From Streptomyces sp. NRRL F-2664 (GTDB lineage Bacteria > Actinomycetota > Actinomycetes > Streptomycetales > Streptomycetaceae), in contig NZ_JOFX01000003.1 in assembly GCF_000719345.1 (NCBI RefSeq), positions 62,001 through 126,000 on the forward strand: DNA of 64,000 nt, given 5' to 3'. Both the position numbers and the translations under genes were made by a program. The notes below the pieces were generated by a model, which was not told the DNA's origin, did no database searches, and worked only from the letters and a program-made list of their open reading frames with translations. Shown here piece after piece: positions 1-64,000 of this stretch. Position 1 is the first letter of the stretch. The number at the start of each line of letters is the position of its first letter.

Positions 1-2
1 AG

Positions 3-305
3 CATGCGCACGGTCCCGGCCCCCGCACCTCGCACCTCTTGCCCGACGTCCGCATCGCGGGAACGCCCGACGGCGGGGCGCAGGTCGTGGCGGTCGGGCT
101 CGACGGGCGGATCTGGCACAACGTCAGGCGGCCGGACGGGTCCTGGACCCCGGCCGGCCGGGTACCCGGCCCGGACGGCAGGGACCCCTTCCCCGCGGGC
201 CAGGTCCACATCACCGCCCTCCGCGACGGCACCACGCACGTGTCGGCCATCAGCGCCGGCCAGGGAGCTCTTCCGGGACCGGGCCGGGGCGGCCGCCCTG
301 CGTGA
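3..305 (+). CDS. C-terminal end of a beta-propeller-like (tectonin/PLL-type) protein, partial
   Basis: The reading frame is open from the left edge to a TGA at 303-305, so only the last roughly 100 residues are visible. The translation has short blade-like units: a run of hydrophobic strand residues followed by DGRIWHN, a Trp-containing turn (GSWTPAGRV) and ALRDGTTHVSAIS. This pattern is typical of tectonin/PLL-like or sialidase-like propellers that Streptomyces secretes, often as carbohydrate-binding tails. No catalytic residue is visible. The real start lies outside the window. The assignment rests on repeat style only and is moderate. Confidence 0.5.
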   Translation, partial: HAHGPGPRTSHLLPDVRIAGTPDGGAQVVAVGLDGRIWHNVRRPDGSWTPAGRVPGPDGRDPFPAGQVHITALRDGTTHVSAISAGQGALPGPGRGGRPA

Positions 306-319
306 TGCCGGCGGTCCGG

Positions 320-1486
320 TCACTGCTGCCGCAGGGTCGTGACCAGGTCGCGCGGCAGACCGTGGGTGTCGTGGAGGTAGTGGAAGTCCTCCGTGGTCAG
401 CGGGCCGCGGAAGCGGGGGCGGGCGAGCACCTGCCGGCCGCGGTCGAGGAGGCGGCGGAAGCGGTGTTCCTCCTCGCGGAGCAGCCGGAGCACCTCCTGC
501 GGCGGCGTGTCCTGGCGGAAGTGGTCCAGGGTGTGCCGGACCAGCTCCCCCGGCAGGTCCCCGAGGCCGCGCGAGGGATCGTCCCGCCAGAGCACGGTGA
601 GCAGCCGGCGCACCAGCCGGCGCAGTACGTAGCCGCGTCCGTCGGCGGTCGGGCGTACGCCGTCGCCGAGGACCACGACGGCCGAGCGGAGGTGGTCGGA
701 CACGATGCGCAGGGAGGTCTCGTCCAGCTGCCACAGGGGCGGTACGAGGCGGCGCCAGGGTTCGAAGACGTCGCAGTCGAATACGGACGGCTTGCCCTGG
801 AGCAGCGAGGCGAGGCGCTCCAGGCCGAGCCCGGTGTCGACGTTGCGCCGGGGCAGGGGTACGAGGGAGCCGTCGTCGAGCCGGCGGTGGGTCATGGTCA
901 CGTGGTTCCACACCTCCACCCAGCGGTCGTCGCGGGTGGGGGTCGACCGGGGCGGGCCGTCGCCGCTCCAGAGGAAGATCTCCGAGTCGGGGCCGCAGGG
1001 GCCGACGGGGCCGTTGGACCACCAGTTGGCGTCGGCGGTGGCTTCCACGGGGACGCCCAGGTCCTGCCACAGCCGGAGGGAAGCGGTGTCCGGACCGGTC
1101 CGGTCGTCGCCGGCGTGGACGGTGGCGTGCAGCAGGCCGGGATCGACTCCGAGTCCCTCGGTGAGCAGCCCGTATCCCCAGTCGAGGCTGCGTGGTCCGT
1201 CGTAGTCGCCGAGCGACCATGTGCCGAGCATCTCGAAGACCGTCAGGTGCGTGGCGTCGCCGACCTCCTGCAGGTCCGTGGTGCGCAGGCAGCGCTGGAC
1301 GCCGACCAGCCGCCCGCCCCCCGGATGGGGTCGGCCCTCCAGGTACGGGGTGAGGGGGTGCATGCCGGAGGTGGTGAAGAGCACGGGGTCGCCGGGCGGG
1401 GGCAGGAGCGTCGAGCCGACGATGCGGCGGTGGCCGCGCTCCTCGAAGTAGTCGACAAAGGTGGTGACCAGGTGGTCGGTGTTCAT
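320..1486 (-). CDS. Stand-alone alanyl-tRNA synthetase-like catalytic domain protein
   Basis: This 388-residue protein matches the class II core of AlaRS in order: TSGMHPLTPYL near residue 40, QRCLRTTDLQEVG (motif 2 region), FEMLGTWSLGDY, GPCGPDSEIF, VEVWNHV, the motif 3 segment VDTGLGLERLASLLQG, then SDHLRSA and RGYVLRRLVRR of the tRNA-recognition part. It stops there. The editing domain and C-Ala domain of the usual roughly 880-residue enzyme are missing, so it is not the housekeeping AlaS. The start at 1486 has GAAGGAG seven bases upstream; an upstream in-frame start lacks such a site. It may charge tRNA-Ala without proofreading, or activate an amino acid for another pathway. No partner gene beside it explains its role. 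Confidence 0.85.
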   Translation of the reverse strand: MNTDHLVTTFVDYFEERGHRRIVGSTLLPPPGDPVLFTTSGMHPLTPYLEGRPHPGGGRLVGVQRCLRTTDLQEVGDATHLTVFEMLGTWSLGDYDGPRSLDWGYGLLTEGLGVDPGLLHATVHAGDDRTGPDTASLRLWQDLGVPVEATADANWWSNGPVGPCGPDSEIFLWSGDGPPRSTPTRDDRWVEVWNHVTMTHRRLDDGSLVPLPRRNVDTGLGLERLASLLQGKPSVFDCDVFEPWRRLVPPLWQLDETSLRIVSDHLRSAVVVLGDGVRPTADGRGYVLRRLVRRLLTVLWRDDPSRGLGDLPGELVRHTLDHFRQDTPPQEVLRLLREEEHRFRRLLDRGRQVLARPRFRGPLTTEDFHYLHDTHGLPRDLVTTLRQQ

Positions 1487-1748
1487 GGGGTGGCTCCTTC
1501 GCATCACAGCGGGAAGGGCACCGGAGAACGGACCGTGGGGTCTCCGGCCGGGCGGGGAGGCCACGGCACGGCCGACGAACCGTTTCCGGTCGCCGGGGAG
1601 GGGAGAAGGTCAGACGGCGGCAACCGGCGAGCTGGTCGCTCGCGCGGTCGCGGTGGTACGGGGGCCGTTGACGTTCATGCGGCAACGGTAGCCCGTCCGA
1701 TCCGTCGGGGCACGCGCTTTTCGCCCGCCCCGACGTATGCGGAATCCA

Positions 1749-2414
1749 TCAGTCCGTCGTCTCGCCGGGCGGCCGGGGCTCGGCCCGCATCAGGAGGTGC
1801 CCCCGGCGGAAGCGCTCCTGCGCGCCGGGCTCGCGCAGCATCCGCCCGACCTCGGTGAAGCCGGCTTCCCGGGCCAGCCGGGCGAGTTCGTCGATCGGCC
1901 ACCGGTAGGCGGTGGTCACCTTGTGGTCGAAGGCCGCCACCGGGCCGCCTTCGGACTCGAAGAAGGCCAGCAGGAGCGGACTGCCCGGAGCGAGCACCCT
2001 GCGGAACTCCGCGAGGTACGAGGGCAGTTCCCGCGGTGGGGCGTGGATCACCGAGTACCAGGACACGATGCCGCCCAGTTCACCGTCGGCCAGGCCCAAG
2101 GCGTCCATCGATCCGACGTCGAACCGCAGGTGAGGGTGGGCCGCACGAGCGAAGTCGACCATGGCGGGCGAGAGGTCCACGCCGAAGGCGTCGAGTCCCA
2201 GGCCACGGAGATGCGCCGTCACATAGCCGGGGCCGCAGCCCAGTTCGGCGACGGGCCCGGTTGCGGCGGCCCGCGCGTGGTCGGCGAACGCGGTCAGGAC
2301 GGAGCGGTCCAGAGGATGTCCGTCGAGGTGGTCGCGGGCGAGGTCCGCGTAGGCGGCGACCACCGAGTCGTAGGCCTCGCCGGTCGCCCGGAGGTACGCG
2401 GGCAGCTCGTTCAC
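1749..2414 (-). CDS. Class I SAM-dependent methyltransferase
   Basis: A 221-residue methyltransferase with the SAM-binding glycine loop VAELGCGPGYVTAHL around residues 55-69, the acidic ribose contact GVDLSPAMVDFAR, a motif III-like FDVGSMDALGLADG and the post-core strand LLLAFFES. This is the family usually called methyltransferase domain 25/11, whose small-molecule substrate cannot be read from sequence. It begins with GTG, 10 bases after the CutA-like gene, with GAGG eight bases upstream, so it is probably the last gene of the 1749-3505 minus-strand unit. Confidence 0.85.
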   Translation of the reverse strand: MNELPAYLRATGEAYDSVVAAYADLARDHLDGHPLDRSVLTAFADHARAAATGPVAELGCGPGYVTAHLRGLGLDAFGVDLSPAMVDFARAAHPHLRFDVGSMDALGLADGELGGIVSWYSVIHAPPRELPSYLAEFRRVLAPGSPLLLAFFESEGGPVAAFDHKVTTAYRWPIDELARLAREAGFTEVGRMLREPGAQERFRRGHLLMRAEPRPPGETTD

Positions 2415-2424
2415 CGGGGAGGCC

Positions 2425-2754
2425 TCAGCTTTCCCGGCGCGCGGTCTCCCGCACCGCCCACGCCAGGTACGCCTGCGTGGTCCCGGCGGCCGGCAGCACG
2501 ATCCACGGGGGCAGGTCCGACGGGTGGCGGTCGTGCACCCATACCTCCAGGTCCGCGACCCGCTCCGCGGTCGTCGTGAAGGTGACCCGGTAGCCCCGTT
2601 CGTGCCGGAGGGCGTCCCCGCTCCGGTGGAAGAGGGTCATCCGCGCCTCGACGTCGGCCGCGGCCGCCATCCTGGCCTCCACCGCGCCCTGCGCGATCTC
2701 GTAGGCCTGCGCCTCGTCGTTCAGGGTCGTGTGCGCTGTCACCATGCCGGCCAC
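2425..2754 (-). CDS. CutA-like protein (divergent divalent-ion tolerance family)
   Basis: About 109 residues. The C-terminal half carries the CutA1 signature in diverged form: a RHPSDLPPWIVLPAAGTTQAYLAWA segment matching the family pattern of HPYEvPeiialP followed by a small loop and a YLxWi helix. CutA1 proteins form very stable ferredoxin-like trimers linked to metal tolerance; their activity remains unclear. The GTG at 2754 is preceded by AGGAG five bases upstream and is preferred over the ATG three codons later. It follows the ADF-like gene by 67 bases and precedes the methyltransferase by 10, which suggests cotranscription. The N-terminal half is weakly conserved, so identification rests mainly on the C-terminal motif. 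Confidence 0.65.
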   Translation of the reverse strand: MAGMVTAHTTLNDEAQAYEIAQGAVEARMAAAADVEARMTLFHRSGDALRHERGYRVTFTTTAERVADLEVWVHDRHPSDLPPWIVLPAAGTTQAYLAWAVRETARRES

Positions 2755-2821
2755 GCCGCTCCTCCTCGGTCGGGTCGCCCCCACCCTACGGCCGGACCGG
2801 CGGGGGGAGAGGACCGGCCCC

Positions 2822-3223
2822 TCAACCCGCGAGCGCGACCAGCCTGCGGTAGGCGAGTTGGTCCGCGCGGCGGGCGGTGAGGTGGACGTGGACGTCGGGG
2901 AGGTAGTCCTTCAGGGCGGAATAGCCGGCCGTGTACGTGTCCTCCTGTGCGGCGGCGGCCGGCGGCATCCACAGGATCAGCAGGAGTTGGTTGCGGCGCG
3001 TGCCCTCCGGGCTGGCGAAGGACAGCTCGTGCAGGACCAGCCGGGGCTGGTCCGAGGGCAGTCCCTGCACGAGTTCGTCGTGGGTCAGATTCGCTTCGAG
3101 CTCCGGGACCAGAACGTCCGGCGGGCCCTCCTGGCGGAGGACCACGGTGTTGACCTCCCGCAGTTCCCGCAGGTGGTGGACGGCGGCGACGCCGGCCTCC
3201 GACAGGCCGGTCGGGCTGCTCAC
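2822..3223 (-). CDS. ADF/cofilin-like (ADF-H fold) protein in a bacterium
   Basis: The 133 residues align end to end with eukaryotic ADF/cofilins. An N-terminal helix (GLSEAGVAAVHHLREL) takes the place of the cofilin SGVAVxDE helix. Next come LTHDELVQGLPSDQPRLVL (cofilin: SYDxFLxxLPENDCxYAxYDF), then PEGTRRNQLLLILWMPPAAA (cofilin: EGKRSKIVFFTWSPDTAP), then the long helix ending in SALKDYL (cofilin: SSKDALRRAL) and a final strand-helix VHVHLTAR to ALAG. The length matches yeast cofilin (143). In the main actin-binding helix the basic RSKM is replaced by QEDT, so classical actin binding is doubtful. GTG start; the CBM48 gene ends 6 bp upstream, implying cotranscription. Fold assignment is by eye and fairly strong; function is unknown. 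Confidence 0.72.
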   Translation of the reverse strand: MSSPTGLSEAGVAAVHHLRELREVNTVVLRQEGPPDVLVPELEANLTHDELVQGLPSDQPRLVLHELSFASPEGTRRNQLLLILWMPPAAAAQEDTYTAGYSALKDYLPDVHVHLTARRADQLAYRRLVALAG

Positions 3224-3229
3224 CGGGCT

Positions 3230-3505
3230 TCAGGTGTGGATGCGGCCGTTGGTGCCGTCGTGGGCGTCGGCTTGTTCGTCGTCGAACCAGTAGTCGCCCG
3301 CCGCGAGGTAGCGGAAGGAGTGGGCGCTGTGGGCGGGCAGCGCGACCGTCGCGGCCCGGGTGCCGTCGCCGCGGGGCTCCAGGGGGTGGGCGGCGGGGTT
3401 CCAGTGGTTGAAGTCCCCGACGACACTGACCGGCCCGGCCGGGGTCTCCGCGGGGAGGACGAAGGTGACCTGCGTGCGGCCCTTGAGCTTCTTGCGTTCG
3501 AGCAC
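3230..3505 (-). CDS. Single-domain CBM48 / isoamylase early-set (glycogen-binding-like) protein
   Basis: A 91-residue protein that is almost entirely one CBM48 immunoglobulin-like domain: VTFVLPAE, VSVVGDFNHWNP near residues 27-38, a LPAHSAHSFRYL strand, and YWFDDEQADAH. The GDFNxW and W-DDE motifs are those of isoamylase/branching-enzyme N-terminal domains and of the AMPK beta-subunit glycogen-binding domain. There is no catalytic domain, so it probably binds an alpha-glucan or acts as an adaptor. The GTG start has GGAG eight bases upstream. It heads the minus-strand unit whose second gene is the ADF-like protein. Confidence 0.82.
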   Translation of the reverse strand: MLERKKLKGRTQVTFVLPAETPAGPVSVVGDFNHWNPAAHPLEPRGDGTRAATVALPAHSAHSFRYLAAGDYWFDDEQADAHDGTNGRIHT

Positions 3506-3842
3506 GGGGTGGACTCCAGCCGTGGGGGACGGGAAACCGGCCCGTGCATCCTCACGCCGACGCCCGTGCGGTGCGGCGGTACCGGGCCGCAGTGCGGACA
3601 GAAGTCACCCGGGCGGCGGCCTGCGCGCGGCCGGGTCGGGGGCCGCGCACCTCTGCTCCTCGCTCCCCGAGCCGTGCGGACGCCGACCGGCACCGTCCGT
3701 GCGGCCGGTGTACGCCACCCGGAGCGACTCGGCGGCCGTGCCGCTGCCGTGCGGCGGCTGCGGGGCGGCGGGATGTTAGAGATGGGGCCGGGGCTGCTCG
3801 ACTCCGCAGACCGGCCGGCCCGCACGAGGAACGAGGGGCGCC
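3506..3842. other. Intergenic region between divergent genes
   Basis: A 337-base gap between the CBM48 gene (minus strand) and the short-chain dehydrogenase (plus strand). It should hold both promoters. No open frame here has family resemblance, and I see no convincing -35/-10 pair, palindrome or riboswitch. Confidence 0.4.
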
Positions 3843-4778
3843 ATGCGCGACATCTCGACGGTTTCCACGGCCGTCCGGCACCGCCACGCCGGTGGCCCGC
3901 TGGCCGGACGGGTCGCGGTCGTGACCGGCGCCGCCCGCGGGATCGGGGCGGCGCTCGCCCGGAACCTGTCCGACGCGGGGATGTCCGTGGCGCTGCTGGG
4001 CCGCGAGGAGGCGTCCCTGCGCGCGACGGCGGGCGCCCTGCCGAACCCGAGCCTCTGCGTCGAGGCGGACGTCACCGACGACGCGGCGCTGCGGGCCGCC
4101 GCCCGGCAGGTGCAGGAGGCACTGGGGCCGGCCAGCGTGGTCGCCGCCAATGCCGGCATCGCCGTCGGCGGGCCCTTCGACCGTACGTCGGCCGACCTGT
4201 GGCAGCGGGTCATCGACGTCAACCTCACCGGGTCCGCCAACACCGCCAGGGCGTTCCTGCCGCAGCTGACCCGCACGCGGGGCTACTTCCTCCAGGTCGC
4301 CTCCACCGCCGCGCTGGGCTCCTCCCCCATGATGAGCGCCTACTGCGCCTCCAAAGCGGGGGTGGAGTCCTTCGCCCTGGCGTTGCGCGGCGAGGTGGAA
4401 CCCGACGGGGTGGCCGTCGGGATCGCCTACGTCCACTGGACCGGCACCGACATGATCAGCGGCCTCGACGAGCTGCCGGTGCTGCGGGCCCTGCGCCGCC
4501 ACCAGCCCCGCTTCGCCCGCCGCGTGCGCTCGCCCGAGCAGGTCGCCGCCTGGCTCGCGGACGGGATCACGCGCCGTTCCCGGTCCGTCTACGCCCCGCC
4601 GTGGCTGCGCTGGTGCCAGCCGCTGCGGCCGCTGTTCCCGGCGATCGTCGCCCACATCGCCCGGCGTGAGCTGCGCACGCCCGCGCGCGGTGAACTGACG
4701 GCGCAGGCCACGGTGCTGGGCGCCGGGGGTCTCGCCGACTGGAACGCCCGCAACGCGCCCGGCGACCGTGGCCACTGA
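3843..4778 (+). CDS. Short-chain dehydrogenase/reductase (classical SDR)
   Basis: A 311-residue SDR with the nucleotide-binding TGAARGIGAALA (about residues 29-40), DVTDD, the NAG motif in AANAGIA, and the catalytic residues in VASTAALGSSPMMSAYCASKAG (Ser, then YxxxK). The extended C-terminus with a WLADGI helix resembles SDRs annotated as sepiapterin-like or oxidoreductase proteins in Streptomyces. GREEAS after strand 2 leaves NADPH preference open. It reads in the same direction as the F420 oxidoreductase, 135 bases further on. Substrate unknown. Confidence 0.9.
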   Translation: MRDISTVSTAVRHRHAGGPLAGRVAVVTGAARGIGAALARNLSDAGMSVALLGREEASLRATAGALPNPSLCVEADVTDDAALRAAARQVQEALGPASVVAANAGIAVGGPFDRTSADLWQRVIDVNLTGSANTARAFLPQLTRTRGYFLQVASTAALGSSPMMSAYCASKAGVESFALALRGEVEPDGVAVGIAYVHWTGTDMISGLDELPVLRALRRHQPRFARRVRSPEQVAAWLADGITRRSRSVYAPPWLRWCQPLRPLFPAIVAHIARRELRTPARGELTAQATVLGAGGLADWNARNAPGDRGH

Positions 4779-4913
4779 GGCGCCGGCCCTGCCGAGACCC
4801 GGGGCTCCCCGACATCGTGTCCGGCGCGGCCGGACCGGGACGTTTGGCCGTCGGGGCCACGGGCACGCGCGAACCGACGGCCGCTGTCTGCCACCCTTGG
4901 AGGCACGAGACCC

Positions 4914-5885
4914 ATGACGTCGTTCGGATACTTCCTGTCCTGCGAGGAATTCACCCCCGCCCAGCTTCTGGACCAGGCACGCAAGGCCGCCGACGCGGGC
5001 TTCACGCGCCTGGCCATCTCCGACCACTTCCATCCGTGGAACGACGCGCAGGGCAACAGCCCGCTGGTCTGGTCGATGATCGGGGCGCTGTCGCAGACCG
5101 TGGACCTGCCCGTGACCACTCTGGTCACCTGCCCCACCATGCGCCTGCACCCGGCGGTGACCGCCCAGGCGGCGGCCACGTCGAGCCGGCTGCTGGACGG
5201 CCGGTTCGCGCTGGGGGTGGGGACGGGCGAAGCGTTGAACGAGCACGTCCTCGGGGACCGGTGGCCCTCCTTCGACGAGCGCGCCGACATGCTGGAGGAA
5301 GCGGTCGACGTGATGCGCAAGCTGTTCACCGGCCGCCGGATCAGCCACCGCGGAACGCACTACACGGTGGACAACGCCCGCCTCTACACGGCTCCCCACG
5401 GCCGGCTGCCCGTGCACGTCTCCGGCTTCGGCCCCAAGGCGGCGGAACTGGCCGGGCGGATCGGCGACGGCTTCGTCACCATGGGCCCGGACGAGGAGGC
5501 CATCGGCCGCTTCCGGGACGCGGGCGGCGGCGGCAAGCCCGTCATCGGCGGCCTGAAGGTGTGCTGGGGCGAGGACCGGGACAAGGCCGTCGACACCGCG
5601 CACCGGCTGTGGCCCAGCGAGCACCTCCCCGGCGAACTGGCGCAGATCCTGCCGACGCCCGCCCATTTCGAGCAGGCGAGCCGGCTGGTGCCCCGTGAGG
5701 AGGTGTCGGCGAACGTGCCGTGCGGCGACGACGTGGAGGAGCACGTGGAAGCAGTCCGCGGCTATCTCGGGGCCGGCTTCGACGAGGTGTACGTCGGGCA
5801 GATCGGGCCGGAGCAGGACGCCTTCTTCGCCGCCTGGCGCGACAAGCTGCTGCCCGCCCTCGGCGGGCAGGGGGCCGGGACGTAG
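4914..5885 (+). CDS. F420-dependent LLM-class oxidoreductase (FGD-like)
   Basis: A 323-residue luciferase-fold flavin/F420 enzyme. Diagnostic segments are FGYFLSCEEF, AISDHFHPWND (F420-dependent glucose-6-phosphate dehydrogenase-like), TLVTCPTMRLHPAV, GVGTGEALNEH and VHVSGFGPKAAELAG. The family reduces or oxidises small substrates with coenzyme F420. The glucose-6-phosphate dehydrogenase relatives share the SDHFHPW and GTGEALNEH motifs, but the closeness here suggests the broader TIGR03557-type group rather than a proven Fgd. The start has GGAGG ten bases upstream. Confidence 0.88.
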   Translation: MTSFGYFLSCEEFTPAQLLDQARKAADAGFTRLAISDHFHPWNDAQGNSPLVWSMIGALSQTVDLPVTTLVTCPTMRLHPAVTAQAAATSSRLLDGRFALGVGTGEALNEHVLGDRWPSFDERADMLEEAVDVMRKLFTGRRISHRGTHYTVDNARLYTAPHGRLPVHVSGFGPKAAELAGRIGDGFVTMGPDEEAIGRFRDAGGGGKPVIGGLKVCWGEDRDKAVDTAHRLWPSEHLPGELAQILPTPAHFEQASRLVPREEVSANVPCGDDVEEHVEAVRGYLGAGFDEVYVGQIGPEQDAFFAAWRDKLLPALGGQGAGT

Positions 5886-5919
5886 CGCTCGTCCGCCGGT
5901 CGGGCCGTCCGTCCGCCCG

Positions 5920-6435
5920 TCAGGAAGCGGCGGGGCGCCCCTCCAGCTCCGACTTCAGGTTGCGCAGGGTGAGCCGGATGTTCTTGCGCTGGAACTCGGC
6001 GAAGGTGTGCCCCCGTGTCGCGATCCTGTCGAAGGCGTTGGCCACCGCGTCGGGCCACCTGCGCCGGTCGTCGGTCCACGTCTCGGTCACCTCGGTGCCG
6101 CCGGCGACCGCGGTGAAACGGTACTCCCAGGTGGCGATCGGCCCGCGCAGCCAGGGGCGGCGCAGGCCGATGGCGTGCACCCGGAACCGGAAGACGGCGT
6201 CCGGATCGGCGGCCGTCACCGTGCAGCGGGTCGTCCAGCGGAAAGGACCGCGTTGGTTGCGGCCGTCGAAGACCATCCCGACCCGGGTCGCGGTGCCGGG
6301 GCCGTCGGCCGGCGTCGCGCCCAGGTTCTCAGGGCTCCAGCGGCCCATGAGGGCGGGGTCGGAGACGTGCTGGTAGACCGTCGACGGGTCGGCCTCGACG
6401 ATGATGGAGTCGCTGACGCTGAACGTACGGGGCAT
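5920..6435 (-). CDS. SRPBCC (START/polyketide cyclase-like) protein
   Basis: A 171-residue protein of the SRPBCC helix-grip fold. It has an N-terminal strand SVSDSIIVEADPSTVYQHV, DPALMGRWSPEN, a middle ATWEYRFTAVAGGTEVTETW and a long C-terminal helix. Members bind hydrophobic ligands; none of the catalytic features of cyclases are evident. The ATG at 6435 has GGAGGGAG at the right distance, whereas an upstream in-frame start lies in non-conserved sequence. It converges on the F420 oxidoreductase 34 bases away. Confidence 0.85.
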   Translation of the reverse strand: MPRTFSVSDSIIVEADPSTVYQHVSDPALMGRWSPENLGATPADGPGTATRVGMVFDGRNQRGPFRWTTRCTVTAADPDAVFRFRVHAIGLRRPWLRGPIATWEYRFTAVAGGTEVTETWTDDRRRWPDAVANAFDRIATRGHTFAEFQRKNIRLTLRNLKSELEGRPAAS

Positions 6436-6549
6436 GGGGGCTCCCTCCTCGGGGAACGACGGTAGCGGTCGCCGATCGCGCCGCGGCGGGCGCCCCTGCC
6501 GCACGGTGCCGCTCCCTTCCGAACCGCCACCCGCCCTGGCCGCCGCCCG

Positions 6550-7845
6550 TCAGGACCGTTGCGTCATCCGCCGCCGCAGACGGTCGTAGACGGGTTCACT
6601 CCCGAGCCGGTCCGCGGTCACGGCCGCGGCGAAGCAGGCGGTCAGCAGGGGCAGCAGCAGGGCGCCGGCACCGGTCATCTCGATCACCAGGACGATGCCG
6701 GTGAGCGGGGCGCGCACCACGCCGGTGAACACGGCGGCCATCCCCACGACCGCGAACGCGACCGGTCCGGCCGCGTCGGCGGCAGCGGCCGGCAGGAGGG
6801 GCGAGGCCAGCACATGGAGCAGCGCCCCCCACAGAGCGCCGAGTGCGAGCAGCGGAGCGAAGAGCCCTCCCGGAGTCGCGGCCGCGTAGCTGAGCGGTCC
6901 GGCCACGAACCGGACGGCCAGGCACAGGGCCAGCCCTGCCGCCGACAGGCTCCCGCCTGCCAGCAGGCCTGCGCTCAGCTGGTCGCCGCCACCGGTGAGG
7001 AGCGGATCGAAGGCCATCAGTGCGCCGACCAGCGCCCCGATGAGGGCCGCCCGGACGACCACGGGCACCCGCGTCAACCGGTCGCACACCTCCAAGGTCC
7101 CCAGGACCAGGGCGTTGTACGCGGCTCCCAGGGCCCCGGCGGTCACCCCGCACAGGAGGAACACCGGCAGCATCCACAGCGGCGGGGCGGCGACGTGTGA
7201 GGCGGGCAGGATCAGCGCCTCTCCCACGAGCGGCCGCGAGGCGGCCACCGCGGTGACGGTGCCGACGAGCGTCAGCAGCACCAGGCGGGCCCGTACCGTG
7301 CCGGTGACCTCCTCGCAGACGAACAGCAATCCGCCCAGGGGGGCCGTGAAGGCCACCGCCAGACCCGCTCCCCCGAGCGCGGTGTGCACCATGCGGGCGT
7401 CCTCCGTGTCCAGCCGGCAGCGGCGCCCGGCCCCCGATCCGATCGCGGCGCCCATGTGGACGACGGGGCCCTCCCTGCCCAGGACCAGGCCCGAGCCGAT
7501 CGCGAGGAGTCCGCCCGCGAACTTCACCGGCAGCAGCCGGGCCGGACCGGCCTCCGCCTCCCGGCGCCACACCGCTTCGACGTGGGGGATCCCGCTCCCC
7601 GCGGCGTGCGGGACCCGCAGGGCGATCGCACAGGCGACGGCGGCGCCCACAGCGGTGAGGACGACGGGCAGCAGACGCGCCGCACCGCCCCACCCGGCAG
7701 CCGCCTCCAGCACCGACGCCCGAAGCAGGTCGGCGTGGACCAGGCACCACCGGAAGGCGCCGCCGACCAGCCCGACCAGGCATCCGGCGAGGGCCGCGAC
7801 GACGAAGGCGCGGCCGTCCGCCCTGCGGGGGCCCGTGCGCGCCAC
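6550..7845 (-). CDS. ClC-family chloride channel/antiporter
   Basis: A 431-residue membrane protein with about ten hydrophobic helices and the ClC selectivity motifs GSGIP (residues 83-87), GREGP (123-127) and GGLFAP near 335. The gating glutamate (E125) is present. So is the internal proton glutamate, in LFVCEEV around 178, so a Cl-/H+ exchanger is more likely than a passive channel. There is no C-terminal CBS domain. The GTG start at 7845 has no ribosome site of its own: it lies three bases after the stop of a 24-codon ORF, which suggests translational coupling. Confidence 0.9.
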   Translation of the reverse strand: MARTGPRRADGRAFVVAALAGCLVGLVGGAFRWCLVHADLLRASVLEAAAGWGGAARLLPVVLTAVGAAVACAIALRVPHAAGSGIPHVEAVWRREAEAGPARLLPVKFAGGLLAIGSGLVLGREGPVVHMGAAIGSGAGRRCRLDTEDARMVHTALGGAGLAVAFTAPLGGLLFVCEEVTGTVRARLVLLTLVGTVTAVAASRPLVGEALILPASHVAAPPLWMLPVFLLCGVTAGALGAAYNALVLGTLEVCDRLTRVPVVVRAALIGALVGALMAFDPLLTGGGDQLSAGLLAGGSLSAAGLALCLAVRFVAGPLSYAAATPGGLFAPLLALGALWGALLHVLASPLLPAAAADAAGPVAFAVVGMAAVFTGVVRAPLTGIVLVIEMTGAGALLLPLLTACFAAAVTADRLGSEPVYDRLRRRMTQRS

Positions 7846-7848
7846 GGC

Positions 7849-7923
7849 TCAGTGCCGCGGGAGGCGGGCGGCGTCGGCGGCGCCGCCGGGCGAGGTGGAC
7901 TGCTGTGACCTGATCTTCGTCAT
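7849..7923 (-). CDS. Short upstream ORF coupled to the ClC gene
   Basis: Starting at ATG 7923 with AGGAG eight bases upstream, a 24-residue polar peptide (MTKIRSQQSTSPGG...) is encoded. Its TGA is followed after three bases by the GTG of the ClC gene, which has no Shine-Dalgarno of its own. This arrangement suits a translationally coupled mini-ORF or leader. The peptide resembles no family I know. Whether it is made, or merely delivers ribosomes to the channel gene, cannot be told from sequence. Confidence 0.45.
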   Translation of the reverse strand: MTKIRSQQSTSPGGAADAARLPRH

Positions 7924-8214
7924 ACCGGTCTCCTGAGCATGCTGCGGTAGGTCGGTCCCTGGGCCGGTCAGGCGGCCGGTCACACGGTTGCTCCCTCGGT
8001 CGGCCACGCGGCCGGTCACACGGTCGGCCCGTTCGCGCACGGGCCCATCCAAGGCCACGCGGCGGCCGTTCCCGGGCATCCACCCGCGCGGCGGCCCCGG
8101 TTCCGCCCGGGTGCAACCCGATCGGGTCCTGCACCGGAAGTGGAGGTGAGGGACAGCCGTCGTCGGCGACGGTCCTCGCCCACCGATGCACACGTCATGA
8201 CCGAGGGACTTGCT

Positions 8215-10341
8215 GTGAGAAACGCACCCCGCTGGGCCCGCTGGATCGTTCCGCTCGCGCTGCTGCTGGTGTGGCTCGGCATCGGCGGGACGCTCGGACC
8301 GTACGCGGGGAAGCTGGGCGAGGTCGCCACGAACGACCAGGCGGCGTTCCTGCCGCGCAGCGCCGAGTCGACCAAGGTCATCGAGGCCCGCAGGGCGTTC
8401 GAGGGGGCGCAGTCCGTTCCCGCGATCGTGGTGTGGACAGCGTCGGACGGGGCCCCGGTGGCGGCCGGGCAGCAGGAGGCCGCCGCCCGGGCCGTGGGGG
8501 CGCTCGCCGGCCGGCCCGGCGTCACCGGCCCGCCCTCGCCGGCCGTGGTCTCCGACGACGGGCTGGCCGTGCAGTCGGTCGTCCCGCTGGCGCCCGACCT
8601 GGGCGAGGAGCTTGCGGTGGTCCTCGGCGAGGTGCGCACGGCGGCGCAGCAGGTGCCGGGCACGTCGGTGGGGATCGCCGGCCCGGCGGCGACCCAGGCG
8701 GACCTGTCCGACGCGTTCGCGGGGATCGACGGGCTGCTGGTGGGCGTGGCCCTGGGGGCGGTGCTGCTGATCCTGCTGCTGGTGTACCGCAGCGTGCTGC
8801 TGCCACTGATCATCATCATCAGTGCGGTGTTCGCGCTGGGACTGGCCTGCGCGGTGGTCTACGCGCTGGCCGACCGGGGCGCCGTCCGCGTGGACGGTCA
8901 GGTGCAGGGGATCCTGTCGATCCTGGTGATCGGGGCTTCGACCGACTACGCCCTGCTCGTCGCGGCGCGCTTCCGCGAGGAGCTCGCCGCACGGGGCGAG
9001 CGGGCGGACGCGGCGCTGGCGGCCGTGCGCCGGTCGGCGGGGGCGGTCACGGCCAGTGCCGCGACCGTGGCGCTGGGGCTGCTGGCCCTGCTGGCGAGCG
9101 ACCTGACGAACAACCGGGCCCTCGGGCCGGTCGGTGCGATCGGCGTCGTGTGTGCGGTGCTGAGTTCGCTGACGTTCCTGCCGGCCGTGCTGGTCCTGCT
9201 GGGCCGTACGGCGTACTGGCCGGCCGTGCCCGGTCCGGCCGATGCCGCGGGTGAGGGGCACGGGGTGTGGCGCCGTGTCGCCGGGCTGATCGACCGGGCG
9301 CCGCGGCGCGTCTGGGTGTCCACCTCCGTGCTGCTGGTGGTGCTGGCCGGCTTCTCACCGGCGCTGTCGTCCAAGGGCGTGCCGCTGGACGAGATCTTCG
9401 TCAACGACGCCCCGTCGGTCGGTGCGCAGCAGACGCTGGCCCGGCACTTCCCCGGCGGCTCGGGCAACCCGGCCGTCGTCATCGCCGATGCCGGACGGGC
9501 CGCCGAGGTACGGGCGGCCGCCGAGGGCACGGACGGTGTCGCGGCGGTCGTACCCGTGACCGCGGGCGGGCGGCCTGGGGGCCCGGGCGCTCCGCTCGTC
9601 GTGGACGGCCGGGTGCGGCTGGACGCGACGCTGGAGGCGGCGGCGGACAGTGACGACGCGAAGCGGACGGTCGAGCTGCTGCGCGAGCGGGTGCACGCCG
9701 TGGCGGGGGCCGACGCGCTCGTCGGGGGTTATACGGCGCAGCAGTTCGACACCCAGCAGACCTCGGCGCGCGACCGAGCCGTGATCGTCCCGGTCGTCCT
9801 CGGCATCATCCTGCTGATCCTCGTGGCGCTGCTGCGGTCCCTGCTGGTGCCCGTCCTGCTGGTGGCGACGGTCGCGCTGAACTTCCTCGCGACGCTGGGC
9901 GTGTCCGCGCTCGTCTTCGAACACCTGCTGGGCTTCAGCGGTACGGACGCCTCCGTGCCGCTGTACGGGTTCGTCTTCCTGGTCGCCCTCGGCGTCGACT
10001 ACAACATCTTCCTGATGTCGCGCGTGCGCGAGGAGACCGTACGGTCGGGCACCCGCGAGGGCGTGCTGCGGGGGCTGGTGACCACGGGCGGGGTCATCAC
10101 CTCCGCCGGTGTGGTCCTCGCCGCGACGTTCGCGGCGCTGATGGTGATCCCGCTGGCCTTCCTCGTCCAGATCGCCTTCATCGTCGCCTTCGGGGTCCTG
10201 CTGGACACCCTCGTCGTGCGTTCCCTGCTCGTCCCGGCCCTCGTCCTCGACATCGGCCCGCGCGCCTGGTGGCCCAGCGCGCCGGCCCGGCCGGAGAAGG
10301 GAAGGGGAGCGCACACCGCTCCGGCGGCGCAGGCGCGGTGA
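8215..10341 (+). CDS. MMPL/RND-family membrane transporter
   Basis: A 708-residue protein of the MMPL type with two copies of the unit: one TM helix, a large extracytoplasmic domain, then five or six TM helices. After the first TM (RWIVPLALLLVWLGIGG) comes NDQAAFLPRSAES, the hallmark of this family. The GASTDYALLVAARFREEL and GVDYNIFLMSRVREE segments are the RND proton-relay helices with the characteristic Asp-Tyr. GTG 8215 is chosen because GAGGG lies about eight bases upstream and the protein then begins with the standard basic residues before TM1. Such proteins export lipids or hydrophobic compounds; the substrate is unknown. Confidence 0.9.
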   Translation: MRNAPRWARWIVPLALLLVWLGIGGTLGPYAGKLGEVATNDQAAFLPRSAESTKVIEARRAFEGAQSVPAIVVWTASDGAPVAAGQQEAAARAVGALAGRPGVTGPPSPAVVSDDGLAVQSVVPLAPDLGEELAVVLGEVRTAAQQVPGTSVGIAGPAATQADLSDAFAGIDGLLVGVALGAVLLILLLVYRSVLLPLIIIISAVFALGLACAVVYALADRGAVRVDGQVQGILSILVIGASTDYALLVAARFREELAARGERADAALAAVRRSAGAVTASAATVALGLLALLASDLTNNRALGPVGAIGVVCAVLSSLTFLPAVLVLLGRTAYWPAVPGPADAAGEGHGVWRRVAGLIDRAPRRVWVSTSVLLVVLAGFSPALSSKGVPLDEIFVNDAPSVGAQQTLARHFPGGSGNPAVVIADAGRAAEVRAAAEGTDGVAAVVPVTAGGRPGGPGAPLVVDGRVRLDATLEAAADSDDAKRTVELLRERVHAVAGADALVGGYTAQQFDTQQTSARDRAVIVPVVLGIILLILVALLRSLLVPVLLVATVALNFLATLGVSALVFEHLLGFSGTDASVPLYGFVFLVALGVDYNIFLMSRVREETVRSGTREGVLRGLVTTGGVITSAGVVLAATFAALMVIPLAFLVQIAFIVAFGVLLDTLVVRSLLVPALVLDIGPRAWWPSAPARPEKGRGAHTAPAAQAR

Positions 10342-10411
10342 TCGGCGGGCCGGCCACGGCTGCGACCCGCGGCCCGGAGTCGGGATCGACGCGCAGAGGT
10401 ACTTTCCTGCC

Positions 10412-11410
10412 ATGAGCCTTCACCGCGTGGTGTGTCTCCTCCTGCCGCCCCAGTCCACCTTCGAGCTGGCCTGCGCCGCCGAGGTCTTCGGCCTGAACCG
10501 GCCCGGCCTGCCCATCCGTTACACGTTCGAGGTCTGCACCGAACAGCCCGGCCCCCTGCCGACGCTGGGCGGGTACGACATGGTGGTCACGCAGGGGCTG
10601 CCGGCCCTGGAGCGCGCAGGGACCGTGCTCGTCCCCGGCTGGTCGCAGCGCGCGAGCACCCCCTCGCCACGGGCGGTGGATGCGATACGGCGGGCACACC
10701 GCCGCGGCGCCCGGATCGTCGCGCTGTGCTCCGCCGCCTTCCTGCTCTCCGAGGCCGGACTGCTGGAGGGCCGCAGGGCGACCACCCACTGGCGCATGGC
10801 CGACGAACTCGCCGCGCGACATCCTGGGGTCCGGGTCGAGCCCGACGTGCTCTACGTCGACCTGGGCGATGTCGCCACGAGCGCGGGGGCGGCCGCCGGC
10901 ATCGACTTGTTGCTGCACCTGATCCGCACCGACCAGGGTGCTGCCTACGCCCATCAGGTGGCCCGGCACATGGTCATGCCTCCCCACCGCGAGGGCGGCC
11001 AACTGCAGTACGCCACGCTCCCTTTCGGCGGCGAACGCACGCCCGACTCCTTGGCTCCCGTACTCGACTGGGCGGCCGAGCGGCTGCACGAGCCGCTGTC
11101 CGTCGACGACCTCGCCTCCTTCGGTGCTGTCTCCCCCCGCACGCTCGCCCGCAGGTTCGCCGAGCAGCTCGGCACGAGTCCCGGCAACTGGCTGCTGCGT
11201 CAGCGGGTCATGGCGGCCCTCACCCTGCTGGAGGAGACCGATCTGCCGGTCGAGACGATCGCGGCCAGGACCGGTCTTTCCTCGGCCGCCAATCTCCGGC
11301 GGCGCTTCCACGCCCTGGTGCACACCACGCCCGCCGCCTATCGACGCTCCTTCCGGCACGACGCGGCGGGAACGCGCCCGGGGAGTGGTTCCCCAACGTT
11401 TTCGGCCTGA
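10412..11410 (+). CDS. GlxA-family AraC-type transcriptional regulator (DJ-1/PfpI domain)
   Basis: 332 residues. The N-terminal half is a DJ-1/PfpI-like domain (VVCLLLPPQSTFELACAAEVFGL, then RIVALCSAAFLLSEAGLLEGRRATTHW) in which the nucleophile-elbow Cys is present. The C-terminal part has two AraC helix-turn-helix motifs (LSVDDLASFGAVSPRTLARRF and LPVETIAARTGLSSAANLRRRF). The family includes regulators sensing small metabolites. It starts 70 bases after the MMPL gene on the same strand and could regulate it or be cotranscribed. A related regulator is encoded at 28482-29438. Confidence 0.92.
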   Translation: MSLHRVVCLLLPPQSTFELACAAEVFGLNRPGLPIRYTFEVCTEQPGPLPTLGGYDMVVTQGLPALERAGTVLVPGWSQRASTPSPRAVDAIRRAHRRGARIVALCSAAFLLSEAGLLEGRRATTHWRMADELAARHPGVRVEPDVLYVDLGDVATSAGAAAGIDLLLHLIRTDQGAAYAHQVARHMVMPPHREGGQLQYATLPFGGERTPDSLAPVLDWAAERLHEPLSVDDLASFGAVSPRTLARRFAEQLGTSPGNWLLRQRVMAALTLLEETDLPVETIAARTGLSSAANLRRRFHALVHTTPAAYRRSFRHDAAGTRPGSGSPTFSA

Positions 11411-11438
11411 CGGATGCGTCCCCCTCCCCCGTTCTTGT

Positions 11439-12148
11439 TCATCGTTGGAGCGCAAGGGGAACCCAGGAGGCGTACGCCGTGGAAGCGGATCCCGCCCAGA
11501 CGGCGGCGGTCGACCAGGGGCGGCGGGCGGCGGCCCGCAGGAGGGTGCGGGCCGTTGCGGGGCGGGCCCGTCCCCGCACGGTGGCGGTGAACGGCCGGCC
11601 GGCCTCGGTGTCGAGGTGCACGGTCAGGTCGAGCCGTTCCTCGGAGTACGGCAGCCGCATCCGGTAGTGGCCCTCGACCGGGAAGGACGGCGAGACGCAG
11701 AACCTCTTCTCCGCCCGCACCCTGCCACCGGCGTCGGGGTGCAGCAGGTAGCAGTGCCGCTGCCCGTACGTGTGGTGGACCTCCGCCACCACGCACACCA
11801 GGGATCCGGAGATGTCGTGGCACCAGTAGACACTGAGGGGGGTGAAGGGGAGCCCGATCACACGGGCGTGGCGAGCATCACCACGCGCCCGCCCTCGATG
11901 TCGATGTCGCGGGAGGCGAGGAACTCCTCCAGTCCGGCGCGGATGGTGTCGGGCCGGCCCGTGAAGTGGTCGCGCGGGTCGAAGCGGGCCAGCGGGCGCA
12001 GCGGCAGGGGCAGCACCGGCAGCCGGTCGAGGTCGACGCACCACAGGTGGGTGCGGCGGCGGACGTCGTGCCGCAGGGGCGCGGTGGGGCTGTGCACGAC
12101 CACGCACTCGTACAGTGCGGCGGCGGGCGCCGCTTCCCCGGCCGTCAC
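11439..12148 (-). pseudogene. DUF1365 protein gene broken by frameshifts
   Basis: The DUF1365 family reads here in pieces. From GTG 12148 one frame gives ALYECVVVHSPTAPLRH, HLWCVDLDRLP, RPLARFDPRDHF and GGRVVMLATP, then stops. The next frame continues with ARVIGLPFTPLSVYWCHD, AEVHHTYGQRHCYLL, YRMRLPYSEERL and GRPFTATVRGRARPATA. One missing base in the GG at about 11870-11871 restores M-L-A-H-A-R-V-I-G. Near 11500 a further shift seems to move the terminal IRFHGVRL into a third frame. DUF1365 genes commonly sit beside SigK with an FAD oxidoreductase and a cyclopropane synthase; those partners are absent. The upstream small ORF overlaps the GTG by four bases. Confidence 0.8.
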
Positions 12149-12354
12149 CGGGGCACCACCAGGGTGCGGACGGCCGCCGCGCCGCGGCGGCGGCCGTCCC
12201 CGTGGGAGCGCCGGACGTGCCACGCCTCCACGGACGCGGTCACCCCGGTGCTCAGGGTCTCGTGGAGGGTGGCCTCGTACGAGCGGGCCAGGACGGGGGC
12301 GGCCGGCAGGCCCGCTGTCCCGGCGCCGTTCCTCTCTGCTTTCCGGTGGTCCAC
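12145..12354 (-). CDS. Small ORF of unknown function overlapping the DUF1365 start
   Basis: A 69-residue ORF whose TGA overlaps the GTG of the DUF1365 gene (GTGA), in the position usually held by an FAD-dependent oxidoreductase in SigK loci. It contains YEATLHETLSTGVTASVEAWHVRR and no recognised motif. It could be the remnant of a larger gene or a short coupled ORF. Confidence 0.3.
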   Translation of the reverse strand: MDHRKAERNGAGTAGLPAAPVLARSYEATLHETLSTGVTASVEAWHVRRSHGDGRRRGAAAVRTLVVPR

Positions 12355-12459
12355 CTCAGCACTCCCGCCACTCGCCGCGCCGCCGGGTGCGGTCGCTCAC
12401 CCGTTCTTCGCAGCGCGGCGCCGCGTGGATGGGTTCGAGTGGCGGGTGGGCCCGGTGCG

Positions 12460-13212
12460 TCAGGTGGGAAGGGCCATCAGGAGCAGGGGGGCGCTGGTGG
12501 GGTGGAGCGAGCCTCCGGCGGGTTCGAGGGTGAGCCCGACGGCGCCGGCGTCGGCGGGGTCCCCGTCGATGAGGACGCTGCCGTCCTGGCGGATCAGCCC
12601 GGCGGGGCGCATGGTGCCGTCGTGGTCGAGCCAGAGCTGGTAGGTGGTGCCGGGGGCGGCTGCGGGCAGGCCGGAGGCGGTGAAGACGGCCCTGTTCTGG
12701 CGCTCGGACGCGACGACGGTGGTGGCCGCTCCGTTGGCGGTCCGGCCGTGGACCGTACGGGCGTCGGGTGCGGCGAGTACGGTGCTGACGTCGTCGAGGC
12801 GCTGTTCGGCCTGGCGTGCCCGCTGCTGGTACTGGTCGTTCTGCTGGTTCTGCCAGGCCGCCAGACCGGCGAACGACGCCGCCGCGACCACACTGGCGGC
12901 CAACGCGAGGGGTACGGCGCGGCGCCGCAGCCTCCTGCCGAACGGGGCCGTCGGTGCGGTGTGGGTGACGCGCGGGGGCAGTTGGCGTACGCCGTCCACG
13001 GCGGCCATGACGCGGTGCTTCATCGCGTCGGGCGGGGTGTGGGCGGCGGCGTCCGCCAGGCGCGCCGCGGTGGCTTCGAACCCGGCCACCTCCTCGCGGC
13101 ACACGAGGCACTGCGGCAGGTGGTCGGTGAAGGCCTCCCGCTCGGCGGGGTCCAGGGCGTCGAGGGCGTAGGCGGCGGCGAGGGTGTGGAGGTCGGAGTG
13201 GTGTTGCTTCAT
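12460..13212 (-). CDS. rskA: Anti-sigma-K factor RskA-like membrane protein
   Basis: 250 residues. The cytoplasmic N-terminus has the anti-sigma zinc-binding pattern HxxxCxxC (H31, C35, C38 in DHLPQCLVC). One TM helix spans about residues 99-120. The extracytoplasmic C-terminal domain has the RskA signature (PGTTYQLWLDHDG, MRPAGL, SVLIDGD). RskA proteins hold SigK inactive until membrane proteolysis frees it. The gene overlaps the sigma factor gene by four bases (ATGA), so the two are translationally coupled. Confidence 0.92.
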   Translation of the reverse strand: MKQHHSDLHTLAAAYALDALDPAEREAFTDHLPQCLVCREEVAGFEATAARLADAAAHTPPDAMKHRVMAAVDGVRQLPPRVTHTAPTAPFGRRLRRRAVPLALAASVVAAASFAGLAAWQNQQNDQYQQRARQAEQRLDDVSTVLAAPDARTVHGRTANGAATTVVASERQNRAVFTASGLPAAAPGTTYQLWLDHDGTMRPAGLIRQDGSVLIDGDPADAGAVGLTLEPAGGSLHPTSAPLLLMALPT

Positions 13213-13811
13213 GCGGTCACCCCCATGCAGTCGCGGAGCCGGATCAGCCCGTCGCGCATGCGTGTCTTGATGGTCGGCAGCGGTGTGCGCAGGGCTTCGG
13301 CGACCTCACGGTAGGTCAGGCCACGGTAGTAGGCGAGGGTCACGGCCTGGCGCTGGAGTTCGGTCAGGCCGTGCATGCAGCGGCGTACCTGCTCGCTCTC
13401 CAGGCGGGTCTCGACCTGCTCGGCGACCTCGTCGAACGCCGTCCGGTGCTCGCGCGCGGCCTGGGCCTGTTCCCGGTCGGCGGAGGCCTGGGCGGAGCGG
13501 ACCCGGTCCACGGCCCGCCGGTGGGCGATGGTCGCCGCCCACGCGGTGACGCTGCCGCGGTCGGGACGGTAGCGGGCGGCCTGCCGCCACAGATCGATCA
13601 TGACCTCCTGCGCCACCTCCTCCGACTGGGAGCGGTCGCGCACGACTTTGATGACGATCCCGAACACCATGGGCGCGAGTACGTCGTAGAGGGCGGCGAA
13701 GGCCTGCTTGTCGCCGTGGGCGACCTGCGCCATGACCTCGGCGAGGTCGCTGCGGCCGGCGTGACCGGCGCGGCCGGTGCGACCGGGACCGAACGGGAGG
13801 GGTTGGTTCAC
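13209..13811 (-). CDS. sigK: ECF RNA polymerase sigma factor SigK
   Basis: 200 residues with sigma-70 region 2 (FAALYDVLAPMVFGIVIKVVRD, SEEVAQEVMIDLWRQ, ARYRPDRGSVTAWAATIAHRRAVDRVR) and region 4 (LTELQRQAVTLAYYRGLTYREVAEALRTPLPTIKTRMRDGLIRLRD). RGSVTAW and the coupled RskA gene identify the SigK group. Classic SigK regulons include the neighbouring oxidoreductase/DUF1365/cyclopropane-synthase genes, which here are reduced to a broken DUF1365. Confidence 0.93.
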   Translation of the reverse strand: MNQPLPFGPGRTGRAGHAGRSDLAEVMAQVAHGDKQAFAALYDVLAPMVFGIVIKVVRDRSQSEEVAQEVMIDLWRQAARYRPDRGSVTAWAATIAHRRAVDRVRSAQASADREQAQAAREHRTAFDEVAEQVETRLESEQVRRCMHGLTELQRQAVTLAYYRGLTYREVAEALRTPLPTIKTRMRDGLIRLRDCMGVTA

Positions 13812-14037
13812 CGGGCGGGCTCCGGGTGGGGCCGGGGGGTCCGCCCCCTGGGTGTCCTGTCCATGTCGTGGTCCTCGTTCCGGGCGCGGTGGCGGGGGTG
13901 GTCTGTCCGAGGGTTCTTCGTAGCGGAAGTGCCGGCGGATGGCCGGACTTTTGGGAATCGGAGCGATTCCGGGGCTGAGTGGGGTGCGGGTGGGGTTCCG
14001 GGGCCGGGGCCCCGGAACCCGTAGCGCGGCCGAACCG

Positions 14038-14502
14038 CTACCACTTGTCGTGGCAGTCCCAGTGGCCGGGAACCCAGTGGTTCACCGAGTGTGCGGGCAC
14101 CCAGTGCCACTTCCAGTGCCCCTTGCTCCACCAGCCATGGTGCCACTCGCCGTGGTGGTCCCAGTAGCCGTGGTGCCAGGTGCCCGGGTGCCACTGGCGC
14201 TCCCAGTGGCCCTTGTGGTTCTTCTTCTTCCCCCAGGCGCACCGATCATGGTGGCGGTCGCCCCAACGGTCGTGGCGGTTGTCCCGGTCGCGGTCGTGGC
14301 GGTCGCGGCGGTTGTCCCGGTCGCGGTCGCTGGTGGGTGTCGAGTCCATCATTGCCGGTGCTGTCGGTGCCGCCGGTGCGGTCGTCACGGCCGTCGGGGC
14401 GGCGTTCGCCGTTCCGGACAGCCCGAGCAGCGAGCCGCCTGCCAGCAGCGCGGCGGATGCGGCTGCGACGGCCAGGCGCTCCATGTGCCTCGAAGCGGTC
14501 AT
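14038..14502 (-). CDS. Secreted His/Trp-rich protein
   Basis: 154 residues from an ATG with a strong GGAGGAGG site eight bases upstream. A Sec signal peptide (hydrophobic ERLAVAAASAALLAGGSLLGL, cleavage near ANA-AP at about residue 34) is followed by an Ala/Pro/Thr linker, an Arg/Asp-rich segment of alternating charge (DRDRDNRRDRHDRDRDNRHD), and a C-terminal stretch of about 60 residues built from repeats such as WHHGYWDHHGEWHHGWW. It contains an unusual number of His and Trp. There is no family match that I know. The composition suggests metal binding or cell-wall association. It lies upstream of sigK on the same strand and might be under its control. Confidence 0.8.
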   Translation of the reverse strand: MTASRHMERLAVAAASAALLAGGSLLGLSGTANAAPTAVTTAPAAPTAPAMMDSTPTSDRDRDNRRDRHDRDRDNRHDRWGDRHHDRCAWGKKKNHKGHWERQWHPGTWHHGYWDHHGEWHHGWWSKGHWKWHWVPAHSVNHWVPGHWDCHDKW

Positions 14503-14619
14503 CGGGCTCACCTCCTCCCTTTCATGAGGTTCATCAAGCATTCGGCTTCGTCCGTTTCTTCACCATCTGGAGCGTCACCACGGATTCGTGACGAACGGAG
14601 TGAAGGATTGCCAACAGCG

Positions 14620-17600
14620 TCAAACCTCCATATCTCCTCCCTTCGGAGTGCGTGCAGTGAACCCTGTCGACCCTGCTCGGAGCGCGTTGCGCCCGCCGCC
14701 GGGTACGGGGCCGGGTGGGCCGCTTCCCGGGCAACGGCCCCTGCTTCCGGCTCCTCGAACCGTCGGAGCCGCTCGGTTGCCCCTGCGGGCTCCCGTGGTC
14801 ACGCCCGTCCTGACCCCGGCCGTCCCGACTCCCCGCTCCCCCGCCGGCGCCCCGGCCCGACCCCCTGCCGTGGCCGATGCCGCCCGGACCGCCCACCCGC
14901 CCGGCCGCCTCGCCGCTGCCCCGGCCGACGGCGCGCCCGGCGGCGCCCTGGCCCGCCGACCGAGCAGCGCCCTGGCCGGCCGCTTTGCCGGTGCTTCGAC
15001 CGGAGGCCTTGCCGGTGCCGAGGGCGGACGCCTTGCCGGTGCTCTGGTCCAGCGCCTGGCGGGTGCCTTGGCTGGAGGCGTTGCCGGTGCTTCAACCGGA
15101 GGCCTTGCCGGTGCCCAGGGCGGAGGCCTTGCCGGTGCTCTGGTCCAGCGCCTGGCGGGTGCCTTGGCTGGAGGCGTTGCCGGTGCTCGGCGCCGGAGTC
15201 CGGCCGGTGCTTTGGCTGGACGCGTTGCCGGCGCCTTGGCCGGGTACCTGGCCGGCACCTTGGCCGGAAGCCTGCTCCGAGGCTGCGCCCGGGGCCGGGC
15301 CGGACGCATGGCCAGTACCGTGGCCGGACGCATGGCCGACGCCGTGGGCCGGAGCCTGGCCGGCGCCTTCGCCGGACGCGTTGCCGGAGGCTTGGCGGGA
15401 CGCGTTGCCGGAGCCTTGGCCGGACGCGTGGCCGCAGCCTTGGCCGGGAGCCTGGCCGGCACCTTGGCCGGACGCGTGGCCGCAGCCTTGGCCGGGTGCC
15501 TGCTCCGGGACTTCACCCGGGGCCTGGCCTGTTGTCTTGGCCGGGCGGGCATCGGTACACCGGCGGAAATGCTTGCCCTGGCGGGAGCCACTGCCCCAGC
15601 CTTGGCCCGTGCCTTGGCCAGGAGGCGGTTCCGGGGTTTGCCCAGAGCCCTGGTCCGGCGCTGCAGCCGGGCCACTGCCGGATACGTCGGCCTTCTCCCG
15701 GCCGGCCTGTGCCGGACCCCCGTCGCGACCGTGGCGGGAGGCATGGCCCGGGCCCTGGCCGGCTGCCGTGCCAGTACGGTGACCAGGCGCCTTACCGGTG
15801 TATGGGCCGGGAGCCTGCTCCGGGACCTCACCCGGGCCCTGCCCGAAACCTCTGGCTGCAATCCGGCCGCGAGGTTGCCCGGGGGCCTTGCCCACGTCCT
15901 GGCCAGAGCCCGTGTCAGTGCCTTGACCAGGAGCCTTACCGGCGTCTCGCCCGGGAGCGTGCTCCGGGACCTCATCCGAGCCCTGCTCCCGGGCCCCACC
16001 CGACCCCTGCCCTGATCCTTTGCCCGTCCTCCGGCCGGGAGACTGCCCTTGCCCGACTCCGCGCGCGGGGCGGCACCCGGTTGCTTCACAGGGTCCCGGC
16101 CTGACCTCCGGCCCGTCTCCCGGCCCGACCCCGGCTCGGAACCCTGGCGCGACTCCGGGCCGGAATCCCGGCCCGACCCCTGCGCGGGGTCCTGGGCCGA
16201 GCCCTGCCCGGCTGCCCGACCCGGTTCCTTCTCGGGGCCGTGGCCCGGACCCTTTTCGGGATCCCCTTTCGGCACCTCCGTGGACGCCTTGCCGGTATTC
16301 CGGCGTTGACTCGTACCGGGAAGCTTGCCCGACGTCTCACGCGGGGCCGTGCCCGGCTGCTCGCCGGACCGCCGCCGGCCGGCCCCCCTCGCGGGGTCGT
16401 GGCCCGACCCGTGCCCGGGATCCCGGCCCGACTCCTTCCCGGAGACCCGCTTCTGTACCTTCTGGGGCGCCTCCCCCGAAGTTTGGCCCTGGCTCGACCC
16501 TGCCCTCTCTCCGGACTCCCCACGCGGGGCGGCGGTACCCGGCTGCTTCGCGGGGTCGCGGCCCGCCCCATTCCCCGGGTCTTGGCCCGACCCAGGGTCT
16601 CGGCCCGGCGCCGGGCCGAAGTCCTGACCCGATTCCTTCCCGGGGGCCTGCTTCAGCACCTTCTCGGGCGCCTCGCCCGAATTCCGGCCCTGACCCGACC
16701 CGCCGTCCTTGCCCGACTCGCCGCCAGGGGCGGTGCCCGGCAGCTTCCCGGGGTCCCGACCGGACCCCTTCCCGGGGGGCCGCTTCAGCGCGTTCTCGGG
16801 CGCCTCCCCCGAAGTACGACCCTGATCCGACCCTCCATCCTTGCCCGACTCCCCGCCCGGGACGGTGCCCGGCAGCTTCCCGGGGCCCTGACCGGATCCC
16901 TTCCCGGGAGCCTGCTTCGGCACCTTCTTGGGCGCCTCGCCCGAAGTACGACCCTGGCCCGACTTCGGATCCTTGCCGGACGCCCCGCGCGGGGCGGTGC
17001 CCGGCTCCTTCCCGGGGCCCTGACCCGACCCCTTCCCGCCCTTCTCGGGGCCCTGACCCGATCCCCTCTCGGGGTCCTGACCCGACCCCTTTCCGGGGGT
17101 CTGTTTCGGCACCTTCTCGGGGGCCTCGCCCGGGTTCCGGCCCTGGCCCGACCCACCATCTTTACCGGACTCTCCCCGCGGGGCGGTGCCCGGCGCCTTA
17201 CCAGGGTCTTGGCCCGACCCCTTCCCGGGGTCTTGGCCCGACCCAGGGCCGGGGTCCCGGCCCGACCCCTTCCCGGGGTCCTGACCCGATCCCCTCTCGG
17301 GGTCCTGATCCGACCCCTTCCCGGGGGCCTGCTTCGGCACCTTCTCGGGGGCCTCGCCCGGGTTCCGGCCCTGGCCCGACCCACCATCCTTGCCCGACTC
17401 CCCGCCCGGGGCGGTGCCCGGCTCCGTACCGGGGTCTCGGCCCGATCCCTTCCCCGGGCTCTGCTTCGGCGCGTTCTCGGGGGCCTCGCCCGGGTTCCGG
17501 CCCTGACCCGACCCACCATCCTTGCCCGACCCCCCGCCCGGGGCGGTGCCCGGCTGCTTCCCGGGGTCCTGGCCCGAGCCATTACCCGGGTCCCGGCCGG

Positions 17601-19278
17601 ATCCCTTCCCGGGGTCCTGACCCGATCCCCTCTCGGGGTCCTGACCCGACCCCTTCCCGGGGGCCTGCTTCGGCACCTTCTCGGGGGCCTCGCCCGGGTT
17701 CCGGCCCTGGCCCGACCCACCATCCTTGCCCGACCCCCCGCCCGGGGCGGTGCCCGACTGCTTCCCGGGGTCCTGGCCCGAGCCACTACCCGGGTCCCGG
17801 CCGGATCCCTTCCCGGGGTCCTGGCCCGAGCCATTGCCCGGGTTCTGGCCCGGTTGCTTCTCGGGGGCTCCGCCCGGTGCCTTTTCGGGGGGCTGCTTCG
17901 GTTCGTTCTCGGGGGCCTTGCTGGGTGTGCGGTCCTGGTTCGGCTCGGCGTGCTCGGTCGCGTCCCCGCGGGGGGCCGTGCCCGGCTGCTCGCCGGCGCC
18001 CTGCCCGGGGCCCTGGTCCGGGGCTTTCTCCGGCGGCTTCGCGGGGGACTCGCCCGGGTTGCCGCCGTGGTCCGGTCCCGTGTCCTGACCGGGCACCTTG
18101 CCCGGGGGCGGACCCGGCTCCTTGCCGGGGGCCTTCTCCCCGCCCGTTCCCCACTCCTCCACCCGGCCCGTGCCCTGCCGTTCGCCGGTGTCCTTCGCAG
18201 GCGCCTTGCCCGGGGCCGTGCCCGTGTCGCCGCGGGGCGTCGGGGCCGTTCCTCCGGGGGCCGGCGGCAGCGCCGGGTACGGCAAGCCGGCCGGGTGGTT
18301 CGGTGGCGGCTCGACCTGGCGGTCCGAACGCCCCCGCACCGCACCGCTGGGCCGCTCGTACCAGGCCTTGCGACCCGGATCGTAGACCGTCACGGCCTTC
18401 ACCGGTTTCGCCGCGGGCCTGACCGCGACCAGCTCGGCCGACCGGAACGCAGACCACTCCGTCCCGCTGAGCCTGGCCTTCCCCTGCACCGCGACAGGCG
18501 GCGTCAGGGGATTGCCGCAGGCGCACCGGACCCGCGGGACGCCACGCCCGTCCACGAGGACGGACGTACCGGCCTGCAGGATCGCCTGGTAGCCGGTCGG
18601 AGCGTCGTTCTTGTACCCGTGGTTGGTGACGCGGGTGTCCCAGCCCAGCCGGACCGGCGTGAGCGAGCGCAGGTACGCCGGTATCCCGGCCTGCCGGACG
18701 CCCAGCGTGGTGGCGAAGGCGCTGCCCTTGTCGGTGTGCTCCGTGAGGAACCTGATCTGCTTCTCCACGTCGCAGCTCGCGACGTTCCGCGTGCCCCCGT
18801 ACAGGCCCGGGTGGCTGCCGTCGACGGCGAGGGTGCGCGCACCGCTCGCACCGCCCTGGGCCACCCCGGTCGCCCCGGGCGGCGGGCCGATCGGTTCCGG
18901 GTCGGTGGCCGTCGACGGGGTGAAGGGATCGGGCCCGGCGGCCGCGGCGGCCTCCAGGAAGACCTCGCCACCAGCGGCGGGGTTGCCTCCGAGCACGGTG
19001 AAACCGACGACCGCCGCCGACACCACGGCGGCTGCCGTGGTCGCGCTCAGCACGGTCCTGCGGGACCGCCATCGCCTCTTGGGGCGTTCTGCGTCGCCGT
19101 CGGCCGGTGCCGCGAGCGGCCGCGTGGGCAGGGACGCAGACGGGGGCGGGGGCGCAGGCACCGGCGGCGGGGCCTCGGGGGCGGGTGCCGGCTGCGGTCG
19201 AGCACCGCGGCCCGACAGCGGACCGGGCGGCGGGCCGGTGGGCTGCTCGGACGAGGGAGGCGGGGGCGGGGAGCTCAC
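14620..19278 (-). CDS. Giant DUF6777 protein with a low-complexity repeat tail
   Basis: From GTG 19278 (MSSPPPPPSSEQPTGPPPG, the standard DUF6777 N-terminus) the protein has a Pro-rich cytoplasmic segment, a TM helix at about residues 66-98 after RRWRSRR, and the DUF6777 domain to about residue 320 (GGEVFLEAAAAAGPDPFT, PGLYGGTRNVASCDVEKQI, LGWDTRVTNHGY, VRCACGNPLTPPV). A tail of over 1,200 residues follows. To about 16.04 kb it is built of PGKGSGQDPGKG-type repeats. Beyond that, in this frame, it becomes Arg/Ala/Pro-rich (RPAKAPATRPAKAPARL). The G/Q/P/S pattern continues in another frame, so a frameshift near 16022-16045 is likely and the true C-terminus is uncertain. Normal family members end soon after the domain. 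Confidence 0.72.
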   Translation of the reverse strand: MSSPPPPPSSEQPTGPPPGPLSGRGARPQPAPAPEAPPPVPAPPPPSASLPTRPLAAPADGDAERPKRRWRSRRTVLSATTAAAVVSAAVVGFTVLGGNPAAGGEVFLEAAAAAGPDPFTPSTATDPEPIGPPPGATGVAQGGASGARTLAVDGSHPGLYGGTRNVASCDVEKQIRFLTEHTDKGSAFATTLGVRQAGIPAYLRSLTPVRLGWDTRVTNHGYKNDAPTGYQAILQAGTSVLVDGRGVPRVRCACGNPLTPPVAVQGKARLSGTEWSAFRSAELVAVRPAAKPVKAVTVYDPGRKAWYERPSGAVRGRSDRQVEPPPNHPAGLPYPALPPAPGGTAPTPRGDTGTAPGKAPAKDTGERQGTGRVEEWGTGGEKAPGKEPGPPPGKVPGQDTGPDHGGNPGESPAKPPEKAPDQGPGQGAGEQPGTAPRGDATEHAEPNQDRTPSKAPENEPKQPPEKAPGGAPEKQPGQNPGNGSGQDPGKGSGRDPGSGSGQDPGKQSGTAPGGGSGKDGGSGQGRNPGEAPEKVPKQAPGKGSGQDPERGSGQDPGKGSGRDPGNGSGQDPGKQPGTAPGGGSGKDGGSGQGRNPGEAPENAPKQSPGKGSGRDPGTEPGTAPGGESGKDGGSGQGRNPGEAPEKVPKQAPGKGSDQDPERGSGQDPGKGSGRDPGPGSGQDPGKGSGQDPGKAPGTAPRGESGKDGGSGQGRNPGEAPEKVPKQTPGKGSGQDPERGSGQGPEKGGKGSGQGPGKEPGTAPRGASGKDPKSGQGRTSGEAPKKVPKQAPGKGSGQGPGKLPGTVPGGESGKDGGSDQGRTSGEAPENALKRPPGKGSGRDPGKLPGTAPGGESGKDGGSGQGRNSGEAPEKVLKQAPGKESGQDFGPAPGRDPGSGQDPGNGAGRDPAKQPGTAAPRGESGERAGSSQGQTSGEAPQKVQKRVSGKESGRDPGHGSGHDPARGAGRRRSGEQPGTAPRETSGKLPGTSQRRNTGKASTEVPKGDPEKGPGHGPEKEPGRAAGQGSAQDPAQGSGRDSGPESRQGSEPGSGRETGRRSGRDPVKQPGAAPRAESGKGSLPAGGRAKDQGRGRVGPGSRARMRSRSTLPGETPVRLLVKALTRALARTWARPPGNLAAGLQPEVSGRARVRSRSRLPAHTPVRRLVTVLARQPARARAMPPATVATGVRHRPAGRRPTYPAVARLQRRTRALGKPRNRLLAKARAKAGAVAPARASISAGVPMPARPRQQARPRVKSRSRHPAKAAATRPAKVPARLPAKAAATRPAKAPATRPAKPPATRPAKAPARLRPTASAMRPATVLAMRPARPRAQPRSRLPAKVPARYPAKAPATRPAKAPAGLRRRAPATPPAKAPARRWTRAPARPPPWAPARPPVEAPATPPAKAPARRWTRAPARRPPSAPARPPVEAPAKRPARALLGRRARAPPGAPSAGAAARRPGGWAVRAASATAGGRAGAPAGERGVGTAGVRTGVTTGARRGNRAAPTVRGAGSRGRCPGSGPPGPVPGGGRNALRAGSTGFTARTPKGGDMEV
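14987..15178. repeat. Two 96-bp tandem repeats
   Basis: Copies at 14987-15082 and 15083-15178 differ by only a few bases, and a partial third copy follows. 96 bp is 32 codons, so the duplication keeps the frame. In one minus-strand frame a CGA codon of copy 1 has become TGA in copy 2 (15092-15094), which ends the G/Q/P/S-rich frame there. Confidence 0.85.
16600..17850. repeat. Array of imperfect repeats within the DUF6777 gene
   Basis: About seven imperfect copies of a roughly 130-230 bp unit. Each contains TCGGCACCTTCTCGGG-like and GCCCGGGTTCCGGCCC-like blocks followed by a GGGGCGGTGCCCGGC block. On the minus strand they encode EAPEKVPKQAPGKGSGQDP and related strings. Small variable modules (GSGQDPGK, GSGRDPG) account for the length differences. 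Such arrays are prone to recombination and to assembly collapse. Confidence 0.85.
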
Positions 19279-19358
19279 GACACTCGCCCCCCGAAACGGG
19301 ACACGGGTACGGGTACTGGTACTGGTAGTGGTACTGGTACGAGGATCGTGACGCGCAT
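19275..19358 (-). CDS. 27-codon leader ORF overlapping the DUF6777 start, containing a hexanucleotide repeat
   Basis: ATG 19358 has AAGGAG seven bases upstream, the best ribosome site in this region. The peptide is MRVTILVPVPLPVPVPVPV followed by SRFGGRVS, encoded by near-perfect GTACCA/GTACCC hexamers. Its TGA overlaps the GTG of the DUF6777 gene by four bases (GTGA). It looks like a translationally coupled leader. Gain or loss of hexamers would change the length of the Val-Pro run without changing frame. Confidence 0.45.
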   Translation of the reverse strand: MRVTILVPVPLPVPVPVPVSRFGGRVS

Positions 19359-19615
19359 GTGCTCGCTCCTTCTGGCCGTCAACGCCTCCACATCCCGGAG
19401 GGGATCTTCGGAACACCGGTGCCGCGCCGTGGGAGTCGGCGAAGGGACGGCCCGGACGGGTCCGCCCCTTCACCTGCGACATCGGTGGGGCCACATACGA
19501 CGTGGCTCGTCTTACGAGTAGGCCCCCTGCCCCAGGGACCCGTCACGTCGCGTGGTTTCGGGACTTGACAGGGCCCCGCAGTCCGCTCGCCGGTGATTCT
19601 TGACAGCTCGAAGTG

Positions 19616-19633
19616 TGAGTGGTTCATTACTCA
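19616..19633 (+). promoter_or_regulatory. Likely TetR operator overlapping the promoter of the TetR gene
   Basis: TGAGTGGTTCATTACTCA has perfect outer arms TGAGT/ACTCA. It starts 10 bases after a TTGACA (19600-19605) and ends one base before the ATG at 19635. The -10 would lie inside it and the transcript would be nearly leaderless. The half-site TGAGTGGT recurs upstream of the MFS gene (21068-21085). Confidence 0.6.
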
Positions 19634-19634
19634 T

Positions 19635-20201
19635 ATGACAACGGAACGACGACGCCAACTCTCCTCCGCCGAAGAGCGGCGCGAGACCGTCCTGCGCACC
19701 GCCATCGGCGCCTTCGCCGCACGCGGCTACTTCGGGACGACCACCACGGAGGTGGCCAAGGCCGCCGGGATCTCCCAGGCCTACGTCTACCGGCTGTTCC
19801 CGAACAAGGAGGCGCTCTTCACCGCCGTCGTCGAGCGGTGCTTCGCCCGGGTGCGGACCAGCCTCGAAGAGGGGGCCGCACAGGCACAGGGCAGTAGCCC
19901 CGAGGCCGTACTGCACACCATGGGCGACACCTACGCCCGCCTGATCGCCGACAAGGACCTGCTTCTCGTCCTGACCCACGCCCAGGCGGCGGCCGTGTCC
20001 GAGACCGCCGTGCGCGAGGCCGTACGCGTCGGCTACGCCCGGATGGTTGAGTACGTGCGCGGCGCGTCGGGTGCGGACGAGACCGACGTGCAGAAGTTCT
20101 TCGCGACCGGCATGCTCTGCCACCTGCTGGTGTCACTGGACGCGCACGAGGTGGACGCGCCCTGGTCGCGGACACTCTCGGCCGGCATCCGGCACTACTA
20201 A
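19635..20201 (+). CDS. TetR-family transcriptional regulator
   Basis: 188 residues. N-terminal TetR helix-turn-helix: RETVLRTAIGAFAARGYFGTTTTEVAKAAGISQAYVYRLFPNKEALFTAVVE. The C-terminal ligand domain is typical of efflux-pump repressors. No Shine-Dalgarno precedes ATG 19635; with TTGACA at 19600 the mRNA is probably leaderless. The gene probably represses itself and the MFS exporter at 21099, since both have the TGAGTGGT-containing palindrome. A transposase gene now separates them. Confidence 0.92.
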   Translation: MTTERRRQLSSAEERRETVLRTAIGAFAARGYFGTTTTEVAKAAGISQAYVYRLFPNKEALFTAVVERCFARVRTSLEEGAAQAQGSSPEAVLHTMGDTYARLIADKDLLLVLTHAQAAAVSETAVREAVRVGYARMVEYVRGASGADETDVQKFFATGMLCHLLVSLDAHEVDAPWSRTLSAGIRHY

Positions 20202-20202
20202 A

Positions 20203-21064
20203 GGTTGTTGCAGAAGGTCCGATTCGGGCAGGCTTGCGCGGTGCTTGACCTGCTGTTTCACCGTGCCATGGCGAGGTTGTGCATGACGGCGACGGCCTGG
20301 ACGGCGTGGTGGAGGCCGTCGCCCCTTTGGCGGCAGTCGCGCAGGATCTTCCAATTCTTCATCCGGGCGAAGGTGTGCTCGACGCGGGCACGGACCCGGC
20401 GGTGTTCGGCGTTGTCCTCCTCCTGGCCGCGCAGGAGGGGGCGGCCGGCCCTTCTGCGGTGCGGGACGATCAGCCCGGTGCCCAGGTAGGCGCCGTCCGC
20501 GATCACCGTCGTCCCCGCGGCCGCGGCGGGCAGGTCCGACTCCCGCCAGACATGCGCGTCGGCCTTGTTGCCCGGCGCCGGTCGGGCGCTCGCGACGACC
20601 AGGCGGGTGTCGGCGTCGATGATGACCTGCACATTCGCTGAGAACCGGTAATTACGCGAGGACGCGCCGACGGTGCGGTCCCGCACCGGGACCAGCGTGC
20701 CGTCCACGATCCACAACCGCTCGACACCGGCGACGGGCCGCGGGGCCGGCTCCAGCGCGAGGAGCGGACGCAGCCGCTGGATGACGCGGCAGACGGTGGC
20801 CGGGGAGATCCCGAAAAGCGGCGCGAGCTGCCGCATCGTGAGGTTGGTGCGGTAGTACACGGCCACCAGCAGCACCCGGTCCGCCAGCGGCAGACACCAC
20901 GGCCGGCCGCCACCCGGGCCGTTGCCGCCCCGCTCCCTCACCACCCTCAGCAGCCGCTCGAACCGGTCCATCCGCAACCCGGTGAACGTCTCCACCCACA
21001 GCGGCTCAGCCAGCGGGACGGCCGGCGGACGACGCCGGCGGTCCGCCCACTTTTTCGACCCCAT
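20203..21064. mobile_element. IS5-family-like insertion sequence (ends not resolved)
   Basis: The transposase gene fills this interval between the TetR stop codon (20201) and the MFS promoter. I cannot find matching terminal inverted repeats or a clear target duplication. The left end may begin at GGTTGTTGCAGAAGG just after 20202. On the right only GGTTG (complement of 21076-21080) matches, and that sequence is also part of the apparent TetR operator. Confidence 0.6.
20258..21064 (-). CDS. IS5-family transposase (DDE superfamily)
   Basis: 268 residues from ATG 21064, or somewhat fewer if a later start is used. It has an N-terminal helix-turn-helix region (LADRVLLVAVYYRTNLTMRQLAPLFGISPATVCRVIQRL) and a DDE nuclease: first Asp in WIVDGTLVPVRDRT, second in VIADGAYLGTG, Glu in RVEHTFARMKNWKILRD. 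It appears intact over the catalytic core. The short distance from the first ATG to the neighbouring promoter suggests that the element's right end lies very close or that its N-terminus is trimmed. Confidence 0.9.
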   Translation of the reverse strand: MGSKKWADRRRRPPAVPLAEPLWVETFTGLRMDRFERLLRVVRERGGNGPGGGRPWCLPLADRVLLVAVYYRTNLTMRQLAPLFGISPATVCRVIQRLRPLLALEPAPRPVAGVERLWIVDGTLVPVRDRTVGASSRNYRFSANVQVIIDADTRLVVASARPAPGNKADAHVWRESDLPAAAAGTTVIADGAYLGTGLIVPHRRRAGRPLLRGQEEDNAEHRRVRARVEHTFARMKNWKILRDCRQRGDGLHHAVQAVAVMHNLAMAR

Positions 21065-21067
21065 GAG

Positions 21068-21085
21068 TGAGTGGTCAACCACACA
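21068..21085 (+). promoter_or_regulatory. Likely TetR operator upstream of the MFS gene
   Basis: TGAGTGGTCAACCACACA is a near-perfect inverted repeat (TGnGTGGT/ACCACnCA). It shares the eight-base half-site TGAGTGGT with the site in front of the TetR gene. It lies just before the AGGAG of the MFS gene. No good -35 is visible upstream, where transposase sequence begins. Confidence 0.55.
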
Positions 21086-21098
21086 CAGGAGATCGCGC

Positions 21099-22601
21099 AT
21101 GCATTCCCCCGCCCTGACGCCCGACGGCCGGTCCGCAGCCCCCAGGACGACCGCCACGGCGACCCTCGCAGCCCTGGCCGCCGCCCAGTTCGCGGTCACC
21201 CTCAGCACCTCGATCGTGAACGTCGCACTCCCCGCGGTACGCGACGGGGTCGGGCTGACCGAGAGCGGGATGTCCTGGGTCGTCAACGCGTACGGACTCG
21301 CCTTCGGCGCGCTGCTGCTCCTCGGAGGCCGGGCGGCCGACCTCCTCGGGCGCCGCCGCGTGCTGGCGGCCGGACTCGCCCTCTTCGCCGGGGCGGCCGC
21401 CGCCGCCGGACTGGCGAGCGACCCCTGGATGCTGATCTCCGCCCGTACGGCCCAGGGCATCGGTGCCGCCGCCGTCGCGCCCGCCGCCCTCTCCCTCGCC
21501 ATGCGGCTCCACCCGCCCGGCCCCGCCCGCGCCAGGGCCCTCGGCGTCTGGGGTGCCGTCTCCGGCGCCGGCGGCGCGGCCGGGGTACTGCTCGGGGGCG
21601 TCCTGACCGAAGGCCCGGGATGGCCCTGGGTGTTCCATGCCTCCGGCATCGGCGCGGCGGCGGTGCTGGCCGCCACCCTGCGCCTCGTACCCGCCGACCC
21701 CGAGCGGGTCGACGGATCCCGCCCGCCGCTCGACGTGGCCGGCGCCCTCACCGTCACCTCCGGCCTGGTCGCGCTCGTGTACGCACTCACGGCCGCGGGG
21801 GGCTCGGGCTGGACCGATCCCCTCGTCCTCGGCGCCCTCGGCGCGGCGGCCGTCCTGCTGACCCTCTTCGTACGGGGCGAACGGCGGCACCCCGCCCCGC
21901 TGCTTCCGCCGCGGCTGCTCACACGCGGCGCCGTGGCCCCCGCCAACCTCGTGATGGCGCTGCTCGGGGCGGTCTGGGTCGGCCTGTTCTTCTTCCTGCC
22001 CCTCTACCAGCAACAGGTCCTCGGAGCAGGCCCGTTGGAAGCGGGCCTGTCCCAACTCCCGCTCGCCGCGGCCAACATGATCGGATCCGCTCTGGCCCCC
22101 GTACTGGCCCGCCGCATCGGCCCGCACCGGGCCCTCCTGGCGGGCCTGGCGGTCCAGGCCGCCGGCTTCCTGTGGCTGGCCGGGGTCCCGGCCGACGGCA
22201 GCTTCCTCACGCACCTGCTCGGCCCCGTCCTCCTCGTCGGAGTCGGCCTCGGGGTGGCCTTCGTCCAGCTCACCGGATCGGCCGTAGCGGATGTCGAGCC
22301 CGCCGACGCCGGACTGGCCGGGGGTCTCGTCAACACCACCCGCCAGATCGGCGGGGCCGTCGGGCTCGCCGTCCTGGGCACCGTGGCCGCCGCCCGCACC
22401 GCCGCCTCCGACCTGCCGCGCACCGCGGCCCTCACCGAGGGGTACCGCACGGCCTTCCTCCTCTCGGCCGCCGTCCTCGGCGTCGGGGCCGCCCTCACGC
22501 CTGTGCTGGCCCGCAGGGCCCGGCCGGCGCCGCAGCCCACCCCTCCCCCGGCGCGGGCAGCCCTCTGCCCGTCCTCCCGAACCCACTCGTCACACCGCTG
22601 A
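21099..22601 (+). CDS. MFS drug-exporter-type transporter (DHA2, 14 TM)
   Basis: 500 residues, about 14 hydrophobic helices. It has the DHA2 motifs AALAAAQFAVTLSTSIVNVALPAV in TM1, WVVNAYGLAFGALLLLGGRAADLLGRRR (motif A) and ARTAQGIGAAAVAPAALSL, plus a late LTGSAVADVEPADAGLAGGLVNTTRQIGGAVG segment. ATG 21099 has AGGAG eight bases upstream. It probably exports toxic or drug-like compounds and is likely repressed by the TetR protein encoded at 19635. Confidence 0.92.
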   Translation: MHSPALTPDGRSAAPRTTATATLAALAAAQFAVTLSTSIVNVALPAVRDGVGLTESGMSWVVNAYGLAFGALLLLGGRAADLLGRRRVLAAGLALFAGAAAAAGLASDPWMLISARTAQGIGAAAVAPAALSLAMRLHPPGPARARALGVWGAVSGAGGAAGVLLGGVLTEGPGWPWVFHASGIGAAAVLAATLRLVPADPERVDGSRPPLDVAGALTVTSGLVALVYALTAAGGSGWTDPLVLGALGAAAVLLTLFVRGERRHPAPLLPPRLLTRGAVAPANLVMALLGAVWVGLFFFLPLYQQQVLGAGPLEAGLSQLPLAAANMIGSALAPVLARRIGPHRALLAGLAVQAAGFLWLAGVPADGSFLTHLLGPVLLVGVGLGVAFVQLTGSAVADVEPADAGLAGGLVNTTRQIGGAVGLAVLGTVAAARTAASDLPRTAALTEGYRTAFLLSAAVLGVGAALTPVLARRARPAPQPTPPPARAALCPSSRTHSSHR

Positions 22602-22636
22602 TGACCCCACCGATCACACCGCCCCAGGAGTCCTCC

Positions 22637-23113
22637 ATGACCACGCACCCCATTGCCGTCGACACCACGGCCCCCGTCGTCGTCCGCGCCGTCACGACCG
22701 TGCAGGCGCCGCTGTCCACCGTCTGGGACCTGCACACGGACATCGCCGCCTGGGCCGGCTGGAACCCCGACGTGGACCGGGTGGAATACGCCGGTCCGCT
22801 CGCCCCGGGTACGGCGTTCCGCTGGCTCACCCACGGACTCGACATCACCTCCACCCTCCACCAGGTCGTCCCCCGGGAGCGGATCGTCTGGGGCGGCCCG
22901 GCCCACGGCATCGACGGCATCCACGTCTGGACCTTCCAGGAGGCGGCGCCCGGCACCGTGACGGTGTGCACCGAGGAGTCCTGGAGCGGGGCCCCCGTCG
23001 AGGCCCGGCCCGCGGAACTGGAGCAGCTGCTGCGGCAGTCGCTGGACGCCTGGCTCCGCGCTCTGAAGGACCGGGCCGAGGCACTGGCCGGCGCCCCGGC
23101 CGAACGGCACTGA
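22637..23113 (+). CDS. SRPBCC-family protein
   Basis: 158 residues with the SRPBCC pattern: VVVRAVTTVQAPLSTVWDLHTDIAAWAGWNPDVD at the start, GTAFRWLTHGLDITSTLHQVVP, IVWGGPAHGIDGIHVWTFQE and a long C-terminal helix. ATG 22637 has AGGAG six bases upstream, 36 bases after the MFS stop, so the two are probably in one operon. Ligand unknown. Confidence 0.88.
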   Translation: MTTHPIAVDTTAPVVVRAVTTVQAPLSTVWDLHTDIAAWAGWNPDVDRVEYAGPLAPGTAFRWLTHGLDITSTLHQVVPRERIVWGGPAHGIDGIHVWTFQEAAPGTVTVCTEESWSGAPVEARPAELEQLLRQSLDAWLRALKDRAEALAGAPAERH

Positions 23114-23188
23114 CCGCAACACCACCGCTCCCACCCCGCACTGCCTCCCGACCGTCGCACTCCCCCTCCACGAGCTGAGGAAACCGCC

Positions 23189-24566
23189 ATGACCAGCACC
23201 GCCAAGCCCTACCTGACCGGCCACTACACCCCCGTCGCCGACGAGATCACCGCCACCGGGCTCCGCGTCGAGGGCACCCTCCCGCCCGAGCTGACCGGCC
23301 GCCTCATCCGCAACAGCCACAACCCCAAGCCGGGGATCACCCCCACCCACTGGTTCAAGGGCAGCGGCATGGTCCACGGCATCCGCCTGCGCGACGGTCG
23401 CGCCGAGTGGTACCGCAACCGCTGGGTCCACACCCCGGCCCTCGACGGCGCCCCCTACATGACCGACAGGGGCCCCGACCTCACCGCCAGCACGGCGGGC
23501 ACGCACGTCATCGAGCACGCCGGCCGGCTCCTCGCCCTGAGTGAGGCGGCCCTGCCCTTCGAGCTGACGGCAGACCTGGAGACCGTCGGCACCTACGACT
23601 TCGGGGGCCGGCTGACCTCGGTGATGACCGCCCACCCCAAGGAGGACCCGGTCACCGGCGAGCTGCACTTCTTCGCCTCCTCCCCCTTCCCTCCGTACCT
23701 GATCCACCACGTCGCGTCCGCCGACGGGCAGGTGCTGGAGAGCCAGGAGGTACCGGGCGCGAGCGCCGCGCTCAAGCACGACTTCGCCCTGACCGAGCAC
23801 TATGTGGTGTTCCTGGAGGGGTTCCGTGGCCTTCGACCCGGCCGAGCACTCGGGGATCCCGTACAGCTGGAACGACGAGCAGGTCTCCCGCATCGGCGTC
23901 ATGCCGCGCACGGCGGCGGGAGCGGGCGGCCGGGCCCGCGAGATCCGCTGGTTCGAGATCGGCCAGGGCTACGGCATGCACTTCGCCAACGCCTACGAGG
24001 ACCCCTACGGGCGCATCGTCGTCGAGGGGCCGACCGTCGGCCGGGACGGCTGGCAGCGTTCGTGGAACTGGTGGGTCGGCGCCGAGGACCGGGGGGCCGA
24101 ACCGAACTCCGGCTCCCGCAGCACCCGCTGGACCGTGGATCTCGCGGCCGGATCGGTCAAGGAGGAGCTGACCGACGACCTCACGGTGGAGTTCCCGACC
24201 ATCAACGAGGCCTTCCTCGGCATCGAGCACCGCTACCAGTACGCCCTGGCCTTCCCCGACGACCTGGGGATCGCCGCCCACACGCTCGTCAAGTACGACC
24301 GCACCACCGGAGCCCGGCAGCTGCTGCCGTTCGGCGCGGGCCGGCTCCCCAGCGAGGCCGTGTTCGTACCCGCCGAGGGCACGGGCACCGCGCAGGAGGA
24401 CGCTGGGTACCTGTTGACGGTGGTCAGCGACCTGAACGCGAACGCCTCACAGCTCCTCGTCCTGGACGCCTCCGACCTGAGCGTCCCGCCCGTGGCGACG
24501 GTCCACCTGCCCCGCCGGGTCCCGGCCATGATCCACGGGTCCTGGATCCCCGACGCGGCCGCGTGA
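23189..24566 (+). pseudogene. Carotenoid oxygenase (RPE65/lignostilbene dioxygenase family), frameshifted
   Basis: The first frame gives the N-terminus (LPPELTGRLIRNSHNPKP, HWFKGSGMVHGIRLRDG) through HDFALTEHYVVFLEG. The next frame then gives SVAFDPAEHSGIPYSWND through to VPAMIHGSWIPDAAA. Removing one G from GGGG at 23818-23821 joins them exactly. All four metal-binding His regions survive across the two frames (TAHPKEDP, KHDFALTEHY, GYGMHFANAYED, MIHGSWIP). The enzyme would cleave carotenoid- or stilbene-like double bonds with non-haem iron. The indel is either a recent mutation or an assembly error; no other decay is visible. Confidence 0.85.
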
Positions 24567-24636
24567 GCGACACATGGCCCGACGCGTGACCGGTGCCCGG
24601 GTGAGCCACGTCTCACCTGGGCTCCGCCGCTTGTCC

Positions 24637-24652
24637 ATGCAACGAGTTGCAT
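24637..24652 (+). promoter_or_regulatory. Perfect 16-bp palindrome, likely PadR operator
   Basis: ATGCAACGAGTTGCAT, with 7-bp arms ATGCAAC/GTTGCAT around GA, ends 14 bases before the PadR start codon. PadR proteins usually bind short palindromes with ATG.../...CAT ends at their own promoters, so autoregulation is likely. Confidence 0.6.
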
Positions 24653-24666
24653 AGCAGGATCGGGGC

Positions 24667-25269
24667 ATGGCGCTCGAACACGCGATCCTCGTCTCCCTGC
24701 TGGAGAAACCGGGCTCCGGCTATGAGCTGGCCCGCCGGTTCGAACGGTCGATCGGCTACTTCTGGACCGCCACGCACCAGCAGATCTACCGCGTGCTCAA
24801 GCGCATGGAGGGCGACGGCCTGCTCGTCGTCCGTACGGTCCCGCAACAGGGCCGGCCGGACAAGAAGGAGTACTCGGTCGCCGGTCCCGGCCGGGACGCC
24901 CTCGCGCAGTGGCTGCACGAGCCGATCGAGCCCGAGAGCCTGCGGCACGACCTCGCCGTGAAGATCCGCGGCGCGGCCTTCGACGACCCCGCCTCCCTGA
25001 TCGGCGAGGTCGAACGCCACCAGCAGGCGCACCGGGACCGCCTCGCGCGCTACCTCGCCGGCGAAGTGCGGGACTTCACCGGTCCGGGCGCACCCGCGCC
25101 GCTCGACGCCGGCCAGGAGCTGCAACACGTCGTGCTGCGCGGCGGGATCGCGCAGGAACGGATGACTATCGCCTGGCTGGACGATGTCCTGGCCACGCTG
25201 CACCGGCTCGGCCGGAGCGCACCGCCCGCGCCGCCGACCGCGACCTCGCGGGCCGCGACGGACCTCTGA
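24667..25269 (+). CDS. PadR-family transcriptional regulator
   Basis: 200 residues. The winged helix-turn-helix is typical of PadR (MALEHAILVSLLEKPGSGYELARRF, THQQIYRVLKRMEGDGLLV, RPDKKEYSVAGPGRDALAQWL), followed by the C-terminal dimerisation helices (IGEVERHQQAHRDRLARYL). The family commonly senses phenolic or other small hydrophobic ligands. It is followed after 90 bases by an acyl-CoA dehydrogenase on the same strand, a likely target. The palindrome at 24637-24652 is the likely binding site. Confidence 0.92.
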   Translation: MALEHAILVSLLEKPGSGYELARRFERSIGYFWTATHQQIYRVLKRMEGDGLLVVRTVPQQGRPDKKEYSVAGPGRDALAQWLHEPIEPESLRHDLAVKIRGAAFDDPASLIGEVERHQQAHRDRLARYLAGEVRDFTGPGAPAPLDAGQELQHVVLRGGIAQERMTIAWLDDVLATLHRLGRSAPPAPPTATSRAATDL

Positions 25270-25359
25270 GCCCGCTGGGACCGCGACCGCCGTCCCTCCT
25301 TCCCCATCCCTGCGCGCACCCGCGCGCACCCGACCCGACCCCTCGGAAGGTGATCCGCC

Positions 25360-27084
25360 ATGTCCGACCCTCTGCTGTTCCACCCGCACACCTACGACCC
25401 GGCCCACTTCGACCCCGAGACCCGCAGGCTGCTGCGCGCCACCGTCGACTGGTTCGAGGCCCGCGGCAAGCGGCGGATCATCGAGGACTACCGCACGCGT
25501 GCCTGGCTGGCCGACTTCCTCGCCTTCTCCGCCAAGGAAGGACTCTTCGCGACCTTCCTGACCCCGGCGGCCGCCGCCGGTGAGGACGAGCCGGACAAGC
25601 GCTGGGACACGGCGCGGATCGCGGCTCTCAACGAGATCTTCGGCTTCTACGGCCTCGACTACTGGTACGCCTGGCAGGTCACCATCCTCGGCCTCGGTCC
25701 GGTCTGGCAGAGCGACAACGCCGCGGCCCGCGAGCGCGCCGCGCAACTCCTCGCGGACGGCGAGGTGTTCGCCTTCGGCCTGTCCGAGAAGTCCCACGGC
25801 GCGGACATCTACTCCACGGACATGCTGCTGGAGCCGGACGGCGACGGCGGTTTCCGCGCCACCGGCTCGAAGTACTACATCGGCAACGGCAACGCCGCAG
25901 GCCTCGTGTCCGTCTTCGGCCGCCGCACCGACGTCGAGGGCCCCGACGGCTACGTCTTCTTCGCCGCCGACAGCCGCCACCCGGCGTACCGGCTCGTGAA
26001 GAACGTCGTCGACTCCTCCAAGTACGTCAGCGAGTTCCGCCTGGAGGACTACCCGGTGACTGCCGAGGACGTCCTGCACACCGGGCGCGCCGCCTTCGAC
26101 GCGGCGCTGAACACCGTCAACGTCGGCAAGTTCAACCTCTGCACCGCCTCGATCGGCATCTGCGAGCACGCGATGTACGAGGCCGTCACGCACGCGCACA
26201 ACCGGATTCTCTACGGCCGGCCCGTCACCGCCTTCCCGCACGTGCGCCGGGAGCTTGCCGACGCCTACGTGCGCCTCGTCGGGATGAAGCTGTTCAGCGA
26301 CCGGGCCGTGGACTACTTCCGCTCCGCCGGGCCGGACGACCGCCGCTACCTGCTCTTCAACCCGATGACCAAGATGAAGGTCACGACGGAGGGCGAGAAG
26401 GTCATCGACCTGATGTGGGACGTCATCGCCGCCAAGGGCTTCGAGAAGGACAACTACTTCGCGCAGGCGGCCGTCGAGATCCGGGGGCTGCCGAAGCTGG
26501 AGGGCACGGTCCACGTCAACCTCGCGCTGATCCTCAAGTTCATGCGCAACCACCTGCTGGAGCCCGCCGAGTACGCGCCCGTGCCGACGCGGCTCGACGC
26601 CGCCGACGACGCGTTCCTCTTCCGGCAGGGGCCGGCCCGCGGTCTGGGCTCCGTACGCTTCCACGACTGGCGCCCGGCCTACGACGCGTACGCCGCCGTG
26701 CCGAACGTCGCGCGGTTCCGGGAACAGGCCGATGCCCTGGCCGAGTTCGCGGCCACGATCGCACCCGACGAGGCGCAGGGCCGCGACCTGGACTTCCTGC
26801 TGTCGGTGGGCCAGCTGTTCGCGCTGGTCGTGCACGGCCAGCTGATCCTGGAGCAGGCCCGCCTGACGGACCTGGACGAGTCGGTGCTGGACGAGCTGTT
26901 CTCGGTGCTCGTGCGGGACTTCTCCCAGCACGCCGTCGAACTGCACGGCAAGGACTCCAGCACGCCGGAGCAGCAGGCCTGGGCCCTGGCCGCCGTCCGC
27001 CGCCCGGTCGTCGACGAGGCCCGCTCGGCCCGCGTGTGGTCGCGGGTCGAGGTCCTGTCCGGTGCGTACGAGATGGCGCAGTAG
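25360..27084 (+). CDS. Acyl-CoA dehydrogenase family protein
   Basis: 574 residues, longer than the usual 380-400. It contains ACAD flavin-binding segments (VFAFGLSEKSHGADIYSTD, GSKYYIGNGNAAGLVSVFG), a middle domain and the C-terminal helical bundle (RRELADAYVRLVGMKLFSDRAVDYF). The long C-terminal extension with more helices is found in the large actinobacterial ACADs. GGAAGG precedes the ATG. With the PadR gene it forms a probable regulator-enzyme pair. A 15-bp hairpin follows the stop codon. Confidence 0.88.
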   Translation: MSDPLLFHPHTYDPAHFDPETRRLLRATVDWFEARGKRRIIEDYRTRAWLADFLAFSAKEGLFATFLTPAAAAGEDEPDKRWDTARIAALNEIFGFYGLDYWYAWQVTILGLGPVWQSDNAAARERAAQLLADGEVFAFGLSEKSHGADIYSTDMLLEPDGDGGFRATGSKYYIGNGNAAGLVSVFGRRTDVEGPDGYVFFAADSRHPAYRLVKNVVDSSKYVSEFRLEDYPVTAEDVLHTGRAAFDAALNTVNVGKFNLCTASIGICEHAMYEAVTHAHNRILYGRPVTAFPHVRRELADAYVRLVGMKLFSDRAVDYFRSAGPDDRRYLLFNPMTKMKVTTEGEKVIDLMWDVIAAKGFEKDNYFAQAAVEIRGLPKLEGTVHVNLALILKFMRNHLLEPAEYAPVPTRLDAADDAFLFRQGPARGLGSVRFHDWRPAYDAYAAVPNVARFREQADALAEFAATIAPDEAQGRDLDFLLSVGQLFALVVHGQLILEQARLTDLDESVLDELFSVLVRDFSQHAVELHGKDSSTPEQQAWALAAVRRPVVDEARSARVWSRVEVLSGAYEMAQ

Positions 27085-27095
27085 GACCCCGTCGA

Positions 27096-27133
27096 CCGGC
27101 GGGCGCCGCGACACCGTTCGCGGCGCCCGCCGG
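27096..27133. terminator. Strong hairpin between convergent genes
   Basis: A perfect 15-bp stem (27096-27110 pairing with 27119-27133) with an 8-base loop ACACCGTT, between the stops of the acyl-CoA dehydrogenase and the FAD monooxygenase. There is no T-run, as is usual in Streptomyces; it probably serves both genes. Confidence 0.8.
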
Positions 27134-27141
27134 AGTTTCCC

Positions 27142-28375
27142 TCAGCGCAGGGACTCGGCCGGCGGGCGCTCGCGCAGGGCTCCGTAGCCGATGAAGTACG
27201 CGGGGACGCGGTTCAGCCAGCGCGACTCGGTGACCAGTTCCGTCATGCGCTTGGCGCGTGCCGGGTCGCCGAAGGCGGTGCGGCCCGCCAGGAGCGGTTC
27301 GAAGACCTGGGCGTGGGCCAGGCGTTGGAGGCGCTGCGTCGCCACGGTGGTGGGCCAGCGGCGGTACTGGACGCGGCGGACGTCGTTCAGGCCGAGGGTG
27401 CCCTCGCGCAGCGGGCGCACGAGGTGGCGGGCCGCGGCGACGGCGTCCTGCACGGCGAGGTTGATGCCGATGCCGCCGACCGGTGACATCGCGTGGGCGG
27501 CGTCGCCGATGCACAGCAGCCCCGGTCGGTGCCAGCGGCGCAGCCGGTCCAGGCGTACGTCCAGCAGCTTCACCTCGTCCCACGAGGTGACGGCGTCGCT
27601 GCGGTCGGCGAGCCAGGGGGCGGCCTCCGCGAAGCGGGTCATGAAGCGCTCCAGGCCCTCGGCGCGGCGCTCGGCGTCGGTGCCCTTGGGGATGAGCGCG
27701 GCGCACTGCCAGTAGTCGTCGCGGTCGATGAGCGCGGTGAAGAACCGGTCGCCGATGCCGCCGACGAGTCCGCTGGGGTCGTCGGCGTGGCGCGGCAGGC
27801 GGAACCACCAGGCGTCCATGGGGCACGGGAAGCGTTCCAGGCGCAGTTCGGGCAGCCTCCTCGCCAGGGAGCCGCGGCCGTCGCAGGCCACGGTCAGGGT
27901 GGCCCGCAGCGTGCCGGTGGTGCCGTCGGCCGTGCGGTGGTGGACCCCGCGCACGCGTCCGCCCTCGACGAGGAAGCCGGTCGCCGCGGTGTCCATGCGC
28001 AGGTGGAAGGAGGGTTCCCGGGCCGCCTCGTCGGCGAGGAGATCCAGGAGGTCCCACTGGGGCACCATCGCGATGTAGTTGTATGGGGCCGCGCAGCGCC
28101 CCGATGTTCCCGACGGTGACCAGGGACCGGTCCGGGCCGATGGGCAGCTGGACGGTGGTGACGCGGCGCTGCGGCAGCCGTGCGAAGCGTTCGGCGAGGC
28201 CGATGTCGTCCAGCAGCGACAGGGTGGACGGGTGCACGGTGTCGCCGCGGAAGTCGCGCAGGAAGTCACCGTGTTTCTCCAGCACCGTCACCTCGACGCC
28301 GGCGCGGGCCAGCAGCAGCGCCAGCACCATCCCGGCCGGGCCGCCCCCCACCACGCAGCAGGTCGTTCGCTCCAC
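27142..28375 (-). pseudogene. FAD-dependent aromatic-type monooxygenase, frameshifted
   Basis: From GTG 28375 (GGGAG eight bases upstream) the first frame encodes the Rossmann motif CCVVGGGPAGMVLALLLARAG and VTVLEKHGDFLRDFRGDTVHPSTL. It then shifts: PYNYIAMVPQWDLLDLLADEA onwards is in another frame to the end, including CDGRGS and the second FAD motif LLCIGDAAHAMSPVGGIGINLAVQDA. One extra base in GGGG (28085-28088, CCCC in the gene) explains the break. The protein is otherwise full length (about 410 residues) and resembles PHBH-type flavin hydroxylases. Either an assembly error or recent inactivation. Confidence 0.85.
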
Positions 28376-28481
28376 GGCAACCACTCCCTTCGGGGAGATC
28401 CGGCGATCCCCAGGCACGTATACCGCACCGGGGGCGGCCGCCCCGGCGGGACACCCGCCGGGGCCGCGTAGGCTCGACCCC

Positions 28482-29438
28482 GTGCCAGCCTCCCGCCTCC
28501 ACCGTGTTGCCGTCCTCGTCCTGGAAGGCGCGAAACCCCTCGACGTCGGCATTCCCGCGCAGGTGTTCACGACCCGTGCGAGCATGCCGTACGAGGTACG
28601 GGTGTGCGGTGCGGCCCCCGGGCTCGTGGCCGGCGGCGACGGCCTCGCGTACCACGTGACGCACGGGCTGGACGCCCTGGCCTGGGCGGACATCGTCTTC
28701 GTCCCCGGCTACCGCTTCCCGGACCGCGAGGATCCGCCGCCGCCCGTCATCGACGCGCTGATCGCCGCGCACGAGCGGGGCGCCCGGCTCGCCGCGATCT
28801 CGACGGGCGCGTTCGCGCTGGCCGCGACGGGACTGCTCGACGGGAAGCGCGCCACGACGCACTGGCACTACGCGCGGGCGCTCATGGCCAAGCACCCGCT
28901 GGTGCGGGTCGACGAGAACGTCCTGTTCGTCGACGAGGGCAGCGTCCTGACCTCGGCGGGCGCCGCCTCCGGCATCGACCTGTGCCTGCACATCCTGCGC
29001 GGCGACCTCGGCGTCGCCGCGTCCAACCACGCGGCGCGGCGGCTGGTCGCCGCGCCCTACCGCAGCGGCGGCCAGGCCCAGTACGTGCCGCGCAGCGTGC
29101 CCGAGCCGCTGGGCGAGCGGTTCGCCGCCACGCGCGAGTGGGCGCTGCGCCGGCTCGGCGAGCCGCTCACCCTGGAGTCCCTCGCCCGGCACGCGGGAGT
29201 GTCGCCCCGTACGTTCTCGCGACGGTTCGCGGAGGACACCGGCTACACGCCGATGCAGTGGGTCATGCGCGCCCGGGTCGACGTGGCGCGCGAGCTGCTG
29301 GAGCGCTCGCAGCGGGGGGTGGAGCAGATCGCCGCCGACGTGGGCCTGGGGACGGGCGCGAACCTGCGGCTGCACTTCCAACGGATCCTGGGGACCAGCC
29401 CGACCGAGTACCGGCGCACCTTCACGAAGGGCGAGTAG
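28482..29438 (+). CDS. GlxA-family AraC-type regulator
   Basis: 318 residues, with a DJ-1/PfpI-like N-terminal domain (VAVLVLEGAKPLDVGIPAQVFTTR, RLAAISTGAFALAATGLLDGKRATTHW) and two C-terminal AraC helix-turn-helix motifs (LTLESLARHAGVSPRTFSRRFAEDTG, GVEQIAADVGLGTGANLRLHFQ). The nucleophile-elbow Cys found in the paralogue at 10412 is Thr here, so it is not an enzyme. No ribosome site precedes GTG 28482, suggesting a leaderless message. It is divergent from the FAD monooxygenase, a natural target. Confidence 0.9.
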   Translation: MPASRLHRVAVLVLEGAKPLDVGIPAQVFTTRASMPYEVRVCGAAPGLVAGGDGLAYHVTHGLDALAWADIVFVPGYRFPDREDPPPPVIDALIAAHERGARLAAISTGAFALAATGLLDGKRATTHWHYARALMAKHPLVRVDENVLFVDEGSVLTSAGAASGIDLCLHILRGDLGVAASNHAARRLVAAPYRSGGQAQYVPRSVPEPLGERFAATREWALRRLGEPLTLESLARHAGVSPRTFSRRFAEDTGYTPMQWVMRARVDVARELLERSQRGVEQIAADVGLGTGANLRLHFQRILGTSPTEYRRTFTKGE

Positions 29439-29553
29439 GGCCGCGAGGATCCCGCCACCCCCCTGGCGAGATCCTTTTGAACAGTGGCGATCACGCCGCT
29501 GTCGCCGGCGGATGCGGAAGGCGAACCTGATGGCGAACGAAAGGGACTCGCTC

Positions 29554-30552
29554 ATGACTCGCATCGCCATCAACGGATTCGGCCGCATCGGACGCAACGT
29601 GCTGCGCGCGCTGCTGGAGCGCGACAGCGACCTCGAGGTCGTCGCCGTGAACGACCTCACCGAGCCGAAGGCCCTCGCGCGGCTCCTCGCGTACGACAGC
29701 ACCTCGGGCCGGCTGGGCCGCCCGGTGACCGTCGACGGGAACACCCTGGTCGTCGACGGCCGCCGGATCACCGTGCTGGCCGAGCGGGAGCCGGAGCAGC
29801 TGCCGTGGGCCGACCTCGGCGTCGACATCGTGCTGGAGGCCACCGGCCGCTTCACGTCGGCCGGTGCCGCCCGCGCCCACCTCAAGGCGGGGGCGAAGAA
29901 GGTCCTGGTCAGCGCGCCGTCGGACGGCGCGGACGCGACGCTGGCGTACGGCGTGAACACCGACGCCTACGACCCGGCCGTGCACACCATCGTCTCGAAC
30001 GCGTCGTGCACCACCAATGCGCTGGCCCCGCTGGCCGCGGTCCTCGACGAGCTCGCGGGCATCGAGCACGGCTTCATGACGACGGTGCACGCCTACACGC
30101 AGGAGCAGAACCTGCAGGACGGTCCGCACCGCGACCCCCGCCGCGCCCGCGCCGCCGGCGTCAACATCGTGCCGACCTCCACGGGTGCCGCGAAGGCGAT
30201 CGGCCTGGTGCTGCCGCAGCTCGACGGCAAGCTGCAGGGCGACTCGATCCGTGTGCCGGTCCCGGTGGGCTCCATCGTCGAGCTCAACACGACCGTGGCG
30301 CGCGAAGTGACCCGCGAGGAGATCCTGGAGGCGTACCGTGCCGCGGCCGAGGGTCCGCTGGCCGGCGTCCTGGAGTACTCGGAGGACCCGCTGGTGTCCT
30401 CCGACATCACCGGCAACCCCGCCTCGTCGATCTTCGACTCGGAGCTCACCCGCGTGGAGGGCCGCCACGTCAAGGTCGTCGCCTGGTACGACAACGAGTG
30501 GGGCTTCTCGAACCGCGTGATCGACACCCTCACGCTCCTGGCCGCGGGCTGA
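29554..30552 (+). CDS. gap: Glyceraldehyde-3-phosphate dehydrogenase, type I
   Basis: 332 residues with INGFGRIGRNVLRALL (Rossmann loop), VNDL with Asp34 favouring NAD+, the catalytic SNASCTTN with Cys152, VHAYTQEQNLQDGPH, RARAAGVNIVPTSTGAAKAI and WYDNEWGFSNRV. ATG 29554 has AAGGGA eight bases upstream; an upstream in-frame ATG is less well placed. The gene stands alone, not beside pgk and tpi, so it is probably an additional GAPDH rather than the main glycolytic copy. Confidence 0.93.
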   Translation: MTRIAINGFGRIGRNVLRALLERDSDLEVVAVNDLTEPKALARLLAYDSTSGRLGRPVTVDGNTLVVDGRRITVLAEREPEQLPWADLGVDIVLEATGRFTSAGAARAHLKAGAKKVLVSAPSDGADATLAYGVNTDAYDPAVHTIVSNASCTTNALAPLAAVLDELAGIEHGFMTTVHAYTQEQNLQDGPHRDPRRARAAGVNIVPTSTGAAKAIGLVLPQLDGKLQGDSIRVPVPVGSIVELNTTVAREVTREEILEAYRAAAEGPLAGVLEYSEDPLVSSDITGNPASSIFDSELTRVEGRHVKVVAWYDNEWGFSNRVIDTLTLLAAG

Positions 30553-30577
30553 GTAGCCGCCCCGCCGTCAGTGACCC

Positions 30578-30612
30578 GCGCTCCGGCCGGCCCCTCGGGG
30601 CGGCCGGAGCGC
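30578..30612. terminator. Strong hairpin between convergent gap and gltD
   Basis: Arms GCGCTCCGGCC (30578-30588) and GGCCGGAGCGC (30602-30612) pair perfectly, and an inner GCCCC/GGGGC extends the stem to about 16 bp around a two-base loop. It probably terminates both genes. Confidence 0.8.
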
Positions 30613-30619
30613 GCCGTCG

Positions 30620-32161
30620 TCAGAGGTCGCCGTAGCGCAGGCGGCCCAGGGCCGTCATCGGGCGGTCGTGCGCGGCGACCGGGGCGGGCAGGCAGGTGGA
30701 GCCGGTGAGGTAGCGGTCCACGGCGGCGGCCGCCGCCCGGCCCTCGGCGACAGCCCACACCACGAGCGACTGGCCGCGGCCGGCGTCGCCGGCGACGAAC
30801 ACCCCGGGCGCCCGCTGCCCGCGCGCCGCGAAACCGGCGTCCCGCGCGAAGTTGCCGCTCTCGTCGTATTCCAGGCCGAGCTGCTCGCGCAGGCCGCCCG
30901 CCCGCTCGGGGCCGCGGAAGCCGAGGGCCAGCAGGACCAGCCCGGCCGGGAGCACCCGTTCCGTGCCGGCCAGGGGCCTACGGTCCACCGGCTCGACGGC
31001 GGTCAGGTGGAGGGCCCGTACCCGGCCCGAGGCGTCGCCCTCGAAGCGCAGGGTCGCGCAGGCGAACAGCCGCGGGTCGCGCCCCGCGCGCCCGCGGGCC
31101 TCGTGGTGGGCGTGGGAGATGCGGTACGTCCTGGGGTACACCGGCCAGGGCTCGTCGTCGGTACGGCCACGACCGGGCTCCGGGTTGATGTCCAGCTGAA
31201 CCACGGAGATCGCGCCCTGCCGCAGGGCCGTGCCCATGCAGTCGGAGCCGGTGTCGCCGCCTCCGACGATGACGACGTGCCGGCCCTCGGCGCTCACGTG
31301 CGGCTCGGCCCAGTCGCCCTCCTGCACCCGGTTCGCGCCGGTCAGGTAGTCCATCGCCTGGTGGATGCCGTGGAGCTCGCGGCCGGGGACGGGCAGTTCC
31401 CTGCGCTCGCCGGCTCCGACAGCGACGACGACGGCGTCGCACCGGCTGCGCAGCGCGGCGGCGTCTGCGCCGTGGTCGTCGCCCGCGCAGTCCGCCCGGG
31501 GCGCGCCCCCGACGTCGTGGTCCGTGACGAACACCGTGCCCTCGGCACGCATCTGCTCGATCCGGCGGTCCAGGTACGCCTTCTCCATCTTGAATTCGGG
31601 AATCCCGTAGCGCAGCAGGCCGCCGATCCGGTCGGCCCGCTCGTGGACGGTGACCGCGTGCCCGGCCCGGGTCAGCTGCTGTGCGGCGGCGAGTCCGGCC
31701 GGACCGGAGCCTATGACGGCGACGGTCCTGCCGCTGAGCGCACCCGGCGGTCTCGGAGCAAGGTAGCCGCGCCGCAGGCCCTCGTCCGCGATGGCCTGCT
31801 CCACGTTCTTGATGGTCACCGGATCGGCATTGATCGTCAGGACGCATGCGTCCTCGCAGGGGGCCGGGCAGAGCCTTCCGGTGGCCTCGGGGAAGTTGTT
31901 GGTCGCGTGCAGCCGCTCGTACGCCGCCCGCCAGTCTCCGCGGGCGGCGTACGCGTTCCACTCGGGTATGAGGTTCCCGAGGGGGCAGCCGGTGTGGCAG
32001 AAGGGGATGCCGCAGTCCATGCAGCGGTCGGCCTGCCGGGAGACGAGCGGGAGCAGGGCCTGGCCCGCGTACACCTCCCGCCAGTCGCCGAGCCGCTCCT
32101 CGACGGGCCGGGCCGGGACGGGCTCGCGGGGGATCCTGAGGAAGCCGAACGGATCGGTCAC
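30620..32161 (-). CDS. gltD: Glutamate synthase small subunit (GltD-like)
   Basis: 513 residues. N-terminal 4Fe-4S cysteines in CMDCGIPFCHTGCPLGNLIPEWN and CPAPCEDACVL, an FAD-binding VIGSGPAGLAAAQQL, an NADPH-binding VIVGGGDTGSDC and a C-terminal GVFVAGDAGRGQSLVVWAVAEGR. It delivers electrons from NADPH to the GltB subunit for glutamate synthesis. GTG 32161 has GGAGG upstream. In most Streptomyces gltB and gltD are adjacent; here no gltB lies nearby, so it may be a second copy or serve another oxidoreductase. Confidence 0.92.
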   Translation of the reverse strand: MTDPFGFLRIPREPVPARPVEERLGDWREVYAGQALLPLVSRQADRCMDCGIPFCHTGCPLGNLIPEWNAYAARGDWRAAYERLHATNNFPEATGRLCPAPCEDACVLTINADPVTIKNVEQAIADEGLRRGYLAPRPPGALSGRTVAVIGSGPAGLAAAQQLTRAGHAVTVHERADRIGGLLRYGIPEFKMEKAYLDRRIEQMRAEGTVFVTDHDVGGAPRADCAGDDHGADAAALRSRCDAVVVAVGAGERRELPVPGRELHGIHQAMDYLTGANRVQEGDWAEPHVSAEGRHVVIVGGGDTGSDCMGTALRQGAISVVQLDINPEPGRGRTDDEPWPVYPRTYRISHAHHEARGRAGRDPRLFACATLRFEGDASGRVRALHLTAVEPVDRRPLAGTERVLPAGLVLLALGFRGPERAGGLREQLGLEYDESGNFARDAGFAARGQRAPGVFVAGDAGRGQSLVVWAVAEGRAAAAAVDRYLTGSTCLPAPVAAHDRPMTALGRLRYGDL

Positions 32162-32268
32162 GCGCCGCCTCCCAGGCTCGTCCGCGGCGGGGTGTACGGG
32201 TGCGCGCGCCACGGTCCGGCGCGCGCTTTCAGTGGCGGTCCGACCAGGTTACGCCGCCTGCGCCGGGG

Positions 32269-33465
32269 CTACCCGCGCAGCAGCGCGCAGACGAAGTCCT
32301 CCTGGACCTCCCGGACCTGCGCGAGCAGGTCGGGGTTGTTGGTCAGGGACGTCTGGGTGGTGATCGTGAAGGTCAGCGAGCGCCTGCCGTCGGCGGTGGC
32401 CGCCGCGAGCTGCGTGTAGCCGGGCGTGTTGCCGGTGTGGCCGTACACCGTTCCGCAGCGGGTGGTGTAGCGGTAGATGGCCAGGCCCGCCTCGGTGCGG
32501 CCGGGCCCGGGGGGCTGGGACAGCGCGCCGGGGATGAAGGTGAACTGCTGGCGTCGGGTGCGCTCCGAGAAGAGGGCGCCGCCCGCGTAGCCCCGGATGA
32601 AGGCGGTGAGGTCCTGCGGCGTCGAGACGATGCCGCCGGCCGCCCAGGCCCCTGAGGCGCTGATGGCCTCGCTGACGTCGACGGGGCCTTCCTGCGGGTC
32701 GATCTGGTAGCCGTGGAGGTAGGGCTCGGGCAGCCGGTAGCCCTGGGGCAGGCTGGTCGCGGTGAGGCCCAGCGGCCGGTACACGAGCTCGCGCAGCAGC
32801 GTCTCGTACCGGGTGCCCGTGACGGCCTCGGCCATCAGGGCGACGGCGATGTTGTCGGAGTTGGAGTAGTGGTAGCGGCTGCCCGGCCGGAATTCGAGGT
32901 CCTCGTCGGCGACGAACTCCAGCAGGCGCCGGGAGTCGAAGCGGTGGCGGGGGTTCGCGGTGACGATGTCGATGAAGTCCTGGGACGCCGAGTAGTCCGG
33001 CAGGCCGCTGGTGTGGTGGAGCAGTTGGCGCAGCGTCACCGCGTGCCAGGCGGCCGGCTGGCCGGGCAGGACCTTGCCGATCGTGTCGTCCAGGTGCAGC
33101 CGGCCGCGGTCGACGAGGGTGAGGGCCACGGCCCCGCTGAAGGCCTTCGCGACGCTGGCGATGCGCATGTGGTCGGTCTTGCCGGGCGGCCTGCCGCTCT
33201 CCACGTCGGCCACGCCCGCGCGGTAGACGCTCGTACGATCGCCGTCGCGCAGGACGGCGATGACTCCGGGCGGCCCGTCGGGACGGTCCACCAGCTCCCG
33301 CAGTTCCTGGCGCAGGTCCGGCGCGGGCGGCGGCGGGTTGCGGTCGGCCGCTGCCTGCGCCGGCAGTGCGGCCGCGCCGAGCAGGGCGGCGCACACGGCG
33401 GTGGCGGCCGCCAGGCGCACGGAGGGGCGGATCCGGCGGGCGCGGCCGTTCGGGCGTGGGGACAC
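32269..33465 (-). CDS. Secreted serine hydrolase (beta-lactamase/D-Ala-D-Ala carboxypeptidase family)
   Basis: 398 residues. Sec signal peptide about 1-39 (VRLAAATAVCAALLGAAALPAQAAA). The class C beta-lactamase/PBP-type catalytic motifs are SVAK (Ser104, Lys107), YSN (Tyr200) and GHTGNTPG near 343. HHTSGLPDY is also typical. It resembles the Streptomyces R61-type DD-peptidases and esterases; the sequence does not settle which. It follows gltD on the same strand with a 107-base gap. Confidence 0.9.
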   Translation of the reverse strand: MSPRPNGRARRIRPSVRLAAATAVCAALLGAAALPAQAAADRNPPPPAPDLRQELRELVDRPDGPPGVIAVLRDGDRTSVYRAGVADVESGRPPGKTDHMRIASVAKAFSGAVALTLVDRGRLHLDDTIGKVLPGQPAAWHAVTLRQLLHHTSGLPDYSASQDFIDIVTANPRHRFDSRRLLEFVADEDLEFRPGSRYHYSNSDNIAVALMAEAVTGTRYETLLRELVYRPLGLTATSLPQGYRLPEPYLHGYQIDPQEGPVDVSEAISASGAWAAGGIVSTPQDLTAFIRGYAGGALFSERTRRQQFTFIPGALSQPPGPGRTEAGLAIYRYTTRCGTVYGHTGNTPGYTQLAAATADGRRSLTFTITTQTSLTNNPDLLAQVREVQEDFVCALLRG

Positions 33466-33728
33466 GCGGAACCTCCAGGGGGAGACACTGGGCGGTGGCC
33501 CACGATGGCAGGAGCCGCGGCGTCACCGGTGCCGACACGGCCGCGTACGGGCGGGCCGTGGCCCGTCCGGCCCTGACCGCCCTGGTCCGGTCGGCGCAAC
33601 GGCCCGGCCCCGCGGTGTTCCGATGGTGCTCCGCGGCCGGTGCCGGCGCCGCAGGGGGAAGGTTTCAGGCGGCGTCGACGGAGCAAGCGCCAGAGGACCG
33701 AAAACCTGATTGATCGGAGGCACGGCGC

Positions 33729-34229
33729 ATGGCGGGCGAGGGCAAGGGCCAGGACGTGGTCGAGGCGATCCTCGAGGACCACCGCACGATGGAGGAGCTG
33801 TTCCGCCGGATGCGGAGCGTCGAGGCCGACCGCGAGGCGGCCCGGGACCAGTTCTCGGCGCTGCTCATCGCACACGGCGAGGCCGAGGAGGCCGAGGTCT
33901 ACGGCGCCCTGAAGCGCTTCCGGGGCGTCGACGACGACGAGGTGGAACACGGCGAGGAGGAGCACGCCGAGGGCAACGAGGCGCTGCTGAAGCTCCTGGA
34001 AGTGGACGAGGTGGGCTCCGACGAGTGGGACGAGCGCCTGGAGGACCTCGTCCAGGCGGTCTCCCACCACCTGGACGAGGAGGAGCGGACCATCCTCAAC
34101 GGCACCAGGGAGAACGTCCCGGCGGAGCGCCGGGCCGAGCTGGGTGCCGCCTTCCTGGCGGAGCGGGAGAGGCAGCTGGCCTCGGACTGCGGCAGCATCG
34201 AGAACGTGCGCAAGATCGTCGCAAGGTGA
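33729..34229 (+). CDS. Hemerythrin-like (HHE) domain protein
   Basis: 166 residues of mostly helical sequence with the spaced metal ligands of hemerythrins: His18 in EDHRTME, His49 and Glu53 in AHGEAEE, His74/His79 in VEHGEEEHAEG, and His113-His114 with Glu117-118 in SHHLDEEE. Such proteins bind a di-iron centre and take part in oxygen or nitric-oxide sensing or iron handling. GGAGG lies eight bases before ATG. Confidence 0.9.
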   Translation: MAGEGKGQDVVEAILEDHRTMEELFRRMRSVEADREAARDQFSALLIAHGEAEEAEVYGALKRFRGVDDDEVEHGEEEHAEGNEALLKLLEVDEVGSDEWDERLEDLVQAVSHHLDEEERTILNGTRENVPAERRAELGAAFLAERERQLASDCGSIENVRKIVAR

Positions 34230-34257
34230 TGCCGGCGCCGGCCCCCCGGCCGGACTC

Positions 34258-35520
34258 TCAGAGGGCGGGGCCCTCGCGGAGTTCCGCGCCGGGGTGCCGC
34301 GCGGACGGCGCGCTGCCTCCACAGGGCGTGGCTGCGGTGGCCCCGGCCGCTGCCACGTGCAGCGAGTACGGGGCGGACGGCGGCGGGGCGGGCAGCCGCA
34401 GAGGTCGGCGGCCCGGGGTGATCGACCCCAGGACGCGGGGGCCGGCGGCCCCGGTGCAGCCGGGGGCGTTGCCGGGGAGGCCGTGCAGGGCGAGGTGGCC
34501 GAGCACGGCGAACGCGTAGGCCTCCTTCGCCGCGGCGGGCAGTCCCAGATCGTCGGAGGCGCGCAGCCGCGTACCGCGCAGTTCGGCGCGGAGCATCGCC
34601 GTGAGCGTCGGATTGCGCACTCCGCCGCCGGAGGCGAAGACCTCGGTGGGAGCGAAGGGGCGCAGCGCCTCGGCGACGGTGCGGGCGGTGAGGCGGGTGA
34701 GCGTGGCAACGACGTCCTGCGGCGGGAGCGGGGCGAACTGCGCCAGGTGGGCGCGGAGGTATTCCCGGTGGAAGAGTTCCTTCCCCGTCGTCCGCGGTGC
34801 GGGCAACCCGTAGTACGGCTCGGCGAGCAGCCGCCGGAGCAGGCCGTCGTGGACCTGCCCGGCGGCGCCGAGCGCGCCGTTCTCGTCGTAGGCGAGCCGG
34901 CCGCCGCTGAGTTCGTGTACGGCGGCGTCGATCAGGGCGTTGCCGGGGCCGGTGTCGAAGGCCACGGGGTCGCCGTCACCGGGCACCACGGTGACGTTGG
35001 CGATGCCCCCGAGGTTCAGGGCGGCGGGCACGCCGGGGCGGTCGCGCAGCAGCATCTGGTCGATCAGGCCGACCAGGGGGGCGCCCTGCCCGCCGGCCGC
35101 GACGTCGCGCGTCCGGAAGCCGGAGACGACGGGACGGCCGGTGGCCTCGGCGATCCAGGCCGGTTCGCCGAGCTGGAGGGTGCCGTGGACCCGTCCGCGC
35201 TCCGCCCAGTGGTACACGGTCTGCCCGTGTGAGGCGATCAACTCGGCTCTTCCCCCGCACAGTTCGCGGTCGGCCAGCAGGGCGAGCCGTCCGAAGGCCT
35301 GCCCGATGCCGGTGTCGAGCCGGCACACGTCGGTGAAGGTGGTGGGTGCGGGCGGCATGGCCTGCGCGAGCGCGGTGCGCAGGTCTGCCGGGTACGGCTC
35401 GCTCACCATGCCGAGCGGGGTCAGGTGCAGGGCGCCGTCGCCCGGCCGGTGGTCGAGGTCGCAGGCGGCGGCGTCCACGGCGTCGTACGAGGTCCCGGAC
35501 ATCAGGCCGATCACTCTCAT
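34258..35520 (-). CDS. anmK: Anhydro-N-acetylmuramic acid kinase
   Basis: 420 residues. The ATP-binding N-terminus GLMSGTSYDAVDAA (about 5-18), HGQTVYHW, FRTRDVAAGGQGAPLV, LNLGGIANVTV, the catalytic FDTGPGN and the GGGVRNPTL segment are diagnostic of AnmK, which phosphorylates and opens 1,6-anhydroMurNAc during peptidoglycan recycling. Its ATG overlaps the TGA of the MHS transporter (ATGA), so the two are translated together. Confidence 0.93.
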   Translation of the reverse strand: MRVIGLMSGTSYDAVDAAACDLDHRPGDGALHLTPLGMVSEPYPADLRTALAQAMPPAPTTFTDVCRLDTGIGQAFGRLALLADRELCGGRAELIASHGQTVYHWAERGRVHGTLQLGEPAWIAEATGRPVVSGFRTRDVAAGGQGAPLVGLIDQMLLRDRPGVPAALNLGGIANVTVVPGDGDPVAFDTGPGNALIDAAVHELSGGRLAYDENGALGAAGQVHDGLLRRLLAEPYYGLPAPRTTGKELFHREYLRAHLAQFAPLPPQDVVATLTRLTARTVAEALRPFAPTEVFASGGGVRNPTLTAMLRAELRGTRLRASDDLGLPAAAKEAYAFAVLGHLALHGLPGNAPGCTGAAGPRVLGSITPGRRPLRLPAPPPSAPYSLHVAAAGATAATPCGGSAPSARHPGAELREGPAL

Positions 35521-36836
35521 CGCAGCGGCTCCCGGTGGTCGTTGCCGCGCAGGGTCGACAGCGCCGCGGCACTGAGGACGCACGCTCCGGCGGCGTAGTG
35601 GGCGGGGGCGGCGGTGTCCGCGGTCCGGGCTGTGAGCGCGGTGATGAACAGGCCGGCGCAACCGGAGAAGACGGCGTTGGCGAGGGCGTAGGAGAGTCCG
35701 AGTCCGGTGCAGCGCACGCGGCGCGGGAACATCTCGGCGAGCATGGCCGGTCCCGGTCCGGCGAGGAGGCCGACGAGCGCGCCGGCCGCGAGCACGGCCG
35801 CGGCCCGGACCTGCGGGGACGCCCCCGGGGACTGGAGCAACTGCAGGAGCGGGAAAGCGAGTACGGCGACGCCGAGCGCACCGGCGAGCATCACGGGGCG
35901 CCGGCCGATGCGGTCGCTGAGGGCTCCGGCGGGCAGGATCGCCGCGGCGAAGCCGAGGTTGACGAGGGTGGTGGCGAGCAGTGCGTCGCGGAAGGACGCG
36001 CCCGTCGCGGTCTGGAGGTGCGACGGCAGTACGACGAGGAAGGCGTATCCGGCTGCCGACCAGCCCATGATCCTTGCGATGCCGAGCACGACGGCACGGA
36101 CCTGCTCGCGCAGGTCGGTCGGGCCGGTCACCGCGGGTGGGCCGTCGGGGGGTGCGGGGGGCGTGTCCGGGGGTTCCTGCAGCGCCGTACGCAGCCACAG
36201 CGCGACCGTTCCCAGGGGCAGGGCCAGCAGGAACGGGATCCGCCAACCCCAGTCGTACAGCGCTGCGGCGGGCAGGAGCGCGGCCAGGGCGGCTGCCGTA
36301 CCGGCGCCGGCCAGCAGTCCGAGGGCCACGGTGAAGGACTGCCACGCGCCGTAGAGGCCGCGCCGGCCGGGCGGTGCGTACTCCACCATGAGTGACACCG
36401 CGCCGCCGAACTCCCCGCCTGCGGACAGCCCTTGGAGCACCCGGAGGAATGTGAGCAGCCAGGGGGCGGCGGCGCCGATGTCGGCGCGCGTGGGCAGGAG
36501 TCCGATCAGGGTGGTGGCGAGCGTCATGAGGCCGATGACGAGGACGAGGGTGGGGCGGCGGCCGAGGCGGTCACCGATGCGGCCGAACACGAGCGCGCCG
36601 ACGGGCCGGAAGAAGAAGGCGAGGGCGAACGAGGCGTAGGTGGCGACCAGCGCTTCGGCTGCGCCGCCGTGGCTTTCCGGGTGCGGGGTGAAGAAGTTGG
36701 CCGCGATGACGGTGGCGAAGCAGCCGTAGACGCCGAACTCGTACCACTCGACGAGGTTGCCGGCCGAACCGGCGATCAGGGCCCTGCGGGCGACGGCGCG
36801 GGGCGGTGGCGCCGGGAGCAGTTCGGTCGGGGTCAC
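35517..36836 (-). CDS. MFS transporter, metabolite:H+ symporter (MHS) type
   Basis: 439 residues, about 12 TM helices. The MHS/proline-betaine-like features are AGSAGNLVEWYEFGVYGCFATVIAANFF, RPVGALVFGRIGDRLGRRPTL, LRVLQGLSAGGEFGGAVSLMVEY and LSDRIGRRPVML. GTG start without a clear ribosome site. Since it is translationally coupled to AnmK, uptake of an anhydromuropeptide-derived sugar or related cell-wall fragment is a reasonable guess, although known MHS members carry organic acids and osmolytes. Confidence 0.88.
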   Translation of the reverse strand: MTPTELLPAPPPRAVARRALIAGSAGNLVEWYEFGVYGCFATVIAANFFTPHPESHGGAAEALVATYASFALAFFFRPVGALVFGRIGDRLGRRPTLVLVIGLMTLATTLIGLLPTRADIGAAAPWLLTFLRVLQGLSAGGEFGGAVSLMVEYAPPGRRGLYGAWQSFTVALGLLAGAGTAAALAALLPAAALYDWGWRIPFLLALPLGTVALWLRTALQEPPDTPPAPPDGPPAVTGPTDLREQVRAVVLGIARIMGWSAAGYAFLVVLPSHLQTATGASFRDALLATTLVNLGFAAAILPAGALSDRIGRRPVMLAGALGVAVLAFPLLQLLQSPGASPQVRAAAVLAAGALVGLLAGPGPAMLAEMFPRRVRCTGLGLSYALANAVFSGCAGLFITALTARTADTAAPAHYAAGACVLSAAALSTLRGNDHREPLR

Positions 36837-36959
36837 CCGTGCTGCGTGCCCGCTCGGGGGCGGGCCGATGCCTGCCGGGGGCCCGATTCAGCACATCGGC
36901 GGTGGTATGACGATCATCATTCATGATCATCTCTAATCGAACGCAAAATCGGGACAAAT

Positions 36960-37080
36960 TGCACCGTGTCCGATGCGTCCGGGACGGGGCGTGCGGGAAA
37001 ACTGGTCCGCCGTCAGAGCCAAGACGACTGCCACCGAGAACAGGACCAGGCCGCTGATCTGAATCGTCGCCTGCCAACCG
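36960..37080 (-). pseudogene. Possible remnant of a small membrane protein gene
   Basis: In one minus-strand frame the sequence encodes IQISGLVLFSVAVVLALTADQF, a convincing TM segment, then GRIGHGAICPDFAFD and stop. This resembles the N-terminal part of small Streptomyces membrane proteins that start MxQISGxVL. There is no start codon in place and the rest is missing. It overlaps the 5' region of the NlpC/P60 gene. Confidence 0.25.
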
Positions 37081-37097
37081 ATTGCGGAGGTGTCACG

Positions 37098-37595
37098 ATG
37101 TCCTGCTCCAGGACCGACTTCCGAAAGGCCCTCAAGGGCACTTGTCCGACCGGCTGTTGCCCCCGAGCACGCGCCGTCTTCTGCATACTGCTCCTCGCGG
37201 CCGGCGCTCTGGCCGGCCCCGTCGACCCGGCCCACGCGACACCGTCGTACGGCGCGAAAGCCGTCGCGGTGGCGGCCTCCAAACAGGGCTCGCCGTACGC
37301 CTACGGCGCCACCGGCCCCAGACGCTTCGACTGTTCGGGCCTGACTCTCTACGCCTTCAAGAAAGCCGGCAAGCGCCTCCCGCGCACGGCCGACCAGCAG
37401 TACGAGCACACCCGCCACATCCCCAAGGCCGATCGCACGGCCGGTGACCTGGTCTTCTTCCCCCGGGGAGCGACCATGACCCACGTCGGCATCTACGCCG
37501 GCGACGACCGGATCTGGCACGCTCCCCGCCCCGGCACGACCGTGCGACTGGAGCGCATCTGGAGCGACGCCGTCCGTTACGGACGCGCCACCTGA
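37098..37595 (+). CDS. Secreted NlpC/P60 peptidoglycan hydrolase
   Basis: 165 residues, one NlpC/P60 domain. Signal-type hydrophobic segment 26-40, then Cys79 in FDCSGLT, His129 in MTHVGIY and third catalytic residue His141 in WHAPRPG. GGAGG lies seven bases before ATG 37098. Family members cut gamma-D-Glu-diaminopimelate bonds in stem peptides. No c-di-AMP (ydaO) riboswitch, often found before such genes in Streptomyces, is recognisable in the 260 bases upstream. Confidence 0.9.
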   Translation: MSCSRTDFRKALKGTCPTGCCPRARAVFCILLLAAGALAGPVDPAHATPSYGAKAVAVAASKQGSPYAYGATGPRRFDCSGLTLYAFKKAGKRLPRTADQQYEHTRHIPKADRTAGDLVFFPRGATMTHVGIYAGDDRIWHAPRPGTTVRLERIWSDAVRYGRAT

Positions 37596-37694
37596 TCCGC
37601 CGCCCGAACCACCCCCCGTTCGCACCGTGTTCGCGTGCACCGCCTGACCGGCCGTTGCTGCCGCACGCGCGTGTGACCGTCGACCGACCCCTGG

Positions 37695-37714
37695 CCACCG
37701 ATCCTTCTCGGTGG
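37695..37714. terminator. Short hairpin after the NlpC/P60 gene
   Basis: CCACCGA (37695-37701) and TCGGTGG (37708-37714) pair perfectly around TCCTTC, between convergent genes. Modest stem length, so the terminator role is plausible rather than certain. Confidence 0.45.
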
Positions 37715-37755
37715 TACGCGTGGCCCGGAGGCGGACGACGGCAGGCACAGTCACG

Positions 37756-37992
37756 CTAGTGCAGCCGCCAGGTGAGTTTCCCGCCGCCGACCCAGCGGAC
37801 CGAGTCCGGGTCGTCGAGGTCGTGGATGGTGATCCCCGCGTCCGCGGCAGCCAGGATCACATCGGTCATGGACGTCGCCATGCGGACCACCTCCCCGTCG
37901 ATCTCGACGATCCGGAAGGGCGGGTCACCGGGCTGCACCCCCAGGACGGTGACCCGCGCCGTGGACATGTACGGGCTCATGCTCTCTGTCAT
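37756..37992 (-). CDS. Small conserved-looking hypothetical protein
   Basis: 78 residues from ATG 37992. The core reads TARVTVLGVQPGDPPFRIVEIDGEVVRMATSMTDVILAA, then ITIHDLDDPDSVRWVGGGKLTWRLH. It looks like an alpha/beta domain with an acidic patch and no known motif. Codon use is strongly GC3-biased, supporting a real gene. Several in-frame ATGs (MTES, MSPY, MSTA) lie close together, so the start is uncertain. Confidence 0.6.
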   Translation of the reverse strand: MTESMSPYMSTARVTVLGVQPGDPPFRIVEIDGEVVRMATSMTDVILAAADAGITIHDLDDPDSVRWVGGGKLTWRLH

Positions 37993-38159
37993 GCGGAAAT
38001 CGTTCCACGCCGACCCCTGCGCCGCTCCTCCGGCGGCCCGGGGGTGCACCAACCCAACCGAAGTGGTCGATATCCGCGCAGGTCACAGCCTCGCGGATGC
38101 GACCCGGTGGATCATCGGCAACCCTTGCCGTGGGGGAAATGACGCAAAGGAGGACCAAC

Positions 38160-38354
38160 ATGTCGATGATGGACAAGCTCAAGCAGATGCTGCGCGGTCA
38201 CGAGAGCAAGGCCGACCAGGGCATCGACAAGGCCGGCGACTACGTCGACGGCAGGACCCAGGGCAAGTACAGCAGGCACGTGGACACCGGCCAGGACAAG
38301 CTCAAGGAGCAGCTGCGCCGCGACCAGGGGAACCCGCCCCCGCCCCAGGCCTGA
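38160..38354 (+). CDS. MT0933-like antitoxin family protein
   Basis: 64 residues, highly charged: MSMMDKLKQMLRGHESKADQ, GIDKAGDYVDGRTQGKYSRHVDTGQ, ending in a Pro-rich tail. This matches the MT0933/Rv0909 antitoxin family widespread in actinobacteria. The AAAGGAGG site before ATG 38160 is one of the strongest in the window. No toxin gene lies beside it, so whether it acts as an antitoxin is open. Confidence 0.8.
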   Translation: MSMMDKLKQMLRGHESKADQGIDKAGDYVDGRTQGKYSRHVDTGQDKLKEQLRRDQGNPPPPQA

Positions 38355-38435
38355 CCCGCCGCCCGGCGCGCCCCCTTCCACGCCCCCCTCGTACCCGACG
38401 CCGGCCTCCCCCGCGAGCCGGCCCGAGCGACGACG

Positions 38436-39269
38436 TCAGCCGGGGAAGGTGCCGTGGCGGCCGGCTCCGGCCGCAAAGCGGTCGGCGCCGGCCTGCGTCT
38501 CGCCGGCGGTCAGGGGTACGAGCCCGTGCCGGTGCTCGGCCGCCAGGGCCTCCCGCTCCTCCAGACCGTACTGTTCGTGTACGGAGAGACGGTCGTGGCG
38601 CAGGCACAGCTGCGGGAACCCGGCAATCTCGTGCGCGAGGCGTTCGGCCTGACGCCGGGCCTCCCCTGCGGGTACGAGGCGGTTGACCAGCCCCATCCCG
38701 TGGGCCTCCGCGGCCGTCACCGGGCGGCCGGTCAGGATCAGGTCCATGGCACGGCTCTCGCCGATCAGGCGCGGCAGCCGTACGGTGCCGCCGTCGATCA
38801 GCGGCACGCCCCAGCGGCGGCAGAAGACGCCGAGGGTCGCGCCCTCCTCGGCGACCCGCAGGTCGCACCACAGGGCCAGCTCCAGGCCGCCCGCCACCGC
38901 ATGGCCGCTGATCGCGGCGATCACGGGCTTGGTCAGCCGCATCCGCGTGGGGCCCATGGGCCCGTCCCCGTCGGGCCGCACCCGGTTGCCGCGGTCGGTC
39001 CCGACGGCTTTCAGGTCCGCGCCCGCGCAGAACGTACCGCCCGCTCCCCACAGGACGGCGACGGAGGCCTCGTCGTCCGCCTCGAAGGCACGGAAGGCGT
39101 CGGCGAGCCGGGACGCGGTCGGGCCGTCGACCGCGTTGCGGGCCTCCGGACGGTCCAGGATCACCGTCGTCACGGGACCGTCCCGTTCGATCCGGACGGC
39201 GGAGGCCGGTGCTGCGGGAGGGGCCGCCGCGGTGGGCGTGGTTCCCGGTGCTGCGGAGGACATGGCCAC
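38436..39269 (-). CDS. Enoyl-CoA hydratase/isomerase family protein
   Basis: 277 residues of the crotonase fold. VRIERDGPVTTVILDRPEARNAV, then AVLWGAGGTFCAGADLKAVG (oxyanion-hole strand), ISGHAVAGGLELALWCDLRVAEEGATLG, and ILTGRPVTAAEAHGMGLVNRLV. The GTG at 39269 is chosen because GGATGGAG is well spaced; an ATG two codons later is also possible. In the catalytic region LGVFCRRWGVPLIDGGT one of the two usual glutamates is not clear, so hydratase activity is not assured. Confidence 0.9.
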   Translation of the reverse strand: MAMSSAAPGTTPTAAAPPAAPASAVRIERDGPVTTVILDRPEARNAVDGPTASRLADAFRAFEADDEASVAVLWGAGGTFCAGADLKAVGTDRGNRVRPDGDGPMGPTRMRLTKPVIAAISGHAVAGGLELALWCDLRVAEEGATLGVFCRRWGVPLIDGGTVRLPRLIGESRAMDLILTGRPVTAAEAHGMGLVNRLVPAGEARRQAERLAHEIAGFPQLCLRHDRLSVHEQYGLEEREALAAEHRHGLVPLTAGETQAGADRFAAGAGRHGTFPG

Positions 39270-39448
39270 GGCGAAGCTCCATCCGTCGGGTGGGAGGGTG
39301 CGCAGACCACTCTGGCGCACGCGCACGGGCCGCACGAGAGGGCCGCCCGCCGCCCGCCACCGGCCCGGACCCGCACGTTCGGAGCGGGTCGAACGGGGTA
39401 GACGACCTGTCCGGATCCGATGACGAGACCCAGGCAGTGAGACCCGAG

Positions 39449-39670
39449 ATGTCCCAGTGCAAGATCCCCGACTACCGCACCGGCCACCGCGGCCGCCACT
39501 GGACCCATGCCCTGCGCAGTGCGCAGCGGGCCGGCGCGGTCATCGTTACGGACGACACGCGCGAGCCGGTCGACTACGCCCACGACACCACCGGTCCCGG
39601 CCGCTTCCGCCCCTGGATCACCTCGGCCGGCGAGCGCTACGACAGCCATGACGTCCACCCCGAGTGGTAG
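39449..39670 (+). CDS. Small hypothetical protein
   Basis: 73 residues: MSQCKIPDYRTGHRGRHWTH, AGAVIVTDDTREPVDYAHDT, TGPGRFRPWITSAGERYDSH, then DVHPEW. It is compact and rich in His, Arg, Asp and aromatic residues, with clean GC3 codon use. I recognise no family. No obvious ribosome site. It converges on the Fur gene with a 15-base gap. Confidence 0.55.
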   Translation: MSQCKIPDYRTGHRGRHWTHALRSAQRAGAVIVTDDTREPVDYAHDTTGPGRFRPWITSAGERYDSHDVHPEW

Positions 39671-39685
39671 CTCCGCGCCCTGGCG

Positions 39686-40114
39686 TCACGCGTGCGGCGG
39701 AGCCGCCGTGCAGGAGGGGCAGAGCCCGCGGTAGACGATCTCGACGTCGGACACGGCGAAACCGAAACGCTCCTGCGCGGGCAGGCCGGCCAGCGGGTCG
39801 CCGGTCGGCCGGACGTCGCGGATGAGGCCGCAGCCGGAGCACACCAGGTGCTGGTGGGGGCGGTGCGCGTTCGGGTCGTAGCGCTTGGCCCGCCCGTGCG
39901 CGGAGAGTTCCGCGACCTCACCGAGGGCGACCAGCTCGCCCAGCGTGTTGTATACGCTCGCCCGGGAGATCTCGGGCAGCGCCTGGGCCGCGCGGGCGTG
40001 CACCTCGTCGGCGGTGAGGTGCACGTGCTCGCCGTCGAGGACCTCCGCGACGACACGCCGCTGGGACGTCATGCGCCAGCCACGCACCCGCAGCCGCTCC
40101 AGCAGGTCACTCAT
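39686..40114 (-). CDS. Fur-family regulator (peroxide-sensing FurA/CatR type)
   Basis: 142 residues. Winged helix (RMTSQRRVVAEVLDGEHVHLTADEVH, ISRASVYNTLGELVALGEV), the regulatory His-rich HRPHQHLVC and two structural zinc CxxC pairs (C92/C95, C132/C135). It is divergent from katG. Fur proteins linked to katG in Streptomyces (FurA, FurS, CatR) repress it until oxidised by peroxide, which is the likely role here. In well-known cases the two genes are in the same direction, so the divergent layout is a variation. Confidence 0.9.
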   Translation of the reverse strand: MSDLLERLRVRGWRMTSQRRVVAEVLDGEHVHLTADEVHARAAQALPEISRASVYNTLGELVALGEVAELSAHGRAKRYDPNAHRPHQHLVCSGCGLIRDVRPTGDPLAGLPAQERFGFAVSDVEIVYRGLCPSCTAAPPHA

Positions 40115-42623
<2,509 letters not shown>

Positions 42624-42637
42624 CGCGAAGTCCCGGG

Positions 42638-42668
42638 CCCGGCCGGCTGCGCGCAGCGGCCGGCCGGG
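42638..42668. terminator. Hairpin after katG
   Basis: CCCGGCCGGC (42638-42647) pairs with GCCGGCCGGG (42659-42668) between convergent katG and the Ser-rich protein gene. GC-rich, no T-run. Confidence 0.7.
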
Positions 42669-42683
42669 ACCTCGGGCGGTGTG

Positions 42684-43208
42684 TCAGAGGGAGCTCTTCG
42701 ACGCCGTGGAGACGACGCACTCCTTGTACTCGCTTCCGTCGCCCTTGCCGGTGTACGGCGTGGTGGCCTCGGTCTGCTGGGACGCGCCCGCCTTGACCTT
42801 GAGGCCGCTCACCCGGGCCTGGGCCGCGACCGCGCTGGATCCGGCGGCCGGGTTGAACTTCATGGTGATGTTGTAGGCCTGGTCCAGCGAACCGCTGTTG
42901 GTGACGGTCAGCCGGGCGACCAGGTTCTTGCCGGTACTGTCCAGCTTGCAGCTGTCGATCCGGATGTCGCGCTCGGCCTTGTCCCTGCTGGTACCGCCGG
43001 TGGTGGTGGTGCCGCCGGAACTGCTGCTCGAACCGCTGGTACCACTGGTGCTGTCGGTGCCGCCGCTGGTGCTGCCGCCGGAGCTGCTGGAGCTGGAGCT
43101 GGAGCTGCTGCCGCCACTGCAGCTGCCGCCGCCGGAACCGCGGGCACCCGTCAGCGCGACGATGGCGATGCCGAAGACGGCTATTGCACGGACATGACGA
43201 AACTTCAC
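42684..43208 (-). CDS. Secreted or membrane-anchored Ser-rich protein
   Basis: 174 residues from GTG 43208. A hydrophobic N-terminus (VRAIAVFGIAIVALTGARGS) is followed by a roughly 60-residue linker almost wholly of Ser, Gly and Thr, and a C-terminal domain of about 95 residues (IRIDSCKLDSTGKNLVARLTV, AYNITMKFNPAAGSS, KECVV) that looks like a beta-sandwich with a possible disulfide. The family occurs in Streptomyces but I know no function. The linker suggests a cell-wall-spanning or surface protein. Confidence 0.78.
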   Translation of the reverse strand: MKFRHVRAIAVFGIAIVALTGARGSGGGSCSGGSSSSSSSSSSGGSTSGGTDSTSGTSGSSSSSGGTTTTGGTSRDKAERDIRIDSCKLDSTGKNLVARLTVTNSGSLDQAYNITMKFNPAAGSSAVAAQARVSGLKVKAGASQQTEATTPYTGKGDGSEYKECVVSTASKSSL

Positions 43209-43332
43209 GTGTGAACCCCGTTGGAATGTCAGAAACCGAAAGACGCCCGCCTTGACGAGCACACGTCACCCTAACAGCGGATTCGGACAACGCTGTTTCG
43301 CCACACCGGCGCCCTGAGGCCCACGCCCACGG

Positions 43333-43953
43333 TCAGCCGGGGTCGACGACGAGGTCGGCGCGGTGGCGTCCCGGGGCCACGAGTCGGGCGTTCGCCTCGT
43401 CCGAACGGGCCACCCAGGCCCGCGCCTCGGCCGGTTCCCTGCCGTGCCGCACATGCCGTTCGACCAGGCGCCCGACGCGCCTGCCCTCCGGCGGGGCGCA
43501 GTACCAGGTCTCGTCGAGCAGCGGCCGGACCTCGGCCCACTCCCCCGCGTCGTGCAGCAGGTAGTTCCCCTCGGTGATCACCAGCGGCACCTCCGCAGGC
43601 ACGGCGATGCTGCCGGCGATCGGCTCCTCCAGGGAGCGATCGAAGGCCGGCGCGTAGACGGTGGCGCCGCCGGATGCGCGCAGCCGGTGCAGCAGCGCCA
43701 CGTACCCGGCCGCGTCGAAGGTGTCCGGTGCGCCCTTGCGGTCCGCCCGGCCCAGCCGGTTCAGCTCGGCCTGGGCGAGGTGGAAGCCGTCCATGGGGAC
43801 GACCACCGCGGAGTGCGGACCGAGCGCTTCGGCCAGCCGGGCGGCGAGGGTGGACTTGCCGGCACCGGGCGGCCCGGTCACGCCGAGGATCCGCCGACCA
43901 CCCCGGGCGGCCAGCGCGGCCGCCCTCTCCACCAGCTCCGCCGTCGTCTGCAC
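43333..43953 (-). CDS. P-loop nucleoside/sugar kinase-like protein
   Basis: 206 residues with Walker A GPPGAGKS (27-34), VVPMDGFHL (substrate Asp), KGAPDTFDAAGY and ITEGNYLLHDAGEW (Walker B-like). This is the uridine kinase/pantothenate kinase-like group often annotated nucleoside/nucleotide kinase. GTG 43953 is chosen with AGGA about nine bases upstream. Some relatives phosphorylate fructose or pantothenate; the substrate is not decided by sequence. Confidence 0.88.
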   Translation of the reverse strand: MQTTAELVERAAALAARGGRRILGVTGPPGAGKSTLAARLAEALGPHSAVVVPMDGFHLAQAELNRLGRADRKGAPDTFDAAGYVALLHRLRASGGATVYAPAFDRSLEEPIAGSIAVPAEVPLVITEGNYLLHDAGEWAEVRPLLDETWYCAPPEGRRVGRLVERHVRHGREPAEARAWVARSDEANARLVAPGRHRADLVVDPG

Positions 43954-44051
43954 GTGCGTATCCTGCCCGACGGCGCGACTGCGGAGGAGTGCGCGCACGG
44001 AGCAGCGCAGCCGCCCGCCGCGTCGGCGCCCGCGCACTCTCCGCCGGTTCC

Positions 44052-44885
44052 TCAGGGTGCCGCGGGCTTGCGGCCCCACGCCGTGAGCATTCCCGGCGAC
44101 AGGCCGGTGCGGTCGGAGGCGGCCAGGTGGCGCAGGGCTTCGTCGAGTCCGTCGTCGTCGACGATGCCGGTGCCCACCATGGCGTCGCGGGCACGCTCCC
44201 AGGTGTCCGCCCAGAACCGGCTGATCGGGCTGCCCGGCAGGAGGGGCGGTACGTGGATCTCCGCGGCCACCCCTTCCAGGCCGGCGTCGCGCAACAGCTC
44301 CGGGTGATGCGGCACTTGGGTGACGTCCGTGCCGATGGTGTGGCGCAGGCCCTGCCACATGGCCCGCATGGCGCGGGTGTACGGCGTAGGCGGAGCCGAG
44401 TCCGTGGTCAGGTCGACCGCGTCGCTGATGACCAGGACGCCGCCGGGGGCGAGGAGTTCGCTCAGTCGGGCGACCATGCTGCGCGGGGAGGGCAGGTGCA
44501 TGAGCACGAATCGGGCGTGGACCAGCTGGAAGGGGCCTGCGGTGAAACCGGCGGTGGTGACGTCCGCCTGGAGCACGGTCAGTCCGGCCGTGGGATGTTC
44601 GGCGAGGAAGCGCACGTCGCGGTCGACGGCGACGACCTCCGCTACGCCCGCTTCCGCGAGGAGGCGGCGGGCCACCGTGCCCGTTCCCGCCCCCACATCC
44701 AGGCAGCTCCAGCCGGGGCCCGCTCCCAGTGCGCGGAGCCGGGCCATGGTGGTGTCGTCGTAGGTGAGGGCGCCGAGGTCGATCCGGTCGCCCTCGCCGC
44801 CCCGGTCGGGCCGGAAGACCTGCTCGCCGTAGCGTCCCCCGGCCGGGGATCCGGCGCCGGCCGGCGGCGTCCCTGTGTCTGCCAT
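44052..44885 (-). CDS. SAM-dependent methyltransferase
   Basis: 277 residues. SCLDVGAGTGTVARRLL is the SAM loop, VVAVDRDVRFLAEH the acidic loop, LQADVTTAGFTAGPFQLVHARFVLMHLPSP motifs II-III, and LLAPGGVLVISDAVDL the post-core. The N-terminal YGEQVFRPDRGGEGDRID resembles that of quinone- or polyketide-type methyltransferases. It precedes the kinase gene on the same strand by 98 bases. Substrate unknown. Confidence 0.88.
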   Translation of the reverse strand: MADTGTPPAGAGSPAGGRYGEQVFRPDRGGEGDRIDLGALTYDDTTMARLRALGAGPGWSCLDVGAGTGTVARRLLAEAGVAEVVAVDRDVRFLAEHPTAGLTVLQADVTTAGFTAGPFQLVHARFVLMHLPSPRSMVARLSELLAPGGVLVISDAVDLTTDSAPPTPYTRAMRAMWQGLRHTIGTDVTQVPHHPELLRDAGLEGVAAEIHVPPLLPGSPISRFWADTWERARDAMVGTGIVDDDGLDEALRHLAASDRTGLSPGMLTAWGRKPAAP

Positions 44886-44950
44886 GGGGCAATTGTCCCC
44901 TCGATCGGCCCCGCGCGCCGGACCGGGACGGGCGGCCCGGATCGGTGGTG

Positions 44951-46255
44951 TCAGGCTCCGCCGGCGCGGGCGGACAGCGATGCGTGCCAGGCGGGGGGTT
45001 CCGCCGGGGGTTCCGGCGCGGCCCGGCGGCCGCCGGTGGCGAAGAACGCCGACAGCGGGAGCGTCGCCGCGCCGACCGTGACCGCGTCCGGTCCCAGTGA
45101 GCCGAGACCCACCGTGACCCGGCCGGCCGGGTGCCGCAGGGAGTAGCGGGTGGCGTGCTCCCGGAGCGCGGGAAGGATGTACGGGCCGAGCATCAGCCCC
45201 GCCCAGCCTCCGATCAGGATCCGCTCCGGCTGGAAGAGGTTGATGAGGTCCGACAGGCCCGCACCCAGGTATTCCGCCGTCTCGTCCAGGATCTCGACGG
45301 CCACCGGGTCCGCCGCGCGGGCCCCCGCGAGCAGTTCCGCGAGGGCCTCCTCCTCATCCGCCGCCCCGGACCGCGCCGGGCCGCCGCCCCGCTCCGCCCA
45401 GCGGGCCAGGAGCGCTTCCGCACCCGTGTAGGCCTCCAGGCAGCCCAGGGCGCCGCAGCGGCAGCGCCTGCCGCGCACGGAAACGGTCAGGTGCCCCCAT
45501 TCGAGGGGCGTCCCGGCGGTCGCTCCGCCGTCCGGCGAGCCGTCGGTGATCAGACTCGCGCCCACGCCGGAGCCGAAGAGCACGACGACCGCATCCCTGG
45601 CCCCGCGCCCGGCACCGAACCACATCTCCGCCTGGCCGAGGGTGCGCGCGCCGTTGTCGATGAGGTACGGGACCTCCTCGGGCACCGCCCCGGTGGCCCG
45701 CAGCAGCCGTTCCAGCGGCACTGCGTCCCAGCCGATGGTCTGGCCGTGGACCACGGATCCGCCCGCGGCGTCCTGGTCCACGATGCCGGGAACGCCGATC
45801 CCTACGCCGAGCAGCCGGTCCGCGCCGATCCCGGCGTCGGCGAGGACGGTGGCGACGCCCGTCCGGATGTGCTCGACGATCGGCCCGACGTCGTAGCAGC
45901 CGCGGGGCAGCAACGGCAGCTCCGCGCGGGCGCGTTCGGTCAGTGCGAGGTCGAACAGCTCGACGCGGACCCGGGTCTCGCCGACGTCCACGCCGATCAT
46001 GAACGCACTGCCGGGGCGGACACGCAGCAGGGTGCGGGGCCGGCCGCCGTCCGAGTCGACCACGCCGGCCTCCTCCAGCAGTCCGTCCGCGACGAGTTCG
46101 CCCACGACGTTGCTGACGGAACCCGAACTCAGCCCGGTCGCGGGTCCGAGTTCCTGGCGGCTCATCGGGCCCCCGAAGTACAGCCGCTGGAGCACGGCGC
46201 TGCGGTTGCCGCGCCGCAGGTCCCGTACCGTGCGTCCGCCTCGCCCTGTCGTCAT
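44951..46255 (-). CDS. ROK-family transcriptional regulator
   Basis: 434 residues. An N-terminal winged helix (NRSAVLQRLYFGGPMSRQELGPATGLSSGSVSNVVGELVADGLL) is followed by a sugar-kinase-like ROK domain with GVDVGETRVRVELFDL, GVGIGVPGIVDQ, the WGHLTV segment and the zinc motif CRCGALGCLEAYTG. It is divergent from the sugar ABC transporter/GH1 operon and probably represses it until sugar binds. The inverted repeat at 46338-46360 is the likely operator. Confidence 0.92.
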   Translation of the reverse strand: MTTGRGGRTVRDLRRGNRSAVLQRLYFGGPMSRQELGPATGLSSGSVSNVVGELVADGLLEEAGVVDSDGGRPRTLLRVRPGSAFMIGVDVGETRVRVELFDLALTERARAELPLLPRGCYDVGPIVEHIRTGVATVLADAGIGADRLLGVGIGVPGIVDQDAAGGSVVHGQTIGWDAVPLERLLRATGAVPEEVPYLIDNGARTLGQAEMWFGAGRGARDAVVVLFGSGVGASLITDGSPDGGATAGTPLEWGHLTVSVRGRRCRCGALGCLEAYTGAEALLARWAERGGGPARSGAADEEEALAELLAGARAADPVAVEILDETAEYLGAGLSDLINLFQPERILIGGWAGLMLGPYILPALREHATRYSLRHPAGRVTVGLGSLGPDAVTVGAATLPLSAFFATGGRRAAPEPPAEPPAWHASLSARAGGA

Positions 46256-46337
46256 GTGGTCCCTTCCGCCGTCACGTCGCGTGACACCGCTCGCAACATA
46301 CCCCTGCCCGCCCCCTTGACGCGACCCTTCCCCCCGA

Positions 46338-46360
46338 CTTAACTCACGCCCTAAGTTAAG
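46338..46360 (+). promoter_or_regulatory. Inverted repeat, likely ROK operator
   Basis: CTTAACT (46338-46344) and AGTTAAG (46354-46360) form perfect 7-bp arms around a 9-base spacer, in the divergent promoter region between the ROK gene and the binding-protein gene. It is AT-rich against a very GC-rich background. Confidence 0.6.
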
Positions 46361-46450
46361 CCGTGGGCCGCATCGCTCGGTCCAGCGCAGCAACCGTTCC
46401 GCAGGACACCGGCCCCGCCTCCCGACCCCTCCGAAAGGGACTGAGCCGCC

Positions 46451-47809
46451 ATGCGCAGATCCACCCGTGAGCCCCTCGCCAGGACCGCGGCCCGAGCCGC
46501 CGTCGCAGCCCTCACCGCCACCGCCCTGCTCACCGCCGCCACCGCGTGCGGCGGCGGATCCACCGGCGGTGCCGGCTCGAACTCCGCCCCCGGCGAGCTC
46601 ACGTACTGGGCCTCCAACCAGGGCGCGGACATCGCCGCAGACCGGGCCGTACTCGGCCCGGAGCTGAAGAAGTTCGAGGAGCGGACCGGCATCAAGGTCA
46701 AGCTGGAAGTCATCCCCTGGCCCGACCTGCTGGGCCGGATCCTCGCCGCGACCGCCTCCGGGCAGGGCCCCGACGTGCTGAACATCGGCAACACCTGGTC
46801 CGCGTCGCTCCAGGCCACCGGGGCCCTGCTGCCCTGGAACACCGAGAACTTCGAGGCGATCGGCGGCCGCGACCGTTTCGTGCCGTCCGCCGTGGGCTCG
46901 GCGGGAGCCCCCGGGCAGGACCCGGCGGCCGTGCCCCTCTACTCGATGGCCTACGCCCTGTACTACAACAAGAAGGTGTTCCGGGACGCGGGCATCGACA
47001 AGCCGCCGGCGACCTGGGACGAACTTGTCGAGACCGGACGCAGGATCAGCGGGGACGGCCGGCGCGGCACGTGGGCGCTCGGCGCCGAGGGCGCCAACCT
47101 CGCCAACAACATCCACCAGGTCTTCGTCCTGTCCCGCCAGCACGGCGGGTCCTTCTTCGACTCCGCCGGCAGGCCGACCTTCGACACCCCCGCCAACGTC
47201 GCCGCCGTCAAGCAGTACGTGGACCTGATGGCCAAGGACGGGATCATCGCGCCCGGCAACGCCGAGTACGACAAGAACCAGTCGCTCCAGGACTTCGCAA
47301 GCGGCCGGACCGCCATGGTGCTGTGGCAGAGCGCGGCCAGTTCCTTCAAGGCCCACGGCATGAAGGAGGGCGACTGGGGCACCGCGCCCGTGCCGGTCCC
47401 GGCCGGCACCGCCCCGGGGGCGGACGGCCCGCAGGTCAACTCCATGGTCGCGGGCATCAACCTGGCGGTCTTCAAGAACACCGACAACCTCGACGGCGCC
47501 CTGAAGTTCGTGGAGTTCATGACCAGCGACGAGGAGCAGAAGGTCCTCAACAAGGCCTACGGATCCATCCCTCCCGTCAAGGCGGCGCAGAGCGATCCCG
47601 CCTTCGCCGGACCGGACCTCACCGTCCTGCGCGACACGCTCGCCACCAGCGCGGCCCCGCTCCCCCAGGTGCCGCAGGAGTCCCAGTTCGAGACGACTGT
47701 CGGCACCGCCGTCAAGGAGCTCTTCGCCGATGCCGCTGCGGGCCGGCCGGTGACCACGGAATCGGTCGGAGCCCGGCTCGCCAAGGCCCAGCAGCAGATG
47801 ACCGGTTGA
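46451..47809 (+). CDS. ABC transporter sugar-binding lipoprotein
   Basis: 452 residues. The lipoprotein signal with lipobox TAATAC puts the acylated Cys at about residue 33. It belongs to the family 1 extracellular solute-binding proteins (LTYWASNQGADI, IPWPDLLGRILAATASGQGPDVLNIGNTWSA, LYSMAYALYYNKKVFRDAGI, WDELVETGRRI, MVLWQSAASSFKA). It binds an oligosaccharide outside the cell and delivers it to the two permeases. First gene of the operon with the GH1 enzyme. Confidence 0.93.
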   Translation: MRRSTREPLARTAARAAVAALTATALLTAATACGGGSTGGAGSNSAPGELTYWASNQGADIAADRAVLGPELKKFEERTGIKVKLEVIPWPDLLGRILAATASGQGPDVLNIGNTWSASLQATGALLPWNTENFEAIGGRDRFVPSAVGSAGAPGQDPAAVPLYSMAYALYYNKKVFRDAGIDKPPATWDELVETGRRISGDGRRGTWALGAEGANLANNIHQVFVLSRQHGGSFFDSAGRPTFDTPANVAAVKQYVDLMAKDGIIAPGNAEYDKNQSLQDFASGRTAMVLWQSAASSFKAHGMKEGDWGTAPVPVPAGTAPGADGPQVNSMVAGINLAVFKNTDNLDGALKFVEFMTSDEEQKVLNKAYGSIPPVKAAQSDPAFAGPDLTVLRDTLATSAAPLPQVPQESQFETTVGTAVKELFADAAAGRPVTTESVGARLAKAQQQMTG

Positions 47810-47819
47810 GCCGGCGGCC

Positions 47820-48908
47820 ATGACATCACCACCCGGCACGCCCAGGAGGCCCACCGCACCCGGTACGCCCGGCACGGTCCCGCCGCGGACCGGTTCCCGC
47901 AGCCCCTCCGCAGCCGTACCCACCCCGGCCCCCAGCGCGGACGGCGCCCGCGGACGCGCCCCCCGGCCCGGCGGCGCCGCCCGCAGCCCGGGACGGGCGC
48001 GCCGCAGGACCCTGCCCTACCTGCTCCTGCTTCCCGCCCTGCTGCTCGAACTGCTCGTCCACCTCGTCCCGATGGTGATGGGAATCGTGATGAGCTTCCG
48101 CAAGCTCACGCAGTTCTTCATCCGGGACTGGTCCCGGGCCCCGTGGACTGGTCTGGGCAACTACGAGCTGGCGGTGGACATCAACCGGCCCGTCGGCAGG
48201 GCCCTCCTGGACTCCTTCCTCACCACCTGCCTGTTCACCTTCCTGTCCGTCTCCCTGTGCTGGCTGCTGGGCACCGCGGCCGCGGTCTTCACCCAGCACT
48301 CCTTCCGGGGCCGGGGGCTGCTGCGCGCGCTGTTCTTCGTCCCGTACGCACTGCCCGCCTACGCCGCGGTCATCACCTGGGCGTTCATGTTCCAGCGGGA
48401 CAACGGCCTGGTGAACCACGTCCTCCACGAGCAGCTGGGCCTCGGCGGCGGCGAGCACACCTTCTGGTTGATCGGCGACAACAGCTTCTGGGCGATGCTG
48501 ACCGTCGCCGTCTGGAAGACCTGGCCCTTCGCCTTCCTGATCGTGACGGCCGCCCTCCAGAACATCCCCGGCGACCTCTACGAGGCCGCAGCACTCGACG
48601 GCGCCGGCGTGTGGCAGCAGATCCGCCGCATCACCCTGCCCTCGCTCGGGGCCGTCAACCAGGTGCTGGTTCTGGTGCTGTTCCTGTGGACCTTCAACGA
48701 CTTCAACACCCCCTTCCTGCTGTTCGGCAGATCAGCCCCCGAGGCCGCCGACCTCGTCGCCGTCCACATCTACCAATCGAGCTTCGTCACATGGAACTTC
48801 GGCACCGGCTCGGCCATGTCCGTCCTGCTGCTGCTCTTCCTGCTGCTCGTCACCGCCGCGTACCTGCTGCTGACCGGTCGCGGCCGGAAGGACGCCGATG
48901 CCCACTAG
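47820..48908 (+). CDS. ABC sugar permease 1 (MalF type)
   Basis: 362 residues. A Pro/Arg-rich cytoplasmic N-terminus of about 60 residues, six TM helices from LPYLLLLPALLLELLVHLVP, and the EAA loop EAAALDGAGVWQQIRRITLP that contacts the ATPase. Begins 10 bases after the binding protein and overlaps the next permease by 11 bases. No ATPase gene lies in this operon, so a shared MsiK-type ATPase is probably used, as is usual for Streptomyces sugar transporters. Confidence 0.92.
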   Translation: MTSPPGTPRRPTAPGTPGTVPPRTGSRSPSAAVPTPAPSADGARGRAPRPGGAARSPGRARRRTLPYLLLLPALLLELLVHLVPMVMGIVMSFRKLTQFFIRDWSRAPWTGLGNYELAVDINRPVGRALLDSFLTTCLFTFLSVSLCWLLGTAAAVFTQHSFRGRGLLRALFFVPYALPAYAAVITWAFMFQRDNGLVNHVLHEQLGLGGGEHTFWLIGDNSFWAMLTVAVWKTWPFAFLIVTAALQNIPGDLYEAAALDGAGVWQQIRRITLPSLGAVNQVLVLVLFLWTFNDFNTPFLLFGRSAPEAADLVAVHIYQSSFVTWNFGTGSAMSVLLLLFLLLVTAAYLLLTGRGRKDADAH

Positions 48909-49788
48909 TACGCGCCCGTCCGGGGGAGTCCGCCGGACCCGCAGCCCGCTCGATCCGCCGGTCTCGTTCCGGGTGGTGCGGGCCGTCTTCCTCACGCTGC
49001 TCGCCGCCTTCGCGCTGCTGCCCGTCTTCGTGATGGCCACGAGCTCCCTCAAACCGCTCCAGGACGTCACCGGGCGTTTCCGGTGGATACCCAGCGGGAT
49101 CACCCTGCGCCCCTACACCGACATCTGGCGCACGGTCCCGCTCGCCGAGTACCTGGTGAACTCGCTGATCGTGGCCGGCTGCGCCACCGCCGCGTCCGTC
49201 GTCATCGCCGTCTTCGCTGCCTACGCGGTCAGCCGCCACCGCTTCCGCGGCAGGCGCCTGTTCACCCTGACGGTGCTCTCCACCCAGATGTTCCCGGGGA
49301 TCCTGTTCCTGCTCCCGCTGTTCCTGATCTTCGTGAACCTCGGCAACGTCACCGGGATCGCCCTCCACGGCTCGCGCGGCGCGCTGATCCTCACCTACCT
49401 CACCTTCTCCCTCCCCTTCTCCATCTGGATGCTGATTGGCTATTTCGACTCGGTGCCGCGCGACCTCGACGAGGCGGCCACCGTCGACGGCTGCGGTCCT
49501 CTCGGCGCCCTCTTCCGCGTGGTGGTGCCGGCCGCCGTGCCCGGCATCGTCGCCGTCGCCGTCTACGCCTTCATGACGGCTTGGGGGGAGGTCCTGTTCG
49601 CCTCCGTCATGACCAACGACGCCACCCGGACCCTGGCCGTCGGCCTGCAGGGCTACTCCACGCAGAACGACGTGTACTGGAACCAGATCATGGCCGCCTC
49701 GCTGGTCGTCAGCATCCCCGTCGTCGCCGGATTCCTTCTGCTCCAGAAGTACTTGGTGGCCGGACTCACGGCAGGAGCCGTCAAATGA
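48898..49788 (+). CDS. ABC sugar permease 2 (MalG type)
   Basis: 296 residues with six TM helices. It has the MalG-like N-terminus ([22 protein letters not shown]), the [31 protein letters not shown] segment, and the EAA loop [20 protein letters not shown]. Its stop overlaps the start of the GH1 gene (ATGA), so uptake and hydrolysis are translationally linked. Confidence 0.92.
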
Positions 49789-51164
49789 CCCCCTCCGCAC
49801 GCTTCCCCGCGACCGGCGCGGACACCGTCGACGTCGCCGCGCTGCCCCGCGACTTCCTCTGGGGCACCGCCACCTCCGCCTACCAGATCGAGGGAGCCGT
49901 CGGCGAGGACGGCCGGGCCCCTTCGATCTGGGACACCTTCTCCCGGGTCCCGGGCGCCGTCGACGGCGGCGACACCGGTGACACGGCCTGCGAGCACTAC
50001 CACCGATGGCGCGAGGACATCGCCCTGATGCGGGAGCTGGGCACCAACGCCTACCGTTTCTCCGTCGCCTGGCCGCGCGTGGTCCCGGGCGGCGACGGCC
50101 CGGCCAACCGCAAGGGACTGGACTTCTACGACCGCCTGGTCGACGGGCTCCTCGCGGCCGGCATCGAGCCCTGCGTCACCCTCTACCACTGGGACCTGCC
50201 CCAGGCCCTCCAGGACCGCGGGGGCTGGCCCGTACGGGACACCGCCGAGCACTTCGCGGCGTACGCGGGAGTGGTGGCCGCCCGGCTCGGCGACCGCGTC
50301 ACGCAGTGGGCCACCCTCAACGAGCCGCTGTGCTCGGCCTGGATCGGACATCTGGAGGGGCGGATGGCCCCGGGTCTGACCGACCTGACCGCCGCCGTCC
50401 GGGCTTCCTACCACCTCCTGCTGGGCCACGGGCTCGCGGCACGTGCCGTCCGCGCCGCCGCGCCGGGCGCCCGCCTCGGCATCGTCAACAACCTGTCGAC
50501 CGTGGAACCCGCCACTGCGCGCGAAGCCGACCTGGCCGCCGCCCGCCGCATGGACGGGCACGTCAACCGCTGGTGGCTCGACCCGGTCCACGGCCGCGGC
50601 TTTCCCGCCGACATGCGCGAGGTGTACCGGGTCGAGCTCCCCGAGCGCGCCGGGGACCTTGCCGCGATCGCCGCTCCGCTGGACTGGATCGGCCTGAACT
50701 ACTACTTCCCGCAGGTCGTCGCCGCCGACCCGGACGGTCCCGCGCCGTACGCCCGGCAGGTCGCGCGGCCGGGCGTCCCGCGCACCGGTATGGACTGGGA
50801 GGTCGACGCCGGCGGTCTCGAGACGCTGATCATGCGTCTGCACCTGGACTACGGCGCAGGGCCCGTCCACATCACCGAGAACGGTTCCGCCTACCCGGAC
50901 ACCGTCGCCCCGGACGGCAGCGTCCACGACCCGGAACGGGCCGGCTACCTCACGGCGCACGTCGCCGCATGTGCCCGTGCCGCCCGCAGGGGCGCGCCGG
51001 TTGCCGGTTACTACGCCTGGTCCCTGCTGGACAACTTCGAGTGGGCCTACGGGTACGACAAGCGCTTCGGTCTGGTGCACGTCGACTACGCCACCCAGCG
51101 GCGCACGGTGAAGTCGAGCGGCCGGCACTACGCCGGGATCATCGCCGCCCACCGGGCGGGGTGA
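49785..51164 (+). CDS. Family 1 glycoside hydrolase (beta-glucosidase)
   Basis: 459 residues, typical GH1 length. [29 protein letters not shown] at the start, acid/base Glu180 in TLNEPL, NYYFP, nucleophile Glu365 in ITENGSAY, and the C-terminal [26 protein letters not shown]. No signal peptide, so it acts in the cytoplasm on imported beta-linked disaccharides. Coupled to permease 2. The exact sugar (cellobiose, laminaribiose or another beta-glucoside) is not readable, but the neighbouring secreted protein hints at a polysaccharide-derived substrate. Confidence 0.94.
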
Positions 51165-51185
51165 CCCCGGCCGCGGGGGGTGTGC

Positions 51186-51219
51186 GCGCTGCGGGGCGGC
51201 TCCGGCCGCCCCGCAGCGC
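51186..51219. terminator. Strong hairpin after the GH1 gene
   Basis: A 15-bp perfect stem (51186-51200 with 51205-51219) and TCCG tetraloop between the convergent GH1 and discoidin-domain genes. Confidence 0.85.
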
Positions 51220-51235
51220 CGTGACGGGGCCGGGG

Positions 51236-53386
51236 TCAGGGGAAGGACACGATCGTGGAGGGAACCGTGGAGGTCCCGGAGGTCGGGGCGCCCGTGCTGT
51301 TGATCACGTGCTCGTACTGGCCGTTGCCGCCGAGCGAGACGACCAGCAGGTCGTGGAACCTCACCCCCGGCTTGACGGGCGCCTGGAATCCGTGTTCCTG
51401 GCGGATCGTCGGGTCGACGTTGTAGTAGCAGTAACTGCCCAGTCCCCATCCCTCGTGCACGTCGACGGAGTCGGCCACCTGGTAGGCGGCGTAGCCCTTG
51501 ATCGAGCCGTTCTGTATCGCCGCCTGGTCGGGGGCGTCGTACGCCTTCTCGTTCTGGAAGAAGATCGTCCGGCCGCGTTCGCCGTTCCACTGCACGTCGT
51601 ACTTGTTGAAGTGCTCGACGAACAGCCCGGTGGCGAGCACGTCGTCGCCGTTGACGCGGAAGCCGTAGTCGGAGCGGTTGGTCTCCCAGCCGACGCCGTC
51701 GCCGTGGTCGGCGCGCCAGATCCAGGTGTGGTCGACGATCGTGTCGTGGTTGTTGACGACCATGCCGACGGTGGCCCTGCCCGGCCCCGCGCCGCCGACT
51801 CGGATGAAGACGTCCTGCACGCTGGTCGGGTCGGCGGAGTGGTCGGTGGCGGTGCCGGCCGGCCCGACCTCCAGCAGCGAGGGCGATTCGACGGGGCCCG
51901 CGTCGATCAGGAATCCGGCGAGCCGCACGCCGTCGACGTCACCGACCTTCATGGCGGTCACCCCGTTGTCCGGGATGATCGTGGCGAGGCCGAGACCGAG
52001 GACGACGGTGCCGGGCCGGTCGACCCGGATGGTCCGGTCCACGTGGTAGACGCCCGGGGTGAACAGCAGGTGCAGGCCCTGGGTCAGCGCCTGGTTGATC
52101 GTCGCGGCGCTCGCGCCCGGCTTGACCACGTAGAACTGGCTGAGCGGGAGGGAAGTTCCCTGCGGGGCGGCGCCGTTGCCCCAGGACGTGCCGCGTGCGT
52201 TCACCCGCTTGGCGGGGACGAACACCTTGTAGTCGTTGCCGTCGAGGTACAGGAAGGGCTTCTCGCGCGAGACCGGCGTGGTGTCCAGGGTGGTGTACGG
52301 CGGGTTGGGGAAGCCCTGTGCGGGTGCGCCCTGGGTGCCGGAGAAGACCTGGTTCCAGACGCCGTTGGACCAGCCGCCGATCGAGCTGTCGCGGGTGTAC
52401 CACTGCTGCTGCGAGTAGTTGCCCACCTGGCCGTCGATCTTGGAGTCGGCGATGTAGCCGCCGGAGGCCCAGCCGTAGCCGTCGGGAGCCAGGTTGAGTC
52501 CGCCCTTGATGTGCATCCGGCGGAACGGCGCGGCCTGGGAGACGGCCCAGCGGTTGGTGCCGTTGACCGGGTTGAGGGCCAGGTTCTCGGCGGAGCGCCA
52601 GAAGTTCTGGGTGGCGTTGCCGTTGAACCAGCCGGCGTCGACGGTCACGTCACCGTTGATGGTGGTGTCGTCGGGGCTCAGGCCGAGGCCGGAGATGGAG
52701 GTGTAGAAGCCGATCTGGGCATTGAGACCGTTGTAGGTACCGGGCTTGAAGAGGAACTGGTAGCGGCCGGATCCGAACTGTGCGGACTCCTGCTGCTGGA
52801 AGACCTGGTCGAGCCGGGCCTGGATACCGGGGGTCGAGGGATCGAAGACGATCACGTTCGGTCCGAGATCACCGCCGCCGGGCAGGGTGGGGTCGGTGCC
52901 CGTGGTGCCGAGGACCTGGAACTCCCAGAGGGAGTAGCCCCACGGGGTGGCCCGCTCGGTCCCGTACATCCGCACGTACCGGGCGGTGCCGGTGATGTCG
53001 AGGGTCTGGGTGCCGCCGGGACCGGCCGTGGTGGAGTAGGCCGTGGTCCAGTTCGACCCGTCCGTGGACAGCTCGATCCGGTAGGCGCGGGCGTGGGCGG
53101 TCTCCCAGCGCAGCACCACCTGGCTCAGCCGGGCGGGGGTGCCGAGATCCACCTGTATCCACTGGGGGTCGGCGAACTGGCTGGACCAGCGGGTGCCGTT
53201 GTCGCCGTCGACGGCGGCCGGGGCGGGGGTGCCGGGGCCTTCGATGCTGGAGGCGGTGGCGGGCCTGCCCTGCGAGAGCAGGACGGGCGCGGCCTGGGCG
53301 CCGGCGCCGGGCAGCAGTACGAGGAGCGCTGCGACCAGCGCGGCCGCGAGGACGGATGCGAGGGACGGGCTGGGGCGTGGGGGCAT
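51236..53386 (-). CDS. Secreted discoidin (F5/8C) plus beta-helix protein, probable polysaccharide-active enzyme
   Basis: 716 residues from ATG 53386 (AGGAG eight bases upstream). Signal peptide about 1-32 (LAAALVAALLVLLPGAGAQA). An F5/8 type C/CBM32-like domain spans about 33-160 (RWSSQFADPQWIQVDLG, YRIELSTDGSNWTTAY, GTARYVRMYGTERATPWGYSLWEFQV). A large right-handed beta-helix region follows (VIVFDPSTPGIQARLDQVF, YQFLFKPGTYNGLNAQIGFYTSISGLG, HLLFTPGVYHVDRTIRVDRPGTVVLGLGLATI). The second part resembles GH55/GH87-type helices that degrade beta- or alpha-glucans; such proteins are often mislabelled adenylyl cyclase in databases. Placed next to the beta-glucosidase operon, extracellular glucan degradation is plausible. 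Confidence 0.85.
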   Translation of the reverse strand: MPPRPSPSLASVLAAALVAALLVLLPGAGAQAAPVLLSQGRPATASSIEGPGTPAPAAVDGDNGTRWSSQFADPQWIQVDLGTPARLSQVVLRWETAHARAYRIELSTDGSNWTTAYSTTAGPGGTQTLDITGTARYVRMYGTERATPWGYSLWEFQVLGTTGTDPTLPGGGDLGPNVIVFDPSTPGIQARLDQVFQQQESAQFGSGRYQFLFKPGTYNGLNAQIGFYTSISGLGLSPDDTTINGDVTVDAGWFNGNATQNFWRSAENLALNPVNGTNRWAVSQAAPFRRMHIKGGLNLAPDGYGWASGGYIADSKIDGQVGNYSQQQWYTRDSSIGGWSNGVWNQVFSGTQGAPAQGFPNPPYTTLDTTPVSREKPFLYLDGNDYKVFVPAKRVNARGTSWGNGAAPQGTSLPLSQFYVVKPGASAATINQALTQGLHLLFTPGVYHVDRTIRVDRPGTVVLGLGLATIIPDNGVTAMKVGDVDGVRLAGFLIDAGPVESPSLLEVGPAGTATDHSADPTSVQDVFIRVGGAGPGRATVGMVVNNHDTIVDHTWIWRADHGDGVGWETNRSDYGFRVNGDDVLATGLFVEHFNKYDVQWNGERGRTIFFQNEKAYDAPDQAAIQNGSIKGYAAYQVADSVDVHEGWGLGSYCYYNVDPTIRQEHGFQAPVKPGVRFHDLLVVSLGGNGQYEHVINSTGAPTSGTSTVPSTIVSFP

Positions 53387-53710
53387 GTGGGGTGCTCCTG
53401 ACGTCGTGGCTCCGAGGGATCGAAGCGTGAGTGAACTGCTCGCCGAGGGGGCCGTCAAGGGCTTGTGCGTTCACGGGCCGAAGGCCGGATGATGCGTCAG
53501 GCGCGGTTCAGGGCTGTGAACTCGGAGTTTCTTCAAATCTTGTGAAAAGTATTGACGAAAAAAATCAGGCGAGGTGAGCGCAGGATCCGACGAGGAGGCT
53601 GTGCGACGGACCGCCCCGAAGGCCCTCGGAGCGGTCGCGTTCGACTGTTCAGGAAGTGTTCCCGGCGGGTCGCGCCGGGACGACATGCGTTCGGTGGTTG
53701 ACAGGGTGCG
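53387..53710. other. Intergenic region with an unusually AT-rich patch
   Basis: 324 bases upstream of the discoidin gene. Around 53525-53572 the sequence drops to a strikingly low GC content (runs such as GAAAAAAATC and TTCTTCAAATCTTG), exceptional in this genome. It probably contains the promoter and regulator sites of the minus-strand gene. No ORF of interest. Confidence 0.5.
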
Positions 53711-54850
53711 TCAGGTCGGTGACGGCGGATCGTCGGGGTCCCCCGAGGCGGTGGGAGCCGTCCGGTCGGGCGCGGTCGTGGCCGCAGCGGCGAGCAGCGA
53801 CGGCGCCAGGTCCTCCTTGCGGATCCGCAGGTCGACGTAGAGAAGGGCCAGGACCAGCGGCGGGAAGGTGAACTGGAACAGCCCGCTGAGCAGACCGCCG
53901 AGCACCATGCAGACCAGGTACACGGCGAGTCCGGCGATCGCGACGCTCGGATCCGCGTCCGCCCCGCCGGCGTCCATCTCCATCATGGCAGGCAGGAAAG
54001 CCACCATGCCGACGAGGGTGAAGGGGATCTGGATCGCGTAGCCCACGGCCATCGCCACGAAGTGGCCGAGCATGGTGATGCCGAAAACGCGCCACCAGCC
54101 GTCCTCGGCCAACTGGGAGGAGCGTCGCAGCGCGGCGACGGGACCGGGCCCTTCGCACACCGCGGCGGCCGGCGCGAGGCTGAGGCGCGTGGCGAGCCAG
54201 ACCGAGACGGGCAGGCAGGCCAGCACGCCCAGGAGCAGCACGAACAGGCCGACCGGCGGCCCGGACCCGTCGGCGGACAGGATGACCAGGGGCACTCCGA
54301 CTGCAGGGACGAGGAGCATCGGGGCGGCCGCGATCAGGCCGGCGAGCACCACGGTGCCGAGCACGGAGGGCAGCCGGGACCAGCAGCGCCGCCACATCGC
54401 GCCGAAGGTCGTCGGGCGGCCCAGCACGGCCTCCTGGATCACGGCCGGGCCCAGCGCGCTGATCATCGCCGCGCCCACGGTCAACGCGACGACCAGGAGC
54501 ACCACGGCCGGAGCGAAGGCCAGGACGAGGGCCACCACGTCCTCGGCGGCGGCGCGTTCCCCCGGCCCGGGGTCGAGGACCGCGGAGAGCCGGTCGTGCA
54601 CCAGCGCGATGGTGATGCCGATCGCGAGAACCACGAGCAGGAGTCCGGCGCCCTGTACGGCGAGCGCGACGCCGAGCAGGGCCTTCCAGTAACGGCGGAA
54701 GGTCGAGAACGCCCCGCCGAGCACGTCCCCGACGGTGAGCGGCTGCAGGGGTATGACGCCCGGTTTCGGCGCCGGCGGCGGCACATGACCGCCTCCCCAC
54801 TGCGGCATGGGCTGCCCCGGGTGGGGTGCCCACCCCGTGTTGTGCGACAT
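53711..54850 (-). CDS. Polytopic membrane protein of unknown function
   Basis: 379 residues. A Pro-rich N-terminus (GWAPHPGQPMPQWGGG) leads to the conserved PLTVGDVLGGAFSTFRRYWKALLGV, then about six TM helices and an acidic, Pro/Thr-rich tail. The opening GxILxGAFxxxRRxxK motif is shared with the glycerophosphodiesterase membrane-domain-like proteins of actinobacteria. It is divergent from the Ser/Thr kinase gene. Function not known. Confidence 0.85.
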   Translation of the reverse strand: MSHNTGWAPHPGQPMPQWGGGHVPPPAPKPGVIPLQPLTVGDVLGGAFSTFRRYWKALLGVALAVQGAGLLLVVLAIGITIALVHDRLSAVLDPGPGERAAAEDVVALVLAFAPAVVLLVVALTVGAAMISALGPAVIQEAVLGRPTTFGAMWRRCWSRLPSVLGTVVLAGLIAAAPMLLVPAVGVPLVILSADGSGPPVGLFVLLLGVLACLPVSVWLATRLSLAPAAAVCEGPGPVAALRRSSQLAEDGWWRVFGITMLGHFVAMAVGYAIQIPFTLVGMVAFLPAMMEMDAGGADADPSVAIAGLAVYLVCMVLGGLLSGLFQFTFPPLVLALLYVDLRIRKEDLAPSLLAAAATTAPDRTAPTASGDPDDPPSPT

Positions 54851-55079
54851 TGCAGTTTCCCCCTTGGATCGAGGGACAAGGTAACCCGCCCCGGTCGGCT
54901 CCCCGGCAGGGCCCCCGGCCGGCGCCGGGGCCTGCCGCCGCAGGTCAACCGCCCTGGAGCCGGCGACGCAGCAGAGCCGTCCGCAGCCGGTGCGGGTGCG
55001 CGGTACGCAGGGCCGGTGCTCGCGTGCGACTCGGATAGGGTGCGGTGCGCACCGATCGGGCGGACTGAGGAGCAGTAGG

Positions 55080-56912
55080 GTGATGGACGGTCAGCGGCCG
55101 GGTGGCGAGGGCGACATGGGCGACCGTGGCGACAGGGCGGCCGCGCACTTCGAGGCCCTGGGTCCCGACGACCCCGGCACGGTGGCCGGTTACCGACTCA
55201 GCGCACGGCTCGGCGCGGGCGGCATGGGCAAGGTGTACCTCTCCCACACCCCCGGGGGGCGGCCCGTCGCCATCAAGGTGATCCGGCCCGAGTTCGCGGA
55301 GGACCCCGAGTTCCGGCGCAGGTTCGCCCAGGAGATCCGCTCCGCGCAGCGGGTCCAGGGCCTCTACACCGCGCCCGTCATCGACGCCGACACCGACGGC
55401 CCCCACCCCTGGCTGGCCACTGCCTACGTGCCGGGACCCTCGCTCGCCGCCGCCGTGGCCGCACACGGCCCCCTGCCCGTCGAGACCGTGCTGCTGCTGG
55501 TGGCCGGGATCGCCGAGGCCCTCCAGGTGATCCACGGCGCCGGAATCGTGCACCGGGATCTGAAGCCGTCGAACGTCCTGCTCGCCGCCGACGGCCCGCG
55601 CGTCATCGACTTCGGCATCGCCCACGCCGCCGATGCCACCTCCCTCACCGGCAGCGGGGTCTTCGTGGGTACGCCCGCCTTCATGGCGCCGGAGCAGGCC
55701 GCCGGGCGGGGCGTCGGACCGGCCACCGACGTCTTCGCCCTCGGCCAGGTCGCGGCGTACGCGGCCGTCGGAGCGCCCCCGTTCGGCGAGGGGCCCTCGC
55801 ACGGCGTGCTCTACCGGATCGTGCACGAGCAGCCCGAACTGTCGGACGTACCGCCGCGGTTGACCGAGCTCGTCACCCGCTGCCTCGCCAAGGACCCGGC
55901 GGACCGCCCGTCCGTCGCCGAGGTCATCGCGCTGTGCCGGACCGCCAACGACGCCACGTCGCTGCGCAGGCCCGAGGACTGGCTGCCGGCAGCGGTCACC
56001 GCGGAGATCTCCGCCCGGTCGGCTGCGCCGGCCCCGGACCTCACGCCGCCCCCTCCGGCGCATCCGCCGACGGCCATGGCCGCGACGGCCGGCGGCGCAG
56101 CACCGTATGCCCCGACGGTGCAGGGCACCGGGCAGGCCCCGCAGGGTCCTCCGCCGGCCCCGCAGCAGCCGCCGGCCGCGCAGCCGGCGTATCCCGCCGT
56201 CGGCCCGTACGCGCCCTCCCGGTTCGGCACTCCCCCGCCGATGCACCCGCAGATGTCCGGGCAGCCGCTGCCGTTCCAGCCGCAGCAGTCGGTGCCCGGG
56301 CCGCAGGGGCGCAAGCGGGGTCCGGCGGTGGTCGCCGCGGCCCTGGTGCTGGCGGTCGTCGGCGGCACGGCCGTGTACGGGCTGGTGAAGGACAAGGGGG
56401 GCGACTCGGGCGCCGCTTCCTCGGCCTCCGGCGGCACGGTCGGCGGCGGCGCGGGCAACGGCGGCACCCGGGCCGACGGCTCCAAGCCCGCGACGGGCAG
56501 CGACCGCCCCGATCCCACGCCCTCCGACTACAAGGGCGTCAACCTCACTGCCGGCTACCACCTCACCCTCGGCGAGGACCCGCTGCGCCCCCAGAAGGGC
56601 GAGGACGGCGGGTACGAGCTGTCGTACGACACGGGCGGCTACCTCGACGCCGAGGGCCAGGGAGGGAGCCTGGTGCTCCTCGACCCGGGTCAGCAGGGCT
56701 CCCTCGCCACGTGCCGCGCCGAGACCCGCTTCACGGACAACGTGTACGTCAACAAGCTCGGCACGGGCCGCCAGGTCTGCGTGACGACCGGTACCGGTCA
56801 CCTCGGGCTGGTCACGGTGCGCGGCATCTCGCCGGAGGACTCGCCGAGCACCTACCTCACCCTGGATGTGACGGTCTGGCGCAACGGCGCCGCGGGCTCC
56901 GCCTCCCGCTGA
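55080..56912 (+). CDS. Eukaryotic-type Ser/Thr protein kinase with extracellular domain
   Basis: 610 residues. Kinase domain about 37-295: glycine loop LGAGGMGKVY, Lys66 in VAIKVI, catalytic HRDLKPSN with Asp160, DFG 177-179, GTPAFMAPEQ. Then a roughly 120-residue Pro/Gln/Ala-rich linker, one TM helix at about 414-435, and an extracytoplasmic domain with two cysteines (ATCRAETRF, RQVCVTT) that has no PASTA repeats. It may sense an external signal. GTG 55080 is favoured by AGGAG seven bases upstream; ATG 55083 is the alternative. Confidence 0.92.
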   Translation: MMDGQRPGGEGDMGDRGDRAAAHFEALGPDDPGTVAGYRLSARLGAGGMGKVYLSHTPGGRPVAIKVIRPEFAEDPEFRRRFAQEIRSAQRVQGLYTAPVIDADTDGPHPWLATAYVPGPSLAAAVAAHGPLPVETVLLLVAGIAEALQVIHGAGIVHRDLKPSNVLLAADGPRVIDFGIAHAADATSLTGSGVFVGTPAFMAPEQAAGRGVGPATDVFALGQVAAYAAVGAPPFGEGPSHGVLYRIVHEQPELSDVPPRLTELVTRCLAKDPADRPSVAEVIALCRTANDATSLRRPEDWLPAAVTAEISARSAAPAPDLTPPPPAHPPTAMAATAGGAAPYAPTVQGTGQAPQGPPPAPQQPPAAQPAYPAVGPYAPSRFGTPPPMHPQMSGQPLPFQPQQSVPGPQGRKRGPAVVAAALVLAVVGGTAVYGLVKDKGGDSGAASSASGGTVGGGAGNGGTRADGSKPATGSDRPDPTPSDYKGVNLTAGYHLTLGEDPLRPQKGEDGGYELSYDTGGYLDAEGQGGSLVLLDPGQQGSLATCRAETRFTDNVYVNKLGTGRQVCVTTGTGHLGLVTVRGISPEDSPSTYLTLDVTVWRNGAAGSASR

Positions 56913-56950
56913 CGGCGCTCCCGTACGGCCGCCGGCGCCGGTCGCGGGGG

Positions 56951-57499
56951 CTACCGACCGGCGTGGTGGTCCTCCGCCCGGAGCCGGTACACCACGCTCG
57001 GGCGCAGCGGCCCGTCGGGCACCGTGAGGTCGTCGAAGTCGTCGGCCGGGTCGCGGGTCATCCCGATACGGCGCATCACCGCTCGGGAGCGGAGGTTGGT
57101 GGCGGTGGTCACCGCAAGGATCTCGGGCAGGGCGAGGGTCTCGAAGCCGAAGGCCAGGGCGGCGCGGGCGGCCTCGGTGGCGAAGCCGTGCCCCCAGGCC
57201 GTACGGGCCAGCCGCCAGCCGATCTCCACCCCTGTGAAGGGCATGTCGTCGTCCACCGGGTCCAGTCCGGTGAAGCCGACGAACTCGCCCGTCGCCAGGG
57301 CCTCCACGGCCCACCAGCCCCAGCCGCGCTGCGCGAGGGCGGCCTGGAAGCGGGCCGCGGACGCCTCGCTCTGTTCGCGGGTGAGCACGCCGTCGAAGTG
57401 CTCGCGGACTTCGGGGTCGGCGTTCATCGCCGCCCAGGGGCGCAGGTCGGACTCCCGCCAGGCGCGCAGGAGGAGGCGTTCGGTACGCAGTTCGGACAT
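56951..57499 (-). CDS. GNAT-family N-acetyltransferase (RimJ/RimL type)
   Basis: 182 residues. It starts SELRTERLLLRAWRESDLRPWAAMNADPEVREHF, as RimJ/L-like GNATs do, and has IGWRLARTAWGHGFATEAARAAL as the acetyl-CoA loop and ATNLRSRAVMRRIGM near the end. It could acetylate a protein N-terminus or a small amine. Weak ribosome site. Convergent with the kinase gene. Confidence 0.9.
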   Translation of the reverse strand: MSELRTERLLLRAWRESDLRPWAAMNADPEVREHFDGVLTREQSEASAARFQAALAQRGWGWWAVEALATGEFVGFTGLDPVDDDMPFTGVEIGWRLARTAWGHGFATEAARAALAFGFETLALPEILAVTTATNLRSRAVMRRIGMTRDPADDFDDLTVPDGPLRPSVVYRLRAEDHHAGR

Positions 57500-57896
57500 C
57501 GCGCCAACGTAGCCGATCACCGATACGGTGCGCGCACCCCGGGCGGGGCCGGTTCTTGGCGGCAGGACGCAACCCGCAGGTATCGACCGCACGCTGACGG
57601 GGCGTACTCCCGGAAGGAGCCCGTCATGGAGACAGGCAGCATCAGCCCCGGCCGAGAGCGCCCGAGGCAGACCGGCGCGGCGTGGCCGTGGTCGACGCGC
57701 TGCCCGATGTGCCGGCGGCGGCCGCCGTGGTCCCCATGTACCTGACCGCGCGCCGCGGCGACGTGCCGTGGCGGCCGCGCCAGGCGGCCTGAGCGCCGCC
57801 GGTCCCGGCGGTAGGGGCGGCGGCACGGGACCCGGCGGTACGGGACCCACGACGCCCGTACCGCCGGGCCGTCTCAGGGGCGGCGCATCCGATGCG
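57500..57896. other. Intergenic region between GNAT and DUF4360 genes
   Basis: 397 bases without a convincing full gene. It contains a 39-codon ORF with a good ribosome site (see 57626-57745). In a second frame there is a coding-like stretch (GVAVVDALPDVPAAAAVVPM) ending at 57792 that may belong to a decayed gene. Confidence 0.4.
57626..57745 (+). CDS. Short ORF of unknown function, possibly part of a decayed gene
   Basis: ATG 57626 has AAGGAG seven bases upstream. The 39-residue product begins METGSISPGRERPRQT and contains CPMC. The coding-like signal switches after about 15 codons to another frame, giving GVAVVDALPDVPAAAAVVPM up to a stop near 57792. This is the look of a small gene broken by a frameshift. 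Confidence 0.3.
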   Translation: METGSISPGRERPRQTGAAWPWSTRCPMCRRRPPWSPCT

Positions 57897-58583
57897 CTAC
57901 TGGCCCGGGCGGGGCCGCGGGGCCGGGCAGGCCTGCCAGGCGAGGTGGTAGAGGGTGCTCACGCTCGCGTCGGTGGAGTCCATGGTCATGAAGCTGGTGG
58001 CGGTCTGCGGGTTGGACGTGCCCGCGTTGACGCGCAGTTCGGTGTTGATGTTGAAATTTCGCTTCTCGCCGCACGGCGCCCAGACGAGGTCGGCGTACTC
58101 CGTCCTGTCGGTCGCCTGCCAGTTGTCATTGAGCGGGCCGTTGAACTGATGGGTGCGCTGGGTGGTCTGCGGCATTCCCTGGAAGTAGTAGTTCGCCTTC
58201 TCCTGGCCCCACGCGCCGGGCTGGAGGAAGGCGAATCCGCGGTAGTCCGCCTGGACAATGGCGTAGGTGAATCCCGAAGGGACGTGGACCCGCAGATTGA
58301 GCTGGCAGTTCTTGCGGAATCCGGTCGGTGGCGCACCGGGCCCGACTTGCGCCAGGTAGTCACTGTAGGTGACGGTGAAGGCCGTGTTGTCGGGTGCGAC
58401 GGCCACTTCCGCGGTGCCCTCCCGACAACCGGACCCGTTCACCGTGGCGAGTTCGATCACGATCTTGTCGGGCGGCGCGGTGATCTGCGGGGTGGGGCCG
58501 GCGGCTCCGGCCGGGGTCGCCGCGGCGATGAGTGCCGCGGCCGCGGCGCCGGTGAACAGGGTGCGGAGCAGGGAATGGGACAT
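57897..58583 (-). CDS. Secreted DUF4360 protein (copy A)
   Basis: 228 residues from ATG 58583 (AGGAG eight bases upstream). Signal peptide (SLLRTLFTGAAAAALIAAATPAGAA), then the DUF4360 pattern: VNGSGCREGTAEVAVAPDN, FTVTYSDYLAQ, RKNCQLNLRVHVPSGFTYAI, ADYRGFAFLQPGA, the NYYFQGM and FNGPLNDNW segments, and APCGEKRNFNINTELRVN. Four conserved cysteines suggest two disulfides. The family is found in actinobacteria and fungi, function unknown. The copy B gene upstream is a close paralogue. Confidence 0.88.
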   Translation of the reverse strand: MSHSLLRTLFTGAAAAALIAAATPAGAAGPTPQITAPPDKIVIELATVNGSGCREGTAEVAVAPDNTAFTVTYSDYLAQVGPGAPPTGFRKNCQLNLRVHVPSGFTYAIVQADYRGFAFLQPGAWGQEKANYYFQGMPQTTQRTHQFNGPLNDNWQATDRTEYADLVWAPCGEKRNFNINTELRVNAGTSNPQTATSFMTMDSTDASVSTLYHLAWQACPAPRPRPGQ

Positions 58584-58631
58584 CGTTGTCACTCCTGACC
58601 GTGATGTGCTGGTTCCGAGGCTCACGCCGTG

Positions 58632-59276
58632 TCAGAGCGCGGGGCATTCCTTCCACGCGAAGTGGTAGACCGTGCTGACGCTGCCGTCCGTGGAGTCCAT
58701 GCTCATGAAGCTCAGGGCCTGCGGGCTCGATGTTCCCGGGTAGACGCGCAGTTCGCTGTTGACGTTGAGGTTCCGCTCCTCGCCGCACGGCGCCCAGACC
58801 AGGTCGGCGTAGTCGGTCTGGTCGCTCGCCTGCCAGTTGTCGGAGTAGGGGCCGTTGAACTGGTGGGTCCGGCGGGTCGTCTGGGCCATGCCCTGGAAGT
58901 AGTAGTTGGCGCGCTCCTGGCCGTACGCCCCGCGCTGGAGGTGGGCGAAGCCGCGGTAGTCCGCCCGGGCGATGGCGTAGGTGAAGCCCTGCGGCACGTG
59001 GATCTGCAGGGCGAGTTGGCAGTTCTTGCGGAAATCGGTGCCGCCGGAGCCGGCGCCGGTCTGGGCGAGGTAGTCGCTGTAGGTGACGGTGAAGGAGGTG
59101 TTGTCGGAGGCGGCGGCGACGCTCGCCGTTCCCTGGGGACATCCCGATCCGTTCACGCCGACGACGTCGACCGTGATTCTCCCGGGTGGATACGTGGCGT
59201 TGTGGGCCTGTGCCGGCATTGCCAGGGCGGACAACGCCGCCACCGCCGCGCCGACGGTCAGCTTGCGGAGCACCAT
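58632..59276 (-). CDS. Secreted DUF4360 protein (copy B)
   Basis: 214 residues from ATG 59276 (GGAG eight bases upstream). A signal peptide ends near AMPAQA. It shares the DUF4360 core with copy A (VNGSGCPQGTASVAAASDN, RKNCQLALQIHVPQGFTYAI, ADYRGFAHLQRGA, APCGEERNLNVNSELRV) at roughly two-thirds identity by eye, clearly a tandem duplication. Only 48 bases separate the two genes, so they are probably cotranscribed, each with its own ribosome site. Confidence 0.88.
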   Translation of the reverse strand: MVLRKLTVGAAVAALSALAMPAQAHNATYPPGRITVDVVGVNGSGCPQGTASVAAASDNTSFTVTYSDYLAQTGAGSGGTDFRKNCQLALQIHVPQGFTYAIARADYRGFAHLQRGAYGQERANYYFQGMAQTTRRTHQFNGPYSDNWQASDQTDYADLVWAPCGEERNLNVNSELRVYPGTSSPQALSFMSMDSTDGSVSTVYHFAWKECPAL

Positions 59277-59933
59277 CTTCGTTTCTCCATTCGTCGGGGA
59301 CCGCCGTTCGAATTTAGGCATGCACATGCCACCACGCGGCCGTGTGCGGGGAAAGGACGGGATACGGACAACCGCCCCCCGGCGCTGTGCGCGGCCGTCC
59401 GATGGCCGAATTCCGCTGCGCCGCCGTTTCCCCGTACGGCGGTGCTCCGGCGCCGCTCCGGATGGACCGGAAAGGTCCGGTTCGGTGGGGCCGGCGATGG
59501 CACACCGGCCCCAGCAGGCGCACCGGACGCCGGCGTTCCTTCCCCTCGGGCCCCCGGCGGCCGCCCCGGAACCCGCCGCGACATCCGGCCGCGGGGCGTC
59601 GCGGCGCAGGTGGGCGGCAGCGGATGGCGGGCCGGTCCGTTCGGGCGGCCCAGTGCCCCCCGGGGCACAACTTGGCCGGTGGACGTGACGGCGGACGCTG
59701 CCGGCCCGGCCGGGGAGGAACGGGTGCCCGGCGGCAGGGTCCGGAAAGCAGGCGTCGGTGGGGCCGCGGTCAGGCGTACGGCGGGCATGCGGCCCGCGTC
59801 GTCGCACTCGATCTCCGCAGCGCCGCCGCCGGGCGGGTCGGCGCGGACCCGGTTGCCCTCCTCGCTCGACGGCAGCCCGTGGTGCTCCGGACAGCCGGTG
59901 ACCACCCACCGGGCGCCTGTGCCGACGGGCCGG
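59277..59933. other. Long region without a recognised gene
   Basis: 657 bases between the DUF4360 genes and the coiled-coil gene. On the minus strand about 59905-59750 has clean coding-like codon use (VVTGCPEHHGLPSSEEGNR, then AAEIECDDAGRMPAVRLTA) but lacks a clear start site and a plausible end, so it may be a gene remnant. The rest shows no coding signal that I can support. The DUF4360 promoter presumably lies near 59280-59350. Confidence 0.4.
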
Positions 59934-60758
59934 TCAGGGGCGGCGGGCCTTCCGGGCCGCCGCGTCGGCCGCTGCACGGGCCGCCTTCGCGGCCCGTGCC
60001 GCCTCGCGGTGGCGGCGCTCGGCGGCCGACGCCGCGGCCGCGAGGTGCTCGCGTTCCGACCGGGCACGGTGAAGGCGCTCCTCCAGCTGGGCCATCTGCT
60101 CGTCGAGCATGACCAGGCCGGTGTGGGCCTCCGCCCGCTCCGCCTCCGCGCGGGCCAGCGCCTCCTCGGCCGACTCGGCCTCCCGGCTCGTCCGCTCGAC
60201 CTCGCGCGTGTCCGGCTGCTCGGCCGGTGGCACCGGCTCCGCCCGGCGCGGTCGCGGCTGCGCGTCCGGTGCCGGTGCCACGTCGGCGAAGCCGACGGCC
60301 GGGGGCGGCGCCTTCTCCAGCACCCCTCGCGCCCAGGTGTCGGCCGCCTGCGGATCGGCGAGGACGCTGCGCAGGATCTGTTCGACCTCCCGCTGCACGC
60401 CCGCGGAGAGGTCCTGCCCCGCTTCACCGGCCAGGCGACGGGCCTCGCCCGCCATTGCGGCGATCACCACGTGCTGCTGGTGGGAGAGTTTGCGCAGGTC
60501 CTCCCCCGACAGGGTCCGGTGCGCGTCGCGCAGCCCGCGGCCGAGTTCCAGCAGGTGCTGCGCCTGGTCCGTGTCGGCTCGGGCCAGCCGGTTCGCGGCC
60601 CACACCGCGAGCGTGGGCCTGCGCAGGGCGGCGATGCGCTTCGCCTCGGCCCCCTGCCCGGCCTTGCGCGCGGCGGCCGCGTGGGCGTCCCGGGCGGCCG
60701 TGAACTCCTCCGGCCTGAGCCCGTACAGCTCGGCTGCCACCGCCTCGACGTCGACCAC
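59934..60758 (-). CDS. Coiled-coil protein of unknown function
   Basis: 274 residues. A conserved N-terminal part (AAELYGLRPEEFTAARDAHAAAARKAG, RIAALRRPTLAVWAANRLAR, LLELGRGLRDAHRTLSG) is followed by a long Ala/Glu/Arg heptad region (AEALARAEAERAEAHTGL to the C-terminus), a clear coiled coil. The N-terminal segment with LRRPTLAVWAANRLAR is conserved in actinobacteria; no activity is known. The start GTG at 60758 is a best guess. Confidence 0.75.
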   Translation of the reverse strand: MVDVEAVAAELYGLRPEEFTAARDAHAAAARKAGQGAEAKRIAALRRPTLAVWAANRLARADTDQAQHLLELGRGLRDAHRTLSGEDLRKLSHQQHVVIAAMAGEARRLAGEAGQDLSAGVQREVEQILRSVLADPQAADTWARGVLEKAPPPAVGFADVAPAPDAQPRPRRAEPVPPAEQPDTREVERTSREAESAEEALARAEAERAEAHTGLVMLDEQMAQLEERLHRARSEREHLAAAASAAERRHREAARAAKAARAAADAAARKARRP

Positions 60759-60814
60759 AGCTCCACTGTCCCCCGGCGACGGCCGTGCTGCGAGAGGGAC
60801 GCTGCCGGTACGGA

Positions 60815-61228
60815 TCAGGCCGGGCCGGGCTCCTTCACCACCTGGGTGTTCTGGCAGGCGGTCAGCAGCCAGGGCCCGTCCGGCTCCCTCGTCATCACGT
60901 ACAGCGGCGCGCCCTCGCTGCCGTCGGCGCCGTGGTAGGCCTGCCGCACCTTCACCGCGGCGACGTCCGGCCGCAGGAACTGCACGTGGACGACCTCGTA
61001 GGTGACCTCGCCGTCCCAGCTCGCCCCGGGCAGCACGGCACGGGTGAACGCGGCTATCGCCTCGAAGCCGATGAGAACCCTGCCGTGTGCCGTCGTCCAC
61101 AGTGCGTCGGGGTGGAAGAGGGCCAGGAAGCCCTCCGCGTCCTTCGCCCGCTGTGTGCGCTCGACGGCGGCGACGACCTCTTCGATCGCCTTGATGTCTG
61201 CGGCCCTGGCGGCCTGTCCGGTGTCCAT
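60815..61228 (-). CDS. SnoaL-like (NTF2 fold) protein, SgcJ/EcaC type
   Basis: 137 residues of the NTF2-like fold: IKAIEEVVAAVERTQRAKDAEGFLALFHPDALWTT at the start, GFEAIAAFTRAVLPGASWDG, VHVQFLRPDVAAVKVRQAYH and a final WLLTACQNTQVV. This subgroup (SgcJ/EcaC) includes small proteins of antibiotic clusters and stress loci. Its promoter fits a MerR/SoxR-type arrangement (see 61236-61266), and the transcript would start at or next to the ATG. Confidence 0.85.
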   Translation of the reverse strand: MDTGQAARAADIKAIEEVVAAVERTQRAKDAEGFLALFHPDALWTTAHGRVLIGFEAIAAFTRAVLPGASWDGEVTYEVVHVQFLRPDVAAVKVRQAYHGADGSEGAPLYVMTREPDGPWLLTACQNTQVVKEPGPA

Positions 61229-61235
61229 GGGCCCG

Positions 61236-61266
61236 ATCCTGCTCCCTCAACCACACTTGAGGTCAA
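61236..61266 (-). promoter_or_regulatory. SoxR-type promoter with 19-bp spacer and SoxR box
   Basis: On the minus strand TTGACC (61266-61261) and CAGGAT (61241-61236) are separated by exactly 19 bp. The spacer contains CCTCAACCACACTTGAGG in complement (61245-61262), with perfect 6-bp arms CCTCAA/TTGAGG like the E. coli SoxR box. Over-long spacers with a centred palindrome are the hallmark of MerR-family activation. Transcription would start at the ATG of the SnoaL-like gene. Confidence 0.72.
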
Positions 61267-61287
61267 GCCGTATGATCATATTGCCGC

Positions 61288-61815
61288 ATGACCATGAAGA
61301 CCCTCCACCTCCTCTGCTCCGCCGCCCCACCCGTGTTCGACGTCGCCCACGTCGTCGAAGACGCCCAGGCCCGCGGCTGGGACGTCTGCCTCGGGCTCAC
61401 GCCCACCGCCGCCCACTGGCTCGCGGAGAGCCTCGACGGGCTCGCCGCCCTCACCGGCCACCCGGTCCTGTGGCAGTACCCGCTCCCCGGTGAAGCCGAG
61501 CAGTGGCCGGCTGCCGACGCGCTGCTCTACGCGCCCGCCACCTTCAACACGGTCAACGCATGGGCCCTCGGTCTCACCGACCGGCTGGCCATCGGCCTCG
61601 CCGCCGAAGCCCTCGGCAACGGCACGCCCGTCACTGCCGTTTCCTGCACCAACAGCGCCCTCGCCGCGCACCCGCAGTACGAGACCTCACTCGCGACGCT
61701 GCGCAACGCCGGGGTCCGACTGCTCCAGCACGACAACACGCCCGCCGACGCCCCCGCCCCCTTCCCCTGGGCCGCCGCCCTGGGCGGCCTCGACCCCGCC
61801 CCCGTCCCACACTGA
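61288..61815 (+). CDS. Flavoprotein (HFCD-type) family protein
   Basis: 175 residues of the flavoprotein family that includes Dfp/EpiD-like decarboxylases. TLHLLCSAAPPVFDVAHVVEDAQARGWDVCLGLTPTA opens a Rossmann-type fold, and ADALLYAPATFNTVNAWALGLTDRLAIGLAAEAL and TPVTAVSCTNSAL are the flavin-binding parts. A TATGAT at 61271-61276 suggests a start site a few bases before ATG 61288, so the message is near leaderless. It is divergent from the SnoaL-like gene and shares the SoxR-type box, which suggests redox stress control. Confidence 0.85.
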   Translation: MTMKTLHLLCSAAPPVFDVAHVVEDAQARGWDVCLGLTPTAAHWLAESLDGLAALTGHPVLWQYPLPGEAEQWPAADALLYAPATFNTVNAWALGLTDRLAIGLAAEALGNGTPVTAVSCTNSALAAHPQYETSLATLRNAGVRLLQHDNTPADAPAPFPWAAALGGLDPAPVPH

Positions 61816-61946
61816 CCGGCGCGGGCGCCGGGAAGCGCCAACGGGCCAGGCGTGCCCGAGCAGCGCGCGTACGGGCCCGCGTCTGCGGCCACGCGTCCAC
61901 GGGCCGCGGCTTGCAGGGCGGCGGCTCCTGTCCCATAGTCCGAGGT

Positions 61947-63314
61947 ATGGACGCGCGCGAGGCCGCCCTCCGGCGGGCGCACGACCATGCCGTCCGGTGG
62001 TTGGCGAGCCTGTCCGAGCGGCCGGTTCCCGCACGCGCCTCGGTCGAGGAGACCGTGCGCGCGCTCGGAACCGAACTGCCGGACGACCCCAGCCCCCCGA
62101 CCGATGTCGTCGACCTGCTGGCGACGGCCTGCGAGCCGGGACTGACCGCGTTCCCCAGCGGCCGCTTCTACGGTTTCGTGGTCGGTGGTACGGAGCCCGC
62201 CGCGCTGGCCGCGGACTGGCTCGTCAGCGCCTGGGACCAGAACGCGGTGATGCGGGCAGCCTCGCCCGCGTGCGCGGCGGTGGAGGAGGTCGCCGGCGCG
62301 TGGCTGCTCGACCTGCTGGGGCTGCCGGACGGCGGCGCCGTCGGTTTCACCACGGGCGCCACGATGGCGAACTTCACCTGCCTGGCCGCCGCGCGCGACG
62401 AGGTGCTGCGGCGCGCGGGCCGGCACGTGGGCCGTGACGGGCTCGCCGGAGGTCCGCCCGTGCGCGTCGTCGCCGGCCGGGACCGGCACATGGCCGTGGA
62501 CCTGGCACTGCGCTACCTCGGGCTCGGCGCTCCCTCCCTGGTGGACGCGGACGGGCAGGGCCGTATGGACCCGGCGGACCTGCGGCGCGTCCTCGCCGCG
62601 GGCGGGCCGGGCCCGGCCGTCGTCGTCCTCCAGGCCGGAGACATCCACTCCGGCGCCTTCGACCCCTTCACCGACGCCGTGCGGACGGCCCGGGCGGCCG
62701 GTGCGTGGGTGCACGTGGACGGGGCCTTCGGGCTGTGGGCGGCCGCTTCGCCGCGCCTCGCCCACCTGACCGCGGGCTGCGCCGACGCCGATTCCTGGGC
62801 GACGGACGCACACAAGACCCTGAACGTGCCCTACGACTGCGGTGTCGCCGTCGTACGCGACCCGTCCGCGCTCCGCGCCGCGATGGGCCTGCGCGGCGAC
62901 TACCTCATCCAGCACGAGCAGGGCGACCCGGTGGACACGGTCCCCGAACTCTCCCGCCGCGGCCGCGCCTTCACGGTGTGGGCGGCGCTCAGGTCCCTCG
63001 GCCGCACGGGCGTCGCCGACCTCGTCGACGGCCTGTGCCGCCATGCCCGCGCGTTCGCGGAGGGCATCGCCGCGATCGACGGGGCCCGGGTGCTCAACGA
63101 GGTGGTGTTCACGCAGGTGTGCGCCGAGTTCGGCGGCGACGAGCGCACCGAGCGGGTGCTCGCCCGGCTCCTCGCCGACGGTACGACATGGATCAGCGGC
63201 TCCACCTGGCACGGCCGGCGTGTCATGCGCATCTCGGTGAGCAACTGGTCCACGGACGACGACGACGTGGCCCGCGCGCTCGACTCGATCCGACGGGCCG
63301 CGGCGGGCCACTGA
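61947..63314 (+). CDS. PLP-dependent decarboxylase/aminotransferase-fold enzyme (group II decarboxylase type)
   Basis: 455 residues. VGFTTGATMANFTCLAAAR is the phosphate-binding region, HVDGAFGLWA contains the PLP-ring Asp258, and the Schiff-base Lys290 is in ATDAHKTLNVPYDCG, the order seen in aromatic-amino-acid and glutamate decarboxylases. RFYGFVVGGTEPAALAADWLVSAWDQN matches the N-terminal part of that group. Likely a decarboxylase of an amino acid or a related lyase; the substrate cannot be read. GAGG lies just before ATG 61947, so translation may be leaderless or weak. Confidence 0.9.
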   Translation: MDAREAALRRAHDHAVRWLASLSERPVPARASVEETVRALGTELPDDPSPPTDVVDLLATACEPGLTAFPSGRFYGFVVGGTEPAALAADWLVSAWDQNAVMRAASPACAAVEEVAGAWLLDLLGLPDGGAVGFTTGATMANFTCLAAARDEVLRRAGRHVGRDGLAGGPPVRVVAGRDRHMAVDLALRYLGLGAPSLVDADGQGRMDPADLRRVLAAGGPGPAVVVLQAGDIHSGAFDPFTDAVRTARAAGAWVHVDGAFGLWAAASPRLAHLTAGCADADSWATDAHKTLNVPYDCGVAVVRDPSALRAAMGLRGDYLIQHEQGDPVDTVPELSRRGRAFTVWAALRSLGRTGVADLVDGLCRHARAFAEGIAAIDGARVLNEVVFTQVCAEFGGDERTERVLARLLADGTTWISGSTWHGRRVMRISVSNWSTDDDDVARALDSIRRAAAGH

Positions 63315-63377
63315 CGCGTACGCCGCACTGGCCGGGCGGGCCGGCTGTCCACGCCGGCCGATGCCGCGTACGCGTCA
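63312..63377. terminator. Nested hairpin spanning both convergent stop codons
   Basis: TGACGCGTACGC (63312-63323) pairs with GCGTACGCGTCA (63366-63377), and an inner GGCCGGC/GCCGGCC stem (63339-63345 with 63353-63359) lies between. The outer arms contain the TGA of the PLP enzyme and the TGA of the minus-strand lipoprotein gene. Confidence 0.75.
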
Positions 63378-63728
63378 GTGGACGACGCTGAAGCTGCGCC
63401 AGGAGCCGGCCCCGGGGGCCGTCACGTCCGAGAGTGTCGTCGCCACGTAGATCCCGTTGTTCGGTTCGTCGGACGGCTTGCAGTCGAAGTTCTGGTAGAG
63501 GACGACGTCGACGAGCGTGTTGTTCACGACGTGGGTGGCGCCGTCGGGGATGGCGATCCGGTGGCACCCTGTGACGAGGGTGTTGGAGTAGCTGATCTCG
63601 ACCGGTGAGTCGTGGCCGCGGAAGCTGAGCACGCCGACGGTGCTCCGACCCAGACCCGAGCAAGCGGTGGCGCTGAGCAGCAGCGCTGCGGCCCCCGCGG
63701 TGATGCCGATACGTCGCCTGTGGGACAT
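63375..63728 (-). CDS. Small secreted lipoprotein
   Basis: 117 residues. A basic start (MSHRRR), a hydrophobic stretch and lipobox SATAC put the lipidated Cys at about residue 23. The mature part (VGVLSFRGHDSPVEISYSNTLVTGCHRIAIPDGATHVVNN, YQNFDCKPSDEPNNGIYVATTLSDVTAPG) has two further cysteines that probably form a disulfide. Unknown function; similar short proteins occur in Streptomyces. The ribosome site is GAGG spaced eight bases from the ATG. Confidence 0.75.
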   Translation of the reverse strand: MSHRRRIGITAGAAALLLSATACSGLGRSTVGVLSFRGHDSPVEISYSNTLVTGCHRIAIPDGATHVVNNTLVDVVLYQNFDCKPSDEPNNGIYVATTLSDVTAPGAGSWRSFSVVH

Positions 63729-63959
63729 GGTGCGGTCCTCGTCTGTGCGGTGGTCCTTGCCCACAGCGTGGCCCGGTCCGGCGCGGCCGGCTTGCTGTGC
63801 TCGGCCGACCGGATGAAGGCGCGGACGCGACGGCGCGTGCGGACGGGGAGTGGCACGGGCACCCGTGTGCTGCGGCCGGGGGGCGCCGCCGCTCGCCCGG
63901 GGCGAGGATGAAGGTGATGAGCGGCGGGGCCGGGTCCGCCCGGAAGGAGCGGGTGCGGG

Positions 63960-64000
63960 ATGCACGAGGAGATGCCGCTGAACGACCTGATCAGCGGCGC
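63960..64000 (+). CDS. Possible start of a gene running off the right edge
   Basis: ATG 63960 with AAGGAG about ten bases upstream begins MHEEMPLNDLISG and runs off the window. Too short to identify. Confidence 0.3.
   Translation, partial: MHEEMPLNDLISG

Follow-up and report, generated by a model that had tools for sequence, protein, structure and literature searches.

The 64,000-nucleotide stretch of Streptomyces DNA analysed here (the window) encodes a cofilin-fold protein whose lineage has lost or reversed most of the basic residues used by cofilins to hold actin. Our leading, still tentative, interpretation is that this protein is a domesticated, actin-independent ADF-H binding module of a Streptomyces accessory pool of stress-type genes, made in the window together with a CBM48-type protein. 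Under this interpretation, an ADF-H protein of the eukaryotic kind would have been taken in by a bacterium and then put to new use. The window protein would be a small cytosolic binding module, produced from one transcript with the CBM48-type protein, and its remodelled acidic helix-3 face would hold a bacterial partner, whose identity is the weakest step of the proposal. It may act in stress or dormancy, perhaps as a tether that attaches something to stored alpha-glucan, or as a participant in STAS-type partner switching. A fuller scenario, in which Streptomyces acquired a cofilin fold of the eukaryotic type, whose actin-binding face was then reversed, and now uses it as a stress-type adaptor working together with a free-standing glucan-binding protein and, in a single species, a STAS regulator, seems to us possible but doubtful. 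If the proposal is true, this would be a bacterial ADF-H protein with a purpose unrelated to actin and a new target, and the mushroom-like bacterial cofilins would show the look of an unchanged copy.

A bacterial member of the ADF-H family

In textbooks, ADF-H proteins appear as regulators of actin in eukaryotes. According to profile searches and structure prediction, the window protein (Table 1) is a true member of this family. The preliminary description had aligned all 133 residues with cofilins, and the observation was confirmed, far beyond chance: the frame is sound (GC of 0.79/0.44/0.91 at the three codon positions), the motifs given there follow one another as claimed, and the protein matches Pfam Cofilin_ADF (PF00241) with 43.8 bits against a cut-off of 22.4 (E 2.5e-11), residues 14-127 pairing with positions 4-121 of the 125-position profile. 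Cofilin_ADF was the sole Pfam family at E <= 10, and an NCBIfam search with the protein gave no matching model. A sequence search of the PDB returned 26 matches at E <= 10, all of them ADF/cofilins, glia maturation factors or other ADF-H proteins (one, AGAP012056-PA, carries that name alone there and is called an ADF in another result), with actophorin as the best match (E 4.1e-6). The AlphaFold2 model (pLDDT 91) displays helices and strands in the complete ADF-H order, with actophorin and yeast cofilin as the closest solved structures, so the ADF-H fold first proposed from the letters is borne out by both sequence profile and predicted structure.

Two other origins or roles were discarded. 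A phage origin of the ADF gene was rejected with 0 matches in 50,697 phage records, and a defence system was rejected with zero PADLOC matches, the anti-phage defence models at E <= 0.1 recognising none of the ADF, CBM48 and CutA proteins.

Table 1. Coordinates of the features discussed, in window positions
Feature	Position	Strand	Remarks
Class I methyltransferase-like gene, next after CutA1, same direction	1749..2414	minus	Pfam Methyltransf_25 61.4 bits
CutA1-type protein downstream of ADF	2425..2784	minus	Pfam CutA1 57.9 bits; gap 37 or 67 bp by start choice
ADF-H (cofilin-fold) protein, 133 aa	2822..3223	minus	GTG start at 3223, TGA at 2824-2822
Gap from CBM48 stop (TGA) to ADF start (GTG), 6 bp	3224..3229 (codons span 3221-3232)	minus	Same frame, two codons between
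Small CBM48/AMPK-beta-type glucan-binding-like protein, 91 aa	3230..3505	minus	GTG start; sub-cut-off Pfam matches
GAGGATG upstream of CBM48 gene	3547..3553	minus	7-mer in 17/32 CBM48 upstream regions
CGGGTGAC upstream of CBM48 gene	3604..3611	minus	Its 7-mer CGGGTGA in 13/32 CBM48 upstream regions

Distribution and lineages of bacterial cofilins

Cofilin in Streptomyces is already on record, and no work on the window's lineage was found in the PMC full texts searched. In the parts of Yutin 2009 (PMC2651865) considered here, a table gives for cofilin 'homolog only in Streptomyces (112791749), probable HGT'; the protein is thus likewise recognised there as a cofilin in Streptomyces, as a single protein, with no analysis in those parts of its actin site, lineage or neighbours. 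The PDB holds entry 5IVU, 'Streptomyces griseoflavus Cofilin', released in 2017, and NCBI annotation names many relatives 'cofilin family protein'. A search of the PMC full-text literature revealed no other recognisable paper on a bacterial or Streptomyces cofilin among the matches listed. Given these records, the preliminary description needs correction on this point: a bacterial cofilin had been recorded before.

Its actinobacterial scope also proved too wide: within bacteria the family was found in Streptomycetaceae only, the single positive among the 396 genomes of a phylum-level sample being the window's own. PF00241 turned up in 18 of the 392 Streptomyces genomes sampled and in 13 of 297 sampled Streptomycetaceae genomes, spread over 4 of 17 genera. 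The protein database held 149 relatives and, among the at least 120 listed, every one with a named organism came from Streptomyces, as did all six plasmid records with ADF relatives.

The Streptomycetaceae proteins fall into at least two lineages. With the most cofilin-like Streptomyces ADF (L020) as query, proteins of Streptomyces, Embleya and Kitasatospora were retrieved along with agaric cofilins, the Lyophyllum shimeji cofilin being 66% identical to it. In a tree of 62 rows, in which outgroups are sparse (two yeasts), 24 branches stay open and the bootstrap is unsettled, 18 bacterial rows including 5IVU grouped with 12 mushroom rows (95/94). Seventeen of these 18 joined Lyophyllum and Termitomyces (87/88), which points to a transfer from mushrooms to bacteria. 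The S. noursei row stood apart from the other 17, and a single origin of all 18 was not rejected (p 0.19). The window's ADF belongs to a separate clade of 24 rows (99/99), which sits on a stem 0.7 changes per site long and has, in this analysis, members from Streptomycetaceae alone. A common origin of both bacterial lineages alone was weakly rejected (p 0.0375, with sparse outgroups), and their union with the mushrooms as one clade was not (p 0.44). The window's clade thus lies elsewhere than 5IVU and the 'actin-binding ADF family protein' entries of Streptomyces, Embleya and Kitasatospora, which sit among the mushroom cofilins and have kept the lysine, or have an arginine, at yeast position 98.

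The CBM48-type neighbour

As the preliminary description had it, 6 bp separate the end of the CBM48-type gene from the ADF start, and the two genes share a frame (Table 1). The naming of this neighbour is less secure than stated there. The window's copy reached 20.3 bits with AMPK1_CBM (PF16561, cut-off 26.8) and 19.0 bits with CBM_48 (PF02922, cut-off 22.4), below both Pfam cut-offs, while 23 of 28 CBM48 relatives matched AMPK1_CBM at E <= 0.01. It also resembled the N-terminal region of GlgB (phmmer, 8e-5), and a Foldseek search with its model (pLDDT 75) gave glycogen branching enzymes as best matches (E 1.5e-3), with none at E <= 0.001. The likeness to the CBM48 and AMPK beta glycogen-binding domains is therefore carried by sub-threshold profiles and by GlgB in both sequence and fold searches; unlike those domains, the neighbour is a stand-alone protein of 91 residues. 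The 28 copies share 81% mean column identity, and W35, R65, W73 and N86 are invariant in all of them. By eye, these positions would pair with AMPK residues W100, K126, W133 and N150, which we take to form the AMPK beta glucan site.

This family is multicopy. The genome of the window has five matches, of which one contains an internal stop and four lie away from any ADF gene, and each of the 11 CBM48-holding genomes with a window-type ADF had 2 to 10 matches. The copies elsewhere occupy many sites with similar neighbours, and none was found in viral contigs. A charged protein of 60-75 residues (MGGMQDKRQEPGKGREEQ...-like) adjoins many CBM48 genes (L103, L106, L117, L119, L121, L014).

Recurrence of the CBM48-ADF pair

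To what extent the two genes belong together was assessed over 22 loci, chromosomal and plasmid, from the window's group. At 11 of them ADF has a CBM48-type gene no more than 1.5 kb away, in all four relative orientations; the pair recurs among accessory genes located in chromosome arms and on linear plasmids. It is upstream in the same direction at about 10-162 bp in L004, L051, L052, L054 and L092 and at 6 bp in the window; in L092 the near copy is fragmentary, and an intact one lies at 1458 bp. The same arrangement recurs at 548 bp in L093 and 757 bp in L053, while the gene is upstream on the opposite strand in L057 (1244 bp), downstream in L014 (586 bp) and downstream on the opposite strand in L094 (719 bp). 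The other 11 loci have no CBM48 gene nearby, which counts against our preferred reading. One of the loci examined (L003:4800-5323) lacks the CBM48 gene, and to the eye the sequence just upstream of its ADF is similar to that upstream of the window's CBM48 gene, as if CBM48 had been deleted.

No CBM48 gene was found near ADF in the 10 sister-grade loci, in 19 hand-picked control regions of up to 20 kb each from the same or related genomes, or near ten further ADF loci (nine mushroom-type or unplaced; the tenth, L097, is sister-grade and duplicates L017). For this family, which the preliminary description had named beforehand, the enrichment near ADF over controls gave p 0.0027. A STAS-like family was present near ADF in 9 of 32 loci versus 0 of 19 controls (p 0.009, uncorrected). 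In this comparison, which covered 40 other families occurring in at least 3 of 61 loci, with names assigned by eye, only CBM48 and the STAS-like family fell under p 0.05. The CsbD-, PRC-barrel-, HATPase- and SpoIIE-like families showed no enrichment near ADF relative to the 19 controls, a result that weighs against the stress-module reading.

At the genome level, CBM48 was present in 11 of the 12 genomes that have a window-type ADF, in 1 of 8 with a sister-grade ADF and in 10 of 94 sampled genomes lacking ADF (a denominator assuming that the 101 genomes searched for CBM48 fall within the 392-genome Streptomyces sample), a co-occurrence that is confounded by kinship. In the CBM48 tree, the copies near ADF are spread over several lineages, with 8 label changes, of which well-supported branches require 4; a count as low as this came from 40 of 500 label shuffles. 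With the ADF-near copies so spread, the pair has either formed repeatedly or often been broken. A shared accessory-gene pool could explain the pairing. The suggestion that the two proteins work together is therefore partly sustained: the neighbourhood recurs at 11 of the 22 loci and is absent from sister-grade loci and controls, but the other 11 loci lack it and most CBM48 copies lie away from ADF.

Expression, other neighbours and plasmids

Downstream of ADF, the CutA1-type gene is possibly co-transcribed with it. This gene and the methyltransferase-like gene are also found beside ADF in L003, L004 and L052. Next to them, at 320-1564 on the minus strand of the window, lies a gene for an AlaRS-type protein of at most 414 residues that matches positions 4-404 of the 552-position tRNA-synt_2c profile, the later part of the profile being missing.

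Upstream of the CBM48 gene, GAGGATG (Table 1) is a possible promoter element. No SigB-type promoter (we assume the consensus GNNT-N14-16-GGGTAY) was found in 29 regions upstream of ADF. By contrast with an expectation of 0.039 per 50 bp by chance, CGTTG occurred at -42 to -50 in 13 of 32 ADF upstream regions (35 loci less L016, which is broken, L056, a fusion, and L096, which has no start); this element may resemble an ECF-sigma promoter. It was present in 0 of 11 regions where CBM48 is upstream versus 13 of 21 otherwise (Fisher p 0.0006, kinship ignored). The window's ADF gene does not have the element, and we infer from these upstream sequences that its expression probably depends on the CBM48 transcript.

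Six plasmid matches were obtained, and a CBM48-type gene is near ADF on three of the four linear plasmids viewed: those of S. avidinii, S. goshikiensis and NBC_01296 (the last being locus L093, already among the 22 loci) carry an 'isoamylase early set domain-containing protein' 0.5-1.2 kb from ADF. On the S. longhuiensis plasmid, with a sister-grade ADF, no CBM48-type gene is listed, the plasmid gene tables being incomplete. Genes for Ku, ATP-dependent DNA ligase, STAS, ATP-binding protein, hemerythrin, CBS and PRC-barrel proteins populate the plasmid neighbourhoods of ADF, which we regard, from annotation and general background, as stress-survival cargo.

A direct link to STAS domains exists in one Streptomyces genome (G162), where a single 264-residue frame (L056:9756-10550, minus strand) combines a STAS domain (52.5 bits) with an ADF-H domain (32.4 bits), each scoring above its cut-off. 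This genome has no CBM48 match, which again counts against the proposed association. The recurrent CBM48 neighbour and the STAS fusion provide concrete candidate partners.

Alternatively, the gene could be a passenger or relic of eukaryotic derivation, drifting in variable arms and linear plasmids with no dedicated partner and meeting CBM48 through a shared mobile accessory pool. The patchy distribution described above, the position of ADF on linear plasmids beside transposases and integrases, the multiplicity of CBM48 genes in similar surroundings elsewhere, and an ADF copy with a broken reading frame in S. katrae NRRL B-16271 (L016:8001-8326, with an intact copy at L009) all agree with such drift. 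Three observations oppose it. The dN/dS ratio (NG86) ranged from 0.15 to 0.59, all below 1, in ten of ten pairs from the window's clade, so the protein is being kept; 22 alignment positions are invariant over 33 ADF sequences; and CBM48 does not appear in any of the 19 control regions. We consider drift unlikely, though the strongest competitor of the domesticated-module reading.

Loss and reversal of the actin-binding site

According to PMC3541276, yeast cofilin requires R96 and K98 for G-actin binding and R80, K82, R135 and R138 for F-actin binding. The site was compared on yeast cofilin numbering, with 15 rows representing the window's group. At position 98, lysine is found in 12 of 12 fungal rows and lysine or arginine in 18 of 18 mushroom-type bacterial rows; arginine is present in L022 and L064, which branch deepest within the window's clade, seven intermediates are mixed, and 14 of the 15 rows of the window's group have glutamate. 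Position 96 is basic (a single K) in one of the 13 window-group rows with a letter listed, and the basic helix-3 residues R96 and K98 are thus not retained by this group. The charge of segment 90-112 shifts from +2 to +4 in fungi to -1 to -5 in the window's group. The acidic QEDT in place of basic RSKM, singled out in the preliminary description, stands, with a register uncertain by one residue: the alignment puts Q-E-D at yeast 97-99, and the K98 counterpart is acidic under either register. The change from basic to acidic in the actin-contact helix, first described for one sequence, turns out to be a feature of the whole lineage.

Regarding the F-actin site, one of its four residues is kept. 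K82 is replaced by E (12 rows), A (2) or Q (1), R135 by L (13), M (1) or Q (1), and R138 falls in a gap in 14 of 15 rows, while R80 is conserved in all 15. Elsewhere on the surface, R110 has become acidic (E or D) in 11 of 15 rows, D123 is R in 10 of 15, and R109 remains R or K in at least 12 of 15. Since R80 and the basic residue at 109 persist, part of the ancestral surface survives, and both count against the reading of a module independent of actin. From these residues, no actin binding of the known kind is to be expected of the window's group, and the window protein itself would be no working actin-binding cofilin. It shares 12-22% identity with actophorin (7SOG/1AHQ) and yeast cofilin (1CFY/1COF), and differs from them in the loss or reversal of these basic residues, in being bacterial and in a genome where no eukaryote-type actin was seen.

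That last statement rests on searches with PF00022, for which true actins score in the hundreds of bits. The best match was 27.2 bits in the window's own genome (37.3 with frame neighbours) and 45.5 bits in 14 other ADF-bearing genomes, and no eukaryote-type actin was seen in any of them. The Streptomycetaceae offer a natural series, from mushroom-like cofilins with their actin residues kept, through the intermediates L022 and L064 with some kept, to the window's group with a reversed site. Such a series makes the conversion of a eukaryotic cytoskeletal domain testable in a cell where no eukaryote-type actin was seen.

The retained residues bear on another explanation, in which the protein regulates a bacterial actin-family filament, binding MreB, Mbl or a plasmid actin in the manner of cofilin with its charges swapped to suit. 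The ADF-H fold is kept in full, R80 and a basic residue at 109 are kept in most rows, and actin-family proteins of MreB level occur in 15 of 15 genomes examined, all of which would suit a filament regulator. The same actin-family genes are also present in control genomes without ADF, so no signal of co-occurrence emerges, and no actin-family gene was called beside any ADF locus examined (neighbours named by eye and partly by Pfam). We judge this explanation improbable. A weapon released against the actin of fungi, amoebae or insects is very improbable: the sister Streptomyces ADFs are mushroom-like, with actin residues kept in genomes where no eukaryote-type actin was seen, but in the window's lineage these residues are lost or reversed, and the N-terminus of the window protein (MSSPTGLSEAGVAAVHHLRE) is, by eye, unlike a signal peptide.

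Mushroom-like cofilins with their actin residues kept (L020, L023, L060, P0139-P0154) were observed in Streptomyces, Embleya and Kitasatospora, and only actin-family matches of MreB level were seen in the genomes carrying them. Six further divergent Streptomycetaceae ADF-H proteins (L021, L028, L061, L062, L063 and L067) were insecurely placed, several of them on very long branches.
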